From NCBI RefSeq assembly GCF_900100605.1, contig NZ_FNCN01000013.1, positions 1-64,000 on the forward strand: a stretch of DNA of 64,000 bases. The letters are read 5' to 3'. The position numbers were made by a program, and so were the translations under genes. Below are positions 1 to 64,000 of the stretch, piece by piece. The stretch comes from Sinosporangium album (GTDB taxonomy: Bacteria > Actinomycetota > Actinomycetes > Streptosporangiales > Streptosporangiaceae). The notes under the pieces were generated by a model. It was not told where the DNA came from and did no database searches. It was given only the letters and a program-made list of their open reading frames with translations. Position 1 is the first letter of the stretch. The number at the start of each line of letters is the position of its first letter.

Positions 1-299
1 CCCACCATGACCAGGCCCATCATCATGAGCATGTTGCCGTTGCCCTTTTCCCCGGCGAGCTGCGCCAAGCCGATGGTGCCGCCGGCACCGGGCACGTTGA
101 AGACCTCCACCTTGCGGGAGGCGTCGACCGACTTGATTGCTTGCTCGGCCGTTCGGGCGGTCTGGTCCCAGCCGCCGCCGGGGGCTGCGGGGGCCATGAT
201 CCGCAGGGCGGTCGTGCCGGATCCTGACCCGGTGCCACTGCAAGCGGTGAGGGCGGCGAGGGAAATAGCCGCGAGGGCGGCCACTCTCCGGAGGCGCAT
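1..299 (-). CDS. Tripartite tricarboxylate transporter substrate-binding lipoprotein (TctC family), 5' part only
   Basis: The N-terminal ~99 residues are present; the gene runs off the left edge. It begins with a lipoprotein signal peptide (MRLRR, hydrophobic stretch, lipobox LTAC with Cys20). The mature start holds the TctC signature [18 protein letters not shown] followed by [20 protein letters not shown], the dicarboxylate-binding loops of this family. The ATG at 299 is preceded by TTGGAG. TctC proteins are extracytoplasmic receptors that deliver citrate-like tricarboxylates to a TctA/TctB permease, which would lie outside the window. The divergent sensor kinase/response regulator pair next door is the usual control partner, so citrate-type induction is inferred. 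Confidence 0.93.
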
Positions 300-451
300 G
301 GGAGACTCCAACGCTATAAGAATCGATGTGGTGAGGATGCTGAGCGCTGCGGGTCACTGTGTCGATGCTTTGTGCGCTTGGCGTCGTATAGGTCGTATTG
401 GTCATAGCTGAGCTGGGCACCGCTACCGAGCCGTTACCTGGGACTGTTTCT

Positions 452-2077
452 ATGGAACCGGTGAGACGTCTATTCAACGGCTCTCTTGGCACTCAGCTAT
501 TTGTTTTACAGATGGTGATGGTGCTTTTGGCGGTGGGAGCCACCGCATTGGTGTGGGTGCAGCACACCCGGCGCCAGCTCGACGACCAATACCAGCAACG
601 CGCGCTGGCCATCGCCGAGTCGGTCGCCGGGCTGCCCGAAGTGCGTGAGGCGTTCCGGCGGCCGAAACCGGAACTGCTGCTTCAGCCCATCGCCATGAGC
701 GTTATGGCCGCCACCAGAGCCGACTATGTGGTGATCGCCAATCGGGACCAGATCCGCTACGCGCATCCGAACGAGACGCTGATCGGTCAGAAGCTGTCCA
801 CGGACGGCTCGGAGGTGCTGGCCTCCGGCCAGAGCTGGAGAGGCACCGAGACGGGCACGCTCGGCCGTTCCGTGCGCGGAAAGGCTCCGATCATCGGAGC
901 GGACGGCCAGGTCATCGGCCTGACATCGGTCGGGGTGCTGGAGGACACGGTGGCCGAGCAGCTCGGCGCCGCGCTGCCGCCCCTGCTGTACACCGTGCTC
1001 GCCGTACTGGTCGCCGGCGCGCTGATCTCGGCACTGATCTCGCGCCGGGTGCGGCGGCAGACCTTCGGCCTGGAACCCGGTGAGATCGCCGCGCTGCTCG
1101 AACAGCGCGAAGGTGTGCTCCACGGAGTGAAGGAGGGAGTGCTCGCGCTGGACCTGTCGGGCAAGGTCACCCTCGTGAACGACGCGGCTCGCGACCTGCT
1201 CGGGCTGGACTTCGACGCGGTCGGCCGGGACCTGGGCGACATGCCGCTCTCGGACCGCATGCGGGACGTGCTGGTCGGCGACGATCCGGGCGAGGACAAG
1301 ATCGTGCTGCACCGCGACCGCGTGCTCGTGCTCAACCGCACGCCCATTTCGGTCCGCGGCCAGCACCGGGGCTGGGTGGTCACCTTGCGCGACCGCACCG
1401 AGCTGGTCGAGCTCGCGCGCGAGCTCGACCACGCGAGCAGCACGACCGAGGCGCTGCGCGCGCAGGCCCACGAGTTCGCCAACCGGATGCACACGGTCGT
1501 CGGTCTGCTCGAACTCGACGAGCATGAGGCAGCCGTACGGTTCATCACCCAGACGACCGAGGCGTACAGCCAGTTCGCCGCCGAGATCCGGGCGAAGGTC
1601 GACGACCCCACCCTGGCCGCGCTTCTGCTGGCGAAGTCCGCGGAGGCGGCCGAACGGGGAGCGTCCCTCGTCATCACCGACGATTCCCGGGTCGACGGCG
1701 AGGGGCTGGGTGACCCCCGGGACGCGGTCTTGGTGGTCGGTAACCTGGTGGCGAACGCCCTGGATGCGCTGGAGGGAACGGGTGGCATTGTGGAGGTCTC
1801 CGTGCGCACGGACGGGGACGGTCTGCATGTGCGCGTCCGCGACTCAGGGCCCGGCATCACCCCCGACCTGGTCGAGGAGGTCTTCCGTGAAGGCTTCACC
1901 ACCAAGGCCGCGAATTCCGGCCCGCGTGGTCTGGGACTCGCGTTGACCCGCCAGACGTGTCTGCGCCGCGGCGGCTGGGTGCGTGTGCACAACGCCGACG
2001 GCGCGGTGTTCACCGCCTTGCTCCCGCCGTACGGCACCGCCCCCGTCGCCGTCTCGGTCGGGAAGGCCCCGTCGTGA
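452..2077 (+). CDS. CitA/DcuS-type sensor histidine kinase
   Basis: Membrane sensor kinase of 541 residues for C4-dicarboxylates or citrate. Order: short cytoplasmic N-terminus, TM1 (about 14-36), extracytoplasmic sCache/PDC domain with an RADYVVIANRDQIRYAHPN core, TM2 (about 178-200), cytoplasmic PAS (GVLALDLSGKVTLVNDAA), then a SpoOB-like dimerisation helix HEFANRMHTVVGLLEL with phospho-acceptor His340. The HATPase domain follows: N box VVGNLVANALDALE, G1 VRDSGPGI, G2 GLGLALTRQ. The reading frame is open from a TTG at 398, but ATG 452 gives the normal family N-terminus. It overlaps the response regulator by 4 bp (GTGA) and is divergent from a TctC gene, so it probably senses tricarboxylates and controls their uptake. 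Confidence 0.93.
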   Translation: MEPVRRLFNGSLGTQLFVLQMVMVLLAVGATALVWVQHTRRQLDDQYQQRALAIAESVAGLPEVREAFRRPKPELLLQPIAMSVMAATRADYVVIANRDQIRYAHPNETLIGQKLSTDGSEVLASGQSWRGTETGTLGRSVRGKAPIIGADGQVIGLTSVGVLEDTVAEQLGAALPPLLYTVLAVLVAGALISALISRRVRRQTFGLEPGEIAALLEQREGVLHGVKEGVLALDLSGKVTLVNDAARDLLGLDFDAVGRDLGDMPLSDRMRDVLVGDDPGEDKIVLHRDRVLVLNRTPISVRGQHRGWVVTLRDRTELVELARELDHASSTTEALRAQAHEFANRMHTVVGLLELDEHEAAVRFITQTTEAYSQFAAEIRAKVDDPTLAALLLAKSAEAAERGASLVITDDSRVDGEGLGDPRDAVLVVGNLVANALDALEGTGGIVEVSVRTDGDGLHVRVRDSGPGITPDLVEEVFREGFTTKAANSGPRGLGLALTRQTCLRRGGWVRVHNADGAVFTALLPPYGTAPVAVSVGKAPS

Positions 2078-2745
2078 TCCGTGTCCTGGTGGTCGACGAC
2101 GACTTCATGGTGGCCCGTATCCACGGTGGCTATGTGTCGCGCATCCCTGGATTCACCCTGGCCGGCACGGCCCATACGGGGAGGGCTGCGATCGCGGCGG
2201 TGGCGGAGTACCGGCCGGATCTGGTGCTGCTCGACATCTATCTGCCGGACATGTCGGGGTTGGATGTGCTGCAGACCCTGCGAGGGGTCGCCCACCCGGT
2301 GGACATCCTGGTCATCACCGCGGCGCGGGACGTCGCGACGGTCCGCGCCGCCATGCGCGGCGGGGCGGTCAACTATCTGATCAAGCCTTTCACGGCGTCG
2401 GCCCTGACCGACCGCCTGGAGCAGTACGCCGAGACGCGCAGGCATCTGGTCTCGATCGGTGGGGAGGTGGGGCAGGACGACGTCGACCGCCTGTTCGGCG
2501 GCTTCAAGAACAGCGGCCCTCCCCTTCCGAAGGGGTTGTCCCCTGCAACCTGCACACTTGTGGCGGAAGCGCTGCGCGCCACCGACTCCGACCTGTCGGC
2601 CGCCGAGGCCGCGGTCATCACGGGCCTGTCGCGGGTGAGCGCCCGCCGTTACCTTGAGTATCTCTGCGCTTCCGGCCGGGCCGAACTCCGCCCGAAATAC
2701 GGCACCGCCGGACGTCCGGAACATCGATACCGCTGGACGGGATAG
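2074..2745 (+). CDS. CitB/DcuR-type response regulator
   Basis: Partner of the upstream kinase, 223 residues. The receiver domain has the acidic pocket VVDDDF (8-10), phospho-acceptor Asp54 in LVLLDIYLPD, and Lys105 in YLIKPF. The C-terminal part (about 155-223) is a winged-helix segment with LSAAEAAVITGLSRVSARRY, typical of CitB/DcuR regulators. The GTG start at 2074 overlaps the kinase stop as GTGA, so the two are translationally coupled. A longer open frame from 1957 is ignored because that segment is the kinase gene read in another frame. The expected target is the divergent tct operon. Confidence 0.93.
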   Translation: MIRVLVVDDDFMVARIHGGYVSRIPGFTLAGTAHTGRAAIAAVAEYRPDLVLLDIYLPDMSGLDVLQTLRGVAHPVDILVITAARDVATVRAAMRGGAVNYLIKPFTASALTDRLEQYAETRRHLVSIGGEVGQDDVDRLFGGFKNSGPPLPKGLSPATCTLVAEALRATDSDLSAAEAAVITGLSRVSARRYLEYLCASGRAELRPKYGTAGRPEHRYRWTG

Positions 2746-2915
2746 CCGGTCAGAACCCTTCTGATGAGGGGCTTTTCATGACATGTGGGTGCATGTGCTT
2801 TAGGGTTTGTCCGAAGAAGTGTGCCATCTGTGGACCCGCAGTTCCGGAGCCGGGGATCACCATCGGTGACGGGGGTTCAGATCGCGCACGTCTTCTTCGT
2901 GCCTGACAGGACTTC

Positions 2916-5411
2916 ATGGGAAGAGGAGGCGGAGGCGTGCGGAACGCCGGAGCGTCTCTAGGACCACCGACGGATCCCTTTTCGGCGGTTTCGCTCAACG
3001 GATCGAGCGGGGCCGCCGCCTCGCCGTCTCCGAGCGCACCACCTCCGGGCACACCGCGTTCGGGAACACCGCGTTCGGACACGCCGAATTTGGACACGCC
3101 GCATTCGGCGGAGCAGCCACGTTCGCCGGACGCTGCACAGCCCCACGCTGCACAGCCCCACGCTGCACAGCCCCACGCTGCACAGCCCCAGAATCCGCCT
3201 CCACGGTCCTCGGGTCCCCAGCCCACGCCCCCCCAGACGTCGGGCCCGCGCACTCCGCCCCCTCACGGCACGCCCTCGGGATCCGGGGTGCCCGCCGCCG
3301 GCGGCGGGCACCCCGGATCCCGGCCGCCCGTCCACCCCTTCACGCCGCCCCCGGGAGAACCCGGGACCGGCGGGCCGGCGGCGGGCGGCGACGAGCGCCG
3401 CTTACCTCCGGGCGTCTCGCCCGACATCTTTGGATCCAGGGGATTCGATCAGCCCGGCACGTTCCCCGCGGGCCACGGCGGCGCCCCCGGCCACCGCCAG
3501 GGCCACGGGCAGGGGCAGGGACACGGCCAGGGTCACGGCCAAGGGCACGGCCCCCAGCGGGGATACAGCCCCGGACAGGGCGGCTCGGCCCTCCCCCCGG
3601 CCGCCCCGGTTCCCCAGCCGTGGCCGATGACGAGCCAAGGCGCTCCCACCCCGCCTCCGGGACCCGCCCCCTCCGGACAGGAGGGCAGTGACGGCGAACC
3701 GCCCGAGGCCGGGGGAGAAGGACGCCAAGGACGCCGACGAAGAGGTCCCCGACGACTGATCATCGCCGCCGCCGCGCTGCTCCTGCTCGCCGGACTCGCC
3801 TACGTCATCCCCGCGGTGACGATGTCCGGATCGATCCTGCCGGGCACCACCGTGGAAGGCGTGGACATCGGCGGTCTGACGGCCGCCCAGGCCGCCGACA
3901 AGCTGCAGGAGACCCTGTCGCCCAGACTCGGCGAGCCGATCCAGGTCGAGGCGTTCGGACGCAAGCACTCCGTGGCTCCGGACAAGGCCGGTCTGGAGTT
4001 CGACATCACCGGCACCGTCGCCCAGGCGCCGAGCGGTTTCCCCTCTCCTGTGGGCGTGTGGCGGGCCCTGACGGGCGGCACTGAGTTATCCCCCAAGGTG
4101 ACCGCGGACACGGCGAAGCTCGCCGAAGCCGTCGCCGACCTCGCCAAGAAGATCGACCGACCGACGCGGGAGGGCGAGGTCGTCTTCGAGGGGAGCAGCC
4201 CGAAGTCAGTCGCCTCCCGGAGCGGTCGCGAGCTCGACCAGGCCGCCGCCGCCGACGCGGTCCGAGGCGCCTTCCTCCACGGCCGCGCCCCTATTCCCCT
4301 CCAGGTCACCGAGGTCAAGCCGAAGGTGACCGCCGCTGCGGTGAAGCGCACCCTGGCCCTGGCGAAGAAGGCCGTGGCAGGACCGCTCACCCTCACCGCG
4401 AACGGCAGGCAGGCGCAGCTCCCCCCCGCTCGCATCGCCGCCAACCTCACCTTCGTCTCCGACGGGCGTGGCGGGCTGCGGCCCGAGTTCAATGCGAAGG
4501 CGGCGCTGTCCGGCCTGGACGCGCGGCTGGTGCCCTCCGGGCAGGCGCCCCGCGAGCCCACGTTCACCATCACGGGCGGGAAGCCCAAGCCGGTGGCGGG
4601 GAAGTCCGGCCAGGGCGTGGACGCCGGCAAGCTCGCCAAGTCCGTGGCCACGTCCGTGGCCAAGGGCGGCAGCCGTACGATTCCGGTGCACATCACGACG
4701 GTCAGGCCCCGGATGACGGTGGAGGACATCAAGGCCCTCGGCGTCAAGGAGAAGGTCAGCGAGTTCACGACGAACTACACGCCCGCGCCCAGGGCCACCA
4801 ACATCCAGACCATCGCCCGCCTGCTCGACGGCCACCTCGTGCTGCCCGGCGAGCGGTTCTCCCTGAACGAGGTGGTCGGTGAGCGCGACAAGGCGCGCGG
4901 TTTCGTGGAGGCGCCGCAGATCTCCGGCGGACGCCTGGTCGACTCCGTCGGCGGTGGGATCTCGCAGTTCGTGACCACGATGTACAACGCCGTGTTCTTC
5001 GGCGGATTCGAGGACGTCAAGCACACGCCCCACGAGTTCTACATCTCCCGCTACCCGGCGGGCCGGGAGTCCACCGTCTCCTTCCCCGAGCCCGACTTCA
5101 TCTGGCGCAACGACTCGAAGTACGGCGTGCTGGTGAAGACCTCCTCCACCTCGACGTCGGTCACCGTCTCGTTCTGGAGCACCAAACGCTACGACGAGAT
5201 CAAGGCGGTGGCGTCGGAGCGCTACAACCACACCACCTTCGAGCGGGACACCGACGACTCGCCGGACTGCATCCCCATGACAGGCACGAACGGCTTCACC
5301 ATCGACGTGTCGCGGATCTTCATCAACGACGGCAGAGAGGTGAAGCGAGAGAAGGACACCACGGTCTACAAGCCGGAGCTCGACCTGAAGTGCACCGGCA
5401 CCTCCCCCTGA
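2916..5411 (+). CDS. VanW-family surface protein with Pro/Gly/His/Gln-rich N-terminus
   Basis: 831 residues. Residues 1-270 are low-complexity (Pro, Gly, Ser, His, Gln), including four HAAQP-type pentapeptides and a run of GHGQ units. One TM helix (about 283-303, LIIAAAALLLLAGLAYVIP) follows a basic RRRRGPRR stop, so the long N-terminus should be cytoplasmic. Outside are two peptidoglycan-binding-4-like repeats (SILPGTTVEGVDIGGLTA and a second near 480-610) and a VanW domain from about 618 with LPGERFSLNEVVG and GGGISQFVTTMYNAVF. The function of VanW domains is not established; cell-wall association is likely. ATG 2916 has AGGA upstream. Confidence 0.88.
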   Translation: MGRGGGGVRNAGASLGPPTDPFSAVSLNGSSGAAASPSPSAPPPGTPRSGTPRSDTPNLDTPHSAEQPRSPDAAQPHAAQPHAAQPHAAQPQNPPPRSSGPQPTPPQTSGPRTPPPHGTPSGSGVPAAGGGHPGSRPPVHPFTPPPGEPGTGGPAAGGDERRLPPGVSPDIFGSRGFDQPGTFPAGHGGAPGHRQGHGQGQGHGQGHGQGHGPQRGYSPGQGGSALPPAAPVPQPWPMTSQGAPTPPPGPAPSGQEGSDGEPPEAGGEGRQGRRRRGPRRLIIAAAALLLLAGLAYVIPAVTMSGSILPGTTVEGVDIGGLTAAQAADKLQETLSPRLGEPIQVEAFGRKHSVAPDKAGLEFDITGTVAQAPSGFPSPVGVWRALTGGTELSPKVTADTAKLAEAVADLAKKIDRPTREGEVVFEGSSPKSVASRSGRELDQAAAADAVRGAFLHGRAPIPLQVTEVKPKVTAAAVKRTLALAKKAVAGPLTLTANGRQAQLPPARIAANLTFVSDGRGGLRPEFNAKAALSGLDARLVPSGQAPREPTFTITGGKPKPVAGKSGQGVDAGKLAKSVATSVAKGGSRTIPVHITTVRPRMTVEDIKALGVKEKVSEFTTNYTPAPRATNIQTIARLLDGHLVLPGERFSLNEVVGERDKARGFVEAPQISGGRLVDSVGGGISQFVTTMYNAVFFGGFEDVKHTPHEFYISRYPAGRESTVSFPEPDFIWRNDSKYGVLVKTSSTSTSVTVSFWSTKRYDEIKAVASERYNHTTFERDTDDSPDCIPMTGTNGFTIDVSRIFINDGREVKREKDTTVYKPELDLKCTGTSP
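3131..3190 (+). repeat. Four tandem 15-bp units inside the VanW-family gene
   Basis: Exactly four copies of CGCTGCACAGCCCCA run head to tail, coding for (D/H)AAQP pentapeptides in the disordered N-terminus. The copies are identical at DNA level, which suggests recent expansion by slippage; copy number may vary between strains. Confidence 0.95.
3277..3322. repeat. Perfect 46-bp palindrome inside the VanW-family coding sequence
   Basis: Each 23-bp arm is the exact reverse complement of the other with no spacer; the left arm begins CGGGATCCGGGGTGCC and the centre is GCCG|CGGC. It encodes a Gly/Pro/Ser-rich stretch (SGSGVPAAGGGHPGSR), so the reading frame tolerates it. Such a dyad can extrude as a cruciform or fold in mRNA. 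Confidence 0.95.
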
Positions 5412-5453
5412 GGCGGGCGGTGCCGGGGGAGTGCCGGGGCGGTGCCGCGCGGC

Positions 5454-6563
5454 TCAGCGCACGGGTACGACAAGGACGCGGTCGTCGCCTTGGCGCGGGG
5501 AGCCCCGTCCGTCCTTGTTGCTCGTCCCGACCCACAGGGAGCCGCCGTCCGGGGTGGTCGTCACGGCGCGGAGCCTGCCGTACTCGTCGCGGAAGCGGGC
5601 CGAGGGGGCTCCCGCCGTACCGTCGGGGGTGAGCGGGACCTGCCAGAGGCGCTGCCCGCGGAGGGCGGCGACCCACAGGGAGCCCGCGGCGTAGGCCATC
5701 CCGGACGGCGACGCCTCGCTCGTCGGCCAGGTCAGGATGGGGTTGATGTAGCGCTTGTCGCTTCCCACCCCCTCGACCTCGGGCCAGCCGTAGTTGCCGC
5801 CCTTGCGGATCAGGTTGATCTCGTCGTAGGTGTTCTGGCCGAACTCGCTCGCGTAGAGGCGCCCTTGGGGGTCCCAGGCGAGCCCCTGGACGTTGCGGTG
5901 GCCATAGCTCCACACGCGTGAGCCGGGGAACGGGTTGCCGGGCGCGGGCCCGCCGTCCGGGGTGACCCGCAGGATCTTGCCGGCGAGTGAGTTCCGGTCC
6001 TGGGCGAGCGGCTTGTCGCCGACCTCGCCGGTGGCGATGTAGAGGAAGCCGTCCGGTCCGAAGGCGATCCGTCCGCCGTCGTGGATGCCGCCGCTCGGGA
6101 TGCCGGGGACGATCACTTTTTCGTTGGAGAGGCGGTCGCTGTCAAGCCGGTAGCGGACCACGCGGTTGTCTTCGTCGGAGGTGAAGTAGAGGAATATGGT
6201 GCGGTCGGTGTCGTACTTCGGCGACACGGCGACGCCCATCAGCCCGCCCTCGCCCTGGGGGGCGACCCCCTCGACCTTGCCGATCGCCGTCACCCGCCCC
6301 TCTGGGGTGATGCGCAGCAGCCGGGCCGAGTCGCGCTCGGTCACCAGCGCGTCGCCGCCGGGGAGGAACGCGATCGCCCAGGGCACGGCGAGGTTCTCCA
6401 CCAGGGTCCTCGGTGCGCCCGGGGGAGTGCCGGACGGTCCCGGCGGGGTCGTTCCCGCCTGGGGCGTCGCCGCGCCCGCGCGTTCCGCGGGGGCGGTGGA
6501 GCACGCGGTGACCGCGGCCAGGGCGACCGCCAGGGCTGCGGCCAGCGGAGTGCGTATGATCAT
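5454..6563 (-). CDS. PQQ-dependent sugar dehydrogenase family lipoprotein
   Basis: 369 residues of the soluble aldose/glucose dehydrogenase (YliI/GdhB-like) beta-propeller family. The signal peptide ends in a lipobox (VTAC, Cys21), followed by an Ala/Pro/Gly linker, so it should be anchored outside the membrane. Family blocks: PWAIAFLPGGDALVTERD, GEGGLMGVAVSPKY, GGRIAFGPDGFLYIATG, YGHRNVQGLAWDPQGRLYASEFG and DEINLIRKGGNYGWPEVEG. It oxidises a sugar using PQQ if the cofactor is available; the substrate is unknown. It ends convergently with the VanW-family gene, with about 40 bp between them. Confidence 0.9.
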   Translation of the reverse strand: MIIRTPLAAALAVALAAVTACSTAPAERAGAATPQAGTTPPGPSGTPPGAPRTLVENLAVPWAIAFLPGGDALVTERDSARLLRITPEGRVTAIGKVEGVAPQGEGGLMGVAVSPKYDTDRTIFLYFTSDEDNRVVRYRLDSDRLSNEKVIVPGIPSGGIHDGGRIAFGPDGFLYIATGEVGDKPLAQDRNSLAGKILRVTPDGGPAPGNPFPGSRVWSYGHRNVQGLAWDPQGRLYASEFGQNTYDEINLIRKGGNYGWPEVEGVGSDKRYINPILTWPTSEASPSGMAYAAGSLWVAALRGQRLWQVPLTPDGTAGAPSARFRDEYGRLRAVTTTPDGGSLWVGTSNKDGRGSPRQGDDRVLVVPVR

Positions 6564-6682
6564 GATTTATCTCTCCAAACCTAGACGAGCCAGTGCGTTT
6601 CAGTAGGAGATCGCGTCCCCCTCACATCCTGGCCTCGACTCGGCTCCGGATCCTGTATCCCGACGATCTAAGGTTGGGCATC

Positions 6683-7621
6683 ATGAAGATCTGGGTCCCC
6701 ATCCCCTCCATCGCCGAGGTTCTCAGCGACCTTCCCGATGTGGAATGCGTTGTCTACGACGGGTCCGCGGAACTACCCGCGGACCCCGCGGAGGTGGAGG
6801 TATGGGTCCCTCCGGTGTTCGTCCACCGCGACCTCGGCGAGCTGATCGCCCGCATGCCGAGGCTCCGGCTGCTGCAGACGATCACCGCGGGCGTCGACCC
6901 CTACCGGCCCCATGTGCCGAGCGACGTGACGCTGTGCAACGCCCGAGGGGTCCACGACGCGGGCACCGCGGAATGGGCGCTGGGCGCGATGCTCGCCGTG
7001 CTGCATGACTTCCCCGCCTTCGCCGGCACCCAGGAGAAGCAGATCTGGGACTACCACTACACCGGATCCCTGGCCGACTCGACGGTGCTGATCGTGGGAT
7101 ACGGCTCGATCGGCACGGCGCTGGAGCGCCGCCTCGCCGGATTCGAAGTCGACATCGTCAGAGTGGCGACCACGGCCCGAGACGTCCCCGGTCCCGACGG
7201 TGCCGACCGCGTCCACGTCCACGGCCAGGACGAACTACCCGAGCTCCTCGGCGCCGCCGACGTCGTCGTACTGCTCGTGCCCGCCACCAAAGACACCGCC
7301 GGGCTCGTGGACGCCGGCTTCCTCGCCCGCATGAAGGACGGCGCCCTGCTGGTGAACGCCGCGCGCGGAACCGTGGTCGACACCGGGGCGCTGCTGGCGG
7401 AGGTCGGGCGCGGCAGGCTCAGGGCCGCGCTGGACGTCACCGACCCCGAGCCGCTGCCGCAGGGCCACCCGCTGTGGAGCGCTCCGGGGGTGTTCATCAC
7501 CCCGCACGTGGCGGGCAGTACCCCGGCCTCCCTGCGCAGGACGGTACGGCTGGTGCGCTCGCAACTGCTCCGCTACCTGGCCGGAGAACCGCTGAGGAAC
7601 ATCATCACCGGCGCGTACTGA
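6683..7621 (+). CDS. D-isomer-specific 2-hydroxyacid dehydrogenase family protein
   Basis: 312 residues. The NAD(P)-binding Rossmann segment has VLIVGYGSIGTALERRLAGF, followed by the catalytic region LVNAARGTVVDTGALLAE (Arg), a DVTDPEPLPQGHPLW segment (acidic residue) and FITPHVAGSTP (His). This is the phosphoglycerate/hydroxypyruvate reductase fold; the substrate cannot be read from sequence. The frame is open from 6593, but ATG 6683 (MKIWVPIPS) is chosen because AAGG lies 9 nt upstream and the family begins there. It is divergent from the sugar dehydrogenase lipoprotein gene. Confidence 0.9.
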   Translation: MKIWVPIPSIAEVLSDLPDVECVVYDGSAELPADPAEVEVWVPPVFVHRDLGELIARMPRLRLLQTITAGVDPYRPHVPSDVTLCNARGVHDAGTAEWALGAMLAVLHDFPAFAGTQEKQIWDYHYTGSLADSTVLIVGYGSIGTALERRLAGFEVDIVRVATTARDVPGPDGADRVHVHGQDELPELLGAADVVVLLVPATKDTAGLVDAGFLARMKDGALLVNAARGTVVDTGALLAEVGRGRLRAALDVTDPEPLPQGHPLWSAPGVFITPHVAGSTPASLRRTVRLVRSQLLRYLAGEPLRNIITGAY

Positions 7622-7907
7622 CGCCCAGGTCTGAGACGGTCGGAGCCGCAAGGAACAGGAGTGCCGTGAGTAGCCGCGAACGACCGGGAAAGGATTCCGG
7701 AAAGTGGCTGCCTCGTGACCTGTGGTGCGTACGGTTAGCCGCATTGTGAGGTGTCGAGCCCGCGGGCGGACCCCTCGCCTCAACGACCGAGCGCACACCC
7801 GTTCCGGGTGAGCCCGAGCATCAGATCGGTGACGGCTGAGCCGTTCCGACCACGTGTGGCCACTCCCGGCGCACACACTGACGACGTGAGCTGGATAGGC
7901 AACGACA

Positions 7908-10583
7908 TTGATCCGTCTGCGTGACCCTCGGGTGCCGCTGACCGCCACCGCCGTTCTCGGTGGCGGCGCGTTCGCCGCTGTCCTCGTCGCGGGCGCTTCG
8001 GCCGCTGTCGTGGACGCGGCGGCCGGCGCGACGGCGGCGCTGTTCGCCGTGGTGTCGCTGTTCACGGCGGCGGGCAGGCTGCGGCCCAGCCGGCGAGGCC
8101 GCGCCCCGGCGTGGCGCCGCATCGGCACCGGCGCGCTCGTCTGGCTGGTGGGGGCCGCCACGAGGCCCGTCGCGGACAACGCCGGGTTCGTCGTCAACTT
8201 CGCCGACATCCTGGTCATGGTGGGAGCGGTCCTCCTCGCGTGGGGCTGCGGGATGACCGTCACCTGTCCACGCGACATGCGTACGGCCTCGCGCCAATTC
8301 ACCGACGCCTACGTGACCGCGGCCTCGCTCTTCCTTATGAGCTGGGTGGTCGTGCTCGCGCCCATCTACGAGCGGGTGGGGGATCCGAGCACCTTCGCGC
8401 TCGCGCTGGCGCCGCCCATGAGCTGCCTGCTCGCCGCCTGCCTGGTGGTTCCGCCCCTCGCCGTCGGACGCTCCTCGTCGTGGCCCGTCAGCCTGGCCGG
8501 CCTTGCCGTACTCATGGTGATCACCGCGGTGGAGACGGCCAACGCCGTCGCCCGCCTTGAGGGCGACGGCACGTCCATCGCCGGGCTGTGGGCCGCGGCG
8601 GCGGCCTTCCTCCTGCTCGCCGCGGCGCCCTGGAGCGGTCGCTCCGTCCGGCGCGCGGGCGGGGCGGTCGCCTCCTCGCTGGTCGCCGCGCTGCCCCTCG
8701 TGCTCGTGCTGGCGGCCACCGCGGTCATGCTCGTCCACTTCCTCAGCACGCCGCCCAGGCCGCCCGCGCCCGTCGTCGTGATCGTGTCGGCCTCGGTCGT
8801 CACTGTGCTCGCGGTCCGCCTGTTCGCGTTGCTCACCGGCACCACACGGCTGCGCAGACAGGTCTCCGCGGCCGACCGCCGCCTTCGCGAGCTCGCCGAG
8901 AGCACCGGCGACGTCGTGCTCATCTGCGACCACGACGGCATCGTGCAGGAGATCAGCTCCGGCGCCGAGGCGACGTACGGCTACCGCCCCGACACCCTCA
9001 CCGGCCGCGCCATCACCGACTTCATCCACCCCGAGGACCAGCCCGGCATCCAGGCCGCCCTGCGCGCCCTCAACGACGAGGACCCGGGCGAGCCGGACAC
9101 CTGCATGATCGCCTGCCGTGTGCGCGCGGCCGACGGCACCTGGCGTCCCACCGAGTCGGTGGCGACCCGCCATGTGCGCGGGGAGGAGCTGCTGCTCGTC
9201 ACGATCCGCGACGTGAGCGACCAGGAGGCCCTGCGCAACCAGGTCGCCCACCTGACGTTCCACGACGGCGTCACGGGACTGCCCAACCGCGCGTACTTCG
9301 AGGAGCGCACCCGCGAGGTGCTCGCCGCGCGCGGCTCGGGGTGCACCGCCGTGGTCTTCCTCGACCTCGACGGGTTCACCGCCGTCAACGACTCGGTAGG
9401 CCACGCCAGCGGCGACTACCTGCTCGGCCAGGCGGCCAGACGGCTCCGCTCGGGGCTGCGCGGCGACGACACGCTCGCGCGCTGGGGCGGCGACGAGTTC
9501 GCGGTCCTCATGGAGAACGGCACCGAGGCCCAGGCGGTCGTCGACTTGGCCGAGAGGCTCGTCGTGGCGGTCTCGGCGGAGCCGTTCCACGTGGCCGACC
9601 GCGATGTCGTGCTCACCGCCAGCGTGGGCGTGGCCTTCTCCGAGGACGGTATGCCGGCGGGCGACCTGATCCGCAATGCGGACGTTGCGATGGCCAAGGC
9701 CAAGGAGCAGGGGGGCCGCAGGGTCGAGGTGTTCGCCGCCCACATGCACACCGACGTGGTGCGCAGGCTCGAACTCGCCGCCGACCTGCAGCGCGCCCTC
9801 ACCGAAGGGCAGTTCGCGATCGAGTACCAGCCGATCGTGGACATCGCGACTTCGCGGGTGACCGCCGTCGAGGCGCTCGTCCGCTGGTGGCGCGGAAGCA
9901 CCTTCGTGCCGCCCGAGCACTTCCTGGGGCCCGCCGAGGACACCGGGTTGATCGTCCCGCTCAGCGAGTGGATCCTGCGGCAGGCGTGCCGCGAGGTCGC
10001 GGCCTGGCGCGCCTCCTCCTGGGACATCGGCCTGTCGCTCAACCTGTCGGCCCGCCAGATCAACGCGCCGCGCTTCGTCGAGACCGTCAAGTCGGCCCTT
10101 GAGGAGAGCGGCCTGCCGCCGAGCGCCCTCACGCTCGAGGTGATCGAGGAGATGCTGGTCGAGGACGCCGAGGACACGATCGCCAAGCTGTCGGGTCTGC
10201 GGGCCCTCGGCGTACGGCTGGCCATCGACGACTTCGGCACGGGCTACGCGTCGCTGGCGCTTCTGCGGCAGCTCCCCGTGGACATGATCAAGGTCGACCC
10301 GTCGTTCGTGTCGGGGCTCGGCCACGACGAGGCGCTCACACTGCTGACCCGCACCATCGTGCGGCTCGGCCACGACCTCGGCCTGATAGCGGTCGCGGAG
10401 GGCATCGAGCGGCCCGAGCAGCTTGAGTTGCTGAAGGAGATGGGCTGCACCAAGGGGCAGGGTTACCTCGTCGCCAGGCCCATGGCGGCGCCGGGAGTGG
10501 CCGCCCTCATGCGCACCAACCTGTCCGGCCTGTCGGGCGCGGAGCTCGCGGGCGTCCCTTCGGCGCGCAGGCTCGGCGGCTAG
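7908..10583 (+). CDS. Membrane PAS-GGDEF-EAL cyclic-di-GMP signalling protein
   Basis: 891 residues. The first ~310 carry about nine hydrophobic helices with no recognised sensor name, then a PAS domain (about 324-435), GGDEF (about 445-610) and EAL (about 630-880). The cyclase motif is intact (RWGGDEF near 525) and an inhibitory I-site RGDD lies five residues before it. The EAL domain keeps EALVRW, NLSARQ, EVIEEM, DDFGTGYASL, KVDPSFV, AEGIE and GQGY, so both making and breaking c-di-GMP are possible. The TTG start at 7908 follows GGATAGG; an in-frame stop at 7896 rules out a longer start. The 286 bp upstream (7622-7907) contain no gene I can support. Confidence 0.92.
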   Translation: MIRLRDPRVPLTATAVLGGGAFAAVLVAGASAAVVDAAAGATAALFAVVSLFTAAGRLRPSRRGRAPAWRRIGTGALVWLVGAATRPVADNAGFVVNFADILVMVGAVLLAWGCGMTVTCPRDMRTASRQFTDAYVTAASLFLMSWVVVLAPIYERVGDPSTFALALAPPMSCLLAACLVVPPLAVGRSSSWPVSLAGLAVLMVITAVETANAVARLEGDGTSIAGLWAAAAAFLLLAAAPWSGRSVRRAGGAVASSLVAALPLVLVLAATAVMLVHFLSTPPRPPAPVVVIVSASVVTVLAVRLFALLTGTTRLRRQVSAADRRLRELAESTGDVVLICDHDGIVQEISSGAEATYGYRPDTLTGRAITDFIHPEDQPGIQAALRALNDEDPGEPDTCMIACRVRAADGTWRPTESVATRHVRGEELLLVTIRDVSDQEALRNQVAHLTFHDGVTGLPNRAYFEERTREVLAARGSGCTAVVFLDLDGFTAVNDSVGHASGDYLLGQAARRLRSGLRGDDTLARWGGDEFAVLMENGTEAQAVVDLAERLVVAVSAEPFHVADRDVVLTASVGVAFSEDGMPAGDLIRNADVAMAKAKEQGGRRVEVFAAHMHTDVVRRLELAADLQRALTEGQFAIEYQPIVDIATSRVTAVEALVRWWRGSTFVPPEHFLGPAEDTGLIVPLSEWILRQACREVAAWRASSWDIGLSLNLSARQINAPRFVETVKSALEESGLPPSALTLEVIEEMLVEDAEDTIAKLSGLRALGVRLAIDDFGTGYASLALLRQLPVDMIKVDPSFVSGLGHDEALTLLTRTIVRLGHDLGLIAVAEGIERPEQLELLKEMGCTKGQGYLVARPMAAPGVAALMRTNLSGLSGAELAGVPSARRLGG

Positions 10584-10651
10584 GCAGGGCGTTGCAGGGC
10601 GTTTCGGCATGAAATATCTGTCTCGCATCGTGAGATGTCCGTCCCGCCAAT

Positions 10652-10682
10652 TTGACACTGTGGCCCGCTGGGCGGCTATGGT
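10652..10682 (+). promoter_or_regulatory. Probable promoter of the ilvBNC leader
   Basis: TTGACA at 10652-10657 and TATGGT at 10677-10682, 19 bp apart, resemble a housekeeping promoter. Transcription would start near 10689, essentially at the leader-peptide ATG (10690), giving a leaderless leader peptide. Confidence 0.6.
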
Positions 10683-10689
10683 TGGTGCC

Positions 10690-10740
10690 ATGCTTCGCAG
10701 TGGGATTCTTGTAGTACTTCGCCGGCGCGCAGGCCGTTAA
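10690..10740 (+). CDS. ilvB leader peptide (attenuator)
   Basis: A 16-residue [19 protein letters not shown], with an Ile-Leu-Val-Val-Leu control run followed by a basic tail ending in TAA at 10738. Actinobacterial ilvB operons are known to carry such branched-chain-rich leader peptides. An in-frame ATG at 10678 would add four residues. Ribosome stalling at the Ile/Leu/Val codons when charged tRNA is scarce should decide which downstream hairpin forms. Confidence 0.8.
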
Positions 10741-10803
10741 GCGAAGCACTTCGTCCTGCGCGCCGCCCCAGCTCCGCTCACCAGCGGAAAAGGGGCCTTT
10801 TTT
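10724..10803 (+). terminator. Transcription attenuator upstream of ilvB
   Basis: Two hairpins follow the leader codons. The first pairs GGCGCGCAGG (10724-10733) with CCTGCGCGCC (10755-10764), with a nested CGAAG/CTTCG hairpin in its loop. The second is an intrinsic terminator: GCCCC (10765-10769) with GGGGC (10792-10796), an inner TCCGCT/AGCGGA stem, and TTTTTT at 10798-10803. Stalling in the leader would disturb the first hairpin, which includes the last leader codons. The precise antiterminator pairing is not resolved here. Confidence 0.8.
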
Positions 10804-10841
10804 ATGTCAGCAGACTGCTCAGCCACGCAAGGAACGAGCCG

Positions 10842-12587
10842 ATGACCGAACGGATGACAGGTGCGCAGGCCCTCGTGAGGGCGTTGGAGCACGTCGGAGT
10901 CGACACGGTGTTCGGGATCCCCGGCGGCGCCATCCTGCCCGCCTACGATCCCCTCTACGACTCGACCAAGGTCCGGCACGTGCTTGTACGGCACGAGCAG
11001 GGCGCCGGCCATGCCGCCGAGGGCTACGCCCAGGCGACGGGCAAGGTCGGGGTGTGCATGGCGACAAGCGGGCCCGGTGCGACCAACCTGGTGACCCCCA
11101 TCGCCGACGCCTACATGGACTCCGTGCCGATCGTCGCCATCACCGGGCAGGTCGCCAGTGCCGCCATCGGCACCGACGCCTTCCAGGAGGCGGACATCTC
11201 CGGCATCACCATGCCCATCACAAAACACAACTTCCTGGTGACCGACCCGCTTGACATCCCGCGCACGATCGCCGAGGCATTCCACATCGCCTCGACCGGC
11301 CGCCCCGGGCCCGTGCTGGTCGACATCTCCAAGGACGCCCTCCAGGCGATGACGACGTTCGAGTGGCCTTCGACCGTCCAGCTCCCCGGCTACCGCCCGG
11401 TGACCCGGCCGCACTCCAAGCAGATCCGGGAGGCCGCCAAGCTGATCGTGGAGGCGAGCCGCCCGGTCCTCTACGTGGGCGGCGGCGTGCACAAGGCGTC
11501 GGCGTCGGCGGAGCTGCTGGCGCTCGCCGAGATGACCGGCATCCCGGTCGTCACCACGCTGATGGCCCGTGGCACGTTCCCCGACAGCCACCCCCAGCAC
11601 CTCGGCATGCCGGGCATGCACGGCAGCGTGGCGGCCGTCGGGGCGCTGCAGCGCTCCGACCTGCTCATCACGCTCGGCGCGCGGTTCGACGACCGGGTGA
11701 CCGGGCAGCTTTCCAGCTTCGCCCCGCACGCGAAGGTCATCCACGCCGACATCGACCCGGCGGAGATCTCCAAGAACCGCCACGCGGACGTCCCGATCGT
11801 CGGCGACTGCCGCGAGGTCCTGACCGACCTGGCGAACGCCGTCCGCCACGAGCACAACGAGGGCCGCCGGGGCGACTACGACGAGTGGTGGACGCTGCTC
11901 GACGGCTACCGCAAGACCTACCCCCTCGGATACGAGGAGTTCATCGACGGCTCGCTCGCGCCGCAATACGTGATGGAGAGGCTCAGCGCGCTCGTCGGCC
12001 CCGACGCCTACTATGTCGCGGGCGTCGGCCAGCACCAGATGTGGGCCGCGCAGTTCATCGGCTACGAGAACCCCGGCTCGTTCATCAACTCCGGCGGCCT
12101 CGGCACGATGGGCTTCGCGGTGCCCGCCGCGATGGGCGCCAAGATGGGCCGGCCCGACGCCACCGTGTGGGCGATCGACGGCGACGGCTGCTTCCAGATG
12201 ACCAACCAGGAGCTCGCCACGTGCGCGCTTGAGGGTGTGCCGATCAAGGTGGCGGTCATCAACAACGGTAATCTCGGCATGGTCCGCCAGTGGCAGACGC
12301 TCTTCTACGACGAGCGCTACTCCAACACCGACCTGCAGACGGCCCGGCGCATCCCCGACTTCGTCAAGCTGGCCGAGGCTTACGGCTGCGTCGGTCTGCG
12401 GTGCGAGCGTCCCGAGGACGTCGACGCCACGATTGCTAAGGCGATGGAGATCAACGACGTCCCCGTCGTGGTCGACTTCGTGGTGCACCAGGACGCGATG
12501 GTGTGGCCCATGGTCGCGGCCGGCACGAGCAACGACGACATCAAGTTCGCCAGGGACATGGCGCCGAACTGGGACAGCGAGGAATGA
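10842..12587 (+). CDS. ilvB: Acetolactate synthase large (catalytic) subunit
   Basis: 581 residues, normal length. It condenses pyruvate with pyruvate or 2-ketobutyrate, the first common step to Val, Leu and Ile; ThDP- and FAD-dependent, cytoplasmic. The N-terminal Pyr domain has [11 protein letters not shown] and catalytic Glu in [15 protein letters not shown]. The C-terminal PP domain has the ThDP/Mg motif [12 protein letters not shown] ending in NN (AVINNGN). ATG 10842 follows CGAGCCG, a weak ribosome site. It is first in ilvB-ilvN-ilvC behind an attenuator. Confidence 0.98.
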
Positions 12588-12592
12588 CGCGC

Positions 12593-13117
12593 ATGAGCAA
12601 GCACACGCTCTCCGTGCTGGTCGAGAACAGACCCGGTGTGCTCGCCAGGGTCGCCAGCCTGTTCTCCCGGCGCGGCTTCAACATCGACTCCCTGGCCGTC
12701 GGGCAGACCGAACATCCTGACATCTCGCGGATGACCATCGTGGTCAACGTCGAGGACCTGCCACTGGAGCAGGTCACCAAGCAGCTCAACAAGCTGGTCA
12801 ACGTCCTGAAGATCGTCGAACTCGATCCTTCGCAGTCCGTTCAGCGTGAACTCATGCTGATCAAGGTTCGGGCCGACGCCGAGACCCGGTCACACGTGCT
12901 CGAACTTGTCCAGCTCTTCCGTGCCCGCTGCGTCGACGTCGCGGCGGAGGCCGTGACGATCGAGGTCACCGGCACCACGGACAAGCTGGAGGCCTTCATC
13001 AGGGTGCTGGAGCCGTTCGGGATCAAGGAGCTTGTGCAGTCCGGCATGGTCGCCGTCGGCAGAGGCGCCCGGTCCATCACCGACAGATCGCTGCGCGCCC
13101 TGGAGCGCACCGCGTAG
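12593..13117 (+). CDS. ilvN: Acetolactate synthase small (regulatory) subunit
   Basis: 174 residues with an N-terminal ACT domain (TLSVLVENRPGVLARVASLF, FNIDSLAVGQTE) and the conserved C-terminal ALS_ss_C region. It activates IlvB and gives valine feedback inhibition. ATG 12593 (MSKHTLSV) is preferred over ATG 12584, which overlaps the ilvB stop, because GAGGAA ends 8 nt before 12593 but only a base or so from 12584. The spacing implies translational coupling to ilvB. Confidence 0.96.
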   Translation: MSKHTLSVLVENRPGVLARVASLFSRRGFNIDSLAVGQTEHPDISRMTIVVNVEDLPLEQVTKQLNKLVNVLKIVELDPSQSVQRELMLIKVRADAETRSHVLELVQLFRARCVDVAAEAVTIEVTGTTDKLEAFIRVLEPFGIKELVQSGMVAVGRGARSITDRSLRALERTA

Positions 13118-14176
<1,059 letters not shown>

Positions 14177-14194
14177 TCCGAGCCGGTCCTTTTG

Positions 14195-14241
14195 CGTACG
14201 GCACCGCCCGCGGAACCCGGTTCCGCGGGCGGTGCCGTACG
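14195..14241. terminator. Bidirectional terminator between ilvC and the CAP-domain gene
   Basis: A perfect 23-bp stem: CGTACGGCACCGCCCGC... (14195-14217) pairs with 14219-14241 across one unpaired base. TTTT precedes the left arm (14190-14193), which serves the minus-strand gene; no T-run follows on the plus strand, so actinobacterial I-shaped termination is inferred. Confidence 0.8.
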
Positions 14242-14273
14242 TCGTCACGCGGCCACTACCGGCGCTGCCGGCG

Positions 14274-15215
14274 CTACTGGCGTGCGAACACCTGCGTCCA
14301 ATACGGCGCCCTGGAGTGCGCGTAGTACCCGACGCCGATGTGCGTGTAGGTGCAGTTCTTGATGTTGGCGGCGTGGCCGGAGCTCTTCAGCCACGCGTCC
14401 ACCACCGCGGCGGCCGTCCGCTGGCCCATGGCGATGTTCTCCGCCCACGCCCGCACAGGCGTGAAGCCCGCGGCCTTGATGCGGTCGCCGGGGCCCCGGC
14501 CGTTCTTGGACGTGTGGCTGAAGTAGTTGTTGTCGCCCATGTCCTTGGAATGGCCGTAGGCCGCTGCGCGCAGACGCGCGTCGAACTTCACCTCCCCGCA
14601 GCCGGCCTGCCTGCGCGCGTTGTTCGTGAGGCGCACGACCTCGTTCTCGAACGAGCTCGCCCCGCCCGCGGTCGGTGTGGAACTCGGGCTTCCGGGCGGT
14701 GTCGCCGTCGGTGTCGTTGACCGTGTCGATGTCGGTGTCGCCGATTGTGTCGCGGTCGGTGTCACCGACGGGGTGGGTCTAGGTGTCGCGGTCGTGGTGG
14801 TGGTCGGGCGGGGTGTGGCCGTGGGTGTGGACGGCGTCCCGCATGTGAGCGTCACCGCTTGGGATTCGGTGACGCGCCCTCCGGTTTCGATCGCGACGAC
14901 GTAGTAGCCTTCGGCGTCCGCCGAGCAGCGTGCGGTCGAGGATACGGCGCCGTTGGTGAGCGAGCGAGACGTGCTGGACAGGATCTTGTCGCTTCCGGGC
15001 TTGTCCGCTATGACGCGCACCCGGAGCGTCGCCCCGGTGGAGCAGCCCTCGCGCCGGGCGCTGCCTCGCACGTTGCCGTTGTCGTCGACGACCGGGTTCA
15101 CCGCGACCACCTTGCAGGCGGACGCGGGGGCTGCCGATGCCTCCGCCGGGTTCGAGACGGCGGACAGTGCTACGACGCCGCCGGCGAAAGCAAGCGCCCG
15201 AGCCGATTTACGCAT
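14274..15215 (-). CDS. Secreted CAP-domain (SCP-like) protein with Thr/Pro linker
   Basis: 313 residues. The signal peptide (MRKSARALAFAGGVVALSAV) is followed by an ~95-residue beta-rich segment with Cys residues (CKVVAVN..., RCSADAEGYYVVA), then a Thr/Pro/Ser-rich spacer (TPTATPRPTTTT and similar) and a C-terminal CAP domain of ~120 residues (ENEVVRLTNNARRQAGC, YFSHTSKNGRGPGDRI, AENIAMGQRTAAAVVDAWL, GVGYY). The start at 15215 is chosen because GGAGG lies 4 nt upstream; the open frame from 15272 adds a non-secretory stretch. Bacterial CAP proteins are extracellular and of uncertain function. Confidence 0.88.
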   Translation of the reverse strand: MRKSARALAFAGGVVALSAVSNPAEASAAPASACKVVAVNPVVDDNGNVRGSARREGCSTGATLRVRVIADKPGSDKILSSTSRSLTNGAVSSTARCSADAEGYYVVAIETGGRVTESQAVTLTCGTPSTPTATPRPTTTTTATPRPTPSVTPTATQSATPTSTRSTTPTATPPGSPSSTPTAGGASSFENEVVRLTNNARRQAGCGEVKFDARLRAAAYGHSKDMGDNNYFSHTSKNGRGPGDRIKAAGFTPVRAWAENIAMGQRTAAAVVDAWLKSSGHAANIKNCTYTHIGVGYYAHSRAPYWTQVFARQ

Positions 15216-15528
15216 GAATCCTCCAGGAGCAGGGTTGCCTGTCGGAACCCGCATTCTTATGCGTGGGTTCATCTATGTCCGGATATTTCCGCCGAAATCT
15301 GGGGCTCCAGCTTGACCGAAACCCGCTCGGCAAGGGGCCCATACGTGGAAATCCGCTTCATGATCAAATCATGCGTGCCCGCATGTGGTGAGCATCGGCG
15401 CAGGTCAAGCTCGTGCGGCGGAGCCGGCGGCGCCCGGCGGCGTGCGGCGGTGGTGCGTGGCGGTGCCGTACGGCGAGAGCATGCGGCGGAGCGGCCCCGG
15501 AAAGAGGAAAACGGCCCTGAGGCCGATG

Positions 15529-16086
15529 TCAGTCGAGCTGGGCCGCCGTCGAGACCACGAACGCGCAGTCTCCGAAGGAGATCTCATCGCCCGGACGCAC
15601 TCGGGCGGGGCCCACCAGGCGCCAGCCGTTCAGCCGGGTGCCGTTGAGTGAGCCGAGGTCCACCAGCATCCACGAGTGGGATTCCTCGCCCTCCCGGCGC
15701 AGCTCGGCGTGGACCCTGGAGACGGTCAGGTCGGCGAGGACGAGGTCGCAGGCCGAGCCCCGGCCCACGACATAGCGGAGGCGGCTGTCGGCCGGTAGCG
15801 CGAGCTTGGGGAGGCGCGGGCGTCGCCAGGCGGACTCCACGCGGGTGGTGAAGTCCGACACCGAGGCGACGATGTCGGTGAGTCTGCGGCGCCAGCGGCC
15901 ACGGGGAGGGAGGTCGGAGACGAGGTCGTCGAGCTCGCCTCTGCTCTGCGCCTTGAGGGCGGCGTCGACCCGCCCGAGGAAGGTGTCATGCGACATCGCG
16001 CCCTCGACGGCCCCGTCGCGGAGATCGTTGATCGCGCGATCGCGGTCCCCGTCGGAGGCGCGAACCGGGGGATGCGTCGAGCTCAT
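15529..16086 (-). CDS. DUF1707 and FHA domain-containing protein
   Basis: 185 residues. Residues 8-62 form a DUF1707 domain (RASDGDRDRAINDLRDGAVEG, DLVSDLPP). A basic linker leads to a C-terminal FHA domain (about 105-180) with the phosphothreonine-binding pattern GRGSACDLVLADLTVSRVHAEL, then DLGSLNGTRLNGWRL. FHA domains read Ser/Thr-kinase phosphorylation; the partner kinase is not in this window. It is divergent from the padR operon. Confidence 0.88.
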   Translation of the reverse strand: MSSTHPPVRASDGDRDRAINDLRDGAVEGAMSHDTFLGRVDAALKAQSRGELDDLVSDLPPRGRWRRRLTDIVASVSDFTTRVESAWRRPRLPKLALPADSRLRYVVGRGSACDLVLADLTVSRVHAELRREGEESHSWMLVDLGSLNGTRLNGWRLVGPARVRPGDEISFGDCAFVVSTAAQLD

Positions 16087-16147
16087 GCACTTGAGTATCC
16101 GTCCGAACCGCTAGGCCTGTCCAGATTTTGGAGATCTCTTGCTCCGT

Positions 16148-16173
16148 GCATACCGAGTATGCATACTGAGTAT
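16148..16173 (+). promoter_or_regulatory. Probable PadR operator: tandem 13-bp repeat ending at the start codon
   Basis: GCATACCGAGTAT (16148-16160) and GCATACTGAGTAT (16161-16173) lie head to tail and the second copy abuts the padR ATG. Each has ATAC...GTAT dyad symmetry, the form seen in PadR operators, and the junction makes GTATGCATAC. Binding here would block transcription and translation of the operon (inference). Confidence 0.7.
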
Positions 16174-16743
16174 ATGTCGATCAGACACGGACTGCTCGCG
16201 CTCCTGAGCGGTGGGCCCCGCCACGGCTACCAGCTGCGGGCCGACTTCGAGGCGTCGACGGGGGCGACCTGGCCGCTCAACATCGGCCAGGTCTACACGA
16301 CGCTCTCCCGCATGGAACGCGACGGTCTCGTCACACCGGGCGAGACCGATGAGCAGGGCAGAGTCGTCTATTCGATCACCGAGGCCGGTCGGGCCGAAAC
16401 GACGCGGTGGTTCAGCACCCCCGTCGCCCGGTCCGACCGGCCCCGCGACGAACTCGTCATCAAACTGGCCATGGCCCTCACCGCGCCCGGTGTCGACGTG
16501 GCCGCCGTGGTCCGCCTGCAACGCACCGCGACCATGCGCGCCCTGCAGCAGGCCACCAAGGCCAAACACGCTGCTCGCGCGGGTACGGCACAGCGCCTCG
16601 TGGCCGACTCGGCGATCTTCCAGATCGAGGCCGAGCAGCGCTGGCTGGACCACTGCGAAACCGTCCTCGCTTCCAGTAGCGAAGCACACGGCGGATCACG
16701 CCCAGGACCACACGACCCACCCTCACAGGAGGAATCCCCATGA
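16174..16743 (+). CDS. PadR-family transcriptional regulator
   Basis: 189 residues. The winged-helix N-terminus has [20 protein letters not shown], then [14 protein letters not shown] and a beta-wing [11 protein letters not shown]; the C-terminal half is the helical dimerisation domain. Start at ATG 16174 because the homologous region begins with [11 protein letters not shown]. It overlaps the ABC ATPase gene by 4 bp (ATGA). PadR proteins next to ABC exporters usually repress them until a substrate drug binds. Confidence 0.92.
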
Positions 16744-17450
16744 CCGTCCTGCAGCTCGATGCGGTCACCCGTGTCCACGGCGCTGGGGACAATACCGTCC
16801 ACGCCCTCCGGGAGGTGAGCCTCACGGCGGCGACAGGGGAACTCGTCGCCGTGATGGGGCCCTCAGGGTCGGGCAAATCAACCCTGCTCAACGTGGCCGG
16901 CGGCCTCGACCGGCCCACCTCGGGCACGGTCGCCGTCGAAGGCGCGGACCTGTCGACCCTGCGGCTGCGAGACCTCGTGGCCCTGCGCCGCAGGCACATC
17001 GGCTACGTGTTCCAGGATCTCAACCTGATCCCGTCCCTCAACGTCATCGAGAACGTCATGCTCCCCCACGAGCTGGACGGCGTGCGCCGCGCCACCGCCA
17101 AGAAGCAGGCGGCGTCGGCCCTTGCGGAGATCGGCCTCGCCCACATGGCCGCGCGCTACCCCGACGAGATCTCCGGCGGCCAGCGCCAGCGCGTGGCCAT
17201 CGCCCGCGCCCTCGTGGGTGAGCGCCGCCTCCTGCTCGCCGACGAACCCACCGGCGCCCTCGACAGCGCCGCCGGCGACGACATCCTCGCCCTGCTGCGC
17301 TCGCGCTGCGAGGCGGGGGCCACCGTACTGCTCGTCACCCATGAGGCGCGCTACGCGGCCTGGGCCGACAAGGTCGTGTTCCTGCGCGACGGCGCCATCG
17401 CCGACTCCACGGACCTCTCCAGCGACGGCTCCGCCGCGAGCGCCCGGTGA
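16740..17450 (+). CDS. ABC transporter ATP-binding protein (MacB/LolD type)
   Basis: 236 residues with all ATPase motifs: Walker [13 protein letters not shown]-loop [13 protein letters not shown], signature [14 protein letters not shown], Walker [13 protein letters not shown] and switch His in LVTHEARYA. It energises the FtsX-type permease encoded next (overlap GTGA at 17447). This subfamily drives mechanotransmission or export of peptides, lipids or antibiotics rather than solute import. Confidence 0.95.
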
Positions 17451-20002
17451 ACGGCCTGCTACCCGTGCTGCGCCTGTCCCTGCGCCTGTCCATACGCGGC
17501 ATCCGCCGCGCGAAGGGCCGCAGCGCCCTCATCGCGGCCATGGTCGGCGTCCCGGTCATGGTGTTCACCGCGTTCTTCACCATCGTCACCACGGCGGACG
17601 TCTCCCACGAGGAGGGGCTGCCCTGGACCCTGGGCAGCGCGGACGCCAAGATCTTCACACGCTGGTATATGCAGGAGGGCGCCGCGCGGGCCCGGCCCGC
17701 GACCGCCGAGGAGCTCTCGCCCCTGCTTCCCCCGGGCAGCCGCCTGCTGCGGGTGGACACCGCGAATGTGCCGTACCGCACCGACCGCTGGCACGCGCCC
17801 ATCGCCTTGCTTCAGGTGGACTTCAAAGATCCGCTGACCAGGGGCATGGTCCGCCTCACAGAGGGCCGGATGCCGACGGCCGCCGGGGAGATCGCGGTGA
17901 GCGCGCAGGTGGTCGAGGCGGGTGCCCGCGTCGGCCAGGACCTGACCATCGGTGACTCAGCGGCCGTCAAACGCGTCGTGGGAGCCGTGGAGGGTCCGCC
18001 GCACACCTTCCTCATCGCCGCCCCCGGCGGCGGAGTCGACGGTGGGCGCACCGACGTGTCATGGCTCGTGGACGCCCCGCGCCCCCTGCTCCGCCACGAC
18101 CTCAGGAACCTGGACGGCCACGGATTCTCCGCCGTGTCGCGGGCCGTGGCCCCGGCCTCCGAAACGCCGGCGTCAGGCAGCCTGCTCTGGGGAAGCGGGA
18201 ACACAAGCCTGGCCGAGCACGGGCCCGTTGGCGTGCTGTTTGGTCTCACCATGTCGCTCATCGTCGTCGAGGTGGCGCTGCTCGCCGGGTCGGCGTTCAT
18301 GGTGGGGGAACGGCGCCGCAGACGGGAACTCGCCCTCGTGGTCGCCCAGGGCGGCGAGCCGCGGCACGTCCGCACCCTGATGATGGCCGACGGGCTCCTC
18401 CTCGGTGCGCTCGGCTCGGTGCTCGGGGCCGCGCTCGGGGTCGCCCTCGTGTTCCTGCTGCAACCGCTCATCGCGGCTGTCTACCGCCCGCTGGGGCCCT
18501 TCGACGTGCCCTGGTGGGATACCGCCACGGTGATCGGGCTCGGCGTCGTCAGCGCACTGCTGGCCTGCCTGGTGCCCGCGCGCCGCGCTGCCCGCGCCGA
18601 CACCGCGGCGGCGCTCGCCGGCCGCAGGATCGCCCCGCGCTCCCGCCGCGGCCTGCCGGTCGCCGGAGCCGCCCTGCTGGTGGCCGGTACGGCCGGCGCG
18701 GTGGCCGCCCTCTGGGCCAACGGCGCGGTCTTCCTCATCGGCTGCCTGCTGGTGCAGCTCGGCCTTGTACTCCTCGCCCCCACGCTGGTGGACCTCGTCG
18801 GGGCCCTCTCATCCCGCGCCCCGCTCCCGATCAGGCTCGCCGCCCGCGACGCGGTGCGCCACCGGGGCCGTACGGCTCCCGCCGTCGTCGCGGTGACGGC
18901 CGCCGTCGCCATGACCACCGCCATCGGCGTGTCCCTCTCCAGCACGCAGGCCCGCCATGAGCGGGACTACAGTCCGCTCCAGCCCCTAGGCGCGGTGGTC
19001 GTGGAGAAGGCGGGGCACTCGCGCGAGAAGTGGGCCGAGGTCGGTGAACGGCTCAGGATGGAGCTGCGCGGTGTGCCGCTGATCGAGCAGTCCGTGCTCG
19101 TCTCGCGGGCACCGGGTCAACCCGAGCACGGCGCCGGCTCCAGCATCCGCATCGTGGGGTGCGCCGTTCCATGCGTATTGCTCGGTGGTCGGCTTCCGGT
19201 GGGTAACGCGGCACTGTTGCGATACCTGCTCGGCCGCAACGACCACGCCACCTCGGCAGCGCTCGACGCGGGCAAGGTCATCGCCTTCGACCCCGCCGTG
19301 GTCCGCGACGGACACGTCAAGTTGAAGCGGCGAGGCCCGACCGGCGCTGTGGACACCATCACCATGCCCGCCGTGCTGGCCCACCCCGCCACCGGAACGG
19401 TGCTCAAGGTACTGCTGCCGAAGTCGGCGGCGAACACGCTCGGGCTGGCGGTCGAGCCGTACGCCTATGTGATCAACCCGCGCGACCACGCGGTGGGCGA
19501 GGAGGAACGGCAGCGCCTGAACGCGGCTCTCCTCCAGGTCACCTATGCCGGCGAGGTTCGCATCGAGCGGGGCTGGCCTCATACCCAGACCTTCTCCTTC
19601 GCGCTGCTCACCGCCGCCGTCACCGCGGTGGCCCTCGCTGCGGCGCTCGTCGCCGCGGGACTCGCCCGTGTGGACGCGCGGCCCGACATCGCGAGCCTGG
19701 CGTCGGTCGGCGCCACCCGCAGGGTGCGCCGCCTGTTCACCGCGGGCCAGGCGGGGATCATCGTGGGCTCAGGGGCCGTGGTCGGGGTCCTGCTCGGCCT
19801 GGCGTTGGGCGTCGCGGCCTACGCCATGGCCGCGAGACCGCCTGGGCGCGGGGTCACGTCGTTCGTGGTCTCCCCGGACTTCGGGATAGACCTCCCCTGG
19901 CTGCTCCTCGGAGGCATGGTGATCGTGCTGCCCCTGGCCGCCATGGGGGTGGCCGCCCTGTTCACCCGGGCCGAGGAGCCCCTCACCCGCCGCCTGGCAT
20001 GA
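17447..20002 (+). CDS. FtsX-like ABC transporter permease
   Basis: 851 residues with an N-terminal TM, a large extracytoplasmic domain, a central block of TM helices (about 255-450) and a C-terminal FtsX core (about 720-845, with ASLASVGATRRVRRLF). Two FtsX-like units in one chain give the usual MacB-like/Streptomyces-type permease of about 850 residues. GTG start overlaps the ATPase stop. Substrate unknown; the PadR gene in the operon points to inducible resistance or envelope-stress export. Confidence 0.92.
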   Translation: MNGLLPVLRLSLRLSIRGIRRAKGRSALIAAMVGVPVMVFTAFFTIVTTADVSHEEGLPWTLGSADAKIFTRWYMQEGAARARPATAEELSPLLPPGSRLLRVDTANVPYRTDRWHAPIALLQVDFKDPLTRGMVRLTEGRMPTAAGEIAVSAQVVEAGARVGQDLTIGDSAAVKRVVGAVEGPPHTFLIAAPGGGVDGGRTDVSWLVDAPRPLLRHDLRNLDGHGFSAVSRAVAPASETPASGSLLWGSGNTSLAEHGPVGVLFGLTMSLIVVEVALLAGSAFMVGERRRRRELALVVAQGGEPRHVRTLMMADGLLLGALGSVLGAALGVALVFLLQPLIAAVYRPLGPFDVPWWDTATVIGLGVVSALLACLVPARRAARADTAAALAGRRIAPRSRRGLPVAGAALLVAGTAGAVAALWANGAVFLIGCLLVQLGLVLLAPTLVDLVGALSSRAPLPIRLAARDAVRHRGRTAPAVVAVTAAVAMTTAIGVSLSSTQARHERDYSPLQPLGAVVVEKAGHSREKWAEVGERLRMELRGVPLIEQSVLVSRAPGQPEHGAGSSIRIVGCAVPCVLLGGRLPVGNAALLRYLLGRNDHATSAALDAGKVIAFDPAVVRDGHVKLKRRGPTGAVDTITMPAVLAHPATGTVLKVLLPKSAANTLGLAVEPYAYVINPRDHAVGEEERQRLNAALLQVTYAGEVRIERGWPHTQTFSFALLTAAVTAVALAAALVAAGLARVDARPDIASLASVGATRRVRRLFTAGQAGIIVGSGAVVGVLLGLALGVAAYAMAARPPGRGVTSFVVSPDFGIDLPWLLLGGMVIVLPLAAMGVAALFTRAEEPLTRRLA

Positions 20003-20012
20003 GCCTGTGACG

Positions 20013-20049
20013 CCGGAGCCCCCGCCGCGCGCCGCGGCGGGGGCTCCGG
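20013..20049. terminator. Terminator between the permease gene and the SseB-like gene
   Basis: A perfect 17-bp stem, CCGGAGCCCCCGCCGCG (20013-20029) with its complement at 20033-20049, and a 3-nt loop. It sits between convergent genes and lacks a U-tract. Confidence 0.75.
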
Positions 20050-20056
20050 TGGTGCG

Positions 20057-20962
20057 TCAGTAGCCGCGGGTGGGGTGGACGATGTGGGCCCCGATCTCGA
20101 TCATGCGTTGTTCGCTGCGGGCGTCGGCGATCCTGGCCATGAGGATGGGGGCCTCGCTGGCGGCGAGCTGGGGCAGGCGGGCGCGGACGCCGCGGTGCAG
20201 GTCGCGTACGACGTCCTCGGCGGCGGACATGTTGACTTTGACGTGCAGCATGATGCCGGGGGCCCGGGAGGTGGTGCGGGCCTCGGAGATCCACACGTGA
20301 TGGATGAGCGGGTAGTCCGACAGGAGCATGGCGACGGCCTGCTGGAGCGCGGGGAGTATCGGGTGGGTGCAGCGTTCGTAGCCGGGGTCGACCTGTTGCA
20401 TCGGTCCAGACAGATGCGGACGCGGCGCGGGGACCCACGGCACGGAGGGGGGTAGCGGTCGCCGGGCCTCCGGTGCGGGGGAGGCGGCGGGCGGCGGGGG
20501 AGCGCTCGGCCGGGCGGGAGGGGGCGCGGGCTGCTGCTGGGTGCGGGGGATCGCGGCCATGGCGTCCGTGGCGTACGCGGTCGGTGTCGCACCGGACATG
20601 ACGGGGGTCGGCCCGGTACGGGTGGAGCGGACGAAGCGCTGAAGGTCGACGATCGGTACGGCGGCGGCGCACGGGCCCGCGGCGTCGATCACGATCTCGT
20701 GGACGCCGGTCACCCTCTGGATGTCGAGGATGGTGTCGGCGTCGCAGGAGGACAGGGTGTAGGTGCCGCCGTGTTTAAGGTAGGTCTCGTGCCCGGTGTA
20801 GCCGAGCAGGACGCGTTCGCCCGCCTGGGTCGTGCCTAGCACGACCGAGCGGTCGGGGCGTACGGCGATCAGGATTCCCCACTCGGCGAGGGCCGCCAGG
20901 AGACGTTGCGGAGTGCCGTGCTGGGCGAGCACGTCGGCGAGTGTGGGGTTCCCGATGCTCAT
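20057..20962 (-). CDS. SseB-like protein with Pro-rich linker, function unknown
   Basis: 301 residues. The N-terminal ~100 residues (LADVLAQHGTPQRLLAALAEWGILIAV, VLGTTQAGERVLLGYTGHETYL, EIVIDAAGPCAAAVPI) have the layout of an SseB N-terminal domain. Residues ~125-185 are Pro/Ala-rich and disordered; the last ~110 residues form a separate alpha/beta domain (YPLIHHVWISEARTT, HVKVNMSAAEDVVRDLHRGVRA). No signal peptide or TM. The SseB assignment is by eye and tentative. Confidence 0.65.
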   Translation of the reverse strand: MSIGNPTLADVLAQHGTPQRLLAALAEWGILIAVRPDRSVVLGTTQAGERVLLGYTGHETYLKHGGTYTLSSCDADTILDIQRVTGVHEIVIDAAGPCAAAVPIVDLQRFVRSTRTGPTPVMSGATPTAYATDAMAAIPRTQQQPAPPPARPSAPPPPAASPAPEARRPLPPSVPWVPAPRPHLSGPMQQVDPGYERCTHPILPALQQAVAMLLSDYPLIHHVWISEARTTSRAPGIMLHVKVNMSAAEDVVRDLHRGVRARLPQLAASEAPILMARIADARSEQRMIEIGAHIVHPTRGY

Positions 20963-21207
20963 AGGACGAACGATAGGTAGTGAACCACGGCTAAACAGGC
21001 TAATCGTGAATATTTATTGCGATCAATACCAAGATGGGGCCTCTGTGGATTGGGCGGGGGCCAGGCTGGGTAGGTGTCCCTGATCACGTCCACGGGACGT
21101 CTCGGATGCCGGACACTCGTGAATGCGTTCACAAGCGCAGATAGACTTTATGGGTCCCTGGGGGTCGCCCGACGCCCCGCCGGCCCGTCCGTAGAAGGAT
21201 CGCACCT

Positions 21208-22797
21208 GTGAACAAGCCCGTTGTCCTGGTCGCAGAGGAGTTGTCCGAGGCCGGCTTGGCCGTGCTCGGAGCGGACTTCGAGGTCCGCCACACCGACGGA
21301 GCCGACCGCTCGAAGTTCCTCCCCGCCCTCGCAGAAGCCGACGCGCTGATCGTGCGCAGCGCCACCCAGGTCGACGCCGAGGCGCTGACCCACGCCCCGA
21401 GGCTCCGGGTCGTCGCCCGGGCCGGCGTCGGTCTGGACAACGTCGACGTCGAGGCCGCCACCAAGGCCGGCGTCATGGTCGTCAACGCGCCCACCTCCAA
21501 CATCACCAGCGCGGCCGAGCACACGGTCGCCCTCATCCTCGCCACCGCGCGCAACGTCGCGCAAGGCCACACGGCCCTCAAGGGCGGCGAGTGGAAGCGC
21601 TCCAAGTACACCGGCATCGAGCTCGACGAGAAGGTCATCGGCATCCTCGGCCTCGGCCGCATCGGGCAGCTCGTGGCCCAGCGCCTCCAGCCGTTCGGCG
21701 TCGAGCTGATCGCCTACGACCCCTACCTGCAGCCGGCCCGCGCCGCGCAGATGGGCGTGCGCCTCGTGTCGCTGGAGGAGGTCCTCCAGCAGGCCGACTT
21801 CATCACCGTGCACCTGCCGAAGTCCAAGGAGACCCTCGGTCTCATCGGCGACCGCGAGCTCCACACGGTCAAGCCGTCCGTCCGCATCGTCAACGTCGCC
21901 CGGGGCGGCATCGTCGACGAGAACGCGCTCTACTCCGCGCTCAAGGAGGGACGCGTGGCCGGGGCGGGCCTCGACGTGTTCTCCAAGGAGCCCTGCGTCG
22001 ACAGCCCGCTGTTCGAGCTGGACAACGTCGTCGTGACCCCGCACCTCGGCGCCTCCACCCACGAGGCGCAGGAGAAGGCCGGCACCCAGGTGGCGCGCAG
22101 CGTCAAGCTGGCCCTCGCAGGCGAGTTCGTGCCCGACGCGGTCAACGTGCAGGGCGGCGCGGTCGCCGAGGACGTCAAGCCGGGTCTGCCGCTCGCCGAG
22201 AAGCTCGGCCGGGTCTTCACCGCCCTCGCCGGCGAGGTGGCGGCCAAGCTCGACGTCGAGATCCGGGGCGAGATCGCCTCGCAGGACGTCCGGGTGCTGG
22301 AGCTCGCCGCGCTCAAGGGCGTCTTCACCGACGTGGTCGAGGACTCGGTGACCTACGTCAACGCCCCGCTGCTGGCCAAGGACCGCGGAGTCGAGGTGGA
22401 GCTCGTCACGAGCTCCGACAGCCCCGACTGGCGCAACCTCGTGACCGTGCGCGGCGTGCTGGCCGACGGCCGCACCGTCTCGGTGTCGGGCACGCTGTCC
22501 GGCCCGCGCCAGGTGCAGAAGATCGTCGAGGTCAACGGCTTCGCGATGGAGATCGAGCCGACCGAGCACCTCGCCTTCCTGTCCTACTCCGACAGGCCGG
22601 GCATCGTCGGCATCGTGGGCCGCATTCTCGGTGAGCACTCGATCAACATCGCCTCGATGCAGGTCTCCCGGGACGAGAAGGGCGGCAGGGCGCTCATCGG
22701 GCTCACCGTCGACACGGCCATCGCGCCCGAGATCGTCGCTCAGATCGCCGGTGAGATCGGCGCCGACAGCGGTCGCACGGTCGACCTCGCCGACTGA
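21208..22797 (+). CDS. serA: D-3-phosphoglycerate dehydrogenase
   Basis: 529 residues, the long actinobacterial form. First step of serine synthesis: 3-phosphoglycerate to 3-phosphohydroxypyruvate with NAD. NAD motif GILGLGRIGQLVAQRL (about 147); catalytic Arg in NVARGGIVDENAL, Glu in FSKEPCVDSP, His in TPHLGASTHEAQEKAG. An intervening ASB domain (about 315-450) and a C-terminal ACT domain (HLAFLSYSDRPGIVGIVGRIL) for serine feedback follow. GTG 21208 has GAAGGA 8 nt upstream. The 245 bp before it (20963-21207) hold no other gene. Confidence 0.97.
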   Translation: MNKPVVLVAEELSEAGLAVLGADFEVRHTDGADRSKFLPALAEADALIVRSATQVDAEALTHAPRLRVVARAGVGLDNVDVEAATKAGVMVVNAPTSNITSAAEHTVALILATARNVAQGHTALKGGEWKRSKYTGIELDEKVIGILGLGRIGQLVAQRLQPFGVELIAYDPYLQPARAAQMGVRLVSLEEVLQQADFITVHLPKSKETLGLIGDRELHTVKPSVRIVNVARGGIVDENALYSALKEGRVAGAGLDVFSKEPCVDSPLFELDNVVVTPHLGASTHEAQEKAGTQVARSVKLALAGEFVPDAVNVQGGAVAEDVKPGLPLAEKLGRVFTALAGEVAAKLDVEIRGEIASQDVRVLELAALKGVFTDVVEDSVTYVNAPLLAKDRGVEVELVTSSDSPDWRNLVTVRGVLADGRTVSVSGTLSGPRQVQKIVEVNGFAMEIEPTEHLAFLSYSDRPGIVGIVGRILGEHSINIASMQVSRDEKGGRALIGLTVDTAIAPEIVAQIAGEIGADSGRTVDLAD

Positions 22798-22813
22798 TCA
22801 TCAGGCTTGTCGG

Positions 22814-22849
22814 ACGGCCGTCTCCCCCCGCGTGAGGGGAGGCGGCCGT
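22814..22849 (+). terminator. serA terminator
   Basis: ACGGCCGTCTCCCC (22814-22827) pairs with GGGGAGGCGGCCGT (22836-22849) with one T-G pair. No U-tract follows. Confidence 0.7.
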
Positions 22850-23184
22850 CGTCATGTGCGAGCGTTGGCCGTCTCATCATGCGAGATGCTAGGACATCCA
22901 ATGAGATTGCATGTTACCGTGAGTGTGCAATCAATGGCACTAACGTGGTGACGGGCGTCGACAGCCGCCCTGCCACTGGGGCACGACGACCCGGACACTC
23001 CCCGGATCCTCGCTTCACTCGGCGCCCACCCACGCGACCGCGTGAGTCCCGATCGCCACCGTGTGCGTGCGGCGGCCCCACATGGGCCTGCCCGGCGCCG
23101 CCACGGTGCCCCGCCCCCCGATGATGTGCCGTCCCCCGGATCGCGCGTGCCCGCGCGCTCCCATCACGCTGCATTGGACTAGGC
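22850..23184. promoter_or_regulatory. Intergenic region with an ATTGCA/TGCAAT dyad
   Basis: 335 bp without a supported gene. The left part is less GC-rich than its surroundings and holds ATTGCA (22906-22911) and TGCAAT (22926-22931) 14 nt apart, plus TCTCATCATGCGAGA near 22871. This looks like a promoter/operator for the small ORF downstream, but no factor can be named. Confidence 0.35.
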
Positions 23185-23295
23185 ATGTACGAGATGTATT
23201 CCTGGAACACCACCGACGACCACCGCGACGAGGCCGCCGACGCGGTCCAGGCGGCGCTCGACCTCCGCGACAACGGGGGCGTCCCCAGCCGCTGA
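23185..23295 (+). CDS. Putative small protein, 36 residues
   Basis: An ORF too short for ordinary gene calling: begins MYEMYSWNTTDDHRDEAADA, continues VQAALDLRDNGGVPSR and stops at TGA 23293. Composition is protein-like (acidic amphipathic middle, aromatic start) and codons are GC-rich at position 3. No convincing Shine-Dalgarno. It ends 57 bp from the convergent ROK gene. No function can be given. Confidence 0.45.
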   Translation: MYEMYSWNTTDDHRDEAADAVQAALDLRDNGGVPSR

Positions 23296-23352
23296 CCCGC
23301 TTTCCCCCTTCCTCGGTGCCGCGGCCAGGGACCCCGATGATGTCCCGGTGTT

Positions 23353-24252
23353 TCAGTCCTGGCCGCTCGCCGAGGCGGCCAGCGCGAGCGCGCCGTACAG
23401 CGGCGCGTCGTCGACGAAGCGCGCCGCCACGATCTCCGGCGGGAACGGCACCGCTGCTGTGACCGCGGCCGTCAAGGTGGGCACGATCCTGCGGGCGGCG
23501 CCCATCATGCCGCCGCCGACCACGACGCGCTCGGGGTCGATCATCACGCAGAGGTTGGCCACCGCCATCGCGAGGGCTCCGATCGCCTGGTTGAGCAGCC
23601 CCTCCACCCGTTCGTCGCCGCCGCGGGCGAACAGTTCCGAGGCGGTGACGGGCCGCCCGAGCAGCGCCGTACCGCGGTCGCCGAGCGCTCGGCCCGAGAT
23701 GAACTCCTCAAGGGGCGCGTGCCCCGCGGAGAAGCCCAGCTCGCCGGGTTGTCTCAGCAGGTAGCCGATCTCGCCGGACGCGCCGTGCGCTCCCGAGACG
23801 ACCCTTCCATTGACGATCATCGCTGAGGCCAGGCCGGTGCCGAGGTTCAGGTAGAGGCCGGTGGAGACCCCGCGCAACGCGCCCCAGCGCAGTTCGGCCG
23901 AGGCCGCCGCCTTGACGTCGTTGTCGATGGCGACCGGGGTGCCCCTGAACTCTTGGTGGAGCAGCCGGGGAAGCTCCAAACCCTCCCAGCCCGGGACGGC
24001 CGGGGCGAGCCTCACCCGGTCACCGCGCACAACCCCGAACGTGGACACGCCAATCGCGCGTAGCCCGTCGACGCCGTTGACCAGATCGCTCGCGGCGGCG
24101 AAACACCGCTTCACCACCTGCCGGGCTCCCTGGGAGGCGAGCGTGGGGAGGCGCACCCAGCCGACGGGCTGATCGACCTTGTCCACGTGTGCGACGGCAA
24201 GTGCGATCTTGGTGCCGCCGAAGTCGATCCCGAGAACGTGGTCTTGGTTCAT
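23353..24252 (-). CDS. ROK-family sugar kinase-like protein
   Basis: 299 residues with the ROK ATPase fold: phosphate-1 motif GIDFGGTKIALAV, IDNDVKAAASAELRWGA (catalytic Asp in DND) and LYLNLGTGLASAMIVNGRVVSGAHGASGEIGYLL. The zinc-binding Cys cluster of classical ROK kinases is absent from the region after the GE motif, so this belongs to the zinc-less subgroup. Likely glucokinase-like or sugar-sensing. It lacks the N-terminal HTH found in the divergent ROK regulator, with which it may be co-regulated. Confidence 0.85.
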   Translation of the reverse strand: MNQDHVLGIDFGGTKIALAVAHVDKVDQPVGWVRLPTLASQGARQVVKRCFAAASDLVNGVDGLRAIGVSTFGVVRGDRVRLAPAVPGWEGLELPRLLHQEFRGTPVAIDNDVKAAASAELRWGALRGVSTGLYLNLGTGLASAMIVNGRVVSGAHGASGEIGYLLRQPGELGFSAGHAPLEEFISGRALGDRGTALLGRPVTASELFARGGDERVEGLLNQAIGALAMAVANLCVMIDPERVVVGGGMMGAARRIVPTLTAAVTAAVPFPPEIVAARFVDDAPLYGALALAASASGQD

Positions 24253-24775
24253 GTGACAGAGCCTTTGCGTGCGAGGGGATCGATGGCGGCCATCAGCAGG
24301 ATGTCGTCGGCACCTGAATTTCGCTTGACGGCGGCTGACCGACTCGTCGCACGTGTCTGATGTCTGTGTCGCATGTGTGTGGAGTGATGCGGGGGACGAT
24401 GGGGAGGTCCTGAGTTGAACGTTCCATCGGGATGTCGTCCATCCGGTCGAGGTGTCGGCGTTCGGCGCCGCCGGCGGTCTCGCGGAGGAGGCTGCGGTCC
24501 GGGAAGTCGGTCGAGTCTGTGGAGTTGCCGAGCCGCTGGAGATCCTGAGGGAGGGGGGTCGGCCCTCACGTCGCCGGTGAAGTCACCGCCGCCGCGGGAT
24601 CTGGCCGGAACGGCCGCCGCAGTGAGCGGTACGGCAAGCCATCGTCGGCGCAACGTGGAAGTCCTTTCGTTAAGGTTGGGGGCTTTCCCTATTTTGGTAA
24701 GAAAGGTAATTTACTACCCGGAGCTTGGCTAGCTCTTTGTTGAGATCGCCTAGGTCGTTTGCGGGAGGCGTCACG
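24253..24775. promoter_or_regulatory. Divergent ROK-ROK intergenic region with operator-like dyad
   Basis: About 520 bp. The GC-rich left part encodes nothing I trust (a minus-strand frame 24249-24653 is Arg/Pro-rich and looks non-coding). The AT-richer right part contains CTTTCGTTA (24664-24672) and the inverted GGTAAGAAAG (24696-24705), i.e. two CTTTC(G)TTA half-sites facing each other. This suits a ROK repressor operator controlling one or both divergent genes (inference). Confidence 0.45.
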
Positions 24776-25990
24776 GTGCGGACAAGGTCAGACCAGCTCG
24801 GCAATCCACGGTTTCTGCGGGTGATGAACGAGCGGCTGCTCCTTGACCACCTGCTCGCCGGCGGGCCGACCTCCAGAGCCGACCTGGCCAAGATCACCGG
24901 TCTTTCCAAGCCCACCGTGTCCGCGGCCCTGGCCGGCCTTGAGGAAGGCGGTCTCGTCCACCTCGCCGGCAGGGAACTCGGCCGCCCCGGCCCGGTCACC
25001 TCGCTCTACGACATCACCGCCGACGCCGCCCACGTCGCCGGCATCGACATAGGGCGCGACTGGATCCGCGTCGCCGTGGCCGACCTCCGCGGTCGCTTCG
25101 TCGGCCGCCGGGACGGCGGCAACCCGGCCAGAGACGGCGAGGAGCTGGTGTCGCGCGTCAGGGAACTCGCCCACGCCGCCGCCGCCGACGCCGGACTCGA
25201 CTGGACCTCCGTCGCCACCGCCGTCGTCGGCAGCCCCGGGGTCTACGACCGCGAAGCCGCCCGGCTCGTCTTCGCCCCCAACCTCCCCGGCTGGGAGGGC
25301 GCCGGCCTGGTCGACAGGCTCAAGGCCGCCCTGGAGGTCGACACCGTCATCGAGAACGACATCAACCTCGCCGCCGTCGGCGAACACGCGTACGGCGTGG
25401 GCCAGGGCAAGGCCAACTTCGCCCTCGTGTCGATCGGCACCGGCGTCGGCATGGGCATCGTCGTCAACGGCGAGCTCTACGTGGGAGCCCGCGGCGCCGC
25501 CGGCGAGGTCTCCTTCCTCCCCGCCTCTGAACCCGCCGGCGGCGACCTCGCCGCCGACCGCGACGTCCTGCGCCACGGCCTCACCGAATCGGCCGCCGCC
25601 GCCTCCGGAGTCGTGCGCGCCGCCCGCGCCGCCGGACTCGACCTGTCCACCGCCAAGGAGATCTTCGAGGCCGCCGCCGAAGGCGACCCCGTCGCCCTGT
25701 CGGTCGTCGAAGCCGAAGGCCGCCGCGTGGGCGGCCTCATCGTGGCCGTCGCGGCCGTACTCGACCCCGAACTGGTCGTGCTGGCCGGGGGCGTCGGCCG
25801 CAACCTCGACCTGTTCGGCGACGCCATCCAACGCCGGTTCGCCGAACTCGGCCCCCTGCGCCCCACCGTCGTCGCCAGCACCCTCGGTGACAGCGGTGTC
25901 CTCCTCGGCGCCGTGGCCCGCGCCCTCTCGGCGGCCTGGAACCGCATCCTCGACAGCCGCCAGGCGGGGGTCGCCGGTCTCGCCAGGTAG
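24776..25990 (+). CDS. ROK-family transcriptional regulator
   Basis: 404 residues. N-terminal winged HTH (RFLRVMNERLLLDHLLAGG, SRADLAKITGLSKPTVSAALAGLEEGGLV) fused to a ROK domain (VAGIDIGRDWIRVAVADLRG, VVGSPGVYD, ENDINLAAVGEHAYG, LVSIGTGVGMGIVVNGELYVGARGAAGE). Members repress sugar-utilisation genes and respond to a carbohydrate or sugar phosphate. GTG 24776 is chosen because GGGAGG ends 7 nt upstream; the frame is open from 24725. The classical ROK zinc cysteines are missing. Confidence 0.92.
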   Translation: MRTRSDQLGNPRFLRVMNERLLLDHLLAGGPTSRADLAKITGLSKPTVSAALAGLEEGGLVHLAGRELGRPGPVTSLYDITADAAHVAGIDIGRDWIRVAVADLRGRFVGRRDGGNPARDGEELVSRVRELAHAAAADAGLDWTSVATAVVGSPGVYDREAARLVFAPNLPGWEGAGLVDRLKAALEVDTVIENDINLAAVGEHAYGVGQGKANFALVSIGTGVGMGIVVNGELYVGARGAAGEVSFLPASEPAGGDLAADRDVLRHGLTESAAAASGVVRAARAAGLDLSTAKEIFEAAAEGDPVALSVVEAEGRRVGGLIVAVAAVLDPELVVLAGGVGRNLDLFGDAIQRRFAELGPLRPTVVASTLGDSGVLLGAVARALSAAWNRILDSRQAGVAGLAR

Positions 25991-26064
25991 TACGGCAACC
26001 GCCCGACTCGTCCGAATGTTGAGATCGGTGTTCGGCACCCGAGACGGACCGGTAGGGTACGCCC

Positions 26065-27114
26065 ATGCAGGATTCACGCGACATCCGTCTGGCGGTCATC
26101 CCCGGTGACGGCATCGGCACCGAGGTCGTCGCCGAAGGGCTCAAGGTCCTCGATGCGGCTGGGATCAAACTGGAGACCACCGGCTACGATCTGGGTGCCA
26201 AGCGCTACCACGCCAGCGGGGAGACGCTCCCCGACGCGGTGCTGGAGGAGCTCAGAGGCTACGACGCCATCCTGCTCGGCGCGGTCGGCGACCCGAGCGT
26301 GCCGCCGGGCGTTCTGGAGCGCGACCTGCTGCTCAAGCTCCGCTTCGAGCTCGACCACTACGTGAACCTCCGCCCGGTCAAGCTGTTCCCCGGCGTCGAG
26401 ACCCCGCTCGGTGGGGCCAAGCCCGCCGACATCGACATGGTCGTCGTGCGCGAAGGCACCGAGGGCCCCTACGCGGGGGCCGGAGGCGTGCTGCGCAAGG
26501 GCACGCCCCACGAGATCGCCACGCAGGAGTCGCTCAACACCGCCTACGGCGTCGAGCGGGTCGTCCGCTACGCGTTCGAGAAGGCGCAGAGCCGGCCGCG
26601 CAAGAAGCTCACGCTGGTCCACAAGACCAACGTGCTGACCTACGCGGGCGACCTGTGGGCACGGGTGACCGACCTGGTCGCCCCCGAGTTCCCCGAGGTC
26701 ACCGTCGACTACTGCCACGTCGACGCCGCCTCCATGTTCTTCGTCAACCAGCCTGAGCGCTTCGACGTGGTCGTCACCGACAACCTGTTCGGCGACATCC
26801 TCACCGACATCGGCGCCGCCATCGCCGGCGGCATCGGCCTCGCCGCCAGCGGCAACGTCAACCCCGACCGCACCGCCCCCAGCATGTTCGAGCCGGTCCA
26901 CGGCTCCGCCCCCGACATCGCGGGCCAGGGCAAGGCCGACCCCACGGCCACGATCCTGTCGGTCGCGATGCTCCTCGACCACCTCGGCCTGGCCGCGGAG
27001 GCCGCCCGCATCGAGCAGGCCGTCGCAGGAGACCTGCTCGACCGGCGCGGCGTCTCCGCCGCCCGTTCCACGCGGGAGATCGGCGACGACATCGCCGCGC
27101 GAGTAGCCGGCTAA
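26065..27114 (+). CDS. leuB: 3-isopropylmalate dehydrogenase
   Basis: 349 residues. Oxidative decarboxylation of 3-isopropylmalate to 2-oxoisocaproate in leucine synthesis (NAD). Motifs: [19 protein letters not shown], substrate Arg residues in [30 protein letters not shown], and the metal/NAD block [24 protein letters not shown], then [24 protein letters not shown] (26053-26058) lies 6 nt before the ATG, so the mRNA is probably leaderless. Confidence 0.97.
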
Positions 27115-27135
27115 GGCCGCCACAAGCTCGACGCG

Positions 27136-27176
27136 CCCGGCGGTCCCCACAACGGACCGCCGGGCTTTCGTGTTTT
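27136..27176 (+). terminator. leuB terminator
   Basis: CCCGGCGGTCC (27136-27146) pairs with GGACCGCCGGG (27154-27164) across 7 nt and is followed by CTTTCGTGTTTT, a classical intrinsic terminator. Confidence 0.88.
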
Positions 27177-27179
27177 CTC

Positions 27180-27198
27180 ACACCTGTACCTCAGGTGT
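27180..27198 (+). promoter_or_regulatory. ACACCTG/CAGGTGT hairpin or operator upstream of ilvE
   Basis: A 7-bp dyad with 5-nt loop (TACCT), followed by CTTTTG. It could be a second terminator for leuB or an operator for ilvE. No leader peptide rich in branched-chain codons was found before ilvE. Confidence 0.4.
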
Positions 27199-27338
27199 CT
27201 TTTGTCCACCCGCACCTACGAGCACGGCGGGTTTTGTGTACCCGCACCTGCCATCGCTCCTGGTGATGCAGTAGTTTCCGGTTACCTGATCCATCGCAGA
27301 ATGGACATAGGGCCCCAAGTAAGAGAAGGATTAGCGCC

Positions 27339-28436
27339 ATGACGTCCGCTCCCCAGCTCAGCTTCGATGTGCAGCTCAACGCGAACGGCCGCACCCCGGC
27401 CGAGCGGGAGCAGGTGCTGGCGAACCCCGGTTTCGGCCAGACCTTTACCGATCACATGATCTCGGTCGATTACACCGAGGGGCGGGGGTGGCACGATGCA
27501 GGGCTCGTGCCGTACGCTCCCTTGACGCTCGACCCGGCCACGGCGGTCTTCCACTACGCGCAGGAGTTCTTCGAAGGGCTCAAGGCGTATCGGCAGGGGA
27601 ACGGGTCCGTTGTCTCGTTCCGGCCTTATGCCAACGCGGCGAGGTTCAACCTGTCGGCCCAGCGCATGGCCATGCCGGAGCTGCCGGAGTCGGTGTTCGT
27701 CGAGTCGCTTGAACTGCTCGTGCAGACCGACCGCGAGTGGGTGCCGACCACCGAAGGCCACAGCCTCTACCTGCGGCCCTTCATGATCGCCACGCAGGTC
27801 GGGCTCGGGGTGAACTACCCGTCCAAGACCTACAGGTATCTCGCCATCGCCTCCCCGGCGGCGTCCTACTTCAGCGGCGGCGTCACCCCCGTCTCCGTGT
27901 GGCTGTCCACCGAATACACCCGCGCGGCCCCCGGCGGCACCGGCGCCGCCAAGTGCGGCGGAAACTACGCCGCTGCCTTCGTCGCCCAGCGCCAGGCCGT
28001 CGCGCAGGGCTGCGACCAGGTCGTGTGGCTCGACTCCCACGAGCACCGCTGGGTCGAGGAGATGGGCGGCATGAACCTGTTCTTCGTGCGCGGCGACAAG
28101 CTCTTCACGCCCGCCCTCACCGGCACCCTGCTGCCCGGCATCACCCGGGACTCCATCCTCACCCTCGCCGCCGAGCTCGGCCTCAAAGCCGAGGAAGGCC
28201 GCCTGTCGATCGAGGAGTGGCAGAGCGGCTGCGAATCCGGCGAGATCTCCGAGGTCTTCGCCTGCGGCACCGCCGCCGTCGTCACCCCCGTCGGCTCCGT
28301 GAAGGGCGCCGACCGCGCCTGGACCGTCGGCGACGGCACCCCCGGCCCCGTCACCCTCAAGGTCCGCGAAGAGCTCGTCGGCATCCAGTACGGCACCCGC
28401 CCCGACACGCACAACTGGATCCACAAGATCTGCTAA
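27339..28436 (+). CDS. ilvE: Branched-chain amino acid aminotransferase
   Basis: 365 residues, fold-type IV PLP enzyme making Val, Leu and Ile from their keto acids with glutamate. The PLP Lys lies in GAAKCGGNYAAAFVAQRQA; other family blocks are HYAQEFFEGLKAYR, YLRPFMIAT, EEMGGMNLFFV, TLLPGITRDSILTLA and FACGTAAVVTPVGSV. ATG 27339 with GAAGGA upstream. It follows leuB by 224 bp and ends convergently with a Uma2 gene. Confidence 0.97.
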   Translation: MTSAPQLSFDVQLNANGRTPAEREQVLANPGFGQTFTDHMISVDYTEGRGWHDAGLVPYAPLTLDPATAVFHYAQEFFEGLKAYRQGNGSVVSFRPYANAARFNLSAQRMAMPELPESVFVESLELLVQTDREWVPTTEGHSLYLRPFMIATQVGLGVNYPSKTYRYLAIASPAASYFSGGVTPVSVWLSTEYTRAAPGGTGAAKCGGNYAAAFVAQRQAVAQGCDQVVWLDSHEHRWVEEMGGMNLFFVRGDKLFTPALTGTLLPGITRDSILTLAAELGLKAEEGRLSIEEWQSGCESGEISEVFACGTAAVVTPVGSVKGADRAWTVGDGTPGPVTLKVREELVGIQYGTRPDTHNWIHKIC

Positions 28437-28456
28437 GCGTCCCGTTCGGCGGCTCC

Positions 28457-28486
28457 ACCTGGCCCGGCTCGATCACCGGGCCAGGT
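28457..28486. terminator. Bidirectional terminator between ilvE and the Uma2 gene
   Basis: ACCTGGCCCGG (28457-28467) pairs perfectly with CCGGGCCAGGT (28476-28486) across 8 nt, between convergent genes. No U-tract. Confidence 0.7.
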
Positions 28487-28512
28487 CCAACACCATCGCC
28501 GCATTGTGCTGA

Positions 28513-29106
28513 TTACTCCTGGAACACGTCGGTCTCCAGTGTGAGGTCGAACGGCTTTGGAAGCCTGAGAGCCTCTCCCAGGCGCACTTTGGTCTCATGG
28601 GTGTAGCCGACCGAGCTCGGATGGCTGAGTAGCCTCGCCTGGCCTTGACGCGGGTCGATGACCAGGTAGAGCGGCACGCCCGCCGCGCTGTAACGGGCCG
28701 GCTTGACGACATGGTCGTCGTTTTCGCTGCTTGGCGACACCACCTCGGTCACGAGCAGTGTGCAGTCCGCGTGGATGTGGTTGGAGTCCCACAGACGCGG
28801 CGGGTCGGGAATCACTATGAGGTCGGGCTGGTAGCGATCCATCTGCGTCGAGAGGAACAGGCTGGTCTCCATATAGAGCTTCCACGACCGCTCGGCCAGT
28901 ATGGGGACGAGCTGCATCATGAGGTAATACACGACATCGGAGTGCTTGATCGTGGGCAACTCCCTCACCACGATCCGGCCGTCGATGATCTCGACTCGGC
29001 GGTCTGACCACAGCTCGCAGGTTTTCTGGTAGCGCTCGTGGAGATCGTTGAGGTCCGCATGCATGTGTGCCGCCTCAGGTCGGTCCAACACCCTTGCCAT
29101 GAGCAC
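28513..29106 (-). CDS. Uma2 family (DUF820) restriction-endonuclease-fold protein
   Basis: 197 residues. The PD-(D/E)xK-like core is visible as VEIIDGRIVVREL, YQPDLIVIPDP (Asp), LLVTEVVSPSSENDDHVVKPARYS (Glu, then Lys) and GVPLYLVIDP. Uma2 proteins are abundant in actinomycetes and cyanobacteria; their role is unknown and may be linked to mobile DNA. ATG 29106 gives MLMARVLDRPE; a later ATG at 29062 (MHADLNDL) is an alternative start. Confidence 0.85.
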   Translation of the reverse strand: MLMARVLDRPEAAHMHADLNDLHERYQKTCELWSDRRVEIIDGRIVVRELPTIKHSDVVYYLMMQLVPILAERSWKLYMETSLFLSTQMDRYQPDLIVIPDPPRLWDSNHIHADCTLLVTEVVSPSSENDDHVVKPARYSAAGVPLYLVIDPRQGQARLLSHPSSVGYTHETKVRLGEALRLPKPFDLTLETDVFQE

Positions 29107-29202
29107 ATCATTCCCTCCGCTCGGCTTCGCTCACCGTGCTTTCGCCACGACAGAACGTAGCCGAACGGAGGCCGCCGCCGTCCCGGCTTTACGAACTTTT
29201 CG

Positions 29203-29865
29203 CTAGTGCTTTCGAATCAGGGTGAGGCCGTCGGCGATGGGGAGCATCACGCTGGTGACCCGGTCGTCGTGGAACACCATGTCGTTGAACTCGCGCATGA
29301 TCCGCGTGGTCTCCTCGCCATCGAGGGGATCGGCCACCCGTCCGCCCCAGAGGGTGTTGTCCACGAGGATGAGGCCGCCGGGGCTGAGGTGCGGCATGAC
29401 GAGGTCGTAGTAGGTCTGGTAGTTCGGCTTGTCGGCGTCGATGAAGACGAGGTCGACGTTGTGCTGCACGGGGAGATCGCGCAGTGATTCGGCGGCGGGG
29501 CCGATGCGCAGCTCGATGCGGTCGGACAGACCGGCCTTCTCCCAGTGGCGCTGGGCGATGGAGGTCCACTCCTCGCTGACGTCGAAGCAGGTGAGCCGGC
29601 CGCCGGGTCCGAGGCCGCGCGCCAGGCAGATGGCGGAGTAGCCGGTGAAGGTGCCGATCTCGATCACGTTCCTGGCATAGCTGAGCTGGGTGATCATCGT
29701 CAGGAACCGGCCCTCGTCAGGCGTGATCTGCATCACGGCCTGATCCCCGGCGGCCTCTCGGGTTTCGAGGATGAGGTTTTCGAGGACGTCGTCCGGCTGG
29801 GTGGTGTGGGCGTAGAGGTACCGTCCGACGGCAGGATCGAGGTAGGGCGCTTTCATGTCCGACAT
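29203..29865 (-). CDS. Class I SAM-dependent O-methyltransferase (CCoAOMT-like)
   Basis: 220 residues. The SAM-binding block is NVIEIGTFTGYSAICLARGL, followed by GRLTCFDVSEEWTSIAQRHW, VDLVFIDADKPNYQTYYDLV (metal-binding Asp) and LILVDNTLWGGRV. This is the cation-dependent small-molecule O-methyltransferase family. A minus-strand frame stays open far upstream to 31776 but that part is antisense to cimA; ATG 29865 (MSDMKAPYLDPAVGRYL) matches the family start. It is divergent from cimA. Confidence 0.9.
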   Translation of the reverse strand: MSDMKAPYLDPAVGRYLYAHTTQPDDVLENLILETREAAGDQAVMQITPDEGRFLTMITQLSYARNVIEIGTFTGYSAICLARGLGPGGRLTCFDVSEEWTSIAQRHWEKAGLSDRIELRIGPAAESLRDLPVQHNVDLVFIDADKPNYQTYYDLVMPHLSPGGLILVDNTLWGGRVADPLDGEETTRIMREFNDMVFHDDRVTSVMLPIADGLTLIRKH

Positions 29866-29967
29866 TGTGGTCCCGTCCTGCTCAGGGAGCCCGGCGACAC
29901 TTCGGAGTCTCGGATCCTGAGATCGATGTGCCAGATGCTGAGGAGCTGTGGCAGACTGCAAGGCACC

Positions 29968-30012
29968 ATGAACTACGGTCTGCTCATTATTGGCAGGCGC
30001 GTCGGCACGTAA
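29968..30012 (+). CDS. cimA leader peptide (attenuator)
   Basis: A 14-residue ORF, MNYGLLIIGRRVGT, TAA at 30010. The Leu-Leu-Ile-Ile run followed by a basic tail mirrors the ilvB leader in this window (GILVVL then RRR). AAGG lies 4 nt before the ATG. Its codons run into the first attenuator hairpin. Stalling on Leu/Ile codons would signal branched-chain amino acid shortage, apt for a gene that feeds isoleucine synthesis. Confidence 0.8.
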   Translation: MNYGLLIIGRRVGT

Positions 30013-30065
30013 CAGGACAACGCCGACGCGCAGACCTCTCACGTCCGTGAGGGGTCTTTTGTTTT
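29997..30065 (+). terminator. Transcription attenuator upstream of cimA
   Basis: Hairpin 1: GCGCGTCGGC (29997-30006) with GCCGACGCGC (30022-30031), perfect 10 bp, its left arm inside the leader codons. Hairpin 2: AGACCTCTCACG (30032-30043) with CGTGAGGGGTCT (30046-30057), 12 pairs with one G-U, then TTTGTTTTT: an intrinsic terminator. The arrangement parallels the ilvB attenuator. Confidence 0.82.
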
Positions 30066-30132
30066 TCGGGGAAGTCTCAACCCCCGGTGCGCGCGGCTCA
30101 CCAGCAAAGACCCGCGAAGGAGACCCGAAGAG

Positions 30133-31710
30133 ATGGCCGACGACAGATTCCACGTATACGACACCACTCTGCGTGACGGAGCACAGCAGGAGGGCCTCAA
30201 CCTCACGGTGGCCGACAAGCTCGCTGTAGCGCGGCTCATGGACAGTCTGGGCGTCGGCTTCATCGAAGGGGGCTGGCCGGGCGCCAACCCCAAGGACACA
30301 GAGTTCTTCCGGCGGGCTCAGACCGAGCTCGACCTGAAGCACGCGCAGCTCGCAGCGTTCGGCGCGACCCGCCGAGCGGGCGTGAAGGCAGCCGACGACC
30401 CGTTGGTGGCCGCCTTGCGCGAATCCGCCGCGCCGGTCGTGACCCTTGTCGCCAAGAGCCACGACCGGCACGTGGAGCTGGCCCTCCGCACGAGTCTCCA
30501 GGAGAACCTCGCGATGATCCGCGACACGGTTTCTCACCTTCGTGCGGAGGGACAGCGAGTCTTCCTCGACGCCGAGCACTTCTTCGACGGCTACAAGCGC
30601 AACCCAGATTACGCGCTTGAGGTCGTGCGCACGGCAGCGGAGGCCGGGGCCGACGTGGTCGTGCTGTGCGACACCAACGGCGGCATGCTCCCCGACGAAC
30701 TCGGCGAGATCGTCAGCGCCACCGCGGCCGTCGGCGCGCGGCTCGGCATCCACTGCCACGACGACACCGGCTGCGCCGTCGCGAACTCGATGGCGGCGGT
30801 GAAAGCGGGAGCCACCCACGTGCAGGGCTGCGCCAACAACTACGGCGAGCGCGCCGGTAACGCCAACCTTTTCACGGTCCTGGCGAACCTCCAGCTCAAG
30901 TGGGGTTACGACCTCGTGCCGCCGGCCGCCCTGGCCGACATGACCCGCATCGCCCACGCCATCAGCGAGATCACCAACGTCACCCCCAACTCCCACGCGC
31001 CCTACACCGGCGTCTCCGCCTTCGCGCACAAGGCCGGCCTCCACGCCTCCGCGATCAAGGTCGACCCCAACCTCTACCAGCACATCGACCCGGCACTGGT
31101 CGGCAACGACATGCGCATGCTGGTCTCCGACATGGCCGGCCGCGCCTCCGTCGAACTCAAAGGCCGCGAACTCGGCTACGAGCTGACCTCCGACCAGTCG
31201 CGCAACCTCGTCGAACACGTCAAGGGGCTGGAGGCCAAGGGCTACACCTTCGAAGCCGCCGACGCCTCCTTCGAGCTCCTGCTGCGCGACACCGTCAACG
31301 GCGAGCGCAAACGCCACTTCTCCGTGGAGTCCTGGCGCGTCATCGTCGAACGCCGCCCCGACGGCGAAGTGGTCGGCGAGGCCACCGTCAAACTCCACGC
31401 CAAGGGCGAGCGCATCATCGCCACCGGCGAAGGCAACGGCCCCGTCAATGCGCTCGACCGCGCCGTCCGCCACGCCCTGGAGACGATCTACCCGGAGCTC
31501 GCCGCGCTGGAGCTGATCGACTACAAGGTTCGCATCCTGGAAGGCACCCACGGCACCGAGGCCGTCACACGCGTCCTCATCACCTCCAGCGACGCCACCG
31601 GCGAATGGGCCACCGTCGGCGTCGACGAAAACATCATCGAAGCCTCCTGGCAAGCCCTTGAGCAGGCCGTCACTTACGGCCTCCTCCGCGCCGGCCACGA
31701 CCTCACCTAA
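30133..31710 (+). CDS. cimA: (R)-citramalate synthase
   Basis: 525 residues, HMGL/isopropylmalate-synthase-like. It condenses acetyl-CoA with pyruvate to citramalate, the threonine-independent entry to isoleucine. TIM-barrel motifs: VYDTTLRDGAQQEG, FIEGGWPGANPKD, VVLCDTNGGMLPDE and the metal-binding GIHCHDDTGCAVANS, then VQGCANNYGERAGNANL. The C-terminal LeuA-dimer regulatory domain (about 390-525) would bind isoleucine. Length and the start MADDRFHVYDTTLRDG fit the CimA subgroup rather than LeuA. GAAGGAGA precedes ATG 30133. Confidence 0.95.
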   Translation: MADDRFHVYDTTLRDGAQQEGLNLTVADKLAVARLMDSLGVGFIEGGWPGANPKDTEFFRRAQTELDLKHAQLAAFGATRRAGVKAADDPLVAALRESAAPVVTLVAKSHDRHVELALRTSLQENLAMIRDTVSHLRAEGQRVFLDAEHFFDGYKRNPDYALEVVRTAAEAGADVVVLCDTNGGMLPDELGEIVSATAAVGARLGIHCHDDTGCAVANSMAAVKAGATHVQGCANNYGERAGNANLFTVLANLQLKWGYDLVPPAALADMTRIAHAISEITNVTPNSHAPYTGVSAFAHKAGLHASAIKVDPNLYQHIDPALVGNDMRMLVSDMAGRASVELKGRELGYELTSDQSRNLVEHVKGLEAKGYTFEAADASFELLLRDTVNGERKRHFSVESWRVIVERRPDGEVVGEATVKLHAKGERIIATGEGNGPVNALDRAVRHALETIYPELAALELIDYKVRILEGTHGTEAVTRVLITSSDATGEWATVGVDENIIEASWQALEQAVTYGLLRAGHDLT

Positions 31711-31729
31711 CCTCTCCCCGGTCGGCCAT

Positions 31730-31765
31730 CTCTCGCGTTCCCAGGCCACACCGGGAACGCGAGAG
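31730..31765 (+). terminator. cimA terminator
   Basis: CTCTCGCGTTCCC (31730-31742) pairs perfectly with GGGAACGCGAGAG (31753-31765), 13 bp with a 10-nt loop. The duplicated CRISPR segment begins a few bases downstream. Confidence 0.8.
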
Positions 31766-31772
31766 GGCGGGA

Positions 31773-32233
31773 CCACTTCACCGGCCCACGCCGGACATGC
31801 CGTACGGCAAAAGCCAAGGACGATGCGCCTGGCAGGTAAGAGGTCGGCGGGGCGACGGTGGAAAGGGCTCTTCGAAAGGCCACTGGCGGTGCTCTAAGAG
31901 CAACGCGGCTATCCAGGGCATCACCAGCGCCGACCTGTTCGCACGCCCGGACAGCGTAGGGTGGAGGCGGTGGATTGCAGCAGACCTCCCGGGGAGAATG
32001 CACTACCGGAGGTTTACTGCAAGACACTGCCGGATCCCAGGGTCTACCTGGCTCGTGAGCTGGGCCTTTACCATGGGGTTCTCATCGCCCCTACGAGGGG
32101 ATTGCACCCCTCTGCCACGGCGGGCTGATTGTTCGATTGGGCCGGGCTAGTGGCCAGGCTGTCTGGGTGTTTGGCCCCTTTGGTGGGCCATATGCTTGGA
32201 TGTGGCCAGGTTGGTGGGTTGGCCTCCGGGGCT
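31773..32233 (+). repeat. Spacerless duplicate of the CRISPR locus (gene tail, leader and flank)
   Basis: This segment aligns by eye with 35295-36190. It starts with the same 3' gene tail (HFTGPR, then TCRTAKA, ending in TAA), continues through the leader (shared blocks such as GGACAGCGTAGGGTGGAGG and GGGGAGAATGCACTACCGG), one repeat unit at 32078, and the flank CTCTGCCACGGCGGGCTGATT. It contains no spacer. Substitutions are scattered, so the duplication is not recent. No gene is supported in 31773-32652. Confidence 0.85.
32078..32107 (+). CRISPR. Single degenerate CRISPR repeat
   Basis: The first 22 nt (GTTCTCATCGCCCCTACGAG plus GG) are identical to the eight-repeat array at 35612; the last eight read GATTGCAC instead of ATCGCAAC. 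It is the only repeat at this locus and lies directly between leader and downstream flank, as expected after loss of every spacer or before acquisition of any. Confidence 0.8.
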
Positions 32234-32533
32234 GTTGGCCTGTCCGGGAGTGCGAGGGAAGACACCGGATCAAGAGCCCCCTCGCCGCGCGCCGAAGGCG
32301 CGCAATTAAACACAGGGCGGCCAAGCTCTGGGACCCGGTGAAGCCGGGAGGCCGGTTGCCCGTGGGCCAGGCCGCCTTGGGAGACCGACTTTTCGGGATT
32401 TGTCCATCCGGCCCGAACCATCCCTCGCGGGACTTACCTGCGCGCGGCCGAGTCGGCGGCCTGGCCGTTCGGGTGTCCGGCCGTGTTGGCGGGCCAGCTG
32501 TTTGGGTGTTGGCCGGTCTGATGGGCCATGTGC
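32158..32533 (+). repeat. Degenerate direct repeat pair downstream of the CRISPR copy
   Basis: GCTGTCTGGGTGTTTGGCC near 32159 and GCTGTTTGGGTGTTGGCC near 32497 begin ~37-bp units that both run into a GGGCCA(T)(A/G)TGC ending. A third relative (GCTGTCTGGGTGCTGGCC) sits at 36151 behind the main array. The stretch between is non-coding, with low-complexity Gly/Trp/Val-like translations. Confidence 0.55.
32246..32315 (+). repeat. Structured intergenic element, copy A (internal deletion)
   Basis: Begins GGGAGTGCGAGGG, then jumps to the 3' half (CACCGGATCAAGAGCCCCCT) and the tail hairpin GCGCGCC-GAA-GGCGCGC (32287-32303), AATTAAACACAG. Compared with copies B-D it lacks about 70 nt between two GAGGG direct repeats, as expected from slippage or recombination at them. 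Confidence 0.75.
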
Positions 32534-32603
32534 GGGGAGACGGCCAGGCCAAGCTGTAAGTCAGCTCCCCTTCCAGCACATGCGATCAGGCAACCCAAGG
32601 CCA

Positions 32604-32634
32604 AAGGCTGACCCGTGAATCCCGGGTCAGCCTT
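32604..32634 (-). terminator. Terminator of the XRE/DUF5919 gene
   Basis: AAGGCTGACCCG (32604-32615) pairs with CGGGTCAGCCTT (32623-32634), 12 bp with a 7-nt loop, just beyond the stop of the minus-strand regulator gene. Confidence 0.75.
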
Positions 32635-32652
32635 CCCATGATCTACGTCACG

Positions 32653-33402
32653 TCATCCGTGAGCTGCAACGCTCCGGCCGCCACTCCACAACTCCGAAGC
32701 GTGGTAGGCAAAGCGGTCGAATAGGCCGTCATCCTGGCATCGTCGAAGGTGCAGCATGGGCGAGTCGTGTCCCACCAGCCGTGCTAAATGGGGCGTGACC
32801 AGCATCTCAGAGTCGAACCTGAACACGCTCATAGCGATGTGTTCGTCGCTGAACCTGGCTTCAACACCAGGCACATCATGCAACGCCTGGATCTCGGCGA
32901 GCGTAATCCTGATGCGTGTGGAAACCGTGAGAGGCACATCCTCCACTTCTTCACGACGGCGGGTTACGTCGCTATCTGGGTCGCCGACCAGAAATTGCAC
33001 CTTGCAACCTTGCTCGGCCTTCCGCCGAAGAACTGTTGCTAGCTTTGGATGTTCTAGCCACAAAAAGTAGTTGGTGTATCCGGCTAGTGTGATTTCCGCC
33101 TGAGCGCTCGTGATTAGCGATCTCCAGACCGATTTAGGGCACGCTGACCGGTATGGATAGACCGTTAAGACCTCGCGGTCCGCTCCTGTCTTAACGGAGT
33201 GACGGATCGTTTCCGGCCACAGCACGTCGGCATCAACTCCTAGGGCCTCCGCCGCAACCCACCGATGGCGGCGATGCGGGATGCGAGTTTCGTCCTGCAT
33301 CCAGCGTGCCACCGTCTTGACGTCCACCTCGCATTGGGTGGCAAGTTCGCGAACGTCGACCTTCGCGGCAAGCATGGCGCTGCGCAAGGCTCCGTTGGCC
33401 AT
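32653..33402 (-). CDS. XRE-type regulator with C-terminal DUF5919 / PLD-like domain
   Basis: 249 residues. The first ~65 form an HTH (LRSAMLAAKVDVRELATQCEVDVKTVARWMQ split over residues 6-36). Residues ~85-245 resemble the DUF5919 domain found after actinobacterial XRE HTHs (LTVYPYRSACPKSVWRSLI, LAGYTNYFLWLEHP, GCKVQFLVGDPDSD, HIAMSVFRFDSEMLVTPHLA), a phospholipase-D-like fold without the HKD catalytic motif. Probably a ligand-sensing repressor. It is divergent from a small-gene cluster with which such regulators are often associated. Confidence 0.8.
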   Translation of the reverse strand: MANGALRSAMLAAKVDVRELATQCEVDVKTVARWMQDETRIPHRRHRWVAAEALGVDADVLWPETIRHSVKTGADREVLTVYPYRSACPKSVWRSLITSAQAEITLAGYTNYFLWLEHPKLATVLRRKAEQGCKVQFLVGDPDSDVTRRREEVEDVPLTVSTRIRITLAEIQALHDVPGVEARFSDEHIAMSVFRFDSEMLVTPHLARLVGHDSPMLHLRRCQDDGLFDRFAYHASELWSGGRSVAAHG

Positions 33403-33520
33403 GGTCTGTCACCTCTGCGGGGTGGGGACGTTCGGGACGTTTCAAACTCTAATCAGGAAACGTCCCAGACGTCTCGGGAATGCGGTGTGATCGTCACCCT
33501 GGGTGCATAATCCTCGCTCC

Positions 33521-33736
33521 ATGTCCACACCAGAAATCCTCAGTGACTTGCAAGAGGCATTTCCCGGCTGGTGCATATGGCGCAGCACCGATCGCCGCTT
33601 ATAGGCCACCCGAAACGGTGAACGACTCACGCAAGAAGATTTCGCTTGTGGGCTCCGACAGGCCCTTGACGCCGATGATGTGAGGACATTGGCCGAGAAA
33701 CTTCGAAGCCAAGTCAACATCTCATCGGCAACTTAG
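33521..33736 (+). pseudogene. Small actinobacterial protein gene broken by an in-frame TAG
   Basis: The frame reads MSTPEILSDLQEAFPGWCIW, then RSTDRRL, stop, ATRNGERLTQEDFACGLRQA, LDADDVRTLAEKLRSQV, then a final TAG at 33734. Both sides of the internal TAG (33602-33604) fit one ~71-residue protein of a type common beside XRE regulators in actinomycetes, where an aromatic (often Trp) precedes ATR; TGG to TAG is the likely change. Readthrough cannot be excluded. Confidence 0.65.
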
Positions 33737-33805
33737 ATGCAGCGGGCTCGCCAGTGGATGCATCCCGACTGAGTGAACCCTTGACCGCACGTGGAGGTGC
33801 GATCC

Positions 33806-34132
33806 GTGATGAACCTTACGGTCCTAAGACCGGTGAGAGGCGTATGTGCCTCGAAGGCCCTGCGGCCGTACGCCGAGGCGCTGAGGTCTCGGCAGGCGGT
33901 GGTACATGAAGAGGGTCATCGGCTGTTGGTGCGGTCGGCCTGCGGGGTGGCGGCGACGGTGGGCGTCGTTGAGACCTCGGCATGGAACGGGCAGAAGCTG
34001 CACTTCCTCGTCCGCCAGACTCATCCGCTGCCTAAAGAGTGGGTCGTCCCGGTGGAGACCTTCGCCAAGCTCCTCACCAAGGACCCGCTGGCGCTTCCCG
34101 GCCTACTTCCTTACGGCAGGGAGTCGCTGTGA
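33806..34132 (+). CDS. Hypothetical protein, ~108 residues
   Basis: Begins VMNLTVLRPVRGVCASKALR; a strong GGAGGT lies 7 nt before GTG 33806 (ATG 33809 also possible). Mixed alpha/beta composition, no TM or signal, no recognised domain; the middle reads VVHEEGHRLLVRSACGVAA and the end PLALPGLLPYGRESL. Its stop overlaps the next gene (GTGA), so the two are coupled. Function unknown; part of the accessory cluster between the CRISPR copies. Confidence 0.65.
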   Translation: MMNLTVLRPVRGVCASKALRPYAEALRSRQAVVHEEGHRLLVRSACGVAATVGVVETSAWNGQKLHFLVRQTHPLPKEWVVPVETFAKLLTKDPLALPGLLPYGRESL

Positions 34133-34329
34133 TCACGCTTGATGAGGTTCGGCTTGTCGCCGATCTCGGTCTGAAGGCCGTTGCCCAGGGTGCAGACGGT
34201 CGGGTGCCGGTGCTGGTCGCAGTGGATGAGCTGGCGTATGTGCAGGCGGAGGGATCGGCGTACCGGGTCGCGTACCAGCACGCTCCGGCCGTCGAGACGG
34301 CGGACATCGACAACAAGTTCACCCACTGA
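34129..34329 (+). CDS. Hypothetical small protein, 66 residues
   Basis: GTG 34129 overlaps the upstream stop by 4 bp. Sequence MITLDEVRLVADLGLKAVAQ onward, with a basic/acidic mix and no TM. No recognised family. It is followed 17 bp later by the methyltransferase-like gene and is presumably in the same operon. Confidence 0.6.
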   Translation: MITLDEVRLVADLGLKAVAQGADGRVPVLVAVDELAYVQAEGSAYRVAYQHAPAVETADIDNKFTH

Positions 34330-34346
34330 CCGCGGAGCCGATTCTC

Positions 34347-35009
34347 ATGTCGATTCTTCAGCCACTCCCACGACCCCCTGCCGATACCCAAGGGTTGAGC
34401 GATGTGCATCGGGAGCAGGCCCAGGCCATCACCGAGATATGCCAACCTCCCGACCACGCCCTGATCGTCGGGGTCGGAGCTGGACACGGCACCCCCATGG
34501 CCTCTGTCATCGCCCTCAACCCCACCTGGCGCGGCATCCAGCTCGAACACGACCCCGACATCGTCGACACCTGGGCCGCCCTCCAGTCCTGCGGCCTGGC
34601 CGACCGCTGCGAGATCCGCCGCGCCCACGTCAACCGCCGCCCGCCCCAAGGAGCCCACCTCTACCTGCTCGCCGACGTCTCCCGCTCCGAGCACTGGACC
34701 CGCGACCACCTCATCGACCTGCTCGACCCCATCGGCGAGGCCATGCCCCCCGGAGGATGGCTCGCCATCGTCGACACCATGCCCCCGGACCCGCCGCCCG
34801 ACGACGCCTCCTGCTCCTGCGGCGAGAACGACCCCTGCGAAGACCGCTGCCCCAAGTTCGCCCACCCCCGCCGGCCCCTGCCCGGCACCAAGTGGAGCCT
34901 GGCCGACTACCTCCACATGCTCCACCCCATGCACCTGGAACTCCACCTGGTCAAACCGCTCTCGCACGCCTTCACCCTGCTCGCCCTCCGCAAATCCCGC
35001 CACCCCTGA
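34347..35009 (+). CDS. SAM-dependent methyltransferase-like protein
   Basis: 220 residues. A Rossmann-type SAM motif (ALIVGVGAGHGTPMASVIAL, then GIQLEHDPDIVDTWAAL) and later strands (HLYLLADVSRSEHW, GGWLAIVDTMPPD) fit a class I methyltransferase. An unusual Cys-rich loop, CSCGENDPCEDRC, lies near residue 160 and could bind metal. Codon use is extremely C-rich at position 3, unlike the neighbouring regulator gene. Substrate unknown. Confidence 0.6.
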   Translation: MSILQPLPRPPADTQGLSDVHREQAQAITEICQPPDHALIVGVGAGHGTPMASVIALNPTWRGIQLEHDPDIVDTWAALQSCGLADRCEIRRAHVNRRPPQGAHLYLLADVSRSEHWTRDHLIDLLDPIGEAMPPGGWLAIVDTMPPDPPPDDASCSCGENDPCEDRCPKFAHPRRPLPGTKWSLADYLHMLHPMHLELHLVKPLSHAFTLLALRKSRHP

Positions 35010-35033
35010 CCGTTGCCCGGAAGGCGACCCCGC

Positions 35034-35361
35034 ATGGACCCCCTGGCCCAGCCGCTCTTCTGGCTGCTCTACACCCTCGCCGGCGCGGCCACCAGCGCCC
35101 GCATGCTCACCGTCCTCCGCCGCCAGGCCGCCCGCGACCCCGCCACCGCCTGCGACACCTGCCGCAAGCGCACCCTCACCCCGCCCCGTCCTGGCCGCAG
35201 GCCAGGCCACCCCCCAAGCCTCCCTCGGCGCCGTGGCCGCCCTCCTCCTCATCGGCGCCCTCTGGTCCGCCTACTGGCCCCTCCTCCTATGGCGCCACTT
35301 CACCGGCCCACGCTGCACCTGCCGTACGGCAAAAGCCACGGAACGTTCGCCTGACAGGTAA
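35034..35361 (+). pseudogene. Frameshifted small membrane protein gene
   Basis: The start frame (MDPLAQPLFWLLYTLAGAAT, one TM, then CDTCRKRTL) becomes Pro/Arg-rich after ~35190. The +1 frame from there reads VLAAGQATPQASLGAVAALL, LIGALWSAYWPLLLWRHFTG and ends TCRTAKA...TAA at 35361: a second TM and a basic tail. An indel in the C-rich tract 35180-35195 best explains this. The tail is also present at 31773, so the gene predates the CRISPR-locus duplication. Confidence 0.6.
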
Positions 35362-35611
35362 GGGATCGGCACGCCGGGCTTGCGGCATACGGCCGAAAGG
35401 GTTCTTCGAAAGGCCGCAGATGCTTCTCTTAGAGCGACGTGGCTATCCAAGGCGTCGCCGGCGCCGACCAGTTCGCACCCCCGGACAGCGTAGGGTGGAG
35501 GCGGTGGATTGCAGCAGACCTCCCGGGGAGAATGCACTACCGGAGGTTCACTGCAAAACACCGCCGGATCCCAGGGTCCACCTGGCTTATGAGCTGGGCC
35601 TTTACCATGGG
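35362..35611 (+). promoter_or_regulatory. CRISPR leader
   Basis: 250 bp between the gene tail and the first repeat, moderately AT-richer than its surroundings and conserved with 31838-32077; the last ~90 bp (AATGCACTACCGGAGGTT through GGGCCTTTACCATGG) are nearly identical in both copies, as expected for leader sequence that directs adaptation. Confidence 0.75.
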
Positions 35612-36102
35612 GTTCTCATCGCCCCTACGAGGGATCGCAACCCCTCGGGTCGGGGACATACCGCGCGGGAAGCGTCTCCCGTTCTCATCGCCCCTACGAG
35701 GGATCGCAACCACGCAGATCGCATTGTGCGGGCGCTCGTTGCCGACGTTCTCATCGCCCCTACGAGGGATCGCAACGCTCATCGTGGTCCGTGCGTGTGC
35801 TTCCCGCGCATGTTCTCATCGCCCCTACGAGGGATCGCAACCGGGAATGGGAGACGATGCCCGCCTCACGGCACAGGTTCTCATCGCCCCTACGAGGGAT
35901 CGCAACTCATTCCGTTCGTGCTGGGCTGGCTCACACGCAAGGGGTTCTCATCGCCCCTACGAGGGATCGCAACGCAGAGTGCCATCAGTCTGTCATCTCG
36001 GCGTCGCGTTCTCATTGCCCCTACGAGGGATCGCAACTCGACGCGGCCGAGTTCGGCGTATTCCGCGTGCTGGTTCTCATCGCCCCTACGAGGGATCGCA
36101 CG
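35612..36102 (+). CRISPR. CRISPR array, 8 repeats and 7 spacers
   Basis: Repeats of 30 nt (GTTCTCATCGCCCCTACGAG then GGATCGCAAC) start at 35612, 35681, 35747, 35812, 35877, 35944, 36008 and 36073. Spacers are 39, 36, 35, 35, 37, 34 and 35 nt, all different. Repeat 7 has one C-to-T change and repeat 8 loses the last two bases, placing the old end on the right and the leader on the left; transcription is therefore plus-strand and the 5' crRNA tag would be ATCGCAAC. A short CCCT-ACG-AGGG hairpin lies in the repeat. No cas gene is in the window, so type is undetermined. Confidence 0.97.
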
Positions 36103-36233
36103 CCTCTGCCACGGCGGGCTGATTGTTTGGTCGGCCGAGTTGCTGGGCTGGCTGTCTGGGTGCTGGCCGCTTTGGTGCGGCGGGCCGAGGTGTCGGGAGT
36201 CGGCCCTGTCCCCGTTCAGGAGTCGGTTGGCTT

Positions 36234-36398
36234 GGGAGTGCGAGGGGGCGCCGGTGCTTGGACTGAGGAGCGTCGGGAGCGTAGCGACCAGAGCGACGAG
36301 GGAAAGCACCGGGTTAAGAGCCCCCTCGCCGCGCGCCGAAGGCGCGCAATAAACACAGCCCCCTCGCCGCGACGCGAAGCGTCGCCATCAAACACAGC
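36234..36398 (+). repeat. Structured intergenic element, copy B (full length, two tail hairpins)
   Basis: Outer stem GCGAGGGGGC (36240-36249) with GCCCCCTCGC (36320-36329); inner stem CCGGTGCTT (36251-36259) with AAGCACCGG (36304-36312); a ~44-nt apical region with CGTCG/CGACG. Two tail hairpins follow: GCGCGCC-GAA-GGCGCGC (36331-36347) and GCGACGC-GAA-GCGTCGC (36369-36385), each followed by A/C-rich AAACACAG. Situated directly behind the CRISPR flank. Confidence 0.85.
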
Positions 36399-36416
36399 TC
36401 CCGCCATACACGCCTG

Positions 36417-38099
36417 TCAGGACAGGTTTGCCCCCGAGGCGCGGAAGCTCGCGCTGCCGTTCGCCGTGTTGACCGTGACGCGGTTGCCCGAGCAGGTGAC
36501 CGATGGGGTGTCGGTGCCGGGGACGACGACGGTGAGCAGGGCCGGGGCGGCGGGGGAGACGACGGCGGCGGCGGGGACCCGCTGCATGTAGGTGGGGGAG
36601 ACCCAGCCCTGGTAGGGCTTGGTCTGGCCGCGGGCGATGGTCTGTCCGCCGATGGGCTTGCATGTCGGCATGGCGAGCTGCACGAGGCTGGTGGCGAAGT
36701 CCTTGTCCTTGAGCACGATCTGGCCGCCCTTGTTGGAGGTGACCTTCAGGGAGGCATCGAAGTGCCACAGGTTGCGGATTTTGGCCCCGGAGGCGGCGGT
36801 GTCGAGGACGGCCATGAGGTCTTCGTCGTGGTTGACGAGGACGGAGCGTGTACGGCTGACGCCGTACGCTTTGTCGGTGAGCCGGTAGGTCTGCCTGTCG
36901 CGGCCGGTGTCGGCTTTGACGAGGGCTGTCGGGGTCGAGGGGCGTAGGTTGCGGCCGACGACGGTGGGCACGTTGTGGGCTTCGGGGGACATGGTCCACC
37001 ACCGGTAGGGCGTGTTCTCGTAGGAGTGGAATCCGGTGTCGACGAGGATGTCGCGGCCTTGCGCGTAGTAGGTGACGCCCATGTGGTCTTCGTGGCCGTG
37101 GTGTTTTCTGCCGGGGCCGAACCGGAGGGAGTAGAACGCCGACTCGGGTTTGCCCCAGTTCGTACGGCCGTAGGCGTAGCCGGCGGAGCGGAAGAGCTTC
37201 ACGCGCTCCTTCGGTTCGGCGAAGCCGATGGGGCGCACGTCGGGGGCTCCGTCGCCGATCGGGACCATGAAGCCGTTGGGCTGGGTGGAGTGGGCGATGT
37301 AGCTTTCGAGCGCTTTCCAGCGGGTGAGGATGCGGTCCGGCACGGTGCGTCCGCAGTCTTTCATGTTCGTGATGGCGACGTTGAGCCGCTGGTAGACGTA
37401 GAGGCCGTAGCGCGGGGCTTGTTCTCTCAGCGCGCCTTGGGGGTCCACGTCGAGTTCGACGGTTTCGATGAGCCGCCGGGTCGCGAGGTTCGACCACGTG
37501 TCGCGCTTGTAGCGGCATCCGATGCCGAGCAGGGCGATGTCCTGGTCGATGCCGTGGTTGTGCCCCTTCTCATAGAGCTTGGGGTCGGACAGCATGACGG
37601 CGTGTTCGGCGAGGCTGCCGCGCAGCCAGGCGTCTCCCACGTGCTTGCTGAGGCATACGAGGGCGGGCGCGCGAAGCGCGATCGGGTGCTCGGCCCATGC
37701 TTGGGCGCTGATGCCGGCGCGGCCTCTCGGGTTGTCCTTCACCCAGTCTTTGGCGACTTCGACGGCTCTGGTCAGGTAGCGCTTTTCGCCTGTCACCTCG
37801 TAGTCCGCGACGAGGCGGCCCATCCAGCGCAGCGAGTGGAAGACCATCTCCCAGGAGCGGTTCTTGTACGGGCTCCAGCGCCAGTCGACGTTTTTGCCGA
37901 CTTTGGCCGCGGGCAGTCCGACGAACGACAGTTCGCCCTTCATCACGTCGGCGGAGGTGGGGGTCGACGGAAGCCAGTCACCTTGGCACTCGGCGGTGCG
38001 CTTGCCGGTGGCGTTCGCCGCCTGCGAGGTGGTGAAGGTGCCGGCGCAGGCCAGCGACAGGGCAAGGGTGAGTCCGAGAGCACGTGTGCGGCGACGCAC
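36417..38099 (-). CDS. Secreted heparinase II/III-family polysaccharide lyase-like protein
   Basis: 560 residues. GTG 38099 has GGAAGGA 7 nt upstream and opens a classical signal peptide (RRRTRALGLTLALSLACAGT, AxA site SQAANA). An alpha/alpha-toroid region (about 60-280, HSLRWMGRLVADYEVTGEKR, NHGIDQDIALLGIGCRYKRD) precedes the heparinase II/III beta-domain with GRKHHGHEDHMGVTYYAQGR, DILVDTGFHSY and SPEAHNVPTVVGRN. It should cleave an acidic polysaccharide outside the cell; the substrate cannot be assigned. Confidence 0.88.
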   Translation of the reverse strand: MRRRTRALGLTLALSLACAGTFTTSQAANATGKRTAECQGDWLPSTPTSADVMKGELSFVGLPAAKVGKNVDWRWSPYKNRSWEMVFHSLRWMGRLVADYEVTGEKRYLTRAVEVAKDWVKDNPRGRAGISAQAWAEHPIALRAPALVCLSKHVGDAWLRGSLAEHAVMLSDPKLYEKGHNHGIDQDIALLGIGCRYKRDTWSNLATRRLIETVELDVDPQGALREQAPRYGLYVYQRLNVAITNMKDCGRTVPDRILTRWKALESYIAHSTQPNGFMVPIGDGAPDVRPIGFAEPKERVKLFRSAGYAYGRTNWGKPESAFYSLRFGPGRKHHGHEDHMGVTYYAQGRDILVDTGFHSYENTPYRWWTMSPEAHNVPTVVGRNLRPSTPTALVKADTGRDRQTYRLTDKAYGVSRTRSVLVNHDEDLMAVLDTAASGAKIRNLWHFDASLKVTSNKGGQIVLKDKDFATSLVQLAMPTCKPIGGQTIARGQTKPYQGWVSPTYMQRVPAAAVVSPAAPALLTVVVPGTDTPSVTCSGNRVTVNTANGSASFRASGANLS

Positions 38100-38243
38100 G
38101 GGTGGTTCCTTCCGAGTAGAGCAGGATTGCCGGATGAAGCGGCGGATCATGCTCTCGAAGTCACACTAAAACGGTCAAGTCGCTTGAGTAACTGGAGTCA
38201 CTCGTTACGTGTTGCGACGCCCCAAATCACGCCCAACCGCCCT

Positions 38244-38273
38244 CGCCGCCCCCATGCGTGTGGCGGGGCGGCG
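38244..38273 (-). terminator. Terminator downstream of the monooxygenase-domain gene
   Basis: CGCCGCCCC (38244-38252) pairs with GGGGCGGCG (38265-38273), just past the stop of the minus-strand gene and before the heparinase-gene promoter region (38100-38243). Confidence 0.6.
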
Positions 38274-38283
38274 GGGGCGAACG

Positions 38284-38706
38284 TCACGCCTGCTTGGGGC
38301 CCACGCTCTCCACGACCTCGAACGACCAGAGCTCTGAAGCCGTCGCCGCCGGGCCGCCGTGTCCGTGGCCGTGTCCCTGTCCCTGTCCCCCCTGGGCCTG
38401 CCCGTGGCCATGGCCCGCCGTCAACGGAGCCGACTCGGTGTCGCCGCCCTTGGTGGCGTGCTCGGCGGCGGCCTGGGCGTGCCCGGCCTGGAACGCTCTG
38501 CTGCTCTGCCAGCGCTGGAAGTCCTCTTCGCTGCGCCAGCGGGTGTAGACCAGGTATCGGTCGGTGCCCTCCACTGGACGGAGCAGCTCGAACCACTCGA
38601 ACCCATCCGAGGACTCGACCATCCCGGCGCGTCCCGCGAATCTGCGCTCAAGCTCTTCGCGCATCTCCGGACCCACCGTCAGCACGTTGATCTTCACGAC
38701 AGCCAT
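38284..38706 (-). CDS. Antibiotic biosynthesis monooxygenase (ABM/IsdG-like) protein with His/Gly-rich insert
   Basis: 140 residues. The ABM ferredoxin-like fold is seen in VVKINVLTVGPEMREELERR, DGFEWFELLRPVEGTDRYLV, YTRWRSEEDFQRWQSSRAFQ and the final strand LWSFEVVESV. Residues ~98-125 are an insert made almost only of Gly, His and Gln (HGHGQAQGGQGQGHGHGHGG), which suggests metal binding. Heme degradation is known for some relatives but is only a possibility here. It follows the envelope-stress operon by ~26 bp and may be its last gene. Confidence 0.82.
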   Translation of the reverse strand: MAVVKINVLTVGPEMREELERRFAGRAGMVESSDGFEWFELLRPVEGTDRYLVYTRWRSEEDFQRWQSSRAFQAGHAQAAAEHATKGGDTESAPLTAGHGHGQAQGGQGQGHGHGHGGPAATASELWSFEVVESVGPKQA

Positions 38707-38732
38707 GCGCTGGATTCTGTCACAAGGACACC

Positions 38733-39320
38733 TCAGGTCACGGTACGGCGTGGCGGGGACCGCCGGGCGAGTGTGACCCGGGTGACGGCGGGGAGGTGGT
38801 CGGTGGTCAGAGCCTGACGCGCGTGGGAGAAGGCCACGTCGCCCAGATGCGCGCGAAGCTCGCCGATTCGTGTGTGCTCGTCGGCGACGAGGCGGAGCCG
38901 TACTCCGGGGTGGGCGCTCGGGCCCACCAGGCGGACGTGTGCGCTGACAACGTCGGGGTTGGACTGGATGTCCTTGGCGACGGCGTCGGCGATCGCGCCG
39001 GGGTCGGCCCTGGTGACGCCTCCGGGGCCCGCCGCCAGCTTGAGCACGCCCAGCGACTCGCTCCGCCCCTGGACGAACAGCCACCGCAGCCCCAGCAGGG
39101 CGATCACGATGGCGGCGAGGGCGACCAGCCACCACAGCCACGCCCCCTGGGAGCCGAACAGCTGCCGCACCGGCCCGCCGGCCAGCGGCTCCCCGGCGGG
39201 GGCGATGCTCTGCGGCAGCAGCCTGAAGCCTCGGAGCAGCGTGAACAGCCCGAGCGCCGTGAGCGCGAGGCCCGTCAGCAGCAGACCGAGCCGGTTGCCC
39301 CGGGCGGTCTTTCTGTCCAT
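38733..39320 (-). CDS. amaP: Alkaline-shock membrane anchor protein AmaP-like
   Basis: 195 residues with two TM helices (about 10-27, LGLLLTGLALTALGLFTL; about 61-85, WLWWLVALAAIVIALLGLRWLF) and a cytoplasmic C-terminal domain (DAVAKDIQSNPDVVSAHVRL, VADEHTRIGELRAHL). AmaP anchors Asp23 at the membrane in Firmicutes; gene order and topology give the assignment here. It lies 4 bp after the DUF6286 gene in the same operon. Confidence 0.82.
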   Translation of the reverse strand: MDRKTARGNRLGLLLTGLALTALGLFTLLRGFRLLPQSIAPAGEPLAGGPVRQLFGSQGAWLWWLVALAAIVIALLGLRWLFVQGRSESLGVLKLAAGPGGVTRADPGAIADAVAKDIQSNPDVVSAHVRLVGPSAHPGVRLRLVADEHTRIGELRAHLGDVAFSHARQALTTDHLPAVTRVTLARRSPPRRTVT

Positions 39321-39324
39321 TGGC

Positions 39325-39882
39325 TCACTTCCCTCGGATGTTCACGCGTACGGCATAGCCGCCGATGGCATCGAAGGACTCCAGGCGTTGTGTCACGGCC
39401 TGCCGTACTTCCTCCGCCAGTTCACCGGTGTCGTGGAGACGGGTGTGGGCGGTCACGTCGGCCCGGTGGTCGCCGATGGTGACCTTGGCGCGGTCGATCC
39501 CCATGACCTCCTCGGCCGCGTGGGCGAGCGAACGGGCGAAGCTCCTGCGGCGCATCCCCATGATCGACTCCGGGTCGCCGGTGTGAAGCGGGACCATGCC
39601 GGGCCGCCCCGGTCTGAGGGCGAGCACGATCAGCCAGATGCCGAGCAGTGTCACGATGGCCGCGCCGACGAGCAGCGCCGGGTCCTGCCACGGGGTCGCC
39701 GAAGCCCACGCCAGCAGACCCTTGTAGGGGATCCACCGCGCGGGGCTGCCCAACGCCCCTGAGATCACCGCGATCGCCACGAGCGTTCCGATCACCGCCA
39801 ACAACGCCGCGGTCAGTACGGCGGGAAGCGTACGGCGCGGCCGAAACGCGTGGACCGCCGCCCGGTCGGCCGCCGAGGTCAT
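39325..39882 (-). CDS. DUF6286-type membrane protein of the Asp23 operon
   Basis: 185 residues. Two TM helices (LPAVLTAALLAVIGTLVAIA and PALLVGAAIVTLLGIWLIVL) followed by a soluble Asp23-like C-terminal domain (SFARSLAHAAEEVMGIDRAK, VTIGDHRADVTAHTRLHD). ATG 39882 overlaps the upstream Asp23 gene by 4 bp; the frame is open to 40101 but that part is the upstream gene in another frame. Function unknown beyond the envelope-stress context. Confidence 0.8.
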   Translation of the reverse strand: MTSAADRAAVHAFRPRRTLPAVLTAALLAVIGTLVAIAVISGALGSPARWIPYKGLLAWASATPWQDPALLVGAAIVTLLGIWLIVLALRPGRPGMVPLHTGDPESIMGMRRRSFARSLAHAAEEVMGIDRAKVTIGDHRADVTAHTRLHDTGELAEEVRQAVTQRLESFDAIGGYAVRVNIRGK

Positions 39883-40271
39883 GACGGCTCCTCTCGGCGG
39901 GTGGAACGGGTGGAGACCAGGCCGGGCACGTCGATGTCGACGTGTGCCACCGTCAGGCCGGTGAGCTCGTGTACGCGGTCGGCCACGTGCCGCCGGACGT
40001 TCTCGGTGACGGAGCGGATCGGGGCGGGATACCGCACGAGCAGGTCCAGGTGCACGGCCGTCACGTGGCGGTCGACGGAGGCGACGGTGCCGGAGCTCCA
40101 CTGCATCCGCCCGCGCTCGCGCACCTCGCCGACCCCGTCGACCTGCCTGGCCACATGAGCCGCTATGCGCGACACGACCCGGTCCCGAACGATCGTCTCG
40201 CCCCGGATCTCCGGGGGCCTCTCCGAGCGTACGGGCATGGGGGCCGCATGCTCCTCGGCTGAGGTGTTCAT
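39879..40271 (-). CDS. Asp23/Gls24 family envelope stress protein
   Basis: 130 residues. Asp23 fold blocks: GETIVRDRVVSRIAAHVARQ, VDGVGEVRERG, VDRHVTAVHLDLLVRYPAPI, RSVTENVRRHVADRVHELTG and LTVAHVDIDVPGLV. Overlaps its neighbours by 4 bp on both sides. Second of three Asp23-like genes in this operon. Confidence 0.9.
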   Translation of the reverse strand: MNTSAEEHAAPMPVRSERPPEIRGETIVRDRVVSRIAAHVARQVDGVGEVRERGRMQWSSGTVASVDRHVTAVHLDLLVRYPAPIRSVTENVRRHVADRVHELTGLTVAHVDIDVPGLVSTRSTRREEPS

Positions 40272-40456
40272 CGCCGTCGTGGGCTCAAACCGGACAGATC
40301 AACCCCGCCGGTCTCGACGATGCGTCCGACCAGGAAGCCGACCGCGCCGAGCACGAGGACCAGCAGAAACGCCCCGAGGCCGCCGAACGCGGCGGCGACG
40401 CCGAGGACGATGCCGACGACCATTCCGGTCACCGACCAGATGGGAGCCTGGTTCAT
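40268..40456 (-). CDS. Small two-helix membrane protein of the Asp23 operon
   Basis: 62 residues: MNQAPIWSVTGMVVGIVLGV, AAAFGGLGAFLLVLVLGAVG, FLVGRIVETGGVDLSGLSPR. Two TM helices and a short cytoplasmic tail, reminiscent of the DUF2273 proteins that accompany Asp23 in Firmicutes. Overlaps both neighbouring genes by 4 bp. Confidence 0.8.
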   Translation of the reverse strand: MNQAPIWSVTGMVVGIVLGVAAAFGGLGAFLLVLVLGAVGFLVGRIVETGGVDLSGLSPRRR

Positions 40457-40719
40457 GTCAACCCTCCGATGTGGATGTTCACCGCGCGCTTGCCCGTCAG
40501 CGGGGCGACCGCGTCCCGAACCTGGTTCGCGACCTCCGGGAGCGGCCGGTCCCCGGTGACGACGATGGCGATCTCGACCTCGTCGTCCCGTACGGCCACT
40601 CCGCTCACCGTCTCGCCGGGGAGGTATGTTGCCACCGCCCCGAACGGCCCACCGGACAGTCCCACGACATTCGGACATTCGCGTACTCGTGTGGCTATCT
40701 GTTGGGCCAGTGCGCTCAC
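40453..40719 (-). CDS. Short Asp23-related protein
   Basis: 88 residues: a helix (MSALAQQIATRVRECPNVVG), then GAVATYLPGETVSGVAVRDD, EVEIAIVVTGDRPLPEVANQ and VRDAVAPLTGKRAVNIHIGG, which follow the second half of the Asp23 fold. Start and stop overlap adjacent genes by 4 bp. Role presumed within the same stress complex. Confidence 0.75.
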   Translation of the reverse strand: MSALAQQIATRVRECPNVVGLSGGPFGAVATYLPGETVSGVAVRDDEVEIAIVVTGDRPLPEVANQVRDAVAPLTGKRAVNIHIGGLT

Positions 40720-41198
40720 TCGACCCGCGGCCCTTCCTCGGTCTCTGACCTCTCCTGCTCCTTCTCCTGGCCGGGCAGATGTACGTCATCGACTCGGATG
40801 TTGACCTCGGTCACCTCAAGTCCGCACAGGCGCTCCACGGCCGAGATCACGTTCTTGCGTACCCCGTTGGCGAGGTCCGGAATGGCGACGCCGTACTCCA
40901 CCACCAGGTCTATGTCGATGGCCGCCTGTCGCTCGCCGACCTCCACCGCCACTCCCTGGGTGGCGCTGCGCTCGCCGCCCACCATGCCGCGCACGGCTCC
41001 GAGGGCTCGTGCCGTACCTCCGCCCATCTCGTAGACCCCGGATACCTCGCGCGCCGCCAGCCCGGCGATCTTCGTCACCACCACGCTGTCGATCGTGGTC
41101 GTCCCTCTGGGCGTCACTAGGGCGCTCTCCTGCGTCCGAGCCCGGGGCACCGAGGCCTCCTCGGTCTTGGTCTTGTTCATCGCACCCACGTCGGCCAC
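40716..41198 (-). CDS. Asp23/Gls24 family envelope stress protein (first gene of operon)
   Basis: 160 residues. GTG 41198 is chosen because GGAGG lies 7 nt upstream (an ATG six codons in, 41180, has no such site). Asp23 blocks: TTIDSVVVTKIAGLAAREVS, GVYEMGG, GVAVEVGERQAAIDIDLVVE, YGVAIPDLANGVRKNVISAV, LEVTEVNIRVDDVHLP. On the minus strand a GGGTAT hexamer (41263-41268) lies upstream, like the -10 of stress sigma-B-type promoters, but no clear GTTT -35 is seen. Confidence 0.9.
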   Translation of the reverse strand: MADVGAMNKTKTEEASVPRARTQESALVTPRGTTTIDSVVVTKIAGLAAREVSGVYEMGGGTARALGAVRGMVGGERSATQGVAVEVGERQAAIDIDLVVEYGVAIPDLANGVRKNVISAVERLCGLEVTEVNIRVDDVHLPGQEKEQERSETEEGPRVE

Positions 41199-41411
41199 GT
41201 CGCTTCCTCCCCCCGATGGAGACAGAGGTCTCCTGAAACGCACGTCACGTCTACATTCCGTAATACCCCCCAAATCATCAGTAATCGGGACTTATCGAAC
41301 CTTGCCCGAATCCAAACCCGGCTTCCTGGTACTCATTGCCCCCGCTTGCACCCGTCCATCGCCGGGACCATCACCAGCAGGCTCGCGCCGGAAGGCCACT
41401 AGCCTGGACAG

Positions 41412-42191
41412 GTGCGTATAGCAAGGTTCTCCACAGGTGACGGTGTGACATTCGGCGTGGTCGAAGGCGCGCGGGGCGAGGAGTTCGTCTCCGCGGTCGC
41501 GGGGCACCCGTTCGGCGACATCCAGTTCACGGGCGACCGGTTCCCCCTGGCAGAGGTACGGCTGGTCGCGCCGATGCTGCCGAGCAAGATCGTGGCGATC
41601 GGCAAGAACTACGCCGATCACGTTCGCGAGATGGGGGGCGACGAGCCCCCGGCCGAGCCGGTGATCTTCAGCAAGCCGTCCACATCGGTGATCGGCCCGG
41701 GGGAGGCGGTCGCCTACCCGGAGAAGCTGTCGCAGCGGGTCGACTTCGAGGGCGAGCTGGCCGTGGTGATCGGACGGCTGTGCCGCGAGGTGCCGGTCGA
41801 GCGGGCCCACGAGGTGATCTTCGGGTATACCTGCGCCAACGACGTCACCGCCCGCGACCTCCAGAAGCGCGACGGGCAGTGGACCCGCGCCAAGGGGTTC
41901 GACACGTTCTGCCCGCTCGGCCCCTGGATCGAGACGGTGCTCGACCCGAGCGACCTGGCGATCACGACGACGGTCAACGGCGAGATCCGGCAGAGCGGAC
42001 GCACCTCTCAACTCCTGCACGACGTTCCCACGCTGGTCGCCTACGTGAGCGCGGTCATGACCCTGATCCCCGGTGACGTGATCCTCACCGGCACGCCGGC
42101 CGGGGTCGGCCCGCTCACCGTCGGAGACGAGGTCAGCGTCGGCATCGAAGGCATCGGCACACTAACCAACCGGGTGGTCTCACGTGATTAG
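41412..42191 (+). CDS. Fumarylacetoacetate hydrolase (FAH) family protein
   Basis: 259 residues. FAH-fold blocks: [55 protein letters not shown] (metal-binding Glu residues), [20 protein letters not shown] and [19 protein letters not shown]. Likely a 2-hydroxyhepta-2,4-dienedioate isomerase, acylpyruvase or oxaloacetate decarboxylase-type enzyme; substrate unknown. GTG 41412 lies 6 nt after TAGCCT, suggesting a leaderless message. It overlaps gltX by 8 bp, so the two are co-transcribed. Confidence 0.9.
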
Positions 42192-43566
42192 GGTCCGTTT
42201 CGCACCCTCACCGACAGGCATGTTCCACGTCGGCGGGGCACGCTCCGCGCTGTACAACTGGGCGTTGGCCGAACAGGCCGGAGGCCGCTTCGTGCTGCGC
42301 ATCGAGGACACCGACGCCGCCCGCAACCGTCCGGAGTGGACCGAAGGCATCATCTCCGCCCTGGACTGGATCGGCATCAGCGGCGAGAACCCGGCGTTCG
42401 AAGGGCCGTACTTCCAGTCGGCCTACGAGACGCAGCACCGGGAGGCCGCGGCGAAGCTCTCGGCCGACGGCCGCGCGTACTACTGCACCTGCACCCGCGA
42501 CGATGTGAAGGCCCGCACAGGGTCGGAGCACCAGGGATACGACGGCTTCTGCCGTACGCGGGGGCTGACCGAGGGGGCGGTGCGGTTCCGCACGCCCGAC
42601 GACGGGGTCACGGTGGTCGACGACCTCGTGCGGGGGCGCGTCGAGTTCCCGAACGAGGCGATGGAGGACTTCGTGATCGCGCGGGCCGACGGCTCGCCGC
42701 TGTTCGTGCTGGCCAACGTGGTGGACGACATCGAGATGCGCATCTCGCACGTCGTCCGGGCCGAGGAGCACCTCTCCAACACGCCGAAACAGCAACTGCT
42801 GTGGGCCGCCCTCGGCGTGACTCCGCCGGTGTGGGCGCACGTGCCCGTCATCGTCAACGAGAAGCGGCAGAAACTGTCGAAGCGCCGCGACAAGGTGGCC
42901 CTGGAGTCCTACCGGGACGAGGGCTACCTGCCGGAGGCGATGGTCAACTACCTGATGCTGCTCGGGTGGGGCCCCGGCGACGACCGCGAGATCATGCCGT
43001 GGTCGGAGATGATGCCGCTGTTCAAGCTGGAGGACGTCAACCCGTCTCCGGCGTTCTTCGACGAGAAGAAGCTGCGCGCCTTCAACGGCGAATACATCCG
43101 GGCCCTGCCGCTCGACGAGTTCGTACGGCGCTGCCAGGTGTTCCTCGACCCCACCTGGGACCTCGGCGTGTTCGCCCAGGTCGCCGAGCTGGCCCAGACC
43201 CGTGTCGCGGTGCTCTCGGAGATCAAGGCCAACGTCGACTTCCTGTTCCTGGACGAGCCGGTGTTCGACCAGGCGTCGTGGGACAAGGCGATGAAGGCGT
43301 CGGCCGGGGAGATCCTCACCGACTACGCCGCCAGGCTGGAGGACGTCCCGTTCGACGCCGACTCCCTCAAGACCGCCCTGGAGGAGGTCGGCGCCGGGCA
43401 CGGCCTGAAACTCGGCAAGGCCCAGGCGCCCGTCCGCGTGGCGATCACCGGCCGCACCGTGGGCCTGCCGCTGTTCGAGTCGATCGAGGTGCTCGGCCGC
43501 GAGCGCTCCCTGGCCCGCCTCCGCGCCGCCCGCGAGCGGCTGCTCGCGGGCCGCGAGACCGGCTGA
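42184..43566 (+). CDS. gltX: Glutamyl-tRNA synthetase
   Basis: 460 residues, class I aaRS charging tRNA-Glu (and tRNA-Gln for amidotransferase repair). HIGH-region [29 protein letters not shown], and KMSKS-equivalent KLSKR (230-234); ICS-like [20 protein letters not shown]. The C-terminal anticodon domain is of normal size. GTG 42184 lies inside the end of the FAH gene. The cognate tRNA-Glu genes and tRNA-Gln are a few kb downstream. Confidence 0.96.
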
Positions 43567-43585
43567 GGGCTCCGACAGGCGCCTT

Positions 43586-43625
43586 CGGGGGCGTACGGCA
43601 AGCCGGCTCGTGCCGTACGCCCCCG
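43586..43625. terminator. Bidirectional terminator between gltX and the M3 peptidase gene
   Basis: CGGGGGCGTACGGCA (43586-43600) pairs perfectly with TGCCGTACGCCCCCG (43611-43625) across 10 nt. Convergent genes, no U-tract. Confidence 0.8.
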
Positions 43626-43629
43626 GGCC

Positions 43630-45633
43630 TCAGAGCAGGCCGCGGCGTGCCAGCAGCGGCTCGATGCGCGGGTCGCGGTCGCGGAAGTTCCTGAACGCGG
43701 TCATCGGGTCGATGCCGCCGCCCTTGGACAGCAGCTCACGGCGGAAGCGGTCGCCGCCGGCCCTGGTCAGGCCGCCGTTCTCGACGAACCACTCGACGCT
43801 GTCGGCGTCGAGGACCTCACTCCAGATGTAGGAGTAGTAGCCCGCCGCGTAGCCGCTCGACCAGATGTGGGCGAAGTAGGTGCTCCGGTAGCGCGGGGGG
43901 ACCAGCGGCAGGTCCACCCCGGCCCGCTGCAGCGCCCGCTTCTCGAACGCCTCGGCCGTGCCGGGGTCCTCCCCGGGGGCCAGCGTGTGCCACGCCCAGT
44001 CGAGCAGCGAGGCGGCGAGGTATTCGACGGTGGCGAACCCCTGGTTGAACTTCTGCGCGGCCTTCAGCCGGTCGGCGATCTCGTGGGGGAGCGGCTCGCC
44101 GGTCCGGTAGTGCTTGGCGTAGTTGGCCAGGATCTCCGGCCACAGGATCCACATCTCGTTGACCTGGCTCGGGTATTCGACGAAGTCGCGGGGCACCGCG
44201 GTGCCCGACACCCGGGGGAAGCGCACATCGGAGAACAGCCCGTGCAGCGCGTGCCCGAACTCGTGGAACATCGTCCTGACCTCTTCGAAGGTCATCAGCG
44301 TCGGCTCACCCGCCGGAGGCTTGACGATGTTGAGGTTGTTGACCACGACCGGCCGCGTGCCGAACAGCTCTGACTGCTTGACCAGGCTGCTCATCCATGC
44401 GCCGCCCCGCTTGGACTCGCGGGCGTAGAAGTCGCCGAGGAACAGCCCGAGCGGCGTGCCGTCCTCCTCGAACACCTCGAACACGAGCACGTCGGGGTGG
44501 TAGCCCGCGAGGTCGGCGCGCGGGGTGAAGGTGAGGCCGTAGAGCTTCTCGGCCGCGTAGAACACCCCGTCGCGCAGCACCCGGTCGAGCTCGAAGTACG
44601 GCCTTACCTGGCCGCTGTCGAGGTCGTAGCGGGCCTTGCGCACCTTCTCCGCGTAGAACGCCCAGTCCCACGGCGCCAGCTCGTGTCCGGCGGCCTCCCG
44701 CAGATCGGCGGCCTCCCGCTCGGCGTTGGCCACGGCCGCCGGAGTCAGCTTGGCGAGCATCTCGGTCACCGCCCGCGTGGTCGGCGCGGTCTGGTCGGCC
44801 ACCACGTATTCCGCGTGGTCGGCGTAGCCCAGCAGCCCTGCGCGCTCGGCCCGCAGCATCGCCGTGCGCACCACCAGATCGGCGTTGGAGTCGGCGCCGC
44901 GCTCGACCGAGGCCGTGTGGACGCGCTCGCGCAGCGCCCGGTCGGTCAGCGCCGCGAGCGGCGGCTGCCCGGTCGGCAGCACCAGCGTGACCACATGCCT
45001 GCCGGGCAGCCCGCGGGCCCGACCGGTCTCGGCCGCCGCCGCCACCGCGTCGGGTGACAGGCCGGAAAGCGAGGCCACGTCGTCGACCACGACGGCGGCG
45101 GCGTTGGTGTCGCTCAGCAGGTTCTGCTGGAACGTCGTGGACAGGGCCGACAGCTGCTCGTTGAGCTGCCTGAGCCGTTCCTGGTCGGCCGCCCCGAGCT
45201 CGGCCCCCGCGCGCACGAAGTCGGTGTGGTAGCGCTGGAGCAGCCAGCGCTCGCCCTCGTCTTCCGGCGGGTGCTCGTGGAGCGTCTTGATCCGCTGGAA
45301 CAGCGCCGCGTTCAGATGGACGGCGTCGGCGTGCCGCGCGAGCTCGGGCGTGACCCGCTTGTGGATCTCCTGCACGCCGGGGGTGCTGTCGGTGGCCACC
45401 TGGTTGAAGAACACCGTCGAAACCCGGTCGAGGATCTGCCCCGAGCGCTCCAGCGCCTCGATCGTGTTGGCGAAGGTCGCGGGCTCCGCGTTGTTCGCGA
45501 TCGCCTCGATCTCGGCCAGGTGCTCGGCCATGCCGCGCTCGAAGGCGGGTAGGAAGTGTTCCTCGCGGATCTCCTGGAACGGCGGGAGCCCGTAGGGCAA
45601 CGGACTGGGGGCGAAGAACGGGTTTTCGACCAA
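43630..45633 (-). CDS. M3-family metallopeptidase (oligopeptidase A / dipeptidyl carboxypeptidase type)
   Basis: 667 residues from TTG 45633, which has GAGGAG 8 nt upstream and gives MVENPFFAPSPLPYGLPPF; GTG 45642 is an alternative and the frame is open to 45720. Zinc motif HEFGH at 457-461 (FHEFGHALHGLFSDV) with the downstream Glu helix. Other family segments: NFLPAF-like FLPAFERGMAEHLAEIEAIA, YADHAEYVVADQTAPT, GAWMSSLVKQSELF. Cytoplasmic degradation of short peptides. Confidence 0.93.
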   Translation of the reverse strand: MVENPFFAPSPLPYGLPPFQEIREEHFLPAFERGMAEHLAEIEAIANNAEPATFANTIEALERSGQILDRVSTVFFNQVATDSTPGVQEIHKRVTPELARHADAVHLNAALFQRIKTLHEHPPEDEGERWLLQRYHTDFVRAGAELGAADQERLRQLNEQLSALSTTFQQNLLSDTNAAAVVVDDVASLSGLSPDAVAAAAETGRARGLPGRHVVTLVLPTGQPPLAALTDRALRERVHTASVERGADSNADLVVRTAMLRAERAGLLGYADHAEYVVADQTAPTTRAVTEMLAKLTPAAVANAEREAADLREAAGHELAPWDWAFYAEKVRKARYDLDSGQVRPYFELDRVLRDGVFYAAEKLYGLTFTPRADLAGYHPDVLVFEVFEEDGTPLGLFLGDFYARESKRGGAWMSSLVKQSELFGTRPVVVNNLNIVKPPAGEPTLMTFEEVRTMFHEFGHALHGLFSDVRFPRVSGTAVPRDFVEYPSQVNEMWILWPEILANYAKHYRTGEPLPHEIADRLKAAQKFNQGFATVEYLAASLLDWAWHTLAPGEDPGTAEAFEKRALQRAGVDLPLVPPRYRSTYFAHIWSSGYAAGYYSYIWSEVLDADSVEWFVENGGLTRAGGDRFRRELLSKGGGIDPMTAFRNFRDRDPRIEPLLARRGLL

Positions 45634-45796
45634 GGCGCGCACTCCTCGACTCGTGGAACGGCTGTCCCCAGCCTGGCACAACCCCCGACAGGACCGGCTC
45701 GCCGAAGCCGGGCCGGGCAATCGTTTTGGCCTTGAGGCTCAAGCTGGGCTATTCTTTCGGACGTCGCCAGTGAGCCCCGAAGGGGGAGCACAGCGG

Positions 45797-45871
45797 TGGG
45801 GTATGGGGTAATTGGCAGCCCAACTGATTCTGGTTCAGTTAGTCTAGGTTCGAGTCCTGGTACCCCAGCCA
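45797..45871 (+). tRNA. tRNA-Gln (CTG)
   Basis: Acceptor TGGGGTA/TACCCCA, D-arm with GGTAATTGGCAGCCC, anticodon stem ACTGA/TCAGT around the loop TTCTGGT (anticodon CTG), T-arm CTAGGTTCGAGTCCTGG, discriminator G and encoded CCA. Its 3' half is repeated at 51093, marking it as the target of a genomic island. A hairpin GGCGGATGTC/GACATCCGCC followed by TTGTCGTTTTT (from 45891) terminates it. Confidence 0.96.
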
Positions 45872-46036
45872 TTACGGCTGGTTATGAGGCGGATGTCATA
45901 AGACATCCGCCTTGTCGTTTTTCGCCGTTATCTTCCGTTGTCTTTCGCGTCATCTCCCCCCATGGCGAGACAGCGGCTTATGACGACGAGAGGACGGCCG
46001 TCCGATCGGGAGAGGGGAAACCCAGGGCGTGGCTGC
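45828..46036 (+). repeat. Left att-like direct repeat (DR1)
   Basis: From the tRNA-Gln anticodon loop through its terminator hairpin to GAGAGGGGAAACCC, this 209-bp segment matches 51093-51317. The most conserved internal stretch is GGCAGCGGCTTATGACGACG-like sequence and GAGAGGACGGCCGTCCGATC. The terminator hairpin loops differ but both stems are preserved. Confidence 0.85.
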
Positions 46037-46156
46037 GGCGGACCGGCTACCGACTATTGCAAGGGTCTCACCGATCAGAGCCCCGGGTTGTGCTCGTACC
46101 GGTACCGGAGATCCTCGCGTGAAGAAGGGCGGCCTGGGCCGGGGGCGGCAAGGGTC

Positions 46157-46500
46157 TTGGCGGAGATCCGTGTCCACCTCCTTGCCGTCCCGCCCGACGA
46201 CCATGCGGCATGGGCAGGGGTCGCCCGCGAGGCGTCCGAAGTCCTGTCGATCTGGTCCGTGGCCGTCGAGGGCGCACAACCCGGCCCGCTGGCGACCGTC
46301 GCTGATGCGCTCGCCTAGGCAGCCCGCACCCGCTACGACGAACAACCTCCGCGCCTACCTCGCCCGGGCCGTCTCCACCTTCACCAAGCAGAGCCAGACC
46401 GACTGGGACAGATCGACCTCCTCAAGCAGATACTCCACCTGATCCAGGCCACCGCGTTCTCACCAGACCGGTGGGTTGCACGAGCAAGGGATGCGGTCCA
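46157..46500 (+). pseudogene. Remnant resembling the C-terminus of an actinobacterial relaxase
   Basis: The frame LAEIRVHLLAVPPDDHAAWA, GVAREASEVLSIWSVAVEGA, QPGPLATVADALA ends at a TAG (46316) where Gln would be expected, and similar coding continues in shifted frames (AARTRYDEQPPR, YLARAVSTFTKQSQTDW, LLKQILHLIQATAF). The pattern recalls C-terminal segments of relaxases of actinobacterial conjugative elements, from memory only. 46037-46156 shows nothing recognisable. Confidence 0.4.
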
Positions 46501-46533
46501 GGTGGGCATAGGGCGGTGTCGTAGGCTTCGCGC

Positions 46534-47649
46534 ATGGCGAGGGTCCTGCACGTTGCTTCGGGCGGGGGCGGTGATGTCCTGGCGTCGGTGGGCATCCGCG
46601 CGGCGTTGGGAGATTCCAATGATCCGGGGCTGATCGCCACTTATGCGTGGGATCGTCTTCTGGCGGACCCATTGCCCGGGCCGCGTGGGTACAACGATTT
46701 CTCCAGGCTGGGTGTGATCGGTGGACGCCCTCGTCTGGTGACCTCCGAGACCAGACCAGTACCGCCGGCGGGTTCCACGCTGCCGAGGCTCGCGGGCGAA
46801 CTGGCGCACTTATTGGTGCTGTTGGACCCCCACCAGGGAGAGGTGGGGCTCGGGGAGCAACTTCGGGCGCTGATCGACGCCGAAGGCGTAGATCTGGTGC
46901 GGATCATCGACGTGGGAGGCGACATCCTGGCGCGGGGCGATGAGCCGTCGCTGCGTAGTCCGCTCGCTGACACTCTGACCCTGGCGGCCTGTGTCGGGTT
47001 GCCGGTGCCCGTCGACGTCCTGGTCGTGGGCCTCGGGTTGGATGCGGAGTTGGAGGTCGGCTACGCTCGGCGACGTCTGGGAGGTGTGCCCGTGCGGGCG
47101 GGTCGGCTCACGGTGGAGCATTTCCAGGCTATACGGCCTGCTTTCTCCTGGCATCCGTCGGAGGCTTCGGCCATGCTCGCCGCCGCCGTTCACGGGGCAC
47201 GGGGCCGAGTTGAGGTGCGTGACGCGGGTACCGCTGTCACTCTCGATGACGAGACGCCCGTCATCTATCGGGTGCCATTGGCAGATCTCGTCGACATCAG
47301 CCCTATCGCCCGGCAGATGGCGGGAACCACCGACCTCGGCCAGGTCGAACAGGTGGTTCGGCAGGTCTGTGGGTTCTGCGAGATCGACTACGAGCGGAAG
47401 AAGGCAGCAACGCTCAGTGACCGTCCCCGCAGGGAACTGGGCTTGGCCGAGTTCGGTGAACGCCTCGGACGATTCGAGGCCGAGGTCCGTGGACGTGGCG
47501 CGGATTTCGTGAGCTTTCGCCGCGTGGCCGAGCAGGTCGGGCGGCCTGCGGGCGGCTACTCGGCGATGCGTCGTCACATGATCGAAACTTGGCCCGAGCG
47601 CCATGTGTGGCCGATCTGGTCGGTCCTGCCACGCGACGACGGGCGCTGA
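46534..47649 (+). CDS. DUF1152 family protein
   Basis: 371 residues. Opens with a glycine-rich motif ARVLHVASGGGGDVLASVGI, characteristic of DUF1152, and a middle VRIIDVGGDILARGDEPSLR, SPLADTLTLAACVGLPVPVD, VLVVGLGLDAEL. No TM. Function unknown; the glycine loop suggests nucleotide or cofactor binding. TAGGCT lies 6 nt before ATG 46534 (probable leaderless start). The only gene of the island that looks fully intact; base composition is somewhat less GC-rich than the core genes. Confidence 0.75.
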   Translation: MARVLHVASGGGGDVLASVGIRAALGDSNDPGLIATYAWDRLLADPLPGPRGYNDFSRLGVIGGRPRLVTSETRPVPPAGSTLPRLAGELAHLLVLLDPHQGEVGLGEQLRALIDAEGVDLVRIIDVGGDILARGDEPSLRSPLADTLTLAACVGLPVPVDVLVVGLGLDAELEVGYARRRLGGVPVRAGRLTVEHFQAIRPAFSWHPSEASAMLAAAVHGARGRVEVRDAGTAVTLDDETPVIYRVPLADLVDISPIARQMAGTTDLGQVEQVVRQVCGFCEIDYERKKAATLSDRPRRELGLAEFGERLGRFEAEVRGRGADFVSFRRVAEQVGRPAGGYSAMRRHMIETWPERHVWPIWSVLPRDDGR

Positions 47650-47678
47650 TCTAGCCTCCGAACCATGAGGAGGCTTCG

Positions 47679-48182
47679 ATGGCCGGTGGTGAAGAGCGGA
47701 TCGGGCAGCGGATCGCCGCACTGCGGAAGATCCGTCGAATGACCCAGCGTCAGGTGGCGACCCAGGCCAACATCTCACTGAGTCTTCTTCAGAAGGTGGA
47801 GGCCGGGTCACGTGCGGCGACGCCTGTTCTCGTCGCAGCGGTCGCTCCGGTGCTTCGGGTGTCGAGCAGGGAACTCTACGGTCAGCCGTTTGTGATGGAC
47901 CAGTCTCATACGGCCATTCCCCGACTGCACGCATCATTGGCCAGGTTCGACGTTCTGATACCGCCGATGCGGCCCCCGCGTCGGGCCTACAGCCAGTTGA
48001 AGGCCGAAACGGATGAGGTCAACCGGCTGAGGCAAGCGGGAAACTACACCCAGCTCGGTGAACGGGTACCGCCCTTGCTGGATGAGATCGGTCCCTTGAT
48101 CCAAGGGGCCGTCGGGGTTGAGCGTGAACGATTGGGACACTTGCTCGCACTTCTGTATTTTGCGGCACACTCCTTGGCCTAA
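47679..48182 (+). CDS. XRE-family HTH protein, N-terminal part (gene cut by premature stop)
   Basis: 167 residues from ATG 47679 with GAGGAGG 6 nt upstream. HTH: IGQRIAALRKIRRMTQRQVA, TQANISLSLLQKVEAGSRAA, followed by the first TPR-like helices (YSQLKAETDEVNRLRQAGNY, LLALLYFAAHSLA). TAA at 48180 stands where actinobacterial homologues continue with Lys; the same frame resumes immediately with KLGHDQLATLAEDRMVWAA. A DNA-binding fragment could still be made. Confidence 0.75.
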   Translation: MAGGEERIGQRIAALRKIRRMTQRQVATQANISLSLLQKVEAGSRAATPVLVAAVAPVLRVSSRELYGQPFVMDQSHTAIPRLHASLARFDVLIPPMRPPRRAYSQLKAETDEVNRLRQAGNYTQLGERVPPLLDEIGPLIQGAVGVERERLGHLLALLYFAAHSLA

Positions 48183-48770
48183 AAGCTCGGCCATGACCAG
48201 TTGGCGACGCTCGCTGAAGACCGGATGGTGTGGGCGGCGAACATCTCATCTGATCCGGCGATGATTGCCACAGCCAACTGGGCGCGCTGCACGACTTTCA
48301 TGGCGACCGGTGATTACCGGCTGGGTCTCAGGCTTTTGTCTGACACCCGAAACTTCCTGGTTCGCGAACTGAACGACGACGATCGCGACGTCCTGAGCGT
48401 GTACGGTGGGCTCCACCTGCGGGAAGGGGTAATGGCGGCACGGTCGGGAGACTCGGACGCTGCCTGGAGCCACCTTGACGAGGCGCGCGAGTGCGTCCGG
48501 CGCGGCGCCTCCGACGCCAACGATCCTTACCAGCTCACCTGCGCGCCGATCAACTCCGCGATCGTGGCGGTGGCCGTTGCCGTGGAGCTCGGAGACGCAG
48601 ATGAGGCGATCCGCCGTTCGCAGTGCGTACATATCCCTCGTGGGTTCCCAGCCGTCCGCGCGAGCCACCACCACATTGATCTTGCGCGCGCCCACCTGTG
48701 GAAAGGGGATCGCCGCCGCGCTCTGGAGTCGCTTCTCCGGGCAGAGCAGTACGCACCTCAGCAGATCCGG
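48183..48770 (+). pseudogene. C-terminal TPR half of the XRE regulator, separated by a stop and 3'-truncated
   Basis: In frame with the preceding gene: LAEDRMVWAANISSDPAMIA, TANWARCTTFMATGDYRLGL, YGGLHLREGVMAARSGDSDA, ASHHHIDLARAHLWKGDRRR, ALESLLRAEQYAPQQIR. This is the usual TPR sensor of actinobacterial XRE regulators. After APQQIR (about 48770) homology stops and the DNA continues, in another frame, with the interior of the next gene, indicating a deletion junction. Confidence 0.7.
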
Positions 48771-50737
48771 CACTGCACACGTGGTGGCACCTGCGCAAGA
48801 CACCCGCTTGGCGGCTTTGCTACCAGCCGGCCCGCCCCCACACGACAGTGATCGACGAACTGCTCGCTGCCATGACGGCCGAGGGGCAGCTCGCGCGCTG
48901 GACTCGCGGCATCTATGAACCCGAGACCGTCGCGTTCGGCGGCCCGACCGGGATGGACGTCGCGCACATGCTCTTCCACGACGACAGCCGCCACTGCCTC
49001 GCTCGCGCGAGCGGCTCGCCCGCCGCCCTGGGGCGGCGGGAAACCACCGTCCTGCTGTTCAGCTCGATGCTGCGCGCCGCCGGACTGGACTGGTTCGAGC
49101 AGGGCGACGTCTGGGCCAAGGTGGCATCGCTGCGGGCCGTCGCCCACCGTGATGCCGACCTTCGGCACACCGAGAAGCTGGGTCGGGCCATACGGCGGTT
49201 GATGACCGTTGACCCGCGTGGCGTGCCCGACCTGGTGCCCCCGACCTGGTGGTCGGCGTTCGACACGGTCGGACGCCACCTTGCCGCGCTCACCTGTGAC
49301 GGGCACCTGGAACGAGGGTTGCGCGCGGTCCTGGCGCACCACTTCATTTTCCACGCCAACCGAGCCGGTCTGTCTGGCGACGACCAGGCCACCCTCGCCG
49401 CGCTGGCCGTCAACACCGTCTTCCACAACACTCCCGCGCAGCGGGCCACAACCATCGTCGACCCCGTTAAGGTTCCCGCAATGACGAGCACGTTCAGTGA
49501 CACTTCCATCAGCTCTGGCGACTCCGCGCACGCACTTCGCGCCAAGCTCACCGACCAGCTCATCGCTGGCGGAGCTATCCGCACCGACGCCGTCGAGGGC
49601 GCGTTCCGGCAGGTTCCCCGCGAGGTGTTCCTACCTGGCGTCCCGGTGGCCGACGCCTACGCCAACGACGCCGTCTACACCAAACACGAGGCCGACGGCA
49701 CCCGCATCAGCGCCGCATCCCAGCCCAAGATCGTCGCGATGATGCTCCACCAACTCGACATCCAGCCCGGCCAGCGCATCCTCGAACTTGGCGCGGCCAC
49801 CGGCTATAACGCCGCGTTGATGGCGGTCCTGGCAGGCCCCACCGGACACGTCACCACCATCGACATCGACGACGACCTCGTCGCCGGCGCCCGCGCGCAC
49901 CTTGCCGCCGCCGGAATCGACAACGTCACGACCATCGTCGGTGACGGCGCATTCGGCCACCCCGAGGCCGCCCCCTATGACCGTGTCATCGCCACCGTCG
50001 GCGCCTACGAGGTCCCCGCCGCCTGGCTGGAACAACTCGCACCCGGCGGACGTCTGGTCGCCCCGGTGCGCTTGGCGGGCGTCGCCTCCCGCAGCATCGT
50101 GTTCACTCGTGACCACGATGGGTGGAGCAGTATCCGTAGCGAGATGGCGGTGTTCATGCCGCTGCGCGGCCTCGGCGACGACGCCCGCCGCGTCATCGAC
50201 CTCACTGGCACCGGTGAAGTGACGCTGCAAACCCACAAGGACAACATCCACGCCACCGACTCGGACACGCTCACCGGGATCTTCGACACACCGGCCGAGA
50301 CGGTCTGGACCGGCGTGCATTTCTTCGCGCGGGAGTCCTTCGAGTGGCTGGACCTGTGGCTGTCCTGCCACCTGCCCAACCCCCTCATGCGGATGGAAGT
50401 CGCCCCCACGGCCAAGGACAGCGGCCTGGTCCGGCCGATGTTCCCCACTGTCGCGATGGCCACCACCTCGGCCGACGGCAGCCTTGCCTACCTGACCATC
50501 CGCACAGCCGAACCCGGCCCCGACGGCAACCGACGCTACGAGGTTGGTGTCATCGGCCACGGCCCCGGCGGACACGACCTCGCGAAGCAAGTTGCGGCGG
50601 AGACCGCCACCTGGGACCAGGGGTTCCGCTCCAGCACCGCCCACTTCGCTATCCCTGACACTCCTGCTCTGGCCACCGAGCCCGGCCGCGTGGTCTTGGA
50701 CCGCCCCCGCCAGCCCATGACCGTCACTTGGACGTGA
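48698..50737 (+). CDS. FxLD-system-type methyltransferase with thiopeptide-type N-terminal domain, 5'-truncated
   Basis: Open frame of 679 residues; real homology starts at about 48773 (HTWWHLRKTPAWRLCYQPAR). Residues ~26-220 look like the thiopeptide-type bacteriocin biosynthesis (LanB C-terminal) domain: GQLARWTRGIYEPETVAFGG, GMDVAHMLFHDDSRHCLARA, MLRAAGLDWFEQGDVWAKVA. Residues ~280-560 are protein-L-isoaspartate methyltransferase-like: FRQVPREVFLPGV, YTKHEADGTRISAASQPKIV, SAM motif ILELGAATGYNAALMAVLAG. Proteins with this fusion are known as methyltransferases of FxLD lanthipeptide systems. The first ~70 bp of the frame belong to the XRE-TPR gene in another frame. GTG 48848 is a possible internal start. 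Confidence 0.7.
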   Translation: MERGSPPRSGVASPGRAVRTSADPALHTWWHLRKTPAWRLCYQPARPHTTVIDELLAAMTAEGQLARWTRGIYEPETVAFGGPTGMDVAHMLFHDDSRHCLARASGSPAALGRRETTVLLFSSMLRAAGLDWFEQGDVWAKVASLRAVAHRDADLRHTEKLGRAIRRLMTVDPRGVPDLVPPTWWSAFDTVGRHLAALTCDGHLERGLRAVLAHHFIFHANRAGLSGDDQATLAALAVNTVFHNTPAQRATTIVDPVKVPAMTSTFSDTSISSGDSAHALRAKLTDQLIAGGAIRTDAVEGAFRQVPREVFLPGVPVADAYANDAVYTKHEADGTRISAASQPKIVAMMLHQLDIQPGQRILELGAATGYNAALMAVLAGPTGHVTTIDIDDDLVAGARAHLAAAGIDNVTTIVGDGAFGHPEAAPYDRVIATVGAYEVPAAWLEQLAPGGRLVAPVRLAGVASRSIVFTRDHDGWSSIRSEMAVFMPLRGLGDDARRVIDLTGTGEVTLQTHKDNIHATDSDTLTGIFDTPAETVWTGVHFFARESFEWLDLWLSCHLPNPLMRMEVAPTAKDSGLVRPMFPTVAMATTSADGSLAYLTIRTAEPGPDGNRRYEVGVIGHGPGGHDLAKQVAAETATWDQGFRSSTAHFAIPDTPALATEPGRVVLDRPRQPMTVTWT

Positions 50738-51086
50738 CACTCGTGCATCCCACCGGCCCATTCGCCCGCCGCTTCCCGCTGGTCGCCCGGACCCGTCCGG
50801 CCTGCGTTCCGCTGGAGCGGCGGGTTGCCTACCTGTGCGACGTGCAGCCCAGGCCGAAGGTGCCGACGACCTCACCGAAGCTGCCGCCGTGCATAACCAG
50901 GCGGCGCTCATCGCCTCCGACTGTGGACTGCCCGACCTCGCCCGGCGCTGGTGCCACCAACAAGCCGACATCCACATGCGCGCTCACCCGCTGAACGCGC
51001 AGAACACGCGCCTTGTCGCCAACGTGGAGAGCATCATGACATCGAAGACGCACGGCCGCACGAATTCCGAGCGCGATCTCCGCTGA
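50734..51086 (+). pseudogene. Frameshifted remnant of a helical (TPR-like) accessory gene
   Basis: GTG 50734 overlaps the methyltransferase stop. The first frame gives FARRFPLVARTRPACVPLER, RVAYLCDV; after ~50835 a different frame continues AAQAEGADDLTEAAAVHNQA, ALIASDCGLPDLARRWCHQQ, ADIHMRAHPL, ending at 51086 beside the att repeat. The HNQAALIASDCGLPDLAR block is typical of a family often adjacent to FxLD-like loci in actinomycetes (from memory). Truncated at the 3' end. Confidence 0.5.
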
Positions 51087-51092
51087 CTCAGG

Positions 51093-51317
51093 TTCTGGTT
51101 CAGTTAGTCTAGGTTTGAGTCCTGGTATCCCAGCCATTTCGGCTGGTTATGAGGCGGATGTCTTCTTTGAGACATCCGCCTTTGTTATTTTTCGCCGCTA
51201 TCTTCCGTTGCCTTTCGCGTTATCTCCCCACCATGGCGAGGCAGCGGCTTATGACGACGAGAGGACGGCCGTCCGATCGGGAGAGGGGAAACCCGAGGAA
51301 CCCGGGGCGTGGCTGCG
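51093..51317 (+). repeat. Right att-like direct repeat (DR2) with tRNA-Gln 3' fragment
   Basis: 51093-51136 repeats the last 44 nt of tRNA-Gln with changes in the T-loop (TTTGAG for TTCGAG) and acceptor (TATCCCA for TACCCCA), so it is not a functional tRNA end. It continues with a terminator hairpin (GGCGGATGTC... then TTTGTTATTTTT) and about 130 bp matching DR1. 51318-51530 holds no gene; a possible promoter TTGAGC...TAGAGT near 51394-51420 may serve the tRNA-Glu genes. Confidence 0.85.
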
Positions 51318-51530
51318 CCCCGCCCGAGACCGCTCCTGGGCCGTGGCGGATGCCTATCGGCGGGGCCTGCTCGGTTGAGTTGTCGTTTGTTGAGCACTCT
51401 GGAGGTGCGGTAGAGTTACTGCCGTTGCCGGGGAGGTCCGGTGATCCCCACCCAGTGAGATCACTCCCGCCCCGTGTGGCCGTCGCCCCGTGTGACAGTC
51501 GCGAGTGATCGCGGCAATCGTAAGTGACAA

Positions 51531-51606
51531 GGTCCCGTCGTCTAGTGGCCCAGGACGCCGCCCTCTCAAGGCGGTAGCGCCGGTTCGAATCCGGTCGGGA
51601 CTACCA
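51531..51606 (+). tRNA. tRNA-Glu (CTC), copy 1
   Basis: Acceptor GGTCCCG/CGGGACT (G-U at 1:72), D-arm GTCTAGTGGCCCAGGAC, anticodon stem CCGCC/GGCGG around CTCTCAA (anticodon CTC), T-arm GCCGGTTCGAATCCGGT, A discriminator and CCA at 51604-51606. Confidence 0.95.
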
Positions 51607-51627
51607 CTTTGTCACTTCATTAGGCAT

Positions 51628-51703
51628 GGCTCCGTCGTCTAGCGGCCTAGGACGCTGCCCTCTCAAGGCAGTAGCGCCGGTTCGAATCCGGTCGGGGCTA
51701 CCA
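51628..51703 (+). tRNA. tRNA-Glu (CTC), copy 2
   Basis: Acceptor GGCTCCG/CGGGGCT, D-arm GTCTAGCGGCCTAGGAC, anticodon stem CTGCC/GGCAG around CTCTCAA, identical T-arm to copy 1, CCA at 51701-51703. Compensatory acceptor and anticodon-stem changes relative to copy 1 show both are maintained. Same anticodon as copy 1, 21 bp downstream. Confidence 0.95.
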
Positions 51704-51708
51704 TCGCG

Positions 51709-51734
51709 AAACCCCAGGGTGATCCCTGGGGTTT
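51709..51734 (+). terminator. Terminator of the tRNA-Glu pair
   Basis: AAACCCCAGGG (51709-51719) pairs with CCCTGGGGTTT (51724-51734) across TGAT. Confidence 0.85.
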
Positions 51735-51758
51735 CCGCTTTCCCTGAGGCGTTGTGCC

Positions 51759-52166
51759 ATGGTCACACAAGAGCGCTTGATTCGCTTCGCCCCGTTGTCT
51801 CCCCTTCTCCTGCTCGCCGTGCCGGCCGCTCAGGGCCTACTCGTGTTAGGCCTACTCGTGCGCCGCCCCCGCGCCTTCCCAAGGTCGCCGGAGCCCGCCA
51901 CGGCATCGTCCTCTACCGCGACCCGGCGACGTCCCTGGAGGAGCAGCAGGCGGCGCCGGCGCCGTCTCCCGAGAGACGAGCGGAGAAGCGGTACGGCGAA
52001 GCCGTACCGCTGCGCCTCGCGGTCCTCGGCGAGTCCACCGCAGCCGGGCTTTCTCGCCGAAGACGGCTTCCATCCCTGCGCGCGGGGCTACGAGACCTGG
52101 GCGGGGAGACCCGCCGAGTTCATCGCTTCCCGAAGCGAGTTCGCCGCTCCCGCGGGGAAGACGTGA
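51759..52166 (+). pseudogene. GDSL/SGNH-type esterase pseudogene with internal deletion
   Basis: Three pieces in two frames: an N-terminal hydrophobic segment (FAPLSPLLLLAVPAAQGLLV, LGLLVRRPRAFP), then in the other frame KVAGARHGIVLYRDPATSLE and the nucleophile block LRLAVLGESTAAG, then back to the first frame FLAEDGFHPCARGYETWAGR, the catalytic Asp/His block. The ~150 residues normally between nucleophile and DxxH are missing, so it cannot be active. Confidence 0.7.
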
Positions 52167-52217
52167 GACTCCGGTGCCCGCCGGGGGGCGGCCCCCTGAG
52201 GGGGCCGCCGGGGGCGG

Positions 52218-53945
52218 TCAGCGGCGGGAGCGGGCCTTGAAGAGGGCGCGTTTGGCGACCTTGCCGACCTGCTTGTCGGGGTGGGCCTCGCCGATGGCCT
52301 CAAGGAGCTCTTCGACGTGGGGGTGGGGCACCTTCCAGATGACGTCGAGCAGTTCGCACAGGACGGCGGAGGGCCCGATGTCGTGGAGGCTGCTGACGAA
52401 CTCGTGGCGGCCGAGCCCGGCGGAGATCGTCCACATGTCGAGGATGATCCAATGGGTGTCGGCCTGGGTGGGCTCGGAGCCGTCGACGTCGAGCTGGGCG
52501 AGGTGGGTGGCGGCGTAGGCCCGCAGGGTGGGCTCCTTGAGCGCCTCCTGCCAGGCGGGGACGGCTTCGTCGCCGAGGGAGCCGACCAGGCTGGCCGCCT
52601 GGACGCGGATCAGGGCGTCGGCCTCATCCTCCACGGCGGCCTGGAGCAGCTCCCTGGCGGCCTGCTCGGGCTCGCGCAGGCCGAGCCAGGCGGTGAACTC
52701 GGCGTCGGCCTCCTCCTCGGGCAGCTCGGGGCTGAAGGCGAGCAGCTCGAAGGCCGTCATGGCGTCGATGGCGGGTCGGGCGTCGACGTCGAGGTCGGCG
52801 TCGTCGACGAGGTGGACGATGCCTTCGGTGCCGAGGGGCGTCAGGCGCAGCGTGTCGCCGTCGAGGGCGACCATGCCGTAGCCCTTGAGCCATTCGACGG
52901 GCGGGCCGAGCGGGTCGCCGAGCGCCGCCGCGGCGCCGGCCCAGGCGTCGCCGCCGAGGTCGTCGAGGTCGGCGGCGGCTTCGGCGAGGTCGTCGCGGAG
53001 CGCGGCGAGCGACCGCTCGCCGCCGGCGAGCAGCAGCCGGACGAGAAGGGCCCTGGTCAGGCCGGACAGGACGATCGTGAGGTCTTCGTCGGGCAGCTCG
53101 GGGTCGCCGTAGTCGACCGAGTGCATGCCGAGCATCCAGGCGTCGAGCACGTCCTCGTCGTCCTCGAACGGCCAGGCGGCGGTGTCGGGATCGACGCTGA
53201 CGGTGTCGTCGCCGTCGGGCCGGAGGAATTCGAGGTCGACGGCGAGGTTCCAGAGGTTCCACAGGTGGGGCACGGCCTCGGCGAGGGCGGTGCCGGTGGT
53301 GTCGGGCCTCGGGAGTCCGACGACGGCGAGCGCCTCTTCGATCTCGTCGTCGTGGAGCAGGCTCTCCTCGCCCATGCGCCGCTCGGTGCCCACCCACAGG
53401 GCGAGGTCGCGGGCGCGGGCGATCAGGGGGACCTCGCGGGCGGCCGCGGCGAGTTCGGCGTCGGGGCGGAGCCGGATCGTGGGGAGGGCCGTGAGGTCGT
53501 CGGCGAACGGTTCGAGGTCGCCGAGGCCCCCGTCGACCTCCTCCTCCTCGTAATCGCCCTCCTCGTCGATCAGCTCCTCCATGGCCTCGACGAAGTCGTC
53601 CTCCAGGTGGTCGAGCTCGGCGAGGAGGTCGTCCAGGGAGTCGGAGCCCTTGGCGAGGCGTCCGGTGGCGTCGAGGAACGCGAGGTAGGCGCGGACGGCC
53701 GTCACCATGCCGTCGGCGGCCTCGTCGGGATCTTCGACGACCTTCGGCATGCGGTCGAGCAGGACCGTGCGCAGATCGGCCCTGCGCCATCTGCCCACGT
53801 CGTCGGAGGCGATCAGCCGATGCCACAGGACGGCGGGGCCCACCAGGTCCGGGTCGCTGCCCGGCGCGTGGTCCGGCGCCCACAGAATGAACTCTTGGAG
53901 CAGGGGGCGCAGTTCAGCCGCGGCTGCCTCGATGCGATCGGTCAC
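52218..53945 (-). CDS. Large acidic protein of unknown function with helical repeats
   Basis: 575 residues, very rich in Asp, Glu, Ala and Leu, no signal or TM. Residues ~95-150 are strongly acidic and coiled (LDDLLAELDHLEDDFVEAME, ELIDEEGDYEEEEVDGG). The C-terminal ~150 residues look like HEAT-type helical repeats (EADALIRVQAASLVGSLGDE, AVPAWQEALKEPTLRAYAAT) and end basic (KRALFKARSRR). Probably a scaffold or interaction protein; no name can be supported. It is encoded alone, convergent with the GDSL pseudogene. Confidence 0.75.
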   Translation of the reverse strand: MTDRIEAAAAELRPLLQEFILWAPDHAPGSDPDLVGPAVLWHRLIASDDVGRWRRADLRTVLLDRMPKVVEDPDEAADGMVTAVRAYLAFLDATGRLAKGSDSLDDLLAELDHLEDDFVEAMEELIDEEGDYEEEEVDGGLGDLEPFADDLTALPTIRLRPDAELAAAAREVPLIARARDLALWVGTERRMGEESLLHDDEIEEALAVVGLPRPDTTGTALAEAVPHLWNLWNLAVDLEFLRPDGDDTVSVDPDTAAWPFEDDEDVLDAWMLGMHSVDYGDPELPDEDLTIVLSGLTRALLVRLLLAGGERSLAALRDDLAEAAADLDDLGGDAWAGAAAALGDPLGPPVEWLKGYGMVALDGDTLRLTPLGTEGIVHLVDDADLDVDARPAIDAMTAFELLAFSPELPEEEADAEFTAWLGLREPEQAARELLQAAVEDEADALIRVQAASLVGSLGDEAVPAWQEALKEPTLRAYAATHLAQLDVDGSEPTQADTHWIILDMWTISAGLGRHEFVSSLHDIGPSAVLCELLDVIWKVPHPHVEELLEAIGEAHPDKQVGKVAKRALFKARSRR

Positions 53946-54041
53946 CCGATCAGGCTAGTAGGCGCGGGCAGTGCTCGGCTCCCGATATCGAGGCTCAGGC
54001 CAGGATTCACCTAGCCCGAGTTGTCATGTTTGGCCGGAGTC

Positions 54042-54758
54042 TCAGTTTGCTCGGCGCATCGCCTCGGCGATGCGTTCGGCCGCGGCGACCACCGGGGCCG
54101 CGTGCAGGCGGCCAGGTGTCCTGGTCAGGCGTTCGATGGGGCCGGAGACCGAGATGGCGGCCACCACCTTGCCGCCGGTGCCGCGGATCGGCGCCGACAC
54201 GCTCGCCACGCCCTGCTCGCGCTCGCCGATGCTGTGGGCCCACCCTCTCCGGCGCACGCTCGCGAGGGTCGCGGCGGTGAACTTGGCGCCCCGCAGCCCC
54301 CGGTGGAGCCGGTCGGGCTCCTCCCAGGCGAGCAGCACCTGCGCGGCCGACCCCGCGCCCATGGGGAGGCCGGAGCCGACGGGTACGGTGTCCCTCAGGC
54401 CGCTGGCGCGTTCCGCCGCGGCCACGCAGACCCGCTCGTCGCCCTGGCGGCGGTAAAGCTGCGCGCTTTCCCCCGTCAGGTCCCGCAGGTGCGTCAGCAC
54501 CGGGGAGGCGATGGCCAGCAGCCTGTCCTCGCCGGCCGCCGTGGACAACTCCGAAAGCCGCGGCCCGAGGATGAACCTGCCCTGGGTGTCGCGGGAGACG
54601 ATGCGGTGATGCTCCAGCGCCACGGCCAGCCGGTGGGCGGTGGGCCGGGCGAGTCCGGTGGCGCTGACGAGCTGCGCCAGGGAGGCCGGACCGGCTTCCA
54701 GGGCATTGAGCACCAGAACCGCCTTGTCGAGTACTCCGACTCCGCTAGAGTTGTCCAT
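54042..54758 (-). CDS. ndgR: IclR-family regulator, NdgR type
   Basis: 238 residues. N-terminal winged HTH (GVGVLDKAVLVLNALEAGPA, SLAQLVSATGLARPTAHRLA, VALEHHRIV) and C-terminal IclR effector domain (GESAQLYRRQGDERVCVAAA, GSAAQVLLAWEEPDRL, GVASVSAPIRGTGGKVVAAI). Divergent from leuCD, the conserved position of Streptomyces NdgR, which controls leucine and other amino-acid genes. ATG 54758 (MDNSSGVGVLDKAVLVL) matches family starts; the frame is open to 54839. Confidence 0.9.
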   Translation of the reverse strand: MDNSSGVGVLDKAVLVLNALEAGPASLAQLVSATGLARPTAHRLAVALEHHRIVSRDTQGRFILGPRLSELSTAAGEDRLLAIASPVLTHLRDLTGESAQLYRRQGDERVCVAAAERASGLRDTVPVGSGLPMGAGSAAQVLLAWEEPDRLHRGLRGAKFTAATLASVRRRGWAHSIGEREQGVASVSAPIRGTGGKVVAAISVSGPIERLTRTPGRLHAAPVVAAAERIAEAMRRAN

Positions 54759-54764
54759 AACCCG

Positions 54765-54784
54765 ATACTGCCGTCTCGGCATAT
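54765..54784. promoter_or_regulatory. Dyad in the ndgR-leuC intergenic region, probable IclR/NdgR operator
   Basis: ATA-C-TGCCG-TCT-CGGCA-TAT: TGCCG (54769-54773) and CGGCA (54777-54781) with matching ATA/TAT flanks, centred in the 70-bp divergent region. IclR proteins bind such short dyads; the site could control both ndgR and leuCD. Confidence 0.6.
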
Positions 54785-54828
54785 GAGAAAGCAAGTCGGG
54801 TGCGAGAGCGAGATCGCAAGGAGGCGAC

Positions 54829-56214
54829 ATGGGCCGCACACTGGCCGAGAAGGTCTGGGAGCAGCACGTTGTGCGACGTGCCGACGGTGAGCCCGACCTG
54901 CTCTACATCGACCTGCACCTCATCCATGAGGTGACCAGCCCGCAGGCGTTCGACGGCCTGCGATTCAGCGGCCGGAATGTGCGGCGACCGGAGCTGACCA
55001 TCGCGACGGAGGACCACAACGTCCCGACCGTGCTCGGCCCGATCACCGACCTTGTGTCCAAGACCCAGGTCGAGACCCTGCGCAAGAACTGCGCGGAGTT
55101 CGGGATCAGGCTCCACCCCATGGGCGACGCCGGCCAGGGCGTGGTCCACATCATCGGACCCCAGTTCGGTCTGACCCAGCCCGGCATGACCGTGGTGTGC
55201 GGCGACTCCCACACCTCCACCCACGGCGCGTTCGGCGCCATCGCGTTCGGCATCGGCACCTCCGAGGTCGAGCACGTGCTGGCCACCCAGACGCTGCCCT
55301 CCTACCGGCCGAAGACGATGGCCATCGAGGTGAGCGGCGAGCTGCCGGTCGGCGTGACCGCCAAGGACCTCATCCTCGCGATCATCGCCAAGATCGGCAC
55401 CGGCGGCGGCCAGGGCTACATCGTCGAATACCGCGGTGAGGCCATCCGCAAGCTCTCCATGGAGGGCCGGATGACCGTCTGCAACATGTCCATCGAGGCG
55501 GGCGCCCGGGCCGGCATGATCGCCCCCGACGAGACCACCTTCGAATACCTGCGCGGCCGGGCCCACGCCCCTGAGGGCGCGGCCTGGGACGAGGCCGTGG
55601 CCTACTGGAAGACCCTGCGCACCGACGACGACGCCGTCTTCGACCAGGTGGTCGAGATCGACGCCTCCGCGTTGACGCCGTTCGTCACCTGGGGCACCAA
55701 CCCGGGGCAGGGTGTTCCGCTGGGCTCCGCCGTACCCTCGCCGGACAGCTTCGCCGACCCGATCGAGCGGGCCGCGGCCGAGCGGGCCCTGGAATACATG
55801 GGGCTCACCGCCGGCACGCCGCTGGTCGAGGTCGAGGTCGACACGGTGTTCGTCGGGTCGTGCACCAACGGGCGCATCGAGGACCTGCGGGCCGCGGCCG
55901 ACATCCTGCGCGGACGCACGGTCGTCACCCGCACCCTGATCGTCCCCGGCTCGATGCAGGTCAAGAAGGCCGCCGAGGCCGAGGGCCTCGACGAGGTGTT
56001 CAAGGCCGCCGGCGCCGAGTGGCGCCAGGCCGGGTGCTCGATGTGCCTCGGCATGAACCCCGACACCCTCAAGCCGGGTGAGCGCAGCGCCTCGACCTCC
56101 AACCGCAACTTCGAGGGCCGCCAGGGCAAGGGCGGGCGCACCCACCTCGTCTCTCCGGCCGTCGCCGCCGCCACCGCGGTCACCGGCAAGCTGACCGCCC
56201 CCGCCGACCTCTAA
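54829..56214 (+). CDS. leuC: 3-isopropylmalate dehydratase large subunit
   Basis: 461 residues. Aconitase-fold [4Fe-4S] enzyme isomerising 2- to 3-isopropylmalate. Motifs: [40 protein letters not shown], and the cluster cysteines in [18 protein letters not shown] and [11 protein letters not shown], then [27 protein letters not shown] precedes ATG 54829. It forms an operon with leuD, 9 bp downstream. Confidence 0.98.
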
Positions 56215-56223
56215 GGAGCCGTG

Positions 56224-56811
56224 ATGGACGCCTTCACCACCCACACCGGCCGCGCGGTTCCGCTGCGCCGCAGCAACGTCGACACCGACCAGATCATCCC
56301 GGCCGTCTGGCTCAAGCAGGTCAGCCGCACCGGCTTCGAGCGCGGTCTGTTCGCCGCCTGGCGCGAGGACCCAGACTTCGTCCTCAACAACCCCGTCTAC
56401 GAGGGCGCGACCGTGCTCGTGTCCGGTCCCGACTTCGGCACCGGCTCCTCGCGCGAGCACGCCGTGTGGGCGCTCCAGCAGTACGGCTTCCGCGCCGTCA
56501 TCGCCGCCCGCTTCGGCGACATCTTCCGCAACAACTCCACCAAGATGGGCCTGCTCCCGGTCGTGCTTCCGGCTGACAAGGTCGAGGCGCTGCAGAAGGC
56601 CGTCGAGGCCGACCCCGCGGTCGAGGTGACCGTCGACCTGGTCGAACGGCAGGTCCGCTGGGGCGGCGAGGCCGTCGGCTTCGAGATCGACGACTACACC
56701 CGCTGGCGGCTGATGGAGGGCCTGGACGACATCGGACTGACCCTGCGTCACGGGGACGACATCACGGCATACGAGAATGGTCGGCAGACATGGCTGCCGA
56801 CGACCGTCTGA
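56224..56811 (+). CDS. leuD: 3-isopropylmalate dehydratase small subunit
   Basis: 195 residues. Swivel domain partner of Leu[77 protein letters not shown] 56224 is preferred over GTG 56221 because AAGGAG ends 5 nt before it and the family starts MDAFTTHTG. Confidence 0.97.
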
Positions 56812-57131
56812 GGACATCCACCGCTCCACGTGGCCTCTCGGAGGCCCCCGGGCCGGACGAGCTTGCGCGGCGGTTGCGCGATGCGCACCGCCGCGTTCGC
56901 GCGCTTGCCCTGCCCCCCGTCGACAAGGAGCGCATCGCGCGGCGCTTCGTGGCGATCTGTGACCTCGCCAAGCGTGACCTGGGCCACGCCGCGGCCCGTT
57001 TGGACCTGCTTTTGGCTGATCTTGCGGCGGCCTCGGCCGTGCCCTCCCGTGCCCCGGAGACGCCTTCGCCGCCCCGCCCGCGCCCTGTCAGCGACACGCC
57101 GCGCGAGCGAAACATTACGCAAGGTGATTGA
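56790..57131 (+). CDS. Conserved-position small hypothetical protein
   Basis: 113 residues: [69 protein letters not shown] then a disordered basic/Pro tail. Mostly helical and charged, no TM. ATG 56790 overlaps the end of leuD by 22 bp. It sits between leuD and hup, where other actinomycetes also carry a small hypothetical gene. Function unknown. Confidence 0.6.
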
Positions 57132-57238
57132 GTCCCGCGCGATAGTCCCCTAATTTCAAGCGGGTAAGGGGTTTCTAACCTCGACCCTTCGAGTGTGTAC
57201 TGATAGAACCCCGAGCCGTAATAGGGGGAGCAACCTAG

Positions 57239-57538
57239 ATGAACAAGCGCGAACTCGTCGACGCGATCGCGGACCGGGTCGGCGACAAGAAGACGGCCAA
57301 CGAGGCGGTGAACGCCGTGCTTGAGGCCATCCAGACTGCGGTCGCCAGCGGTGACAAGGTCTCGATCACGGGCTTCGGCGCGTTCGAGATGGTGCACAAG
57401 CCCGCTCGCACGGCCAGAAACCCTTCGACCGGAGACCCGATCAAGGTGGCGGAGAGCTGGGCGCCGAAGTTCCGGCCCGGCGCCGACTTCAAGGAGCTGG
57501 TCAACGCCGGGGGCAAGAAGGCGGCCAGAAGGAAGTAA
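57239..57538 (+). CDS. hup: HU-family DNA-binding protein
   Basis: 99 residues, a short HU without the long Lys/Ala-rich tail. HU fold: MNKRELVDAIADRVGDKKTA, AVLEAIQTAVASGDKVSITG, FGAFEMVHKPARTARNPSTG (DNA-binding beta-arm with RNP), VAESWAPKFRPGADFKELVN and a basic end KKAARRK. GGGGGAG precedes ATG 57239. Nucleoid protein; the 107-bp upstream region presumably holds its own promoter. Confidence 0.96.
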   Translation: MNKRELVDAIADRVGDKKTANEAVNAVLEAIQTAVASGDKVSITGFGAFEMVHKPARTARNPSTGDPIKVAESWAPKFRPGADFKELVNAGGKKAARRK

Positions 57539-57557
57539 CCACAGGTAGACGTCATGG

Positions 57558-57586
57558 GCGCCCGGGTCGGTGAGAGGCCCGGGCGC
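57558..57586 (+). terminator. hup terminator
   Basis: GCGCCCGGG (57558-57566) pairs with CCCGGGCGC (57578-57586) across 11 nt. The next ~110 bp (57595-57705) are irregular GTGTCGGC/CATGTCGGCCGGG repeats without a gene. Confidence 0.7.
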
Positions 57587-57695
57587 TCAATGCGTGTCGG
57601 CACGTGTCGGCCGGGTCTCTGCCGGTCGGGCCCCGGGTCAGCCGGCTGCGTGTCGGCGGTGCATGTCGGCCGGGCGCGTATCAGTCAGGCGCGCA

Positions 57696-58577
57696 TCAGT
57701 CCGGCAGGGGGAAGGTCGAGAGCGTGACGTAAGTGATCCTGTCGCCGTCGAGGGCGATGTTGACCCGCTGGCCCGAGCGCAGCAGCCGCAGCGGCCCGGC
57801 GTCGAAGGCCGCCGCGTCGAAGAGGAGCTCGGTGCCGTCGTCGAGGAACACCGACCCGGAGCGGGTGTTCGGGTCAAAGGAGCGCACGGTCGCCTGCACG
57901 TCGATCAGCGTAGCCTCCCCGGGGTTCCACATCCGCGCCACCACCGCCGACGACCGCGGGCCGAGGCCGAGCCCGGCCGCGTCCGCCAGGTCCGCGGGGG
58001 TGTCCACGTCCCTGCGCACCGACGCCACCCCCGGGAGCACCAGTTCCTTGGCGCCTCCCGCCAGGTGCCTGGCCCGCGACTCACCGCCGAAGCGGGGCCG
58101 GAACGGCAGCCCGGCCCGCACACCGTAGAACGTCGTGCCGATCTCGGCGGCGTCCGGCAGGAACGACTCCTCGGTCTCGCCCGCCGCCGCGAGCACGGTC
58201 GCGAGCTCGGCCGGGCGCAGCGCGGGCAGGTCGGCCTGGAGCGCGGCGACCGGGTCGCCGGGCGCCAGCCGTACGGCATGAGCCGCACCGTGGCGCAGCG
58301 CCGCGTTCAGCCCGGCCTGCGGGTCGTCCACCACGTCGGCGCCGAGGCGCCCGAGGGCCTCGGCCGCGATCGCGTCGCCCGTCACGACCACGACACGCGC
58401 CACGGCGGGGCAGGCGAGGGCGGCGGCGACCGTGTCGCCCGCCACCGCGACCGCGAACGCGGCCCGGTGCGGCCCGGCGAGATCGGCCAGCCGCGACTTC
58501 GCGATCACCAGGGTCTTGACCGGCACCACGATGGACCAGCCGGGATTCTCCGCCGCCGCACGCATAACCTTAAGCAT
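57696..58577 (-). CDS. cofC: 2-phospho-L-lactate guanylyltransferase with C-terminal OB/cold-shock-like domain
   Basis: 293 residues from ATG 58577 (GAGGCGGG upstream; ATG 58565 is possible). The nucleotidyltransferase part (1-~205) has WSIVVPVKTLVIAKSRLADL, VVVVTGDAIAAEALGRLGAD, LQADLPALRPAEL and DVDTPADLADAAGLGLG. CofC/FbiD activates phospholactate or PEP for coenzyme F420. After ~residue 215 an additional ~75-residue segment (GEATLIDVQATVRSFDPNTR, SGSVFLDDGTELLFDAAAFD, LLRSGQRVNIALDGDRITYV) has the layout of a cold-shock/OB domain, an unusual fusion. Confidence 0.85.
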   Translation of the reverse strand: MLKVMRAAAENPGWSIVVPVKTLVIAKSRLADLAGPHRAAFAVAVAGDTVAAALACPAVARVVVVTGDAIAAEALGRLGADVVDDPQAGLNAALRHGAAHAVRLAPGDPVAALQADLPALRPAELATVLAAAGETEESFLPDAAEIGTTFYGVRAGLPFRPRFGGESRARHLAGGAKELVLPGVASVRRDVDTPADLADAAGLGLGPRSSAVVARMWNPGEATLIDVQATVRSFDPNTRSGSVFLDDGTELLFDAAAFDAGPLRLLRSGQRVNIALDGDRITYVTLSTFPLPD

Positions 58578-58642
58578 CCCGCCTCGACAGCTCGCGGAAC
58601 GAACCGGGAGACTTGTCACGCCTTGTACGAGTGGAGGAAGCC

Positions 58643-59368
58643 ATGAGCCGCCCCGGACGTCCGCCCTTTCTGTGGGAAGCCCTGGCTGTCGCGTTGATCA
58701 AGCCGCTGCTCCTGCTCTTCATCAAACGCAGGTGGAAGGGGAGGCAGCACATCCCCCGGCAGGGAGGTGTGATCATTGCCGCCAATCACTTGTCGTGGAG
58801 CGACCCCGTGCTGTTCGCCCACTACGCCTATGACAACGGACGCTGGCCGGTTTATCTCGCTAAATCCGGCATCTTCGGCGTTCCGGTGCTCGGACACATC
58901 GTCCGGAAACTCAGGCAGATCGCCGTCCACCGGGGCAGCACCGACGCGGCTCGTTCGCTCAAGGATGCCGAGCAGGCGCTCCGGGACGGCGCGTGCGTGA
59001 TCTTCTATCCCGAGGGCACCTGCACCCGCGACCCGGAACTCTGGCCGATGTCCGGCAAGACCGGCGTGGCGAGGCTCGCCCTGTCCACGGGGGTCCCCGT
59101 CATCCCCGTGGCGCACTGGGGGGCACAGGAGCTCCTGCCGTACGGCGAGAAGCGGCCGAGACTGCTTCCCCGCAAGACCTTCTCGGTGATCGCGGGACCG
59201 CCGGTCGACCTGTCGAAGTACGAGGGGCTGCCCATGCGGGCGGCGGTTCTGCGCGAGGCCACGGCGGACATCATGGGAGCGATCAATCAGCAGCTCGGGG
59301 AGATCCGCAACGAGAAGGCCCCCGACCTTCCTTTCGACCTGCGGCAGGAGATCCCGCCGGCGTCCTGA
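58643..59368 (+). CDS. Lysophospholipid acyltransferase (PlsC family)
   Basis: 241 residues. Acyltransferase motif I NHLSWSD (48-54), motif II region RQIAVHRGSTDAARSL, motif III FYPEGTCTRDPELWP and motif IV GVPVIPVAHWG. An N-terminal hydrophobic helix (ALAVALIKPLLLLFI) tethers it to the membrane. Acylates 1-acylglycerol-3-phosphate or a similar acceptor. ATG 58643 has GGAGGAA upstream; the frame is open from 58613. The gene precedes gpsA, giving a phospholipid-precursor pair. Confidence 0.9.
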   Translation: MSRPGRPPFLWEALAVALIKPLLLLFIKRRWKGRQHIPRQGGVIIAANHLSWSDPVLFAHYAYDNGRWPVYLAKSGIFGVPVLGHIVRKLRQIAVHRGSTDAARSLKDAEQALRDGACVIFYPEGTCTRDPELWPMSGKTGVARLALSTGVPVIPVAHWGAQELLPYGEKRPRLLPRKTFSVIAGPPVDLSKYEGLPMRAAVLREATADIMGAINQQLGEIRNEKAPDLPFDLRQEIPPAS

Positions 59369-59473
59369 GCCCGCGGAACGCGTGGAACGGCCGTTCAACG
59401 CCAAGTCGGGAAAGCTCCTGCAAACTCCGCCAATATTCCTTTCTGTCAACTGATATCGACGTACGGTGAAGAG

Positions 59474-60481
59474 ATGACCAAGGCTGCCGTTTTCGGTACC
59501 GGCTCGTGGGGCACCACGTTCGCCACGATCCTCGCTGAGGCGGGCACCGACACGATTCTGTGGGGGCGGCGTCCCGAGGTCGTCGAGGCCATCGACCGGC
59601 GGCACGAGAACCCGGACTACCTGCCGGGTATTCCGCTGCCGCCCACACTGCGCGCCACCGTGCACCCTGAAGAGGCCCTCGACGGCGCCGACTTCATGGT
59701 GCTGGCCGTCCCGTCGCAGTCGCTGCGCGGCAACCTCGCGGCGTGGCGGCGGCACATCCCCGGCGATGCCGTACTGGTCAGCCTCATGAAGGGCATCGAA
59801 CTCGGCTCCTGCAAGCGCATGAGCGAAGTCGTGCGCGAGGTGGTGGGCGTGCCGGAGGAGCGGGTCGCCGTCATCTCCGGCCCCAACCTCGCCCTGGAGA
59901 TCGCCGAGAGGCAGCCCGCCGCCGCCGTGGTCGCCTGCACCGACGAGTCGGTCGCCGACCGGCTGCAGGAAGCGTGCCACGTCCCCTGGTTTCGGCCCTA
60001 CACAAATCCCGACGTCGTCGGAGTCGAGCTCGGCGGGGCCGTCAAGAACGTCATCGCCCTCGCCGTCGGTGTCGCGGCGGGCATGAAGCTCGGCGACAAC
60101 GTGCGGGCGACCCTCATGACCCGCGGGTTGGCGGAGATCTCCCGGCTGGGCGCCGTGCTCGGTGCGGACCAGCACACGTTCGCCGGACTAGCCGGAATGG
60201 GTGATCTTATTGCTACCTGTACATCCCCATTGTCCAGAAACCGTACTTTCGGCGAGAATCTTGGTCGCGGCATGACCCTCAGCGAGGTCGTCGCCGCTAC
60301 CAAGCAAACCGCCGAAGGTGTCAAGTCCTGTGAGTCGGTGCTCGAACTTGCCAGAAAGCATGATGTTGAGATGCCCATCACCGAGGTCGTGGTGGGTGTC
60401 GTCCACGACGGCCTGACCCCGGCGGAGGCCGGAGTGCTGCTGATGTCGCGCAGCCCCAAACCAGAACGCTACGGAGTGTGA
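59474..60481 (+). CDS. gpsA: NAD(P)-dependent glycerol-3-phosphate dehydrogenase
   Basis: 335 residues. Reduces dihydroxyacetone phosphate to sn-glycerol-3-phosphate for phospholipids. Rossmann motif [20 protein letters not shown]; further blocks [60 protein letters not shown] (catalytic Lys), [20 protein letters not shown] and [18 protein letters not shown]. Confidence 0.97.
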
Positions 60482-60519
60482 CGACCGCCGCGGGCGGTCG
60501 CGCGCGAACGGAGTGAAGC

Positions 60520-61755
60520 ATGAACGACCGTAGGCCCCGGGGTGAGAACACCCGCTCGGTCCACCTCCCGCCGCCCCCCACGCCTCGGCAGGCCGCGCTC
60601 GGTCAGGCGGTTTGGAGATCTTCGGCCTGGGCGTTCGACGACTCCGCGGAACACGCCGACATGCTGAGAGACCGCTCGCCCGGCGTCACCTACGGCCAGG
60701 TCGACAACCCCACCACCGCCTCCCTCGCCGCCGCCGTCGCCTCCCTCGAAGGCGCCGCCGCGCCCGAGGACGTCGCCGGCCAGGCGTTCGCATCCGGCAC
60801 CGCCGCCCTCAGCGCCGTCTTCATGACCTTCCTCGGCTCCGGCGCCCACGTCATCGCCCCCGCACCCGTGTACGGCGGCACCTACTCGCTGCTCTCCAGA
60901 GTCCTGTCCCGGTTCGGCGTGCTCTCGGACTTCGTCGACTACACCGACCTCGACACCGTGCGCGCGGCCGTACGGCCCACCACCAGGCTCATCTACGCCG
61001 AGACACTCTCCAACCCCGCGATGCTCGTCAGCGACCTGCGCGGTCTGTACCGCATAGCGCAGAGGGTCGGCGCCATCCTCATCGTCGACTCCACCTCCGC
61101 CACCCCCATCGTCTGCCGCCCCCTCGAACACGGCGCCGACCTGGTGCTCCACTCCGCCACCACCTACCTCGGCGGGCACGACGACTGCACCGGAGGAGTC
61201 GTCGTCGGGCGTCCCGACCTCATCGCCAGACTCCGTGACGTCCGCATCCACACCGGCGCCTCCATGTCGCCCGACGACGCCTTCCTCCTCCGTCGCGGCC
61301 TCGCCACCCTGCCCCTGCGCGTACGCCGCATGTGCTCCACCGCCATGCTCTTCGCCGCCTCCGTCGCCAAACACCCCGCCGTGCGCCGCGTCGACTACCC
61401 CGGCCTGCCCTACCACCGGAGCCACCGGCTCGCACAAACCCTCTTCGACTCCGGCCCCGAAGGCACCCGGTACGGCGCCACCGTCACCATCACCCCCCAC
61501 GGCGGCTACCGCGCCGGCATCGCCCTCGCCGACGGCCTCCGCCTCGCCCGCGTAGCCACCTCCTCCGGCGGCACCCACACCAGAGCCGCCCACGTCGCCT
61601 CCACCTCCCACCGCCAACTCGACCCCGGCGTCCTCACCGCCTCCGGCATCGACCCCGCCGCCGTCCGCTTCTCCATCGGCCTAGAAGACGCCGAAGACCT
61701 CATCGCCGACGTCACCCGATCCCTCAACTCCCTCCCCACCACAACCATCGCCTGA
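60520..61755 (+). CDS. Cys/Met-metabolism PLP-enzyme homologue lacking the PLP lysine
   Basis: 411 residues, fold-type I gamma-family (cystathionine gamma-synthase/lyase-like). Recognisable: TYGQVDNPTTASLAAAVASL, AFASGTAALSAVFMTFLGSG, APAPVYGGTYSLLSRVLSRF, LIVDSTSATPIVCRPLEHGA. The block LVLHSATTYLGGHDDCTGGV has Thr where the family has the PLP-binding Lys (SATKYLxGH), and YGQ replaces the usual Y(S/G)R. The cofactor Asp in VDS is kept. ACC cannot come from AAG by one change. Probably not an ordinary gamma-lyase; may be a regulatory or scaffold paralogue. C-terminal codons are extremely C-rich. Confidence 0.82.
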   Translation: MNDRRPRGENTRSVHLPPPPTPRQAALGQAVWRSSAWAFDDSAEHADMLRDRSPGVTYGQVDNPTTASLAAAVASLEGAAAPEDVAGQAFASGTAALSAVFMTFLGSGAHVIAPAPVYGGTYSLLSRVLSRFGVLSDFVDYTDLDTVRAAVRPTTRLIYAETLSNPAMLVSDLRGLYRIAQRVGAILIVDSTSATPIVCRPLEHGADLVLHSATTYLGGHDDCTGGVVVGRPDLIARLRDVRIHTGASMSPDDAFLLRRGLATLPLRVRRMCSTAMLFAASVAKHPAVRRVDYPGLPYHRSHRLAQTLFDSGPEGTRYGATVTITPHGGYRAGIALADGLRLARVATSSGGTHTRAAHVASTSHRQLDPGVLTASGIDPAAVRFSIGLEDAEDLIADVTRSLNSLPTTTIA

Positions 61756-61852
61756 CCCCCCTCACCCCTCCCTCCCAGGTCGACTGTCCTGGCAGGCCGA
61801 CGTGTCGGGAGCCGCCCGTGTTGCCCTGTCCCGTTCGGGAGTTGGTTGGCCT

Positions 61853-61978
61853 GGGAGTGCGAGGGGGCGCCGGTGCTTGGACTGAGGAGCGTCGGGAGCG
61901 AAGCGACCAGAGCGACGAGGGAAAGCACCGGGTTAAGAGCCCCCTCGCCGCGCGCCGAAGGCGCGCAATAAACACTGC
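61853..61978 (+). repeat. Structured intergenic element, copy C
   Basis: Same outer and inner stems as copy B and one tail hairpin, GCGCGCC-GAA-GGCGCGC (61950-61966), then AATAAACACTGC. It differs from B in the apical loop (GCGAAGCG versus GCGTAGCG). Located between the PLP-fold gene and ddlA, only 93 bp before copy D. Confidence 0.85.
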
Positions 61979-62070
61979 TTCTACAACTTAAGGGAGTCGG
62001 CTGTAGAGGCAGGCCGACGTCCCGGGAGTCGGACGCCCCGGAGTGCTGACGTTCGGGAGTCGCCCGGCCT

Positions 62071-62242
62071 GGGAGTGCGAGGGGGCGCCGGTGCTTGGAC
62101 TGAGGAGCGTCGGGAGCGCAGCGACCAGAGCGACGAGGGAAAGCACCGGATCAAGAGCCCCCTCGCCGCGACGCGAAGCGTCGCAATCAGAGCCGGGTCA
62201 AGAGCCCCCTCGCCGCGACGCGAAGCGTCGCAATAGACACAG
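62071..62242 (+). repeat. Structured intergenic element, copy D (two tail hairpins)
   Basis: Outer and inner stems as in copies B and C, followed by two tail units, both of the second stem class GCGACGC-GAA-GCGTCGC (62168-62184 and 62215-62231). The second tail unit repeats the preceding GTCAAGAGCCCCCTCGCCGC segment. Ends 37 bp before ddlA, so it would be in or just upstream of the ddlA promoter region. Confidence 0.85.
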
Positions 62243-62278
62243 CGGAAGCGCGCAAGCGGCCTGCTAGATTCGGGCATC

Positions 62279-63388
62279 ATGAACCAGAAGCGTGAAGCTC
62301 GGCCGCGGGTGGCGATCGTGTTCGGCGGTCGCAACTCTGAGCACGCGGTGTCCATTCTCGGCGCCGCCAGTGTGCTGGGGGCCATTGACCGGGCCAAGTA
62401 TGACGTGGTTCCGGTGGGCATCGCTGAGGACGGCCGCTGGGTGGTCGTTTCGGAGTCTCAGCGTTTCGCGATTGAGGATGGCGTGCTCCCGGCGGTGGAG
62501 GCGTCTGGAGCCGAGGTGGTGCTGCGGTCGGGTGCGGCGCCTCTGGTGACTTTGGAGCCGGGCCGGGTTCCGGTTGAGTTGGGCCAGGTCGACGTGGTTT
62601 TCCCGGTGATGCATGGCCCGTTCGCCGAGGATGGCACTATTCAGGGCCTGCTGGAGATGGCCGGGGTCCGTTATGTCGGCTCTGGTGTGCTGGCGAGCGC
62701 GGTCGGCATGGATAAGGCATATATGAAGCTCGTGCTGGCGGCCGCGGGGCTGCCGGTCGGCGAATACGTGGTGGTGCGTGACCGCGATTGGCGGGTGGAC
62801 CGGGCTCGGGTGCTGAAGGAGATCGAGGATCTCGGGTGGCCGGTCTTCGTGAAGCCTTCGCGCGCCGGCTCCAGCCAGGGCATCTCCAAGGCCCACGATA
62901 GGGCCGAGTTGGAGGCCGCCGTCGAGGAGGCACGTCGGCACGACCCGAAGGTCATGGTCGAGGCCGCGATCGTCGGCCGGGAGATCGAGTGCGCGGTGCT
63001 GGAGTCGTTGGACGACGCTCCCGCCACGGCGAGCGTGCCGGGCGAGGTGCTTGTCTCCGAGGGGCATGCCTTCTTCGACTTCGAGGCGAAGTACTACCCG
63101 GATCAGATGAGGCTTGAGGCTCCGGCGGACATCCCGGTCGAGGTGGCGGAGGAGGTGCGTGCCCTTGCCGTTCGCGCCTTCGAGGCCCTCGGGTGCGAGG
63201 GGTTGTCGCGGGTGGACTTCTTCTATACGCCCGACGGCGAGTTGATCCTCAATGAGATCAACACGATGCCCGGCTTCACGTCGCTGTCGGTCGCGCCGCA
63301 GCTCTGGGCCGCCGCCGGCCTGCCGTACGACGCGCTGGTCGACCGCCTGATCCAGTTGGCGCTGCGCCGGTCACCCGGTCTTCGCTAG
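62279..63388 (+). CDS. ddlA: D-alanine--D-alanine ligase
   Basis: 369 residues, ATP-grasp enzyme making the D-Ala-D-Ala dipeptide of peptidoglycan. Blocks: RVAIVFGGRNSEHAVSILGA, VVFPVMHGPFAEDGTIQGLL, YVGSGVLASAVGMDKAYMKL, WPVFVKPSRAGSSQGISKAH and FYTPDGELILNEINTMPGFT (Mg ligands). TAGATT (62265-62270) lies 8 nt before ATG 62279, hinting at a near-leaderless start. Confidence 0.97.
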   Translation: MNQKREARPRVAIVFGGRNSEHAVSILGAASVLGAIDRAKYDVVPVGIAEDGRWVVVSESQRFAIEDGVLPAVEASGAEVVLRSGAAPLVTLEPGRVPVELGQVDVVFPVMHGPFAEDGTIQGLLEMAGVRYVGSGVLASAVGMDKAYMKLVLAAAGLPVGEYVVVRDRDWRVDRARVLKEIEDLGWPVFVKPSRAGSSQGISKAHDRAELEAAVEEARRHDPKVMVEAAIVGREIECAVLESLDDAPATASVPGEVLVSEGHAFFDFEAKYYPDQMRLEAPADIPVEVAEEVRALAVRAFEALGCEGLSRVDFFYTPDGELILNEINTMPGFTSLSVAPQLWAAAGLPYDALVDRLIQLALRRSPGLR

Positions 63389-63805
63389 CGCCTTGGTGAT
63401 GGGCTCCGACAGCTCGACCATGACACCGGCCGGGGTGTGTTCGCGGGAGACCGTGAGTTCGATGTAGCCGAGGTCGGTGACGGCGGTGAACAGCGTCGGC
63501 TTCTTCGGGTCGGGAAACCAGCCGACCCCGTTGACCTCGGAGAGCCGATCCGTGGCGGCCATGTTGGCCGGGCGCGGCACTCCGCAGCGCAGAGCTATGC
63601 GTCCTGAATCCCAGACCGCGACGTAAGGGGACGCGGGTGAGGACTCCACGCGGCCTGTGCCGTCAAGGGTCTGCGGAAGGAAGGGGGCGAGTCTGTCGCA
63701 CATGGCCAAGGCGTCGCCCGTGGGTTTCGGCGGCTCCACGTGGACCGCGCCGCCGCACCCGCCCAGGGTGAGTACGGCGAGCACAGCGATCAACGACTTG
63801 CGCAT
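63371..63805 (-). CDS. DUF3515 family lipoprotein
   Basis: 144 residues. Signal peptide MRKSLIAVLAVLTLGGCGG with lipobox Cys17, then the DUF3515 domain: CDRLAPFLPQTLDGTGRVES, SPYVAVWDSGRIALRCGVPR, VNGVGWFPDPKKPTLFTAVT, DLGYIELTVSREHTPAGVMV. Surface lipoprotein of unknown function, usually found beside ddl in actinomycetes. Its 3' end overlaps the end of ddlA by 18 bp (convergent). Confidence 0.92.
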   Translation of the reverse strand: MRKSLIAVLAVLTLGGCGGAVHVEPPKPTGDALAMCDRLAPFLPQTLDGTGRVESSPASPYVAVWDSGRIALRCGVPRPANMAATDRLSEVNGVGWFPDPKKPTLFTAVTDLGYIELTVSREHTPAGVMVELSEPITKALAKTG

Positions 63806-63818
63806 GAACGACTTCCAG

Positions 63819-64000
63819 TCAGGAGTTCAGGTGAACTATGGGACACGTCAGGGTACGCGTGATCCCGTGCACTCCCTGAATTCTGGCCACCACGAGCTTG
63901 CCGAGTTCGTCGACATTGCGGGCTTCGGCGCGGACGATCACATCGTAGGGCCCTGTGACGTCCTCGGCCTGCAAGACGCCTTCTATGGCGCCGATCTCGC
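63819..64000 (-). CDS. Lrp/AsnC-type ligand-binding (RAM) domain protein, 3' part only
   Basis: The last ~60 residues are in the window: AIEGVLQAEDVTGPYDVIVR, AEARNVDELGKLVVARIQGV, HGITRTLTCPIVHLNS, stop at 63819. This is the RAM/AsnC effector domain; in this position actinomycetes have a single-domain, HTH-less protein of ~78 residues, but the 5' end lies beyond the window. It ends 14 bp before the DUF3515 gene. Confidence 0.85.
   Translation of the reverse strand, partial: EIGAIEGVLQAEDVTGPYDVIVRAEARNVDELGKLVVARIQGVHGITRTLTCPIVHLNS

Follow-up and report, generated by a model that had tools for sequence, protein, structure and literature searches.

In a 64,000-nt window of the Sinosporangium album draft genome (7.06 Mb in 97 contigs; by the window we mean the whole stretch analysed, C26:1–64000), a CRISPR leader followed by one repeat and no spacer lies some 3.5 kb ahead of a second leader of the same family, behind which the array is filled. 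The question raised by this locus is whether the emptier site is an array that has collapsed or an adaptation site that was never filled, a choice that a preliminary description had left to be made.

Two diverged copies of one segment

With 31773–32316 as the query against 33000–38000, BLASTN identifies 31773–32316 (the left copy) and 35295–36360 (the right copy) as diverged copies of one segment, both on the forward strand and both with the same order of parts: the last codons of a small gene, a diverged stretch, a leader core of 133 nt, the CRISPR repeat or repeats, the flank downstream and, last, part of a dispersed repeat. Gene tail, leader and repeat align at 86.2% identity over 354 columns (E 2.9e-105), and the terminal repeat with its downstream flank at 85.0% over 113 columns (E 5.4e-28), values that exclude a chance origin for the likeness. 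The duplication, leader and flank included, that had been proposed is borne out by this homology on both sides of the repeat and by a flank found nowhere else; at E <= 0.001 across the whole genome, the 76 nt behind the right array match just two sites, the left and right copies. Nor does the alignment fall apart outside the 30-nt repeat unit—the outcome that had been held to speak against a duplication—but extends both ways, on the left running past the previously given end of 32233 to about 32316. Start to start, the two leaders are 3534 nt apart, as the earlier figure of about 3.5 kb had it. Since the copies differ by about 14%, we infer, from this divergence rather than from reads, that the left copy is unlikely to be an assembly artefact.

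Reading downstream through the left copy, we see that the small gene is reduced to its last ~22 codons (31773–31839), in the frame and with the TAA stop of the right copy at 35295–35361, its body being absent. The leader core that follows (31945–32077) is identical to that on the right (35479–35611) at 126 of 133 positions and contains, within a family-conserved block, an imperfect inverted repeat (TTGCAG...CTGCAA; 31975–32022, with its counterpart at 35509–35556). Directly behind this conserved leader, as in a collapsed array, stands a single repeat (32078–32107/8) with no spacer after it; no second repeat is found at spacer distance, the best candidate agreeing at 14/30 positions, a score of at least 14 being reached by shuffled flanks in 61% of trials. 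With one repeat the left copy is no CRISPR array in the sense of two or more repeats with a spacer, and the count given for it in the preliminary description, one repeat and no spacer, is correct, the right copy having eight repeats and seven spacers. The left repeat differs from the internal repeats of the right array: positions 1–22 match that array's commonest repeat, but behind them there are one inserted G and two substitutions. The downstream flank (32109–32185) is common only to the right copy (36103–36178), at 83% identity, and beyond it lie the pieces of a dispersed repeat of about 150 bp (32253–32315 and 36203–36356) that borders both copies and has at least 30 further matches in this genome; because these outer pieces belong to the dispersed repeat, the copy-specific evidence downstream is that of 32109–32185 and 36103–36178.

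The right array (35612–36102) has the regular repeats, unique spacers and degenerate last repeat of a type I-B array: seven spacers of 34–39 nt separate eight repeats of 30 nt, and the 3' end of the last of these is degenerate. Searched whole against 50,697 phage records (E <= 1), it matched two of them, both over an identical stretch of 27 nt (E 0.5). An exact scan of IMG/VR with the first 21–22 nt of each spacer gave no match for six of the seven; the two contigs found with spacer 7 agree at only 23 and 25 of 35 bases, and we put these down to chance.

The I-B repeat family in the genome and its relatives

The repeat and leader of the window match those of three arrays of another contig, C6; their leaders, at 1416, 22773 and 26084, are 76%, 88% and 87% identical to the left leader core, respectively. 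A cas operon with matching repeats, which the preliminary description had proposed looking for elsewhere in the genome, is present, together with three further arrays; the models matched on C6 are those of Cas6b, Cas8b, Cas7b, Cas5b, Cas3b (C-terminal part), Cas4b, Cas1b and Cas2b, and a III-D-like set with Cas10 and a CARF protein adjoins them. The right copy has its leader and repeat family in common with the arrays beside this I-B locus. In a genome search, Cas1 was matched on C87, C6 and (part of the model only) C59, and not on the window's own contig, C26, so that both the left and the right site are orphans of the genome's I-B repeat family. Directly after cas2, at C6:22480–22640 and about 0.3 kb ahead of an intact leader, we also see one degenerate repeat behind a leader that is itself degraded. 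A tRNA-like piece following the last C6 array was discarded, ARAGORN calling nothing there.

Of 341 genomes of the family, 51 carry the leader-repeat junction pattern and none carries the reversed control pattern. For a census of such sites, 111 fetched pieces, reaching about 2 kb downstream of each site, were joined by the window and two C6 pieces to give 157 junctions, with the sites of five genomes (G323, G325, G326, G328 and G330) represented only in part and those of G325, five in number, not at all; after removal of 11 (8 running off their piece, 3 containing N) there were 146 complete sites. Nine of these have one repeat by automatic count, at a threshold of 18/30 set from shuffles; an earlier, stricter walk had given 16 among all 157. 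By eye six of the nine remain, namely the window site, the degraded C6 site, L172, L173, L186 and L191, the others being set aside as abutting an inverted array (L131), having a degraded second repeat (L203) or having a poor leader (L204; 15/35 columns). L186 shows a further match of 17/30 and is ambiguous.

For L172 and L173 there is a filled array nearby, at 3.4 and 1.8 kb respectively, whose leader is 85–87% identical to that of the lone-repeat site, the downstream flank not being shared; the sequence behind each lone repeat is unlike the flank of the neighbouring array, and these pairs may have arisen otherwise. L191 is the only site within its piece. The one other genome of the genus that was compared carries three arrays spaced at about 3 kb, their leaders aligning at 84–86% over 481–493 columns. 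From these pairs, L191 and the arrays of the other genus member, it follows that duplicated leaders and emptied copies recur in the family. The arrangement had been presented as unusual; with leaders duplicated 0.8–3.4 kb apart in relatives, the other genus member included, and some of them with one repeat, it is less so, and the left site is not unique in its family but a clean and ordinary case. Among named genomes the exact junction pattern was found in one record, Actinomadura logoneensis, in a search from which the window's own genome was possibly excluded. Against plasmids, the left leader, repeat and flank gave one Streptomyces plasmid (36 nt at the leader-repeat junction, 94%, E 2e-5), and Rfam gave one match in 29000–39000, below the gathering score (E 0.18).

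Origin and state of the left site

In the other genus member, the cimA/leuA-like and heparinase-like genes that flank the locus are separated by about 1.1 kb of other content; the block at 31712–36440 is absent, and none of the seven junction matches of that genome falls on the contig with the flanking genes. One lineage or the other has thus undergone an insertion or a replacement here. In the comparison with related strains that had been suggested, the block is absent from the one genome of the genus compared, and a filled left array turned up in no strain. The body of the small gene stands before the right copy and the left copy has the gene tail only, from which we take the left copy to be the derived one, as the likelier direction. 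The protein of this gene has two distant relatives elsewhere in the genome, and none in the 119 other genomes searched. We speculate that the dispersed repeat may have served recombination.

What the left repeat once belonged to is suggested by its 3' end. It ends in GCAC, as does the terminal repeat of the right array; the seven other repeats of that array end in GCAAC. The C6 arrays likewise end in AAC (GTCGCAAC at C6:1540 and C6:22904, and GTCACAAC in the third array at C6:26213), and we take AAC as the older end for this reason. Since a repeat ending in GCAC would pass that ending on to its copies, it is most likely that the left site formerly contained a first repeat as well as a terminal one. 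Wear of terminal repeats is family-wide: in 112 arrays of at least four repeats, they differ from their own consensus at 0.346 mismatches per site over positions 23–30 and 0.140 over positions 1–22, as compared with 0.024–0.025 for the internal repeats of the same arrays (n = 981), all scored by ungapped matching in which one indel counts as several mismatches. The left site thus combines a terminal-type 3' end (GCAC, one informative base) with the unique flank that it shares with the terminal repeat of the right array.

We consider it probable that an orphan array was duplicated and that the left copy then collapsed to one repeat, and we go no further than ‘probable’ because a single base is informative. 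The segment—end of the small gene, leader, array and downstream flank—would have been duplicated beside the cimA/leuA-like gene, the homology being observed and the order of events reconstructed. The left copy would then have lost all its spacers, most simply through recombination between first and last repeat, leaving one repeat of the terminal type. The terminal-type signature consists of one shared base (position 29), which parallel mutation could also produce. A second case in the family is that of L191, where the 115 nt behind the lone repeat match, at 91–92%, sequence that starts 21–29 nt after the last recognised repeat of filled arrays in L182 and L174, in two genomes other than its own. 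The lone-repeat sites L172 and L186 have intact 3' ends and may have arisen otherwise.

A naive adaptation site, that is, a leader and single repeat never filled, with only the right copy filled after the duplication, would sit well with the little-changed leader core and repeat positions 1–22, with the intact 3' ends of L172 and L186, and with laboratory experiments, cited in a review, in which solitary leader-adjacent repeats take up spacers (PMC8047081). A GCAC repeat that preceded the duplication should, however, have yielded GCAC copies, and neither the other seven repeats of the right array nor the three C6 arrays end in this way; we therefore judge the naive site unlikely. Between the two possibilities named in the preliminary description, then, the shared GCAC and the worn terminal repeats of the family favour the collapsed array. 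Overlapping with collapse, and differing from it on present function only, is the proposal that the left copy, whatever its origin, has already lost its function and is heading towards the state seen at C6:22480–22640, to which we would give slightly less than an even chance. Decay of this kind has its example in the same genome, the left repeat carries three changes in its 3' end, and of the seven differences in the leader core six could be given a direction by eye through comparison with the C6 leaders, four falling to the left copy and two to the right. Four against two is no significant excess, however, and the core is less changed than the sequence on either side: upstream of it 141/172 positions are identical (31 differences; Fisher p 0.0008 against the core) and in the downstream flank 68/92 (24 differences; p 1.7e-5), with gap columns left out, segment borders set after the homologies had been seen, and a flank identity that depends on the alignment (74% here, 83% in local alignment). 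The high identity of the core could also reflect gene conversion. Among 132 arrays of at least three repeats, 35 leader columns are conserved in 80% or more (mean kept 32.9, 5th percentile 30); of these columns the left leader keeps 31, the right 33 and the degraded C6 leader 26.

We regard it as very improbable that the left site encodes a CreA-like regulatory RNA, in which the lone repeat and the sequence following it would direct Cascade to a promoter of the cell. In CreTA modules, as described, the repeats are ectopic and degenerate, number one or two and lie outside arrays, and as single-repeat forms exist the lack of a second repeat is compatible with the class (PMC9458426). Repeat and guide are nevertheless usually closed by a second degenerate repeat, of which there is no sign at spacer distance here; what follows the left repeat corresponds to the flank downstream of the right array; and no PADLOC model was matched by the three island genes tested. 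A conserved CRISPR leader before the repeat further sets the left site apart from CreTA.

Prospects for refilling, and known parallels

Having no spacer, the left site as it stands gives no spacer-bearing crRNA. Its leader core and repeat positions 1–22 are little changed, so that Cas1, Cas2 and Cas4 from C6 may still insert spacers there in trans, and we regard spacer acquisition at this site as plausible but unproven. In Haloarcula hispanica, whose system is also I-B, bases 1–3 of the first repeat and positions 11–15 and 18–22 are reported to matter for integration (PMC9458426); the left repeat is unchanged at the positions that correspond by analogy. As its 3' handle has drifted, crRNAs made after refilling might be poor. 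For the further suggestions of the preliminary description, that the two leaders could compete for new spacers or that recombination could occur across the genes between them, no supporting evidence came to light.

Improbable, in our estimation, is the wider idea that leader-plus-one-repeat sites in this actinobacterial family are kept as spare acquisition pads. If true, selection would hold the leader inverted-repeat block and repeat positions 1–22 whilst the crRNA handle drifts freely, and emptied duplicates could seed new arrays. The window site and L191 fit this picture; L172 does not, its lone repeat differing from that of its neighbour within positions 1–22 and keeping the handle. As to the inverted repeat itself, across 17 pairs in 156 leaders those that match in over 90% hardly vary and the middle ones match in about half, with one pair varying on both sides (T-A in 68 and G-C in 60 of the 156); we do not claim a paired structure.

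In Escherichia and Salmonella the CRISPR systems are of types I-E and I-F. A survey of these genera admits single-repeat loci, places the loci in fixed chromosomal regions and finds the terminal repeat almost always 3'-degenerate (PMC2886076); in the window, by contrast, the lone repeat adjoins a filled duplicate. Loss of a whole array via recombination between first and last repeats is described in a review (PMC8047081), and for the type I-F system of Legionella pneumophila there is an account of an array reduced to its last repeat and then refilled, with a last-repeat signature and a collapse model that leaves a lone repeat of the last type (PMC7056967). The left site has in common with that case the leader followed by a single terminal-type repeat (PMC7056967; PMC8047081), the proposed first-last recombination and the presence of other arrays of the family in the cell (PMC7056967). 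It differs in being I-B, in an actinobacterium, natural, and an orphan 3.5 kb from a filled duplicate, with no refilling seen. The window site is thus probably a natural member of the known array-collapse kind, in a I-B orphan array, and reads as a clear-cut natural instance of a process already known, not as a new system.

Read in this way, the left site would be a natural snapshot of type I-B array collapse, with the filled duplicate 3.5 kb away as its internal control; duplicated leaders turn over in relatives in the same way. One-repeat sites form a comparable set in which the frequency of array emptying can be measured, and the left site lends itself to a defined test of refilling in trans, for an emptied array whose crRNA handle has drifted.

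Leader inverted repeat and surroundings of the two window copies

Each of the two leaders carries an imperfect inverted repeat (window 31975-32022 and 35509-35556), located approximately 55-100 nt upstream of the first repeat; an alignment of 156 leaders places it in a block conserved family-wide, where the adaptation machinery may bind.

Just 3' of the cimA/leuA-like gene that flanks the duplicated block, a hairpin can be picked out by eye (CTCTCGCGTTCCC / GGGAACGCGAGAG; 31730-31765), with the left copy beginning 8 nt past it. Upstream of the right array, a small gene (35034-35361) is possibly broken, as its frame appears to change. The window also holds a dispersed repeat of ~150 bp (36203-36356, 32253-32315, 61823-61975 and 62050-62187), which ends in a GC-rich hairpin; its fuller copies are 91-97% identical among those compared. 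At least 30 further rows lie in the S. album genome, among the matches listed, and none among the eight rows listed for the other genome of the genus.

Other CRISPR-associated loci of the genome

On C6, the contig with the I-B cas locus, a degenerate single repeat and degraded leader are seen immediately 3' of cas2 (C6:22480-22640, equivalent to positions 2480-2640 of piece L027); an intact leader and array begin ~0.3 kb past this degraded leader. The I-B locus is adjoined by III-D-like cas genes, together with one for a CARF-HEPN protein (L026:3739-14243, a second C6 piece). Immediately past the final repeat of C6's last array, the sequence resembles, by eye, the 3'-half of a tRNA (L027:6640-6705); ARAGORN called no gene in this tRNA-like stretch. 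A second, stronger Cas1 match is found at C87:678-1544, perhaps marking another CRISPR-Cas system in S. album, because this contig is free of window-family leader-repeat junctions.

Rearranged arrays and possible reach of the family

In the relative G144 (L131:8816-9530), a leader and one repeat are followed directly by an array in reverse orientation, with ten inverted repeats, looking as if an array section had been inverted. In the relative G210 (contig C9, piece L136), leaders are duplicated and three arrays are spaced ~3 kb apart; in one of these the first repeat is itself rearranged.

Outside these genomes, a 36-nt stretch of the Streptomyces sp. NBC_01766 plasmid (NZ_CP109119.1:85020-85055) matches the leader-repeat junction (94%, E 2e-5); on the strength of this match, the window array family may therefore extend to Streptomyces plasmids.
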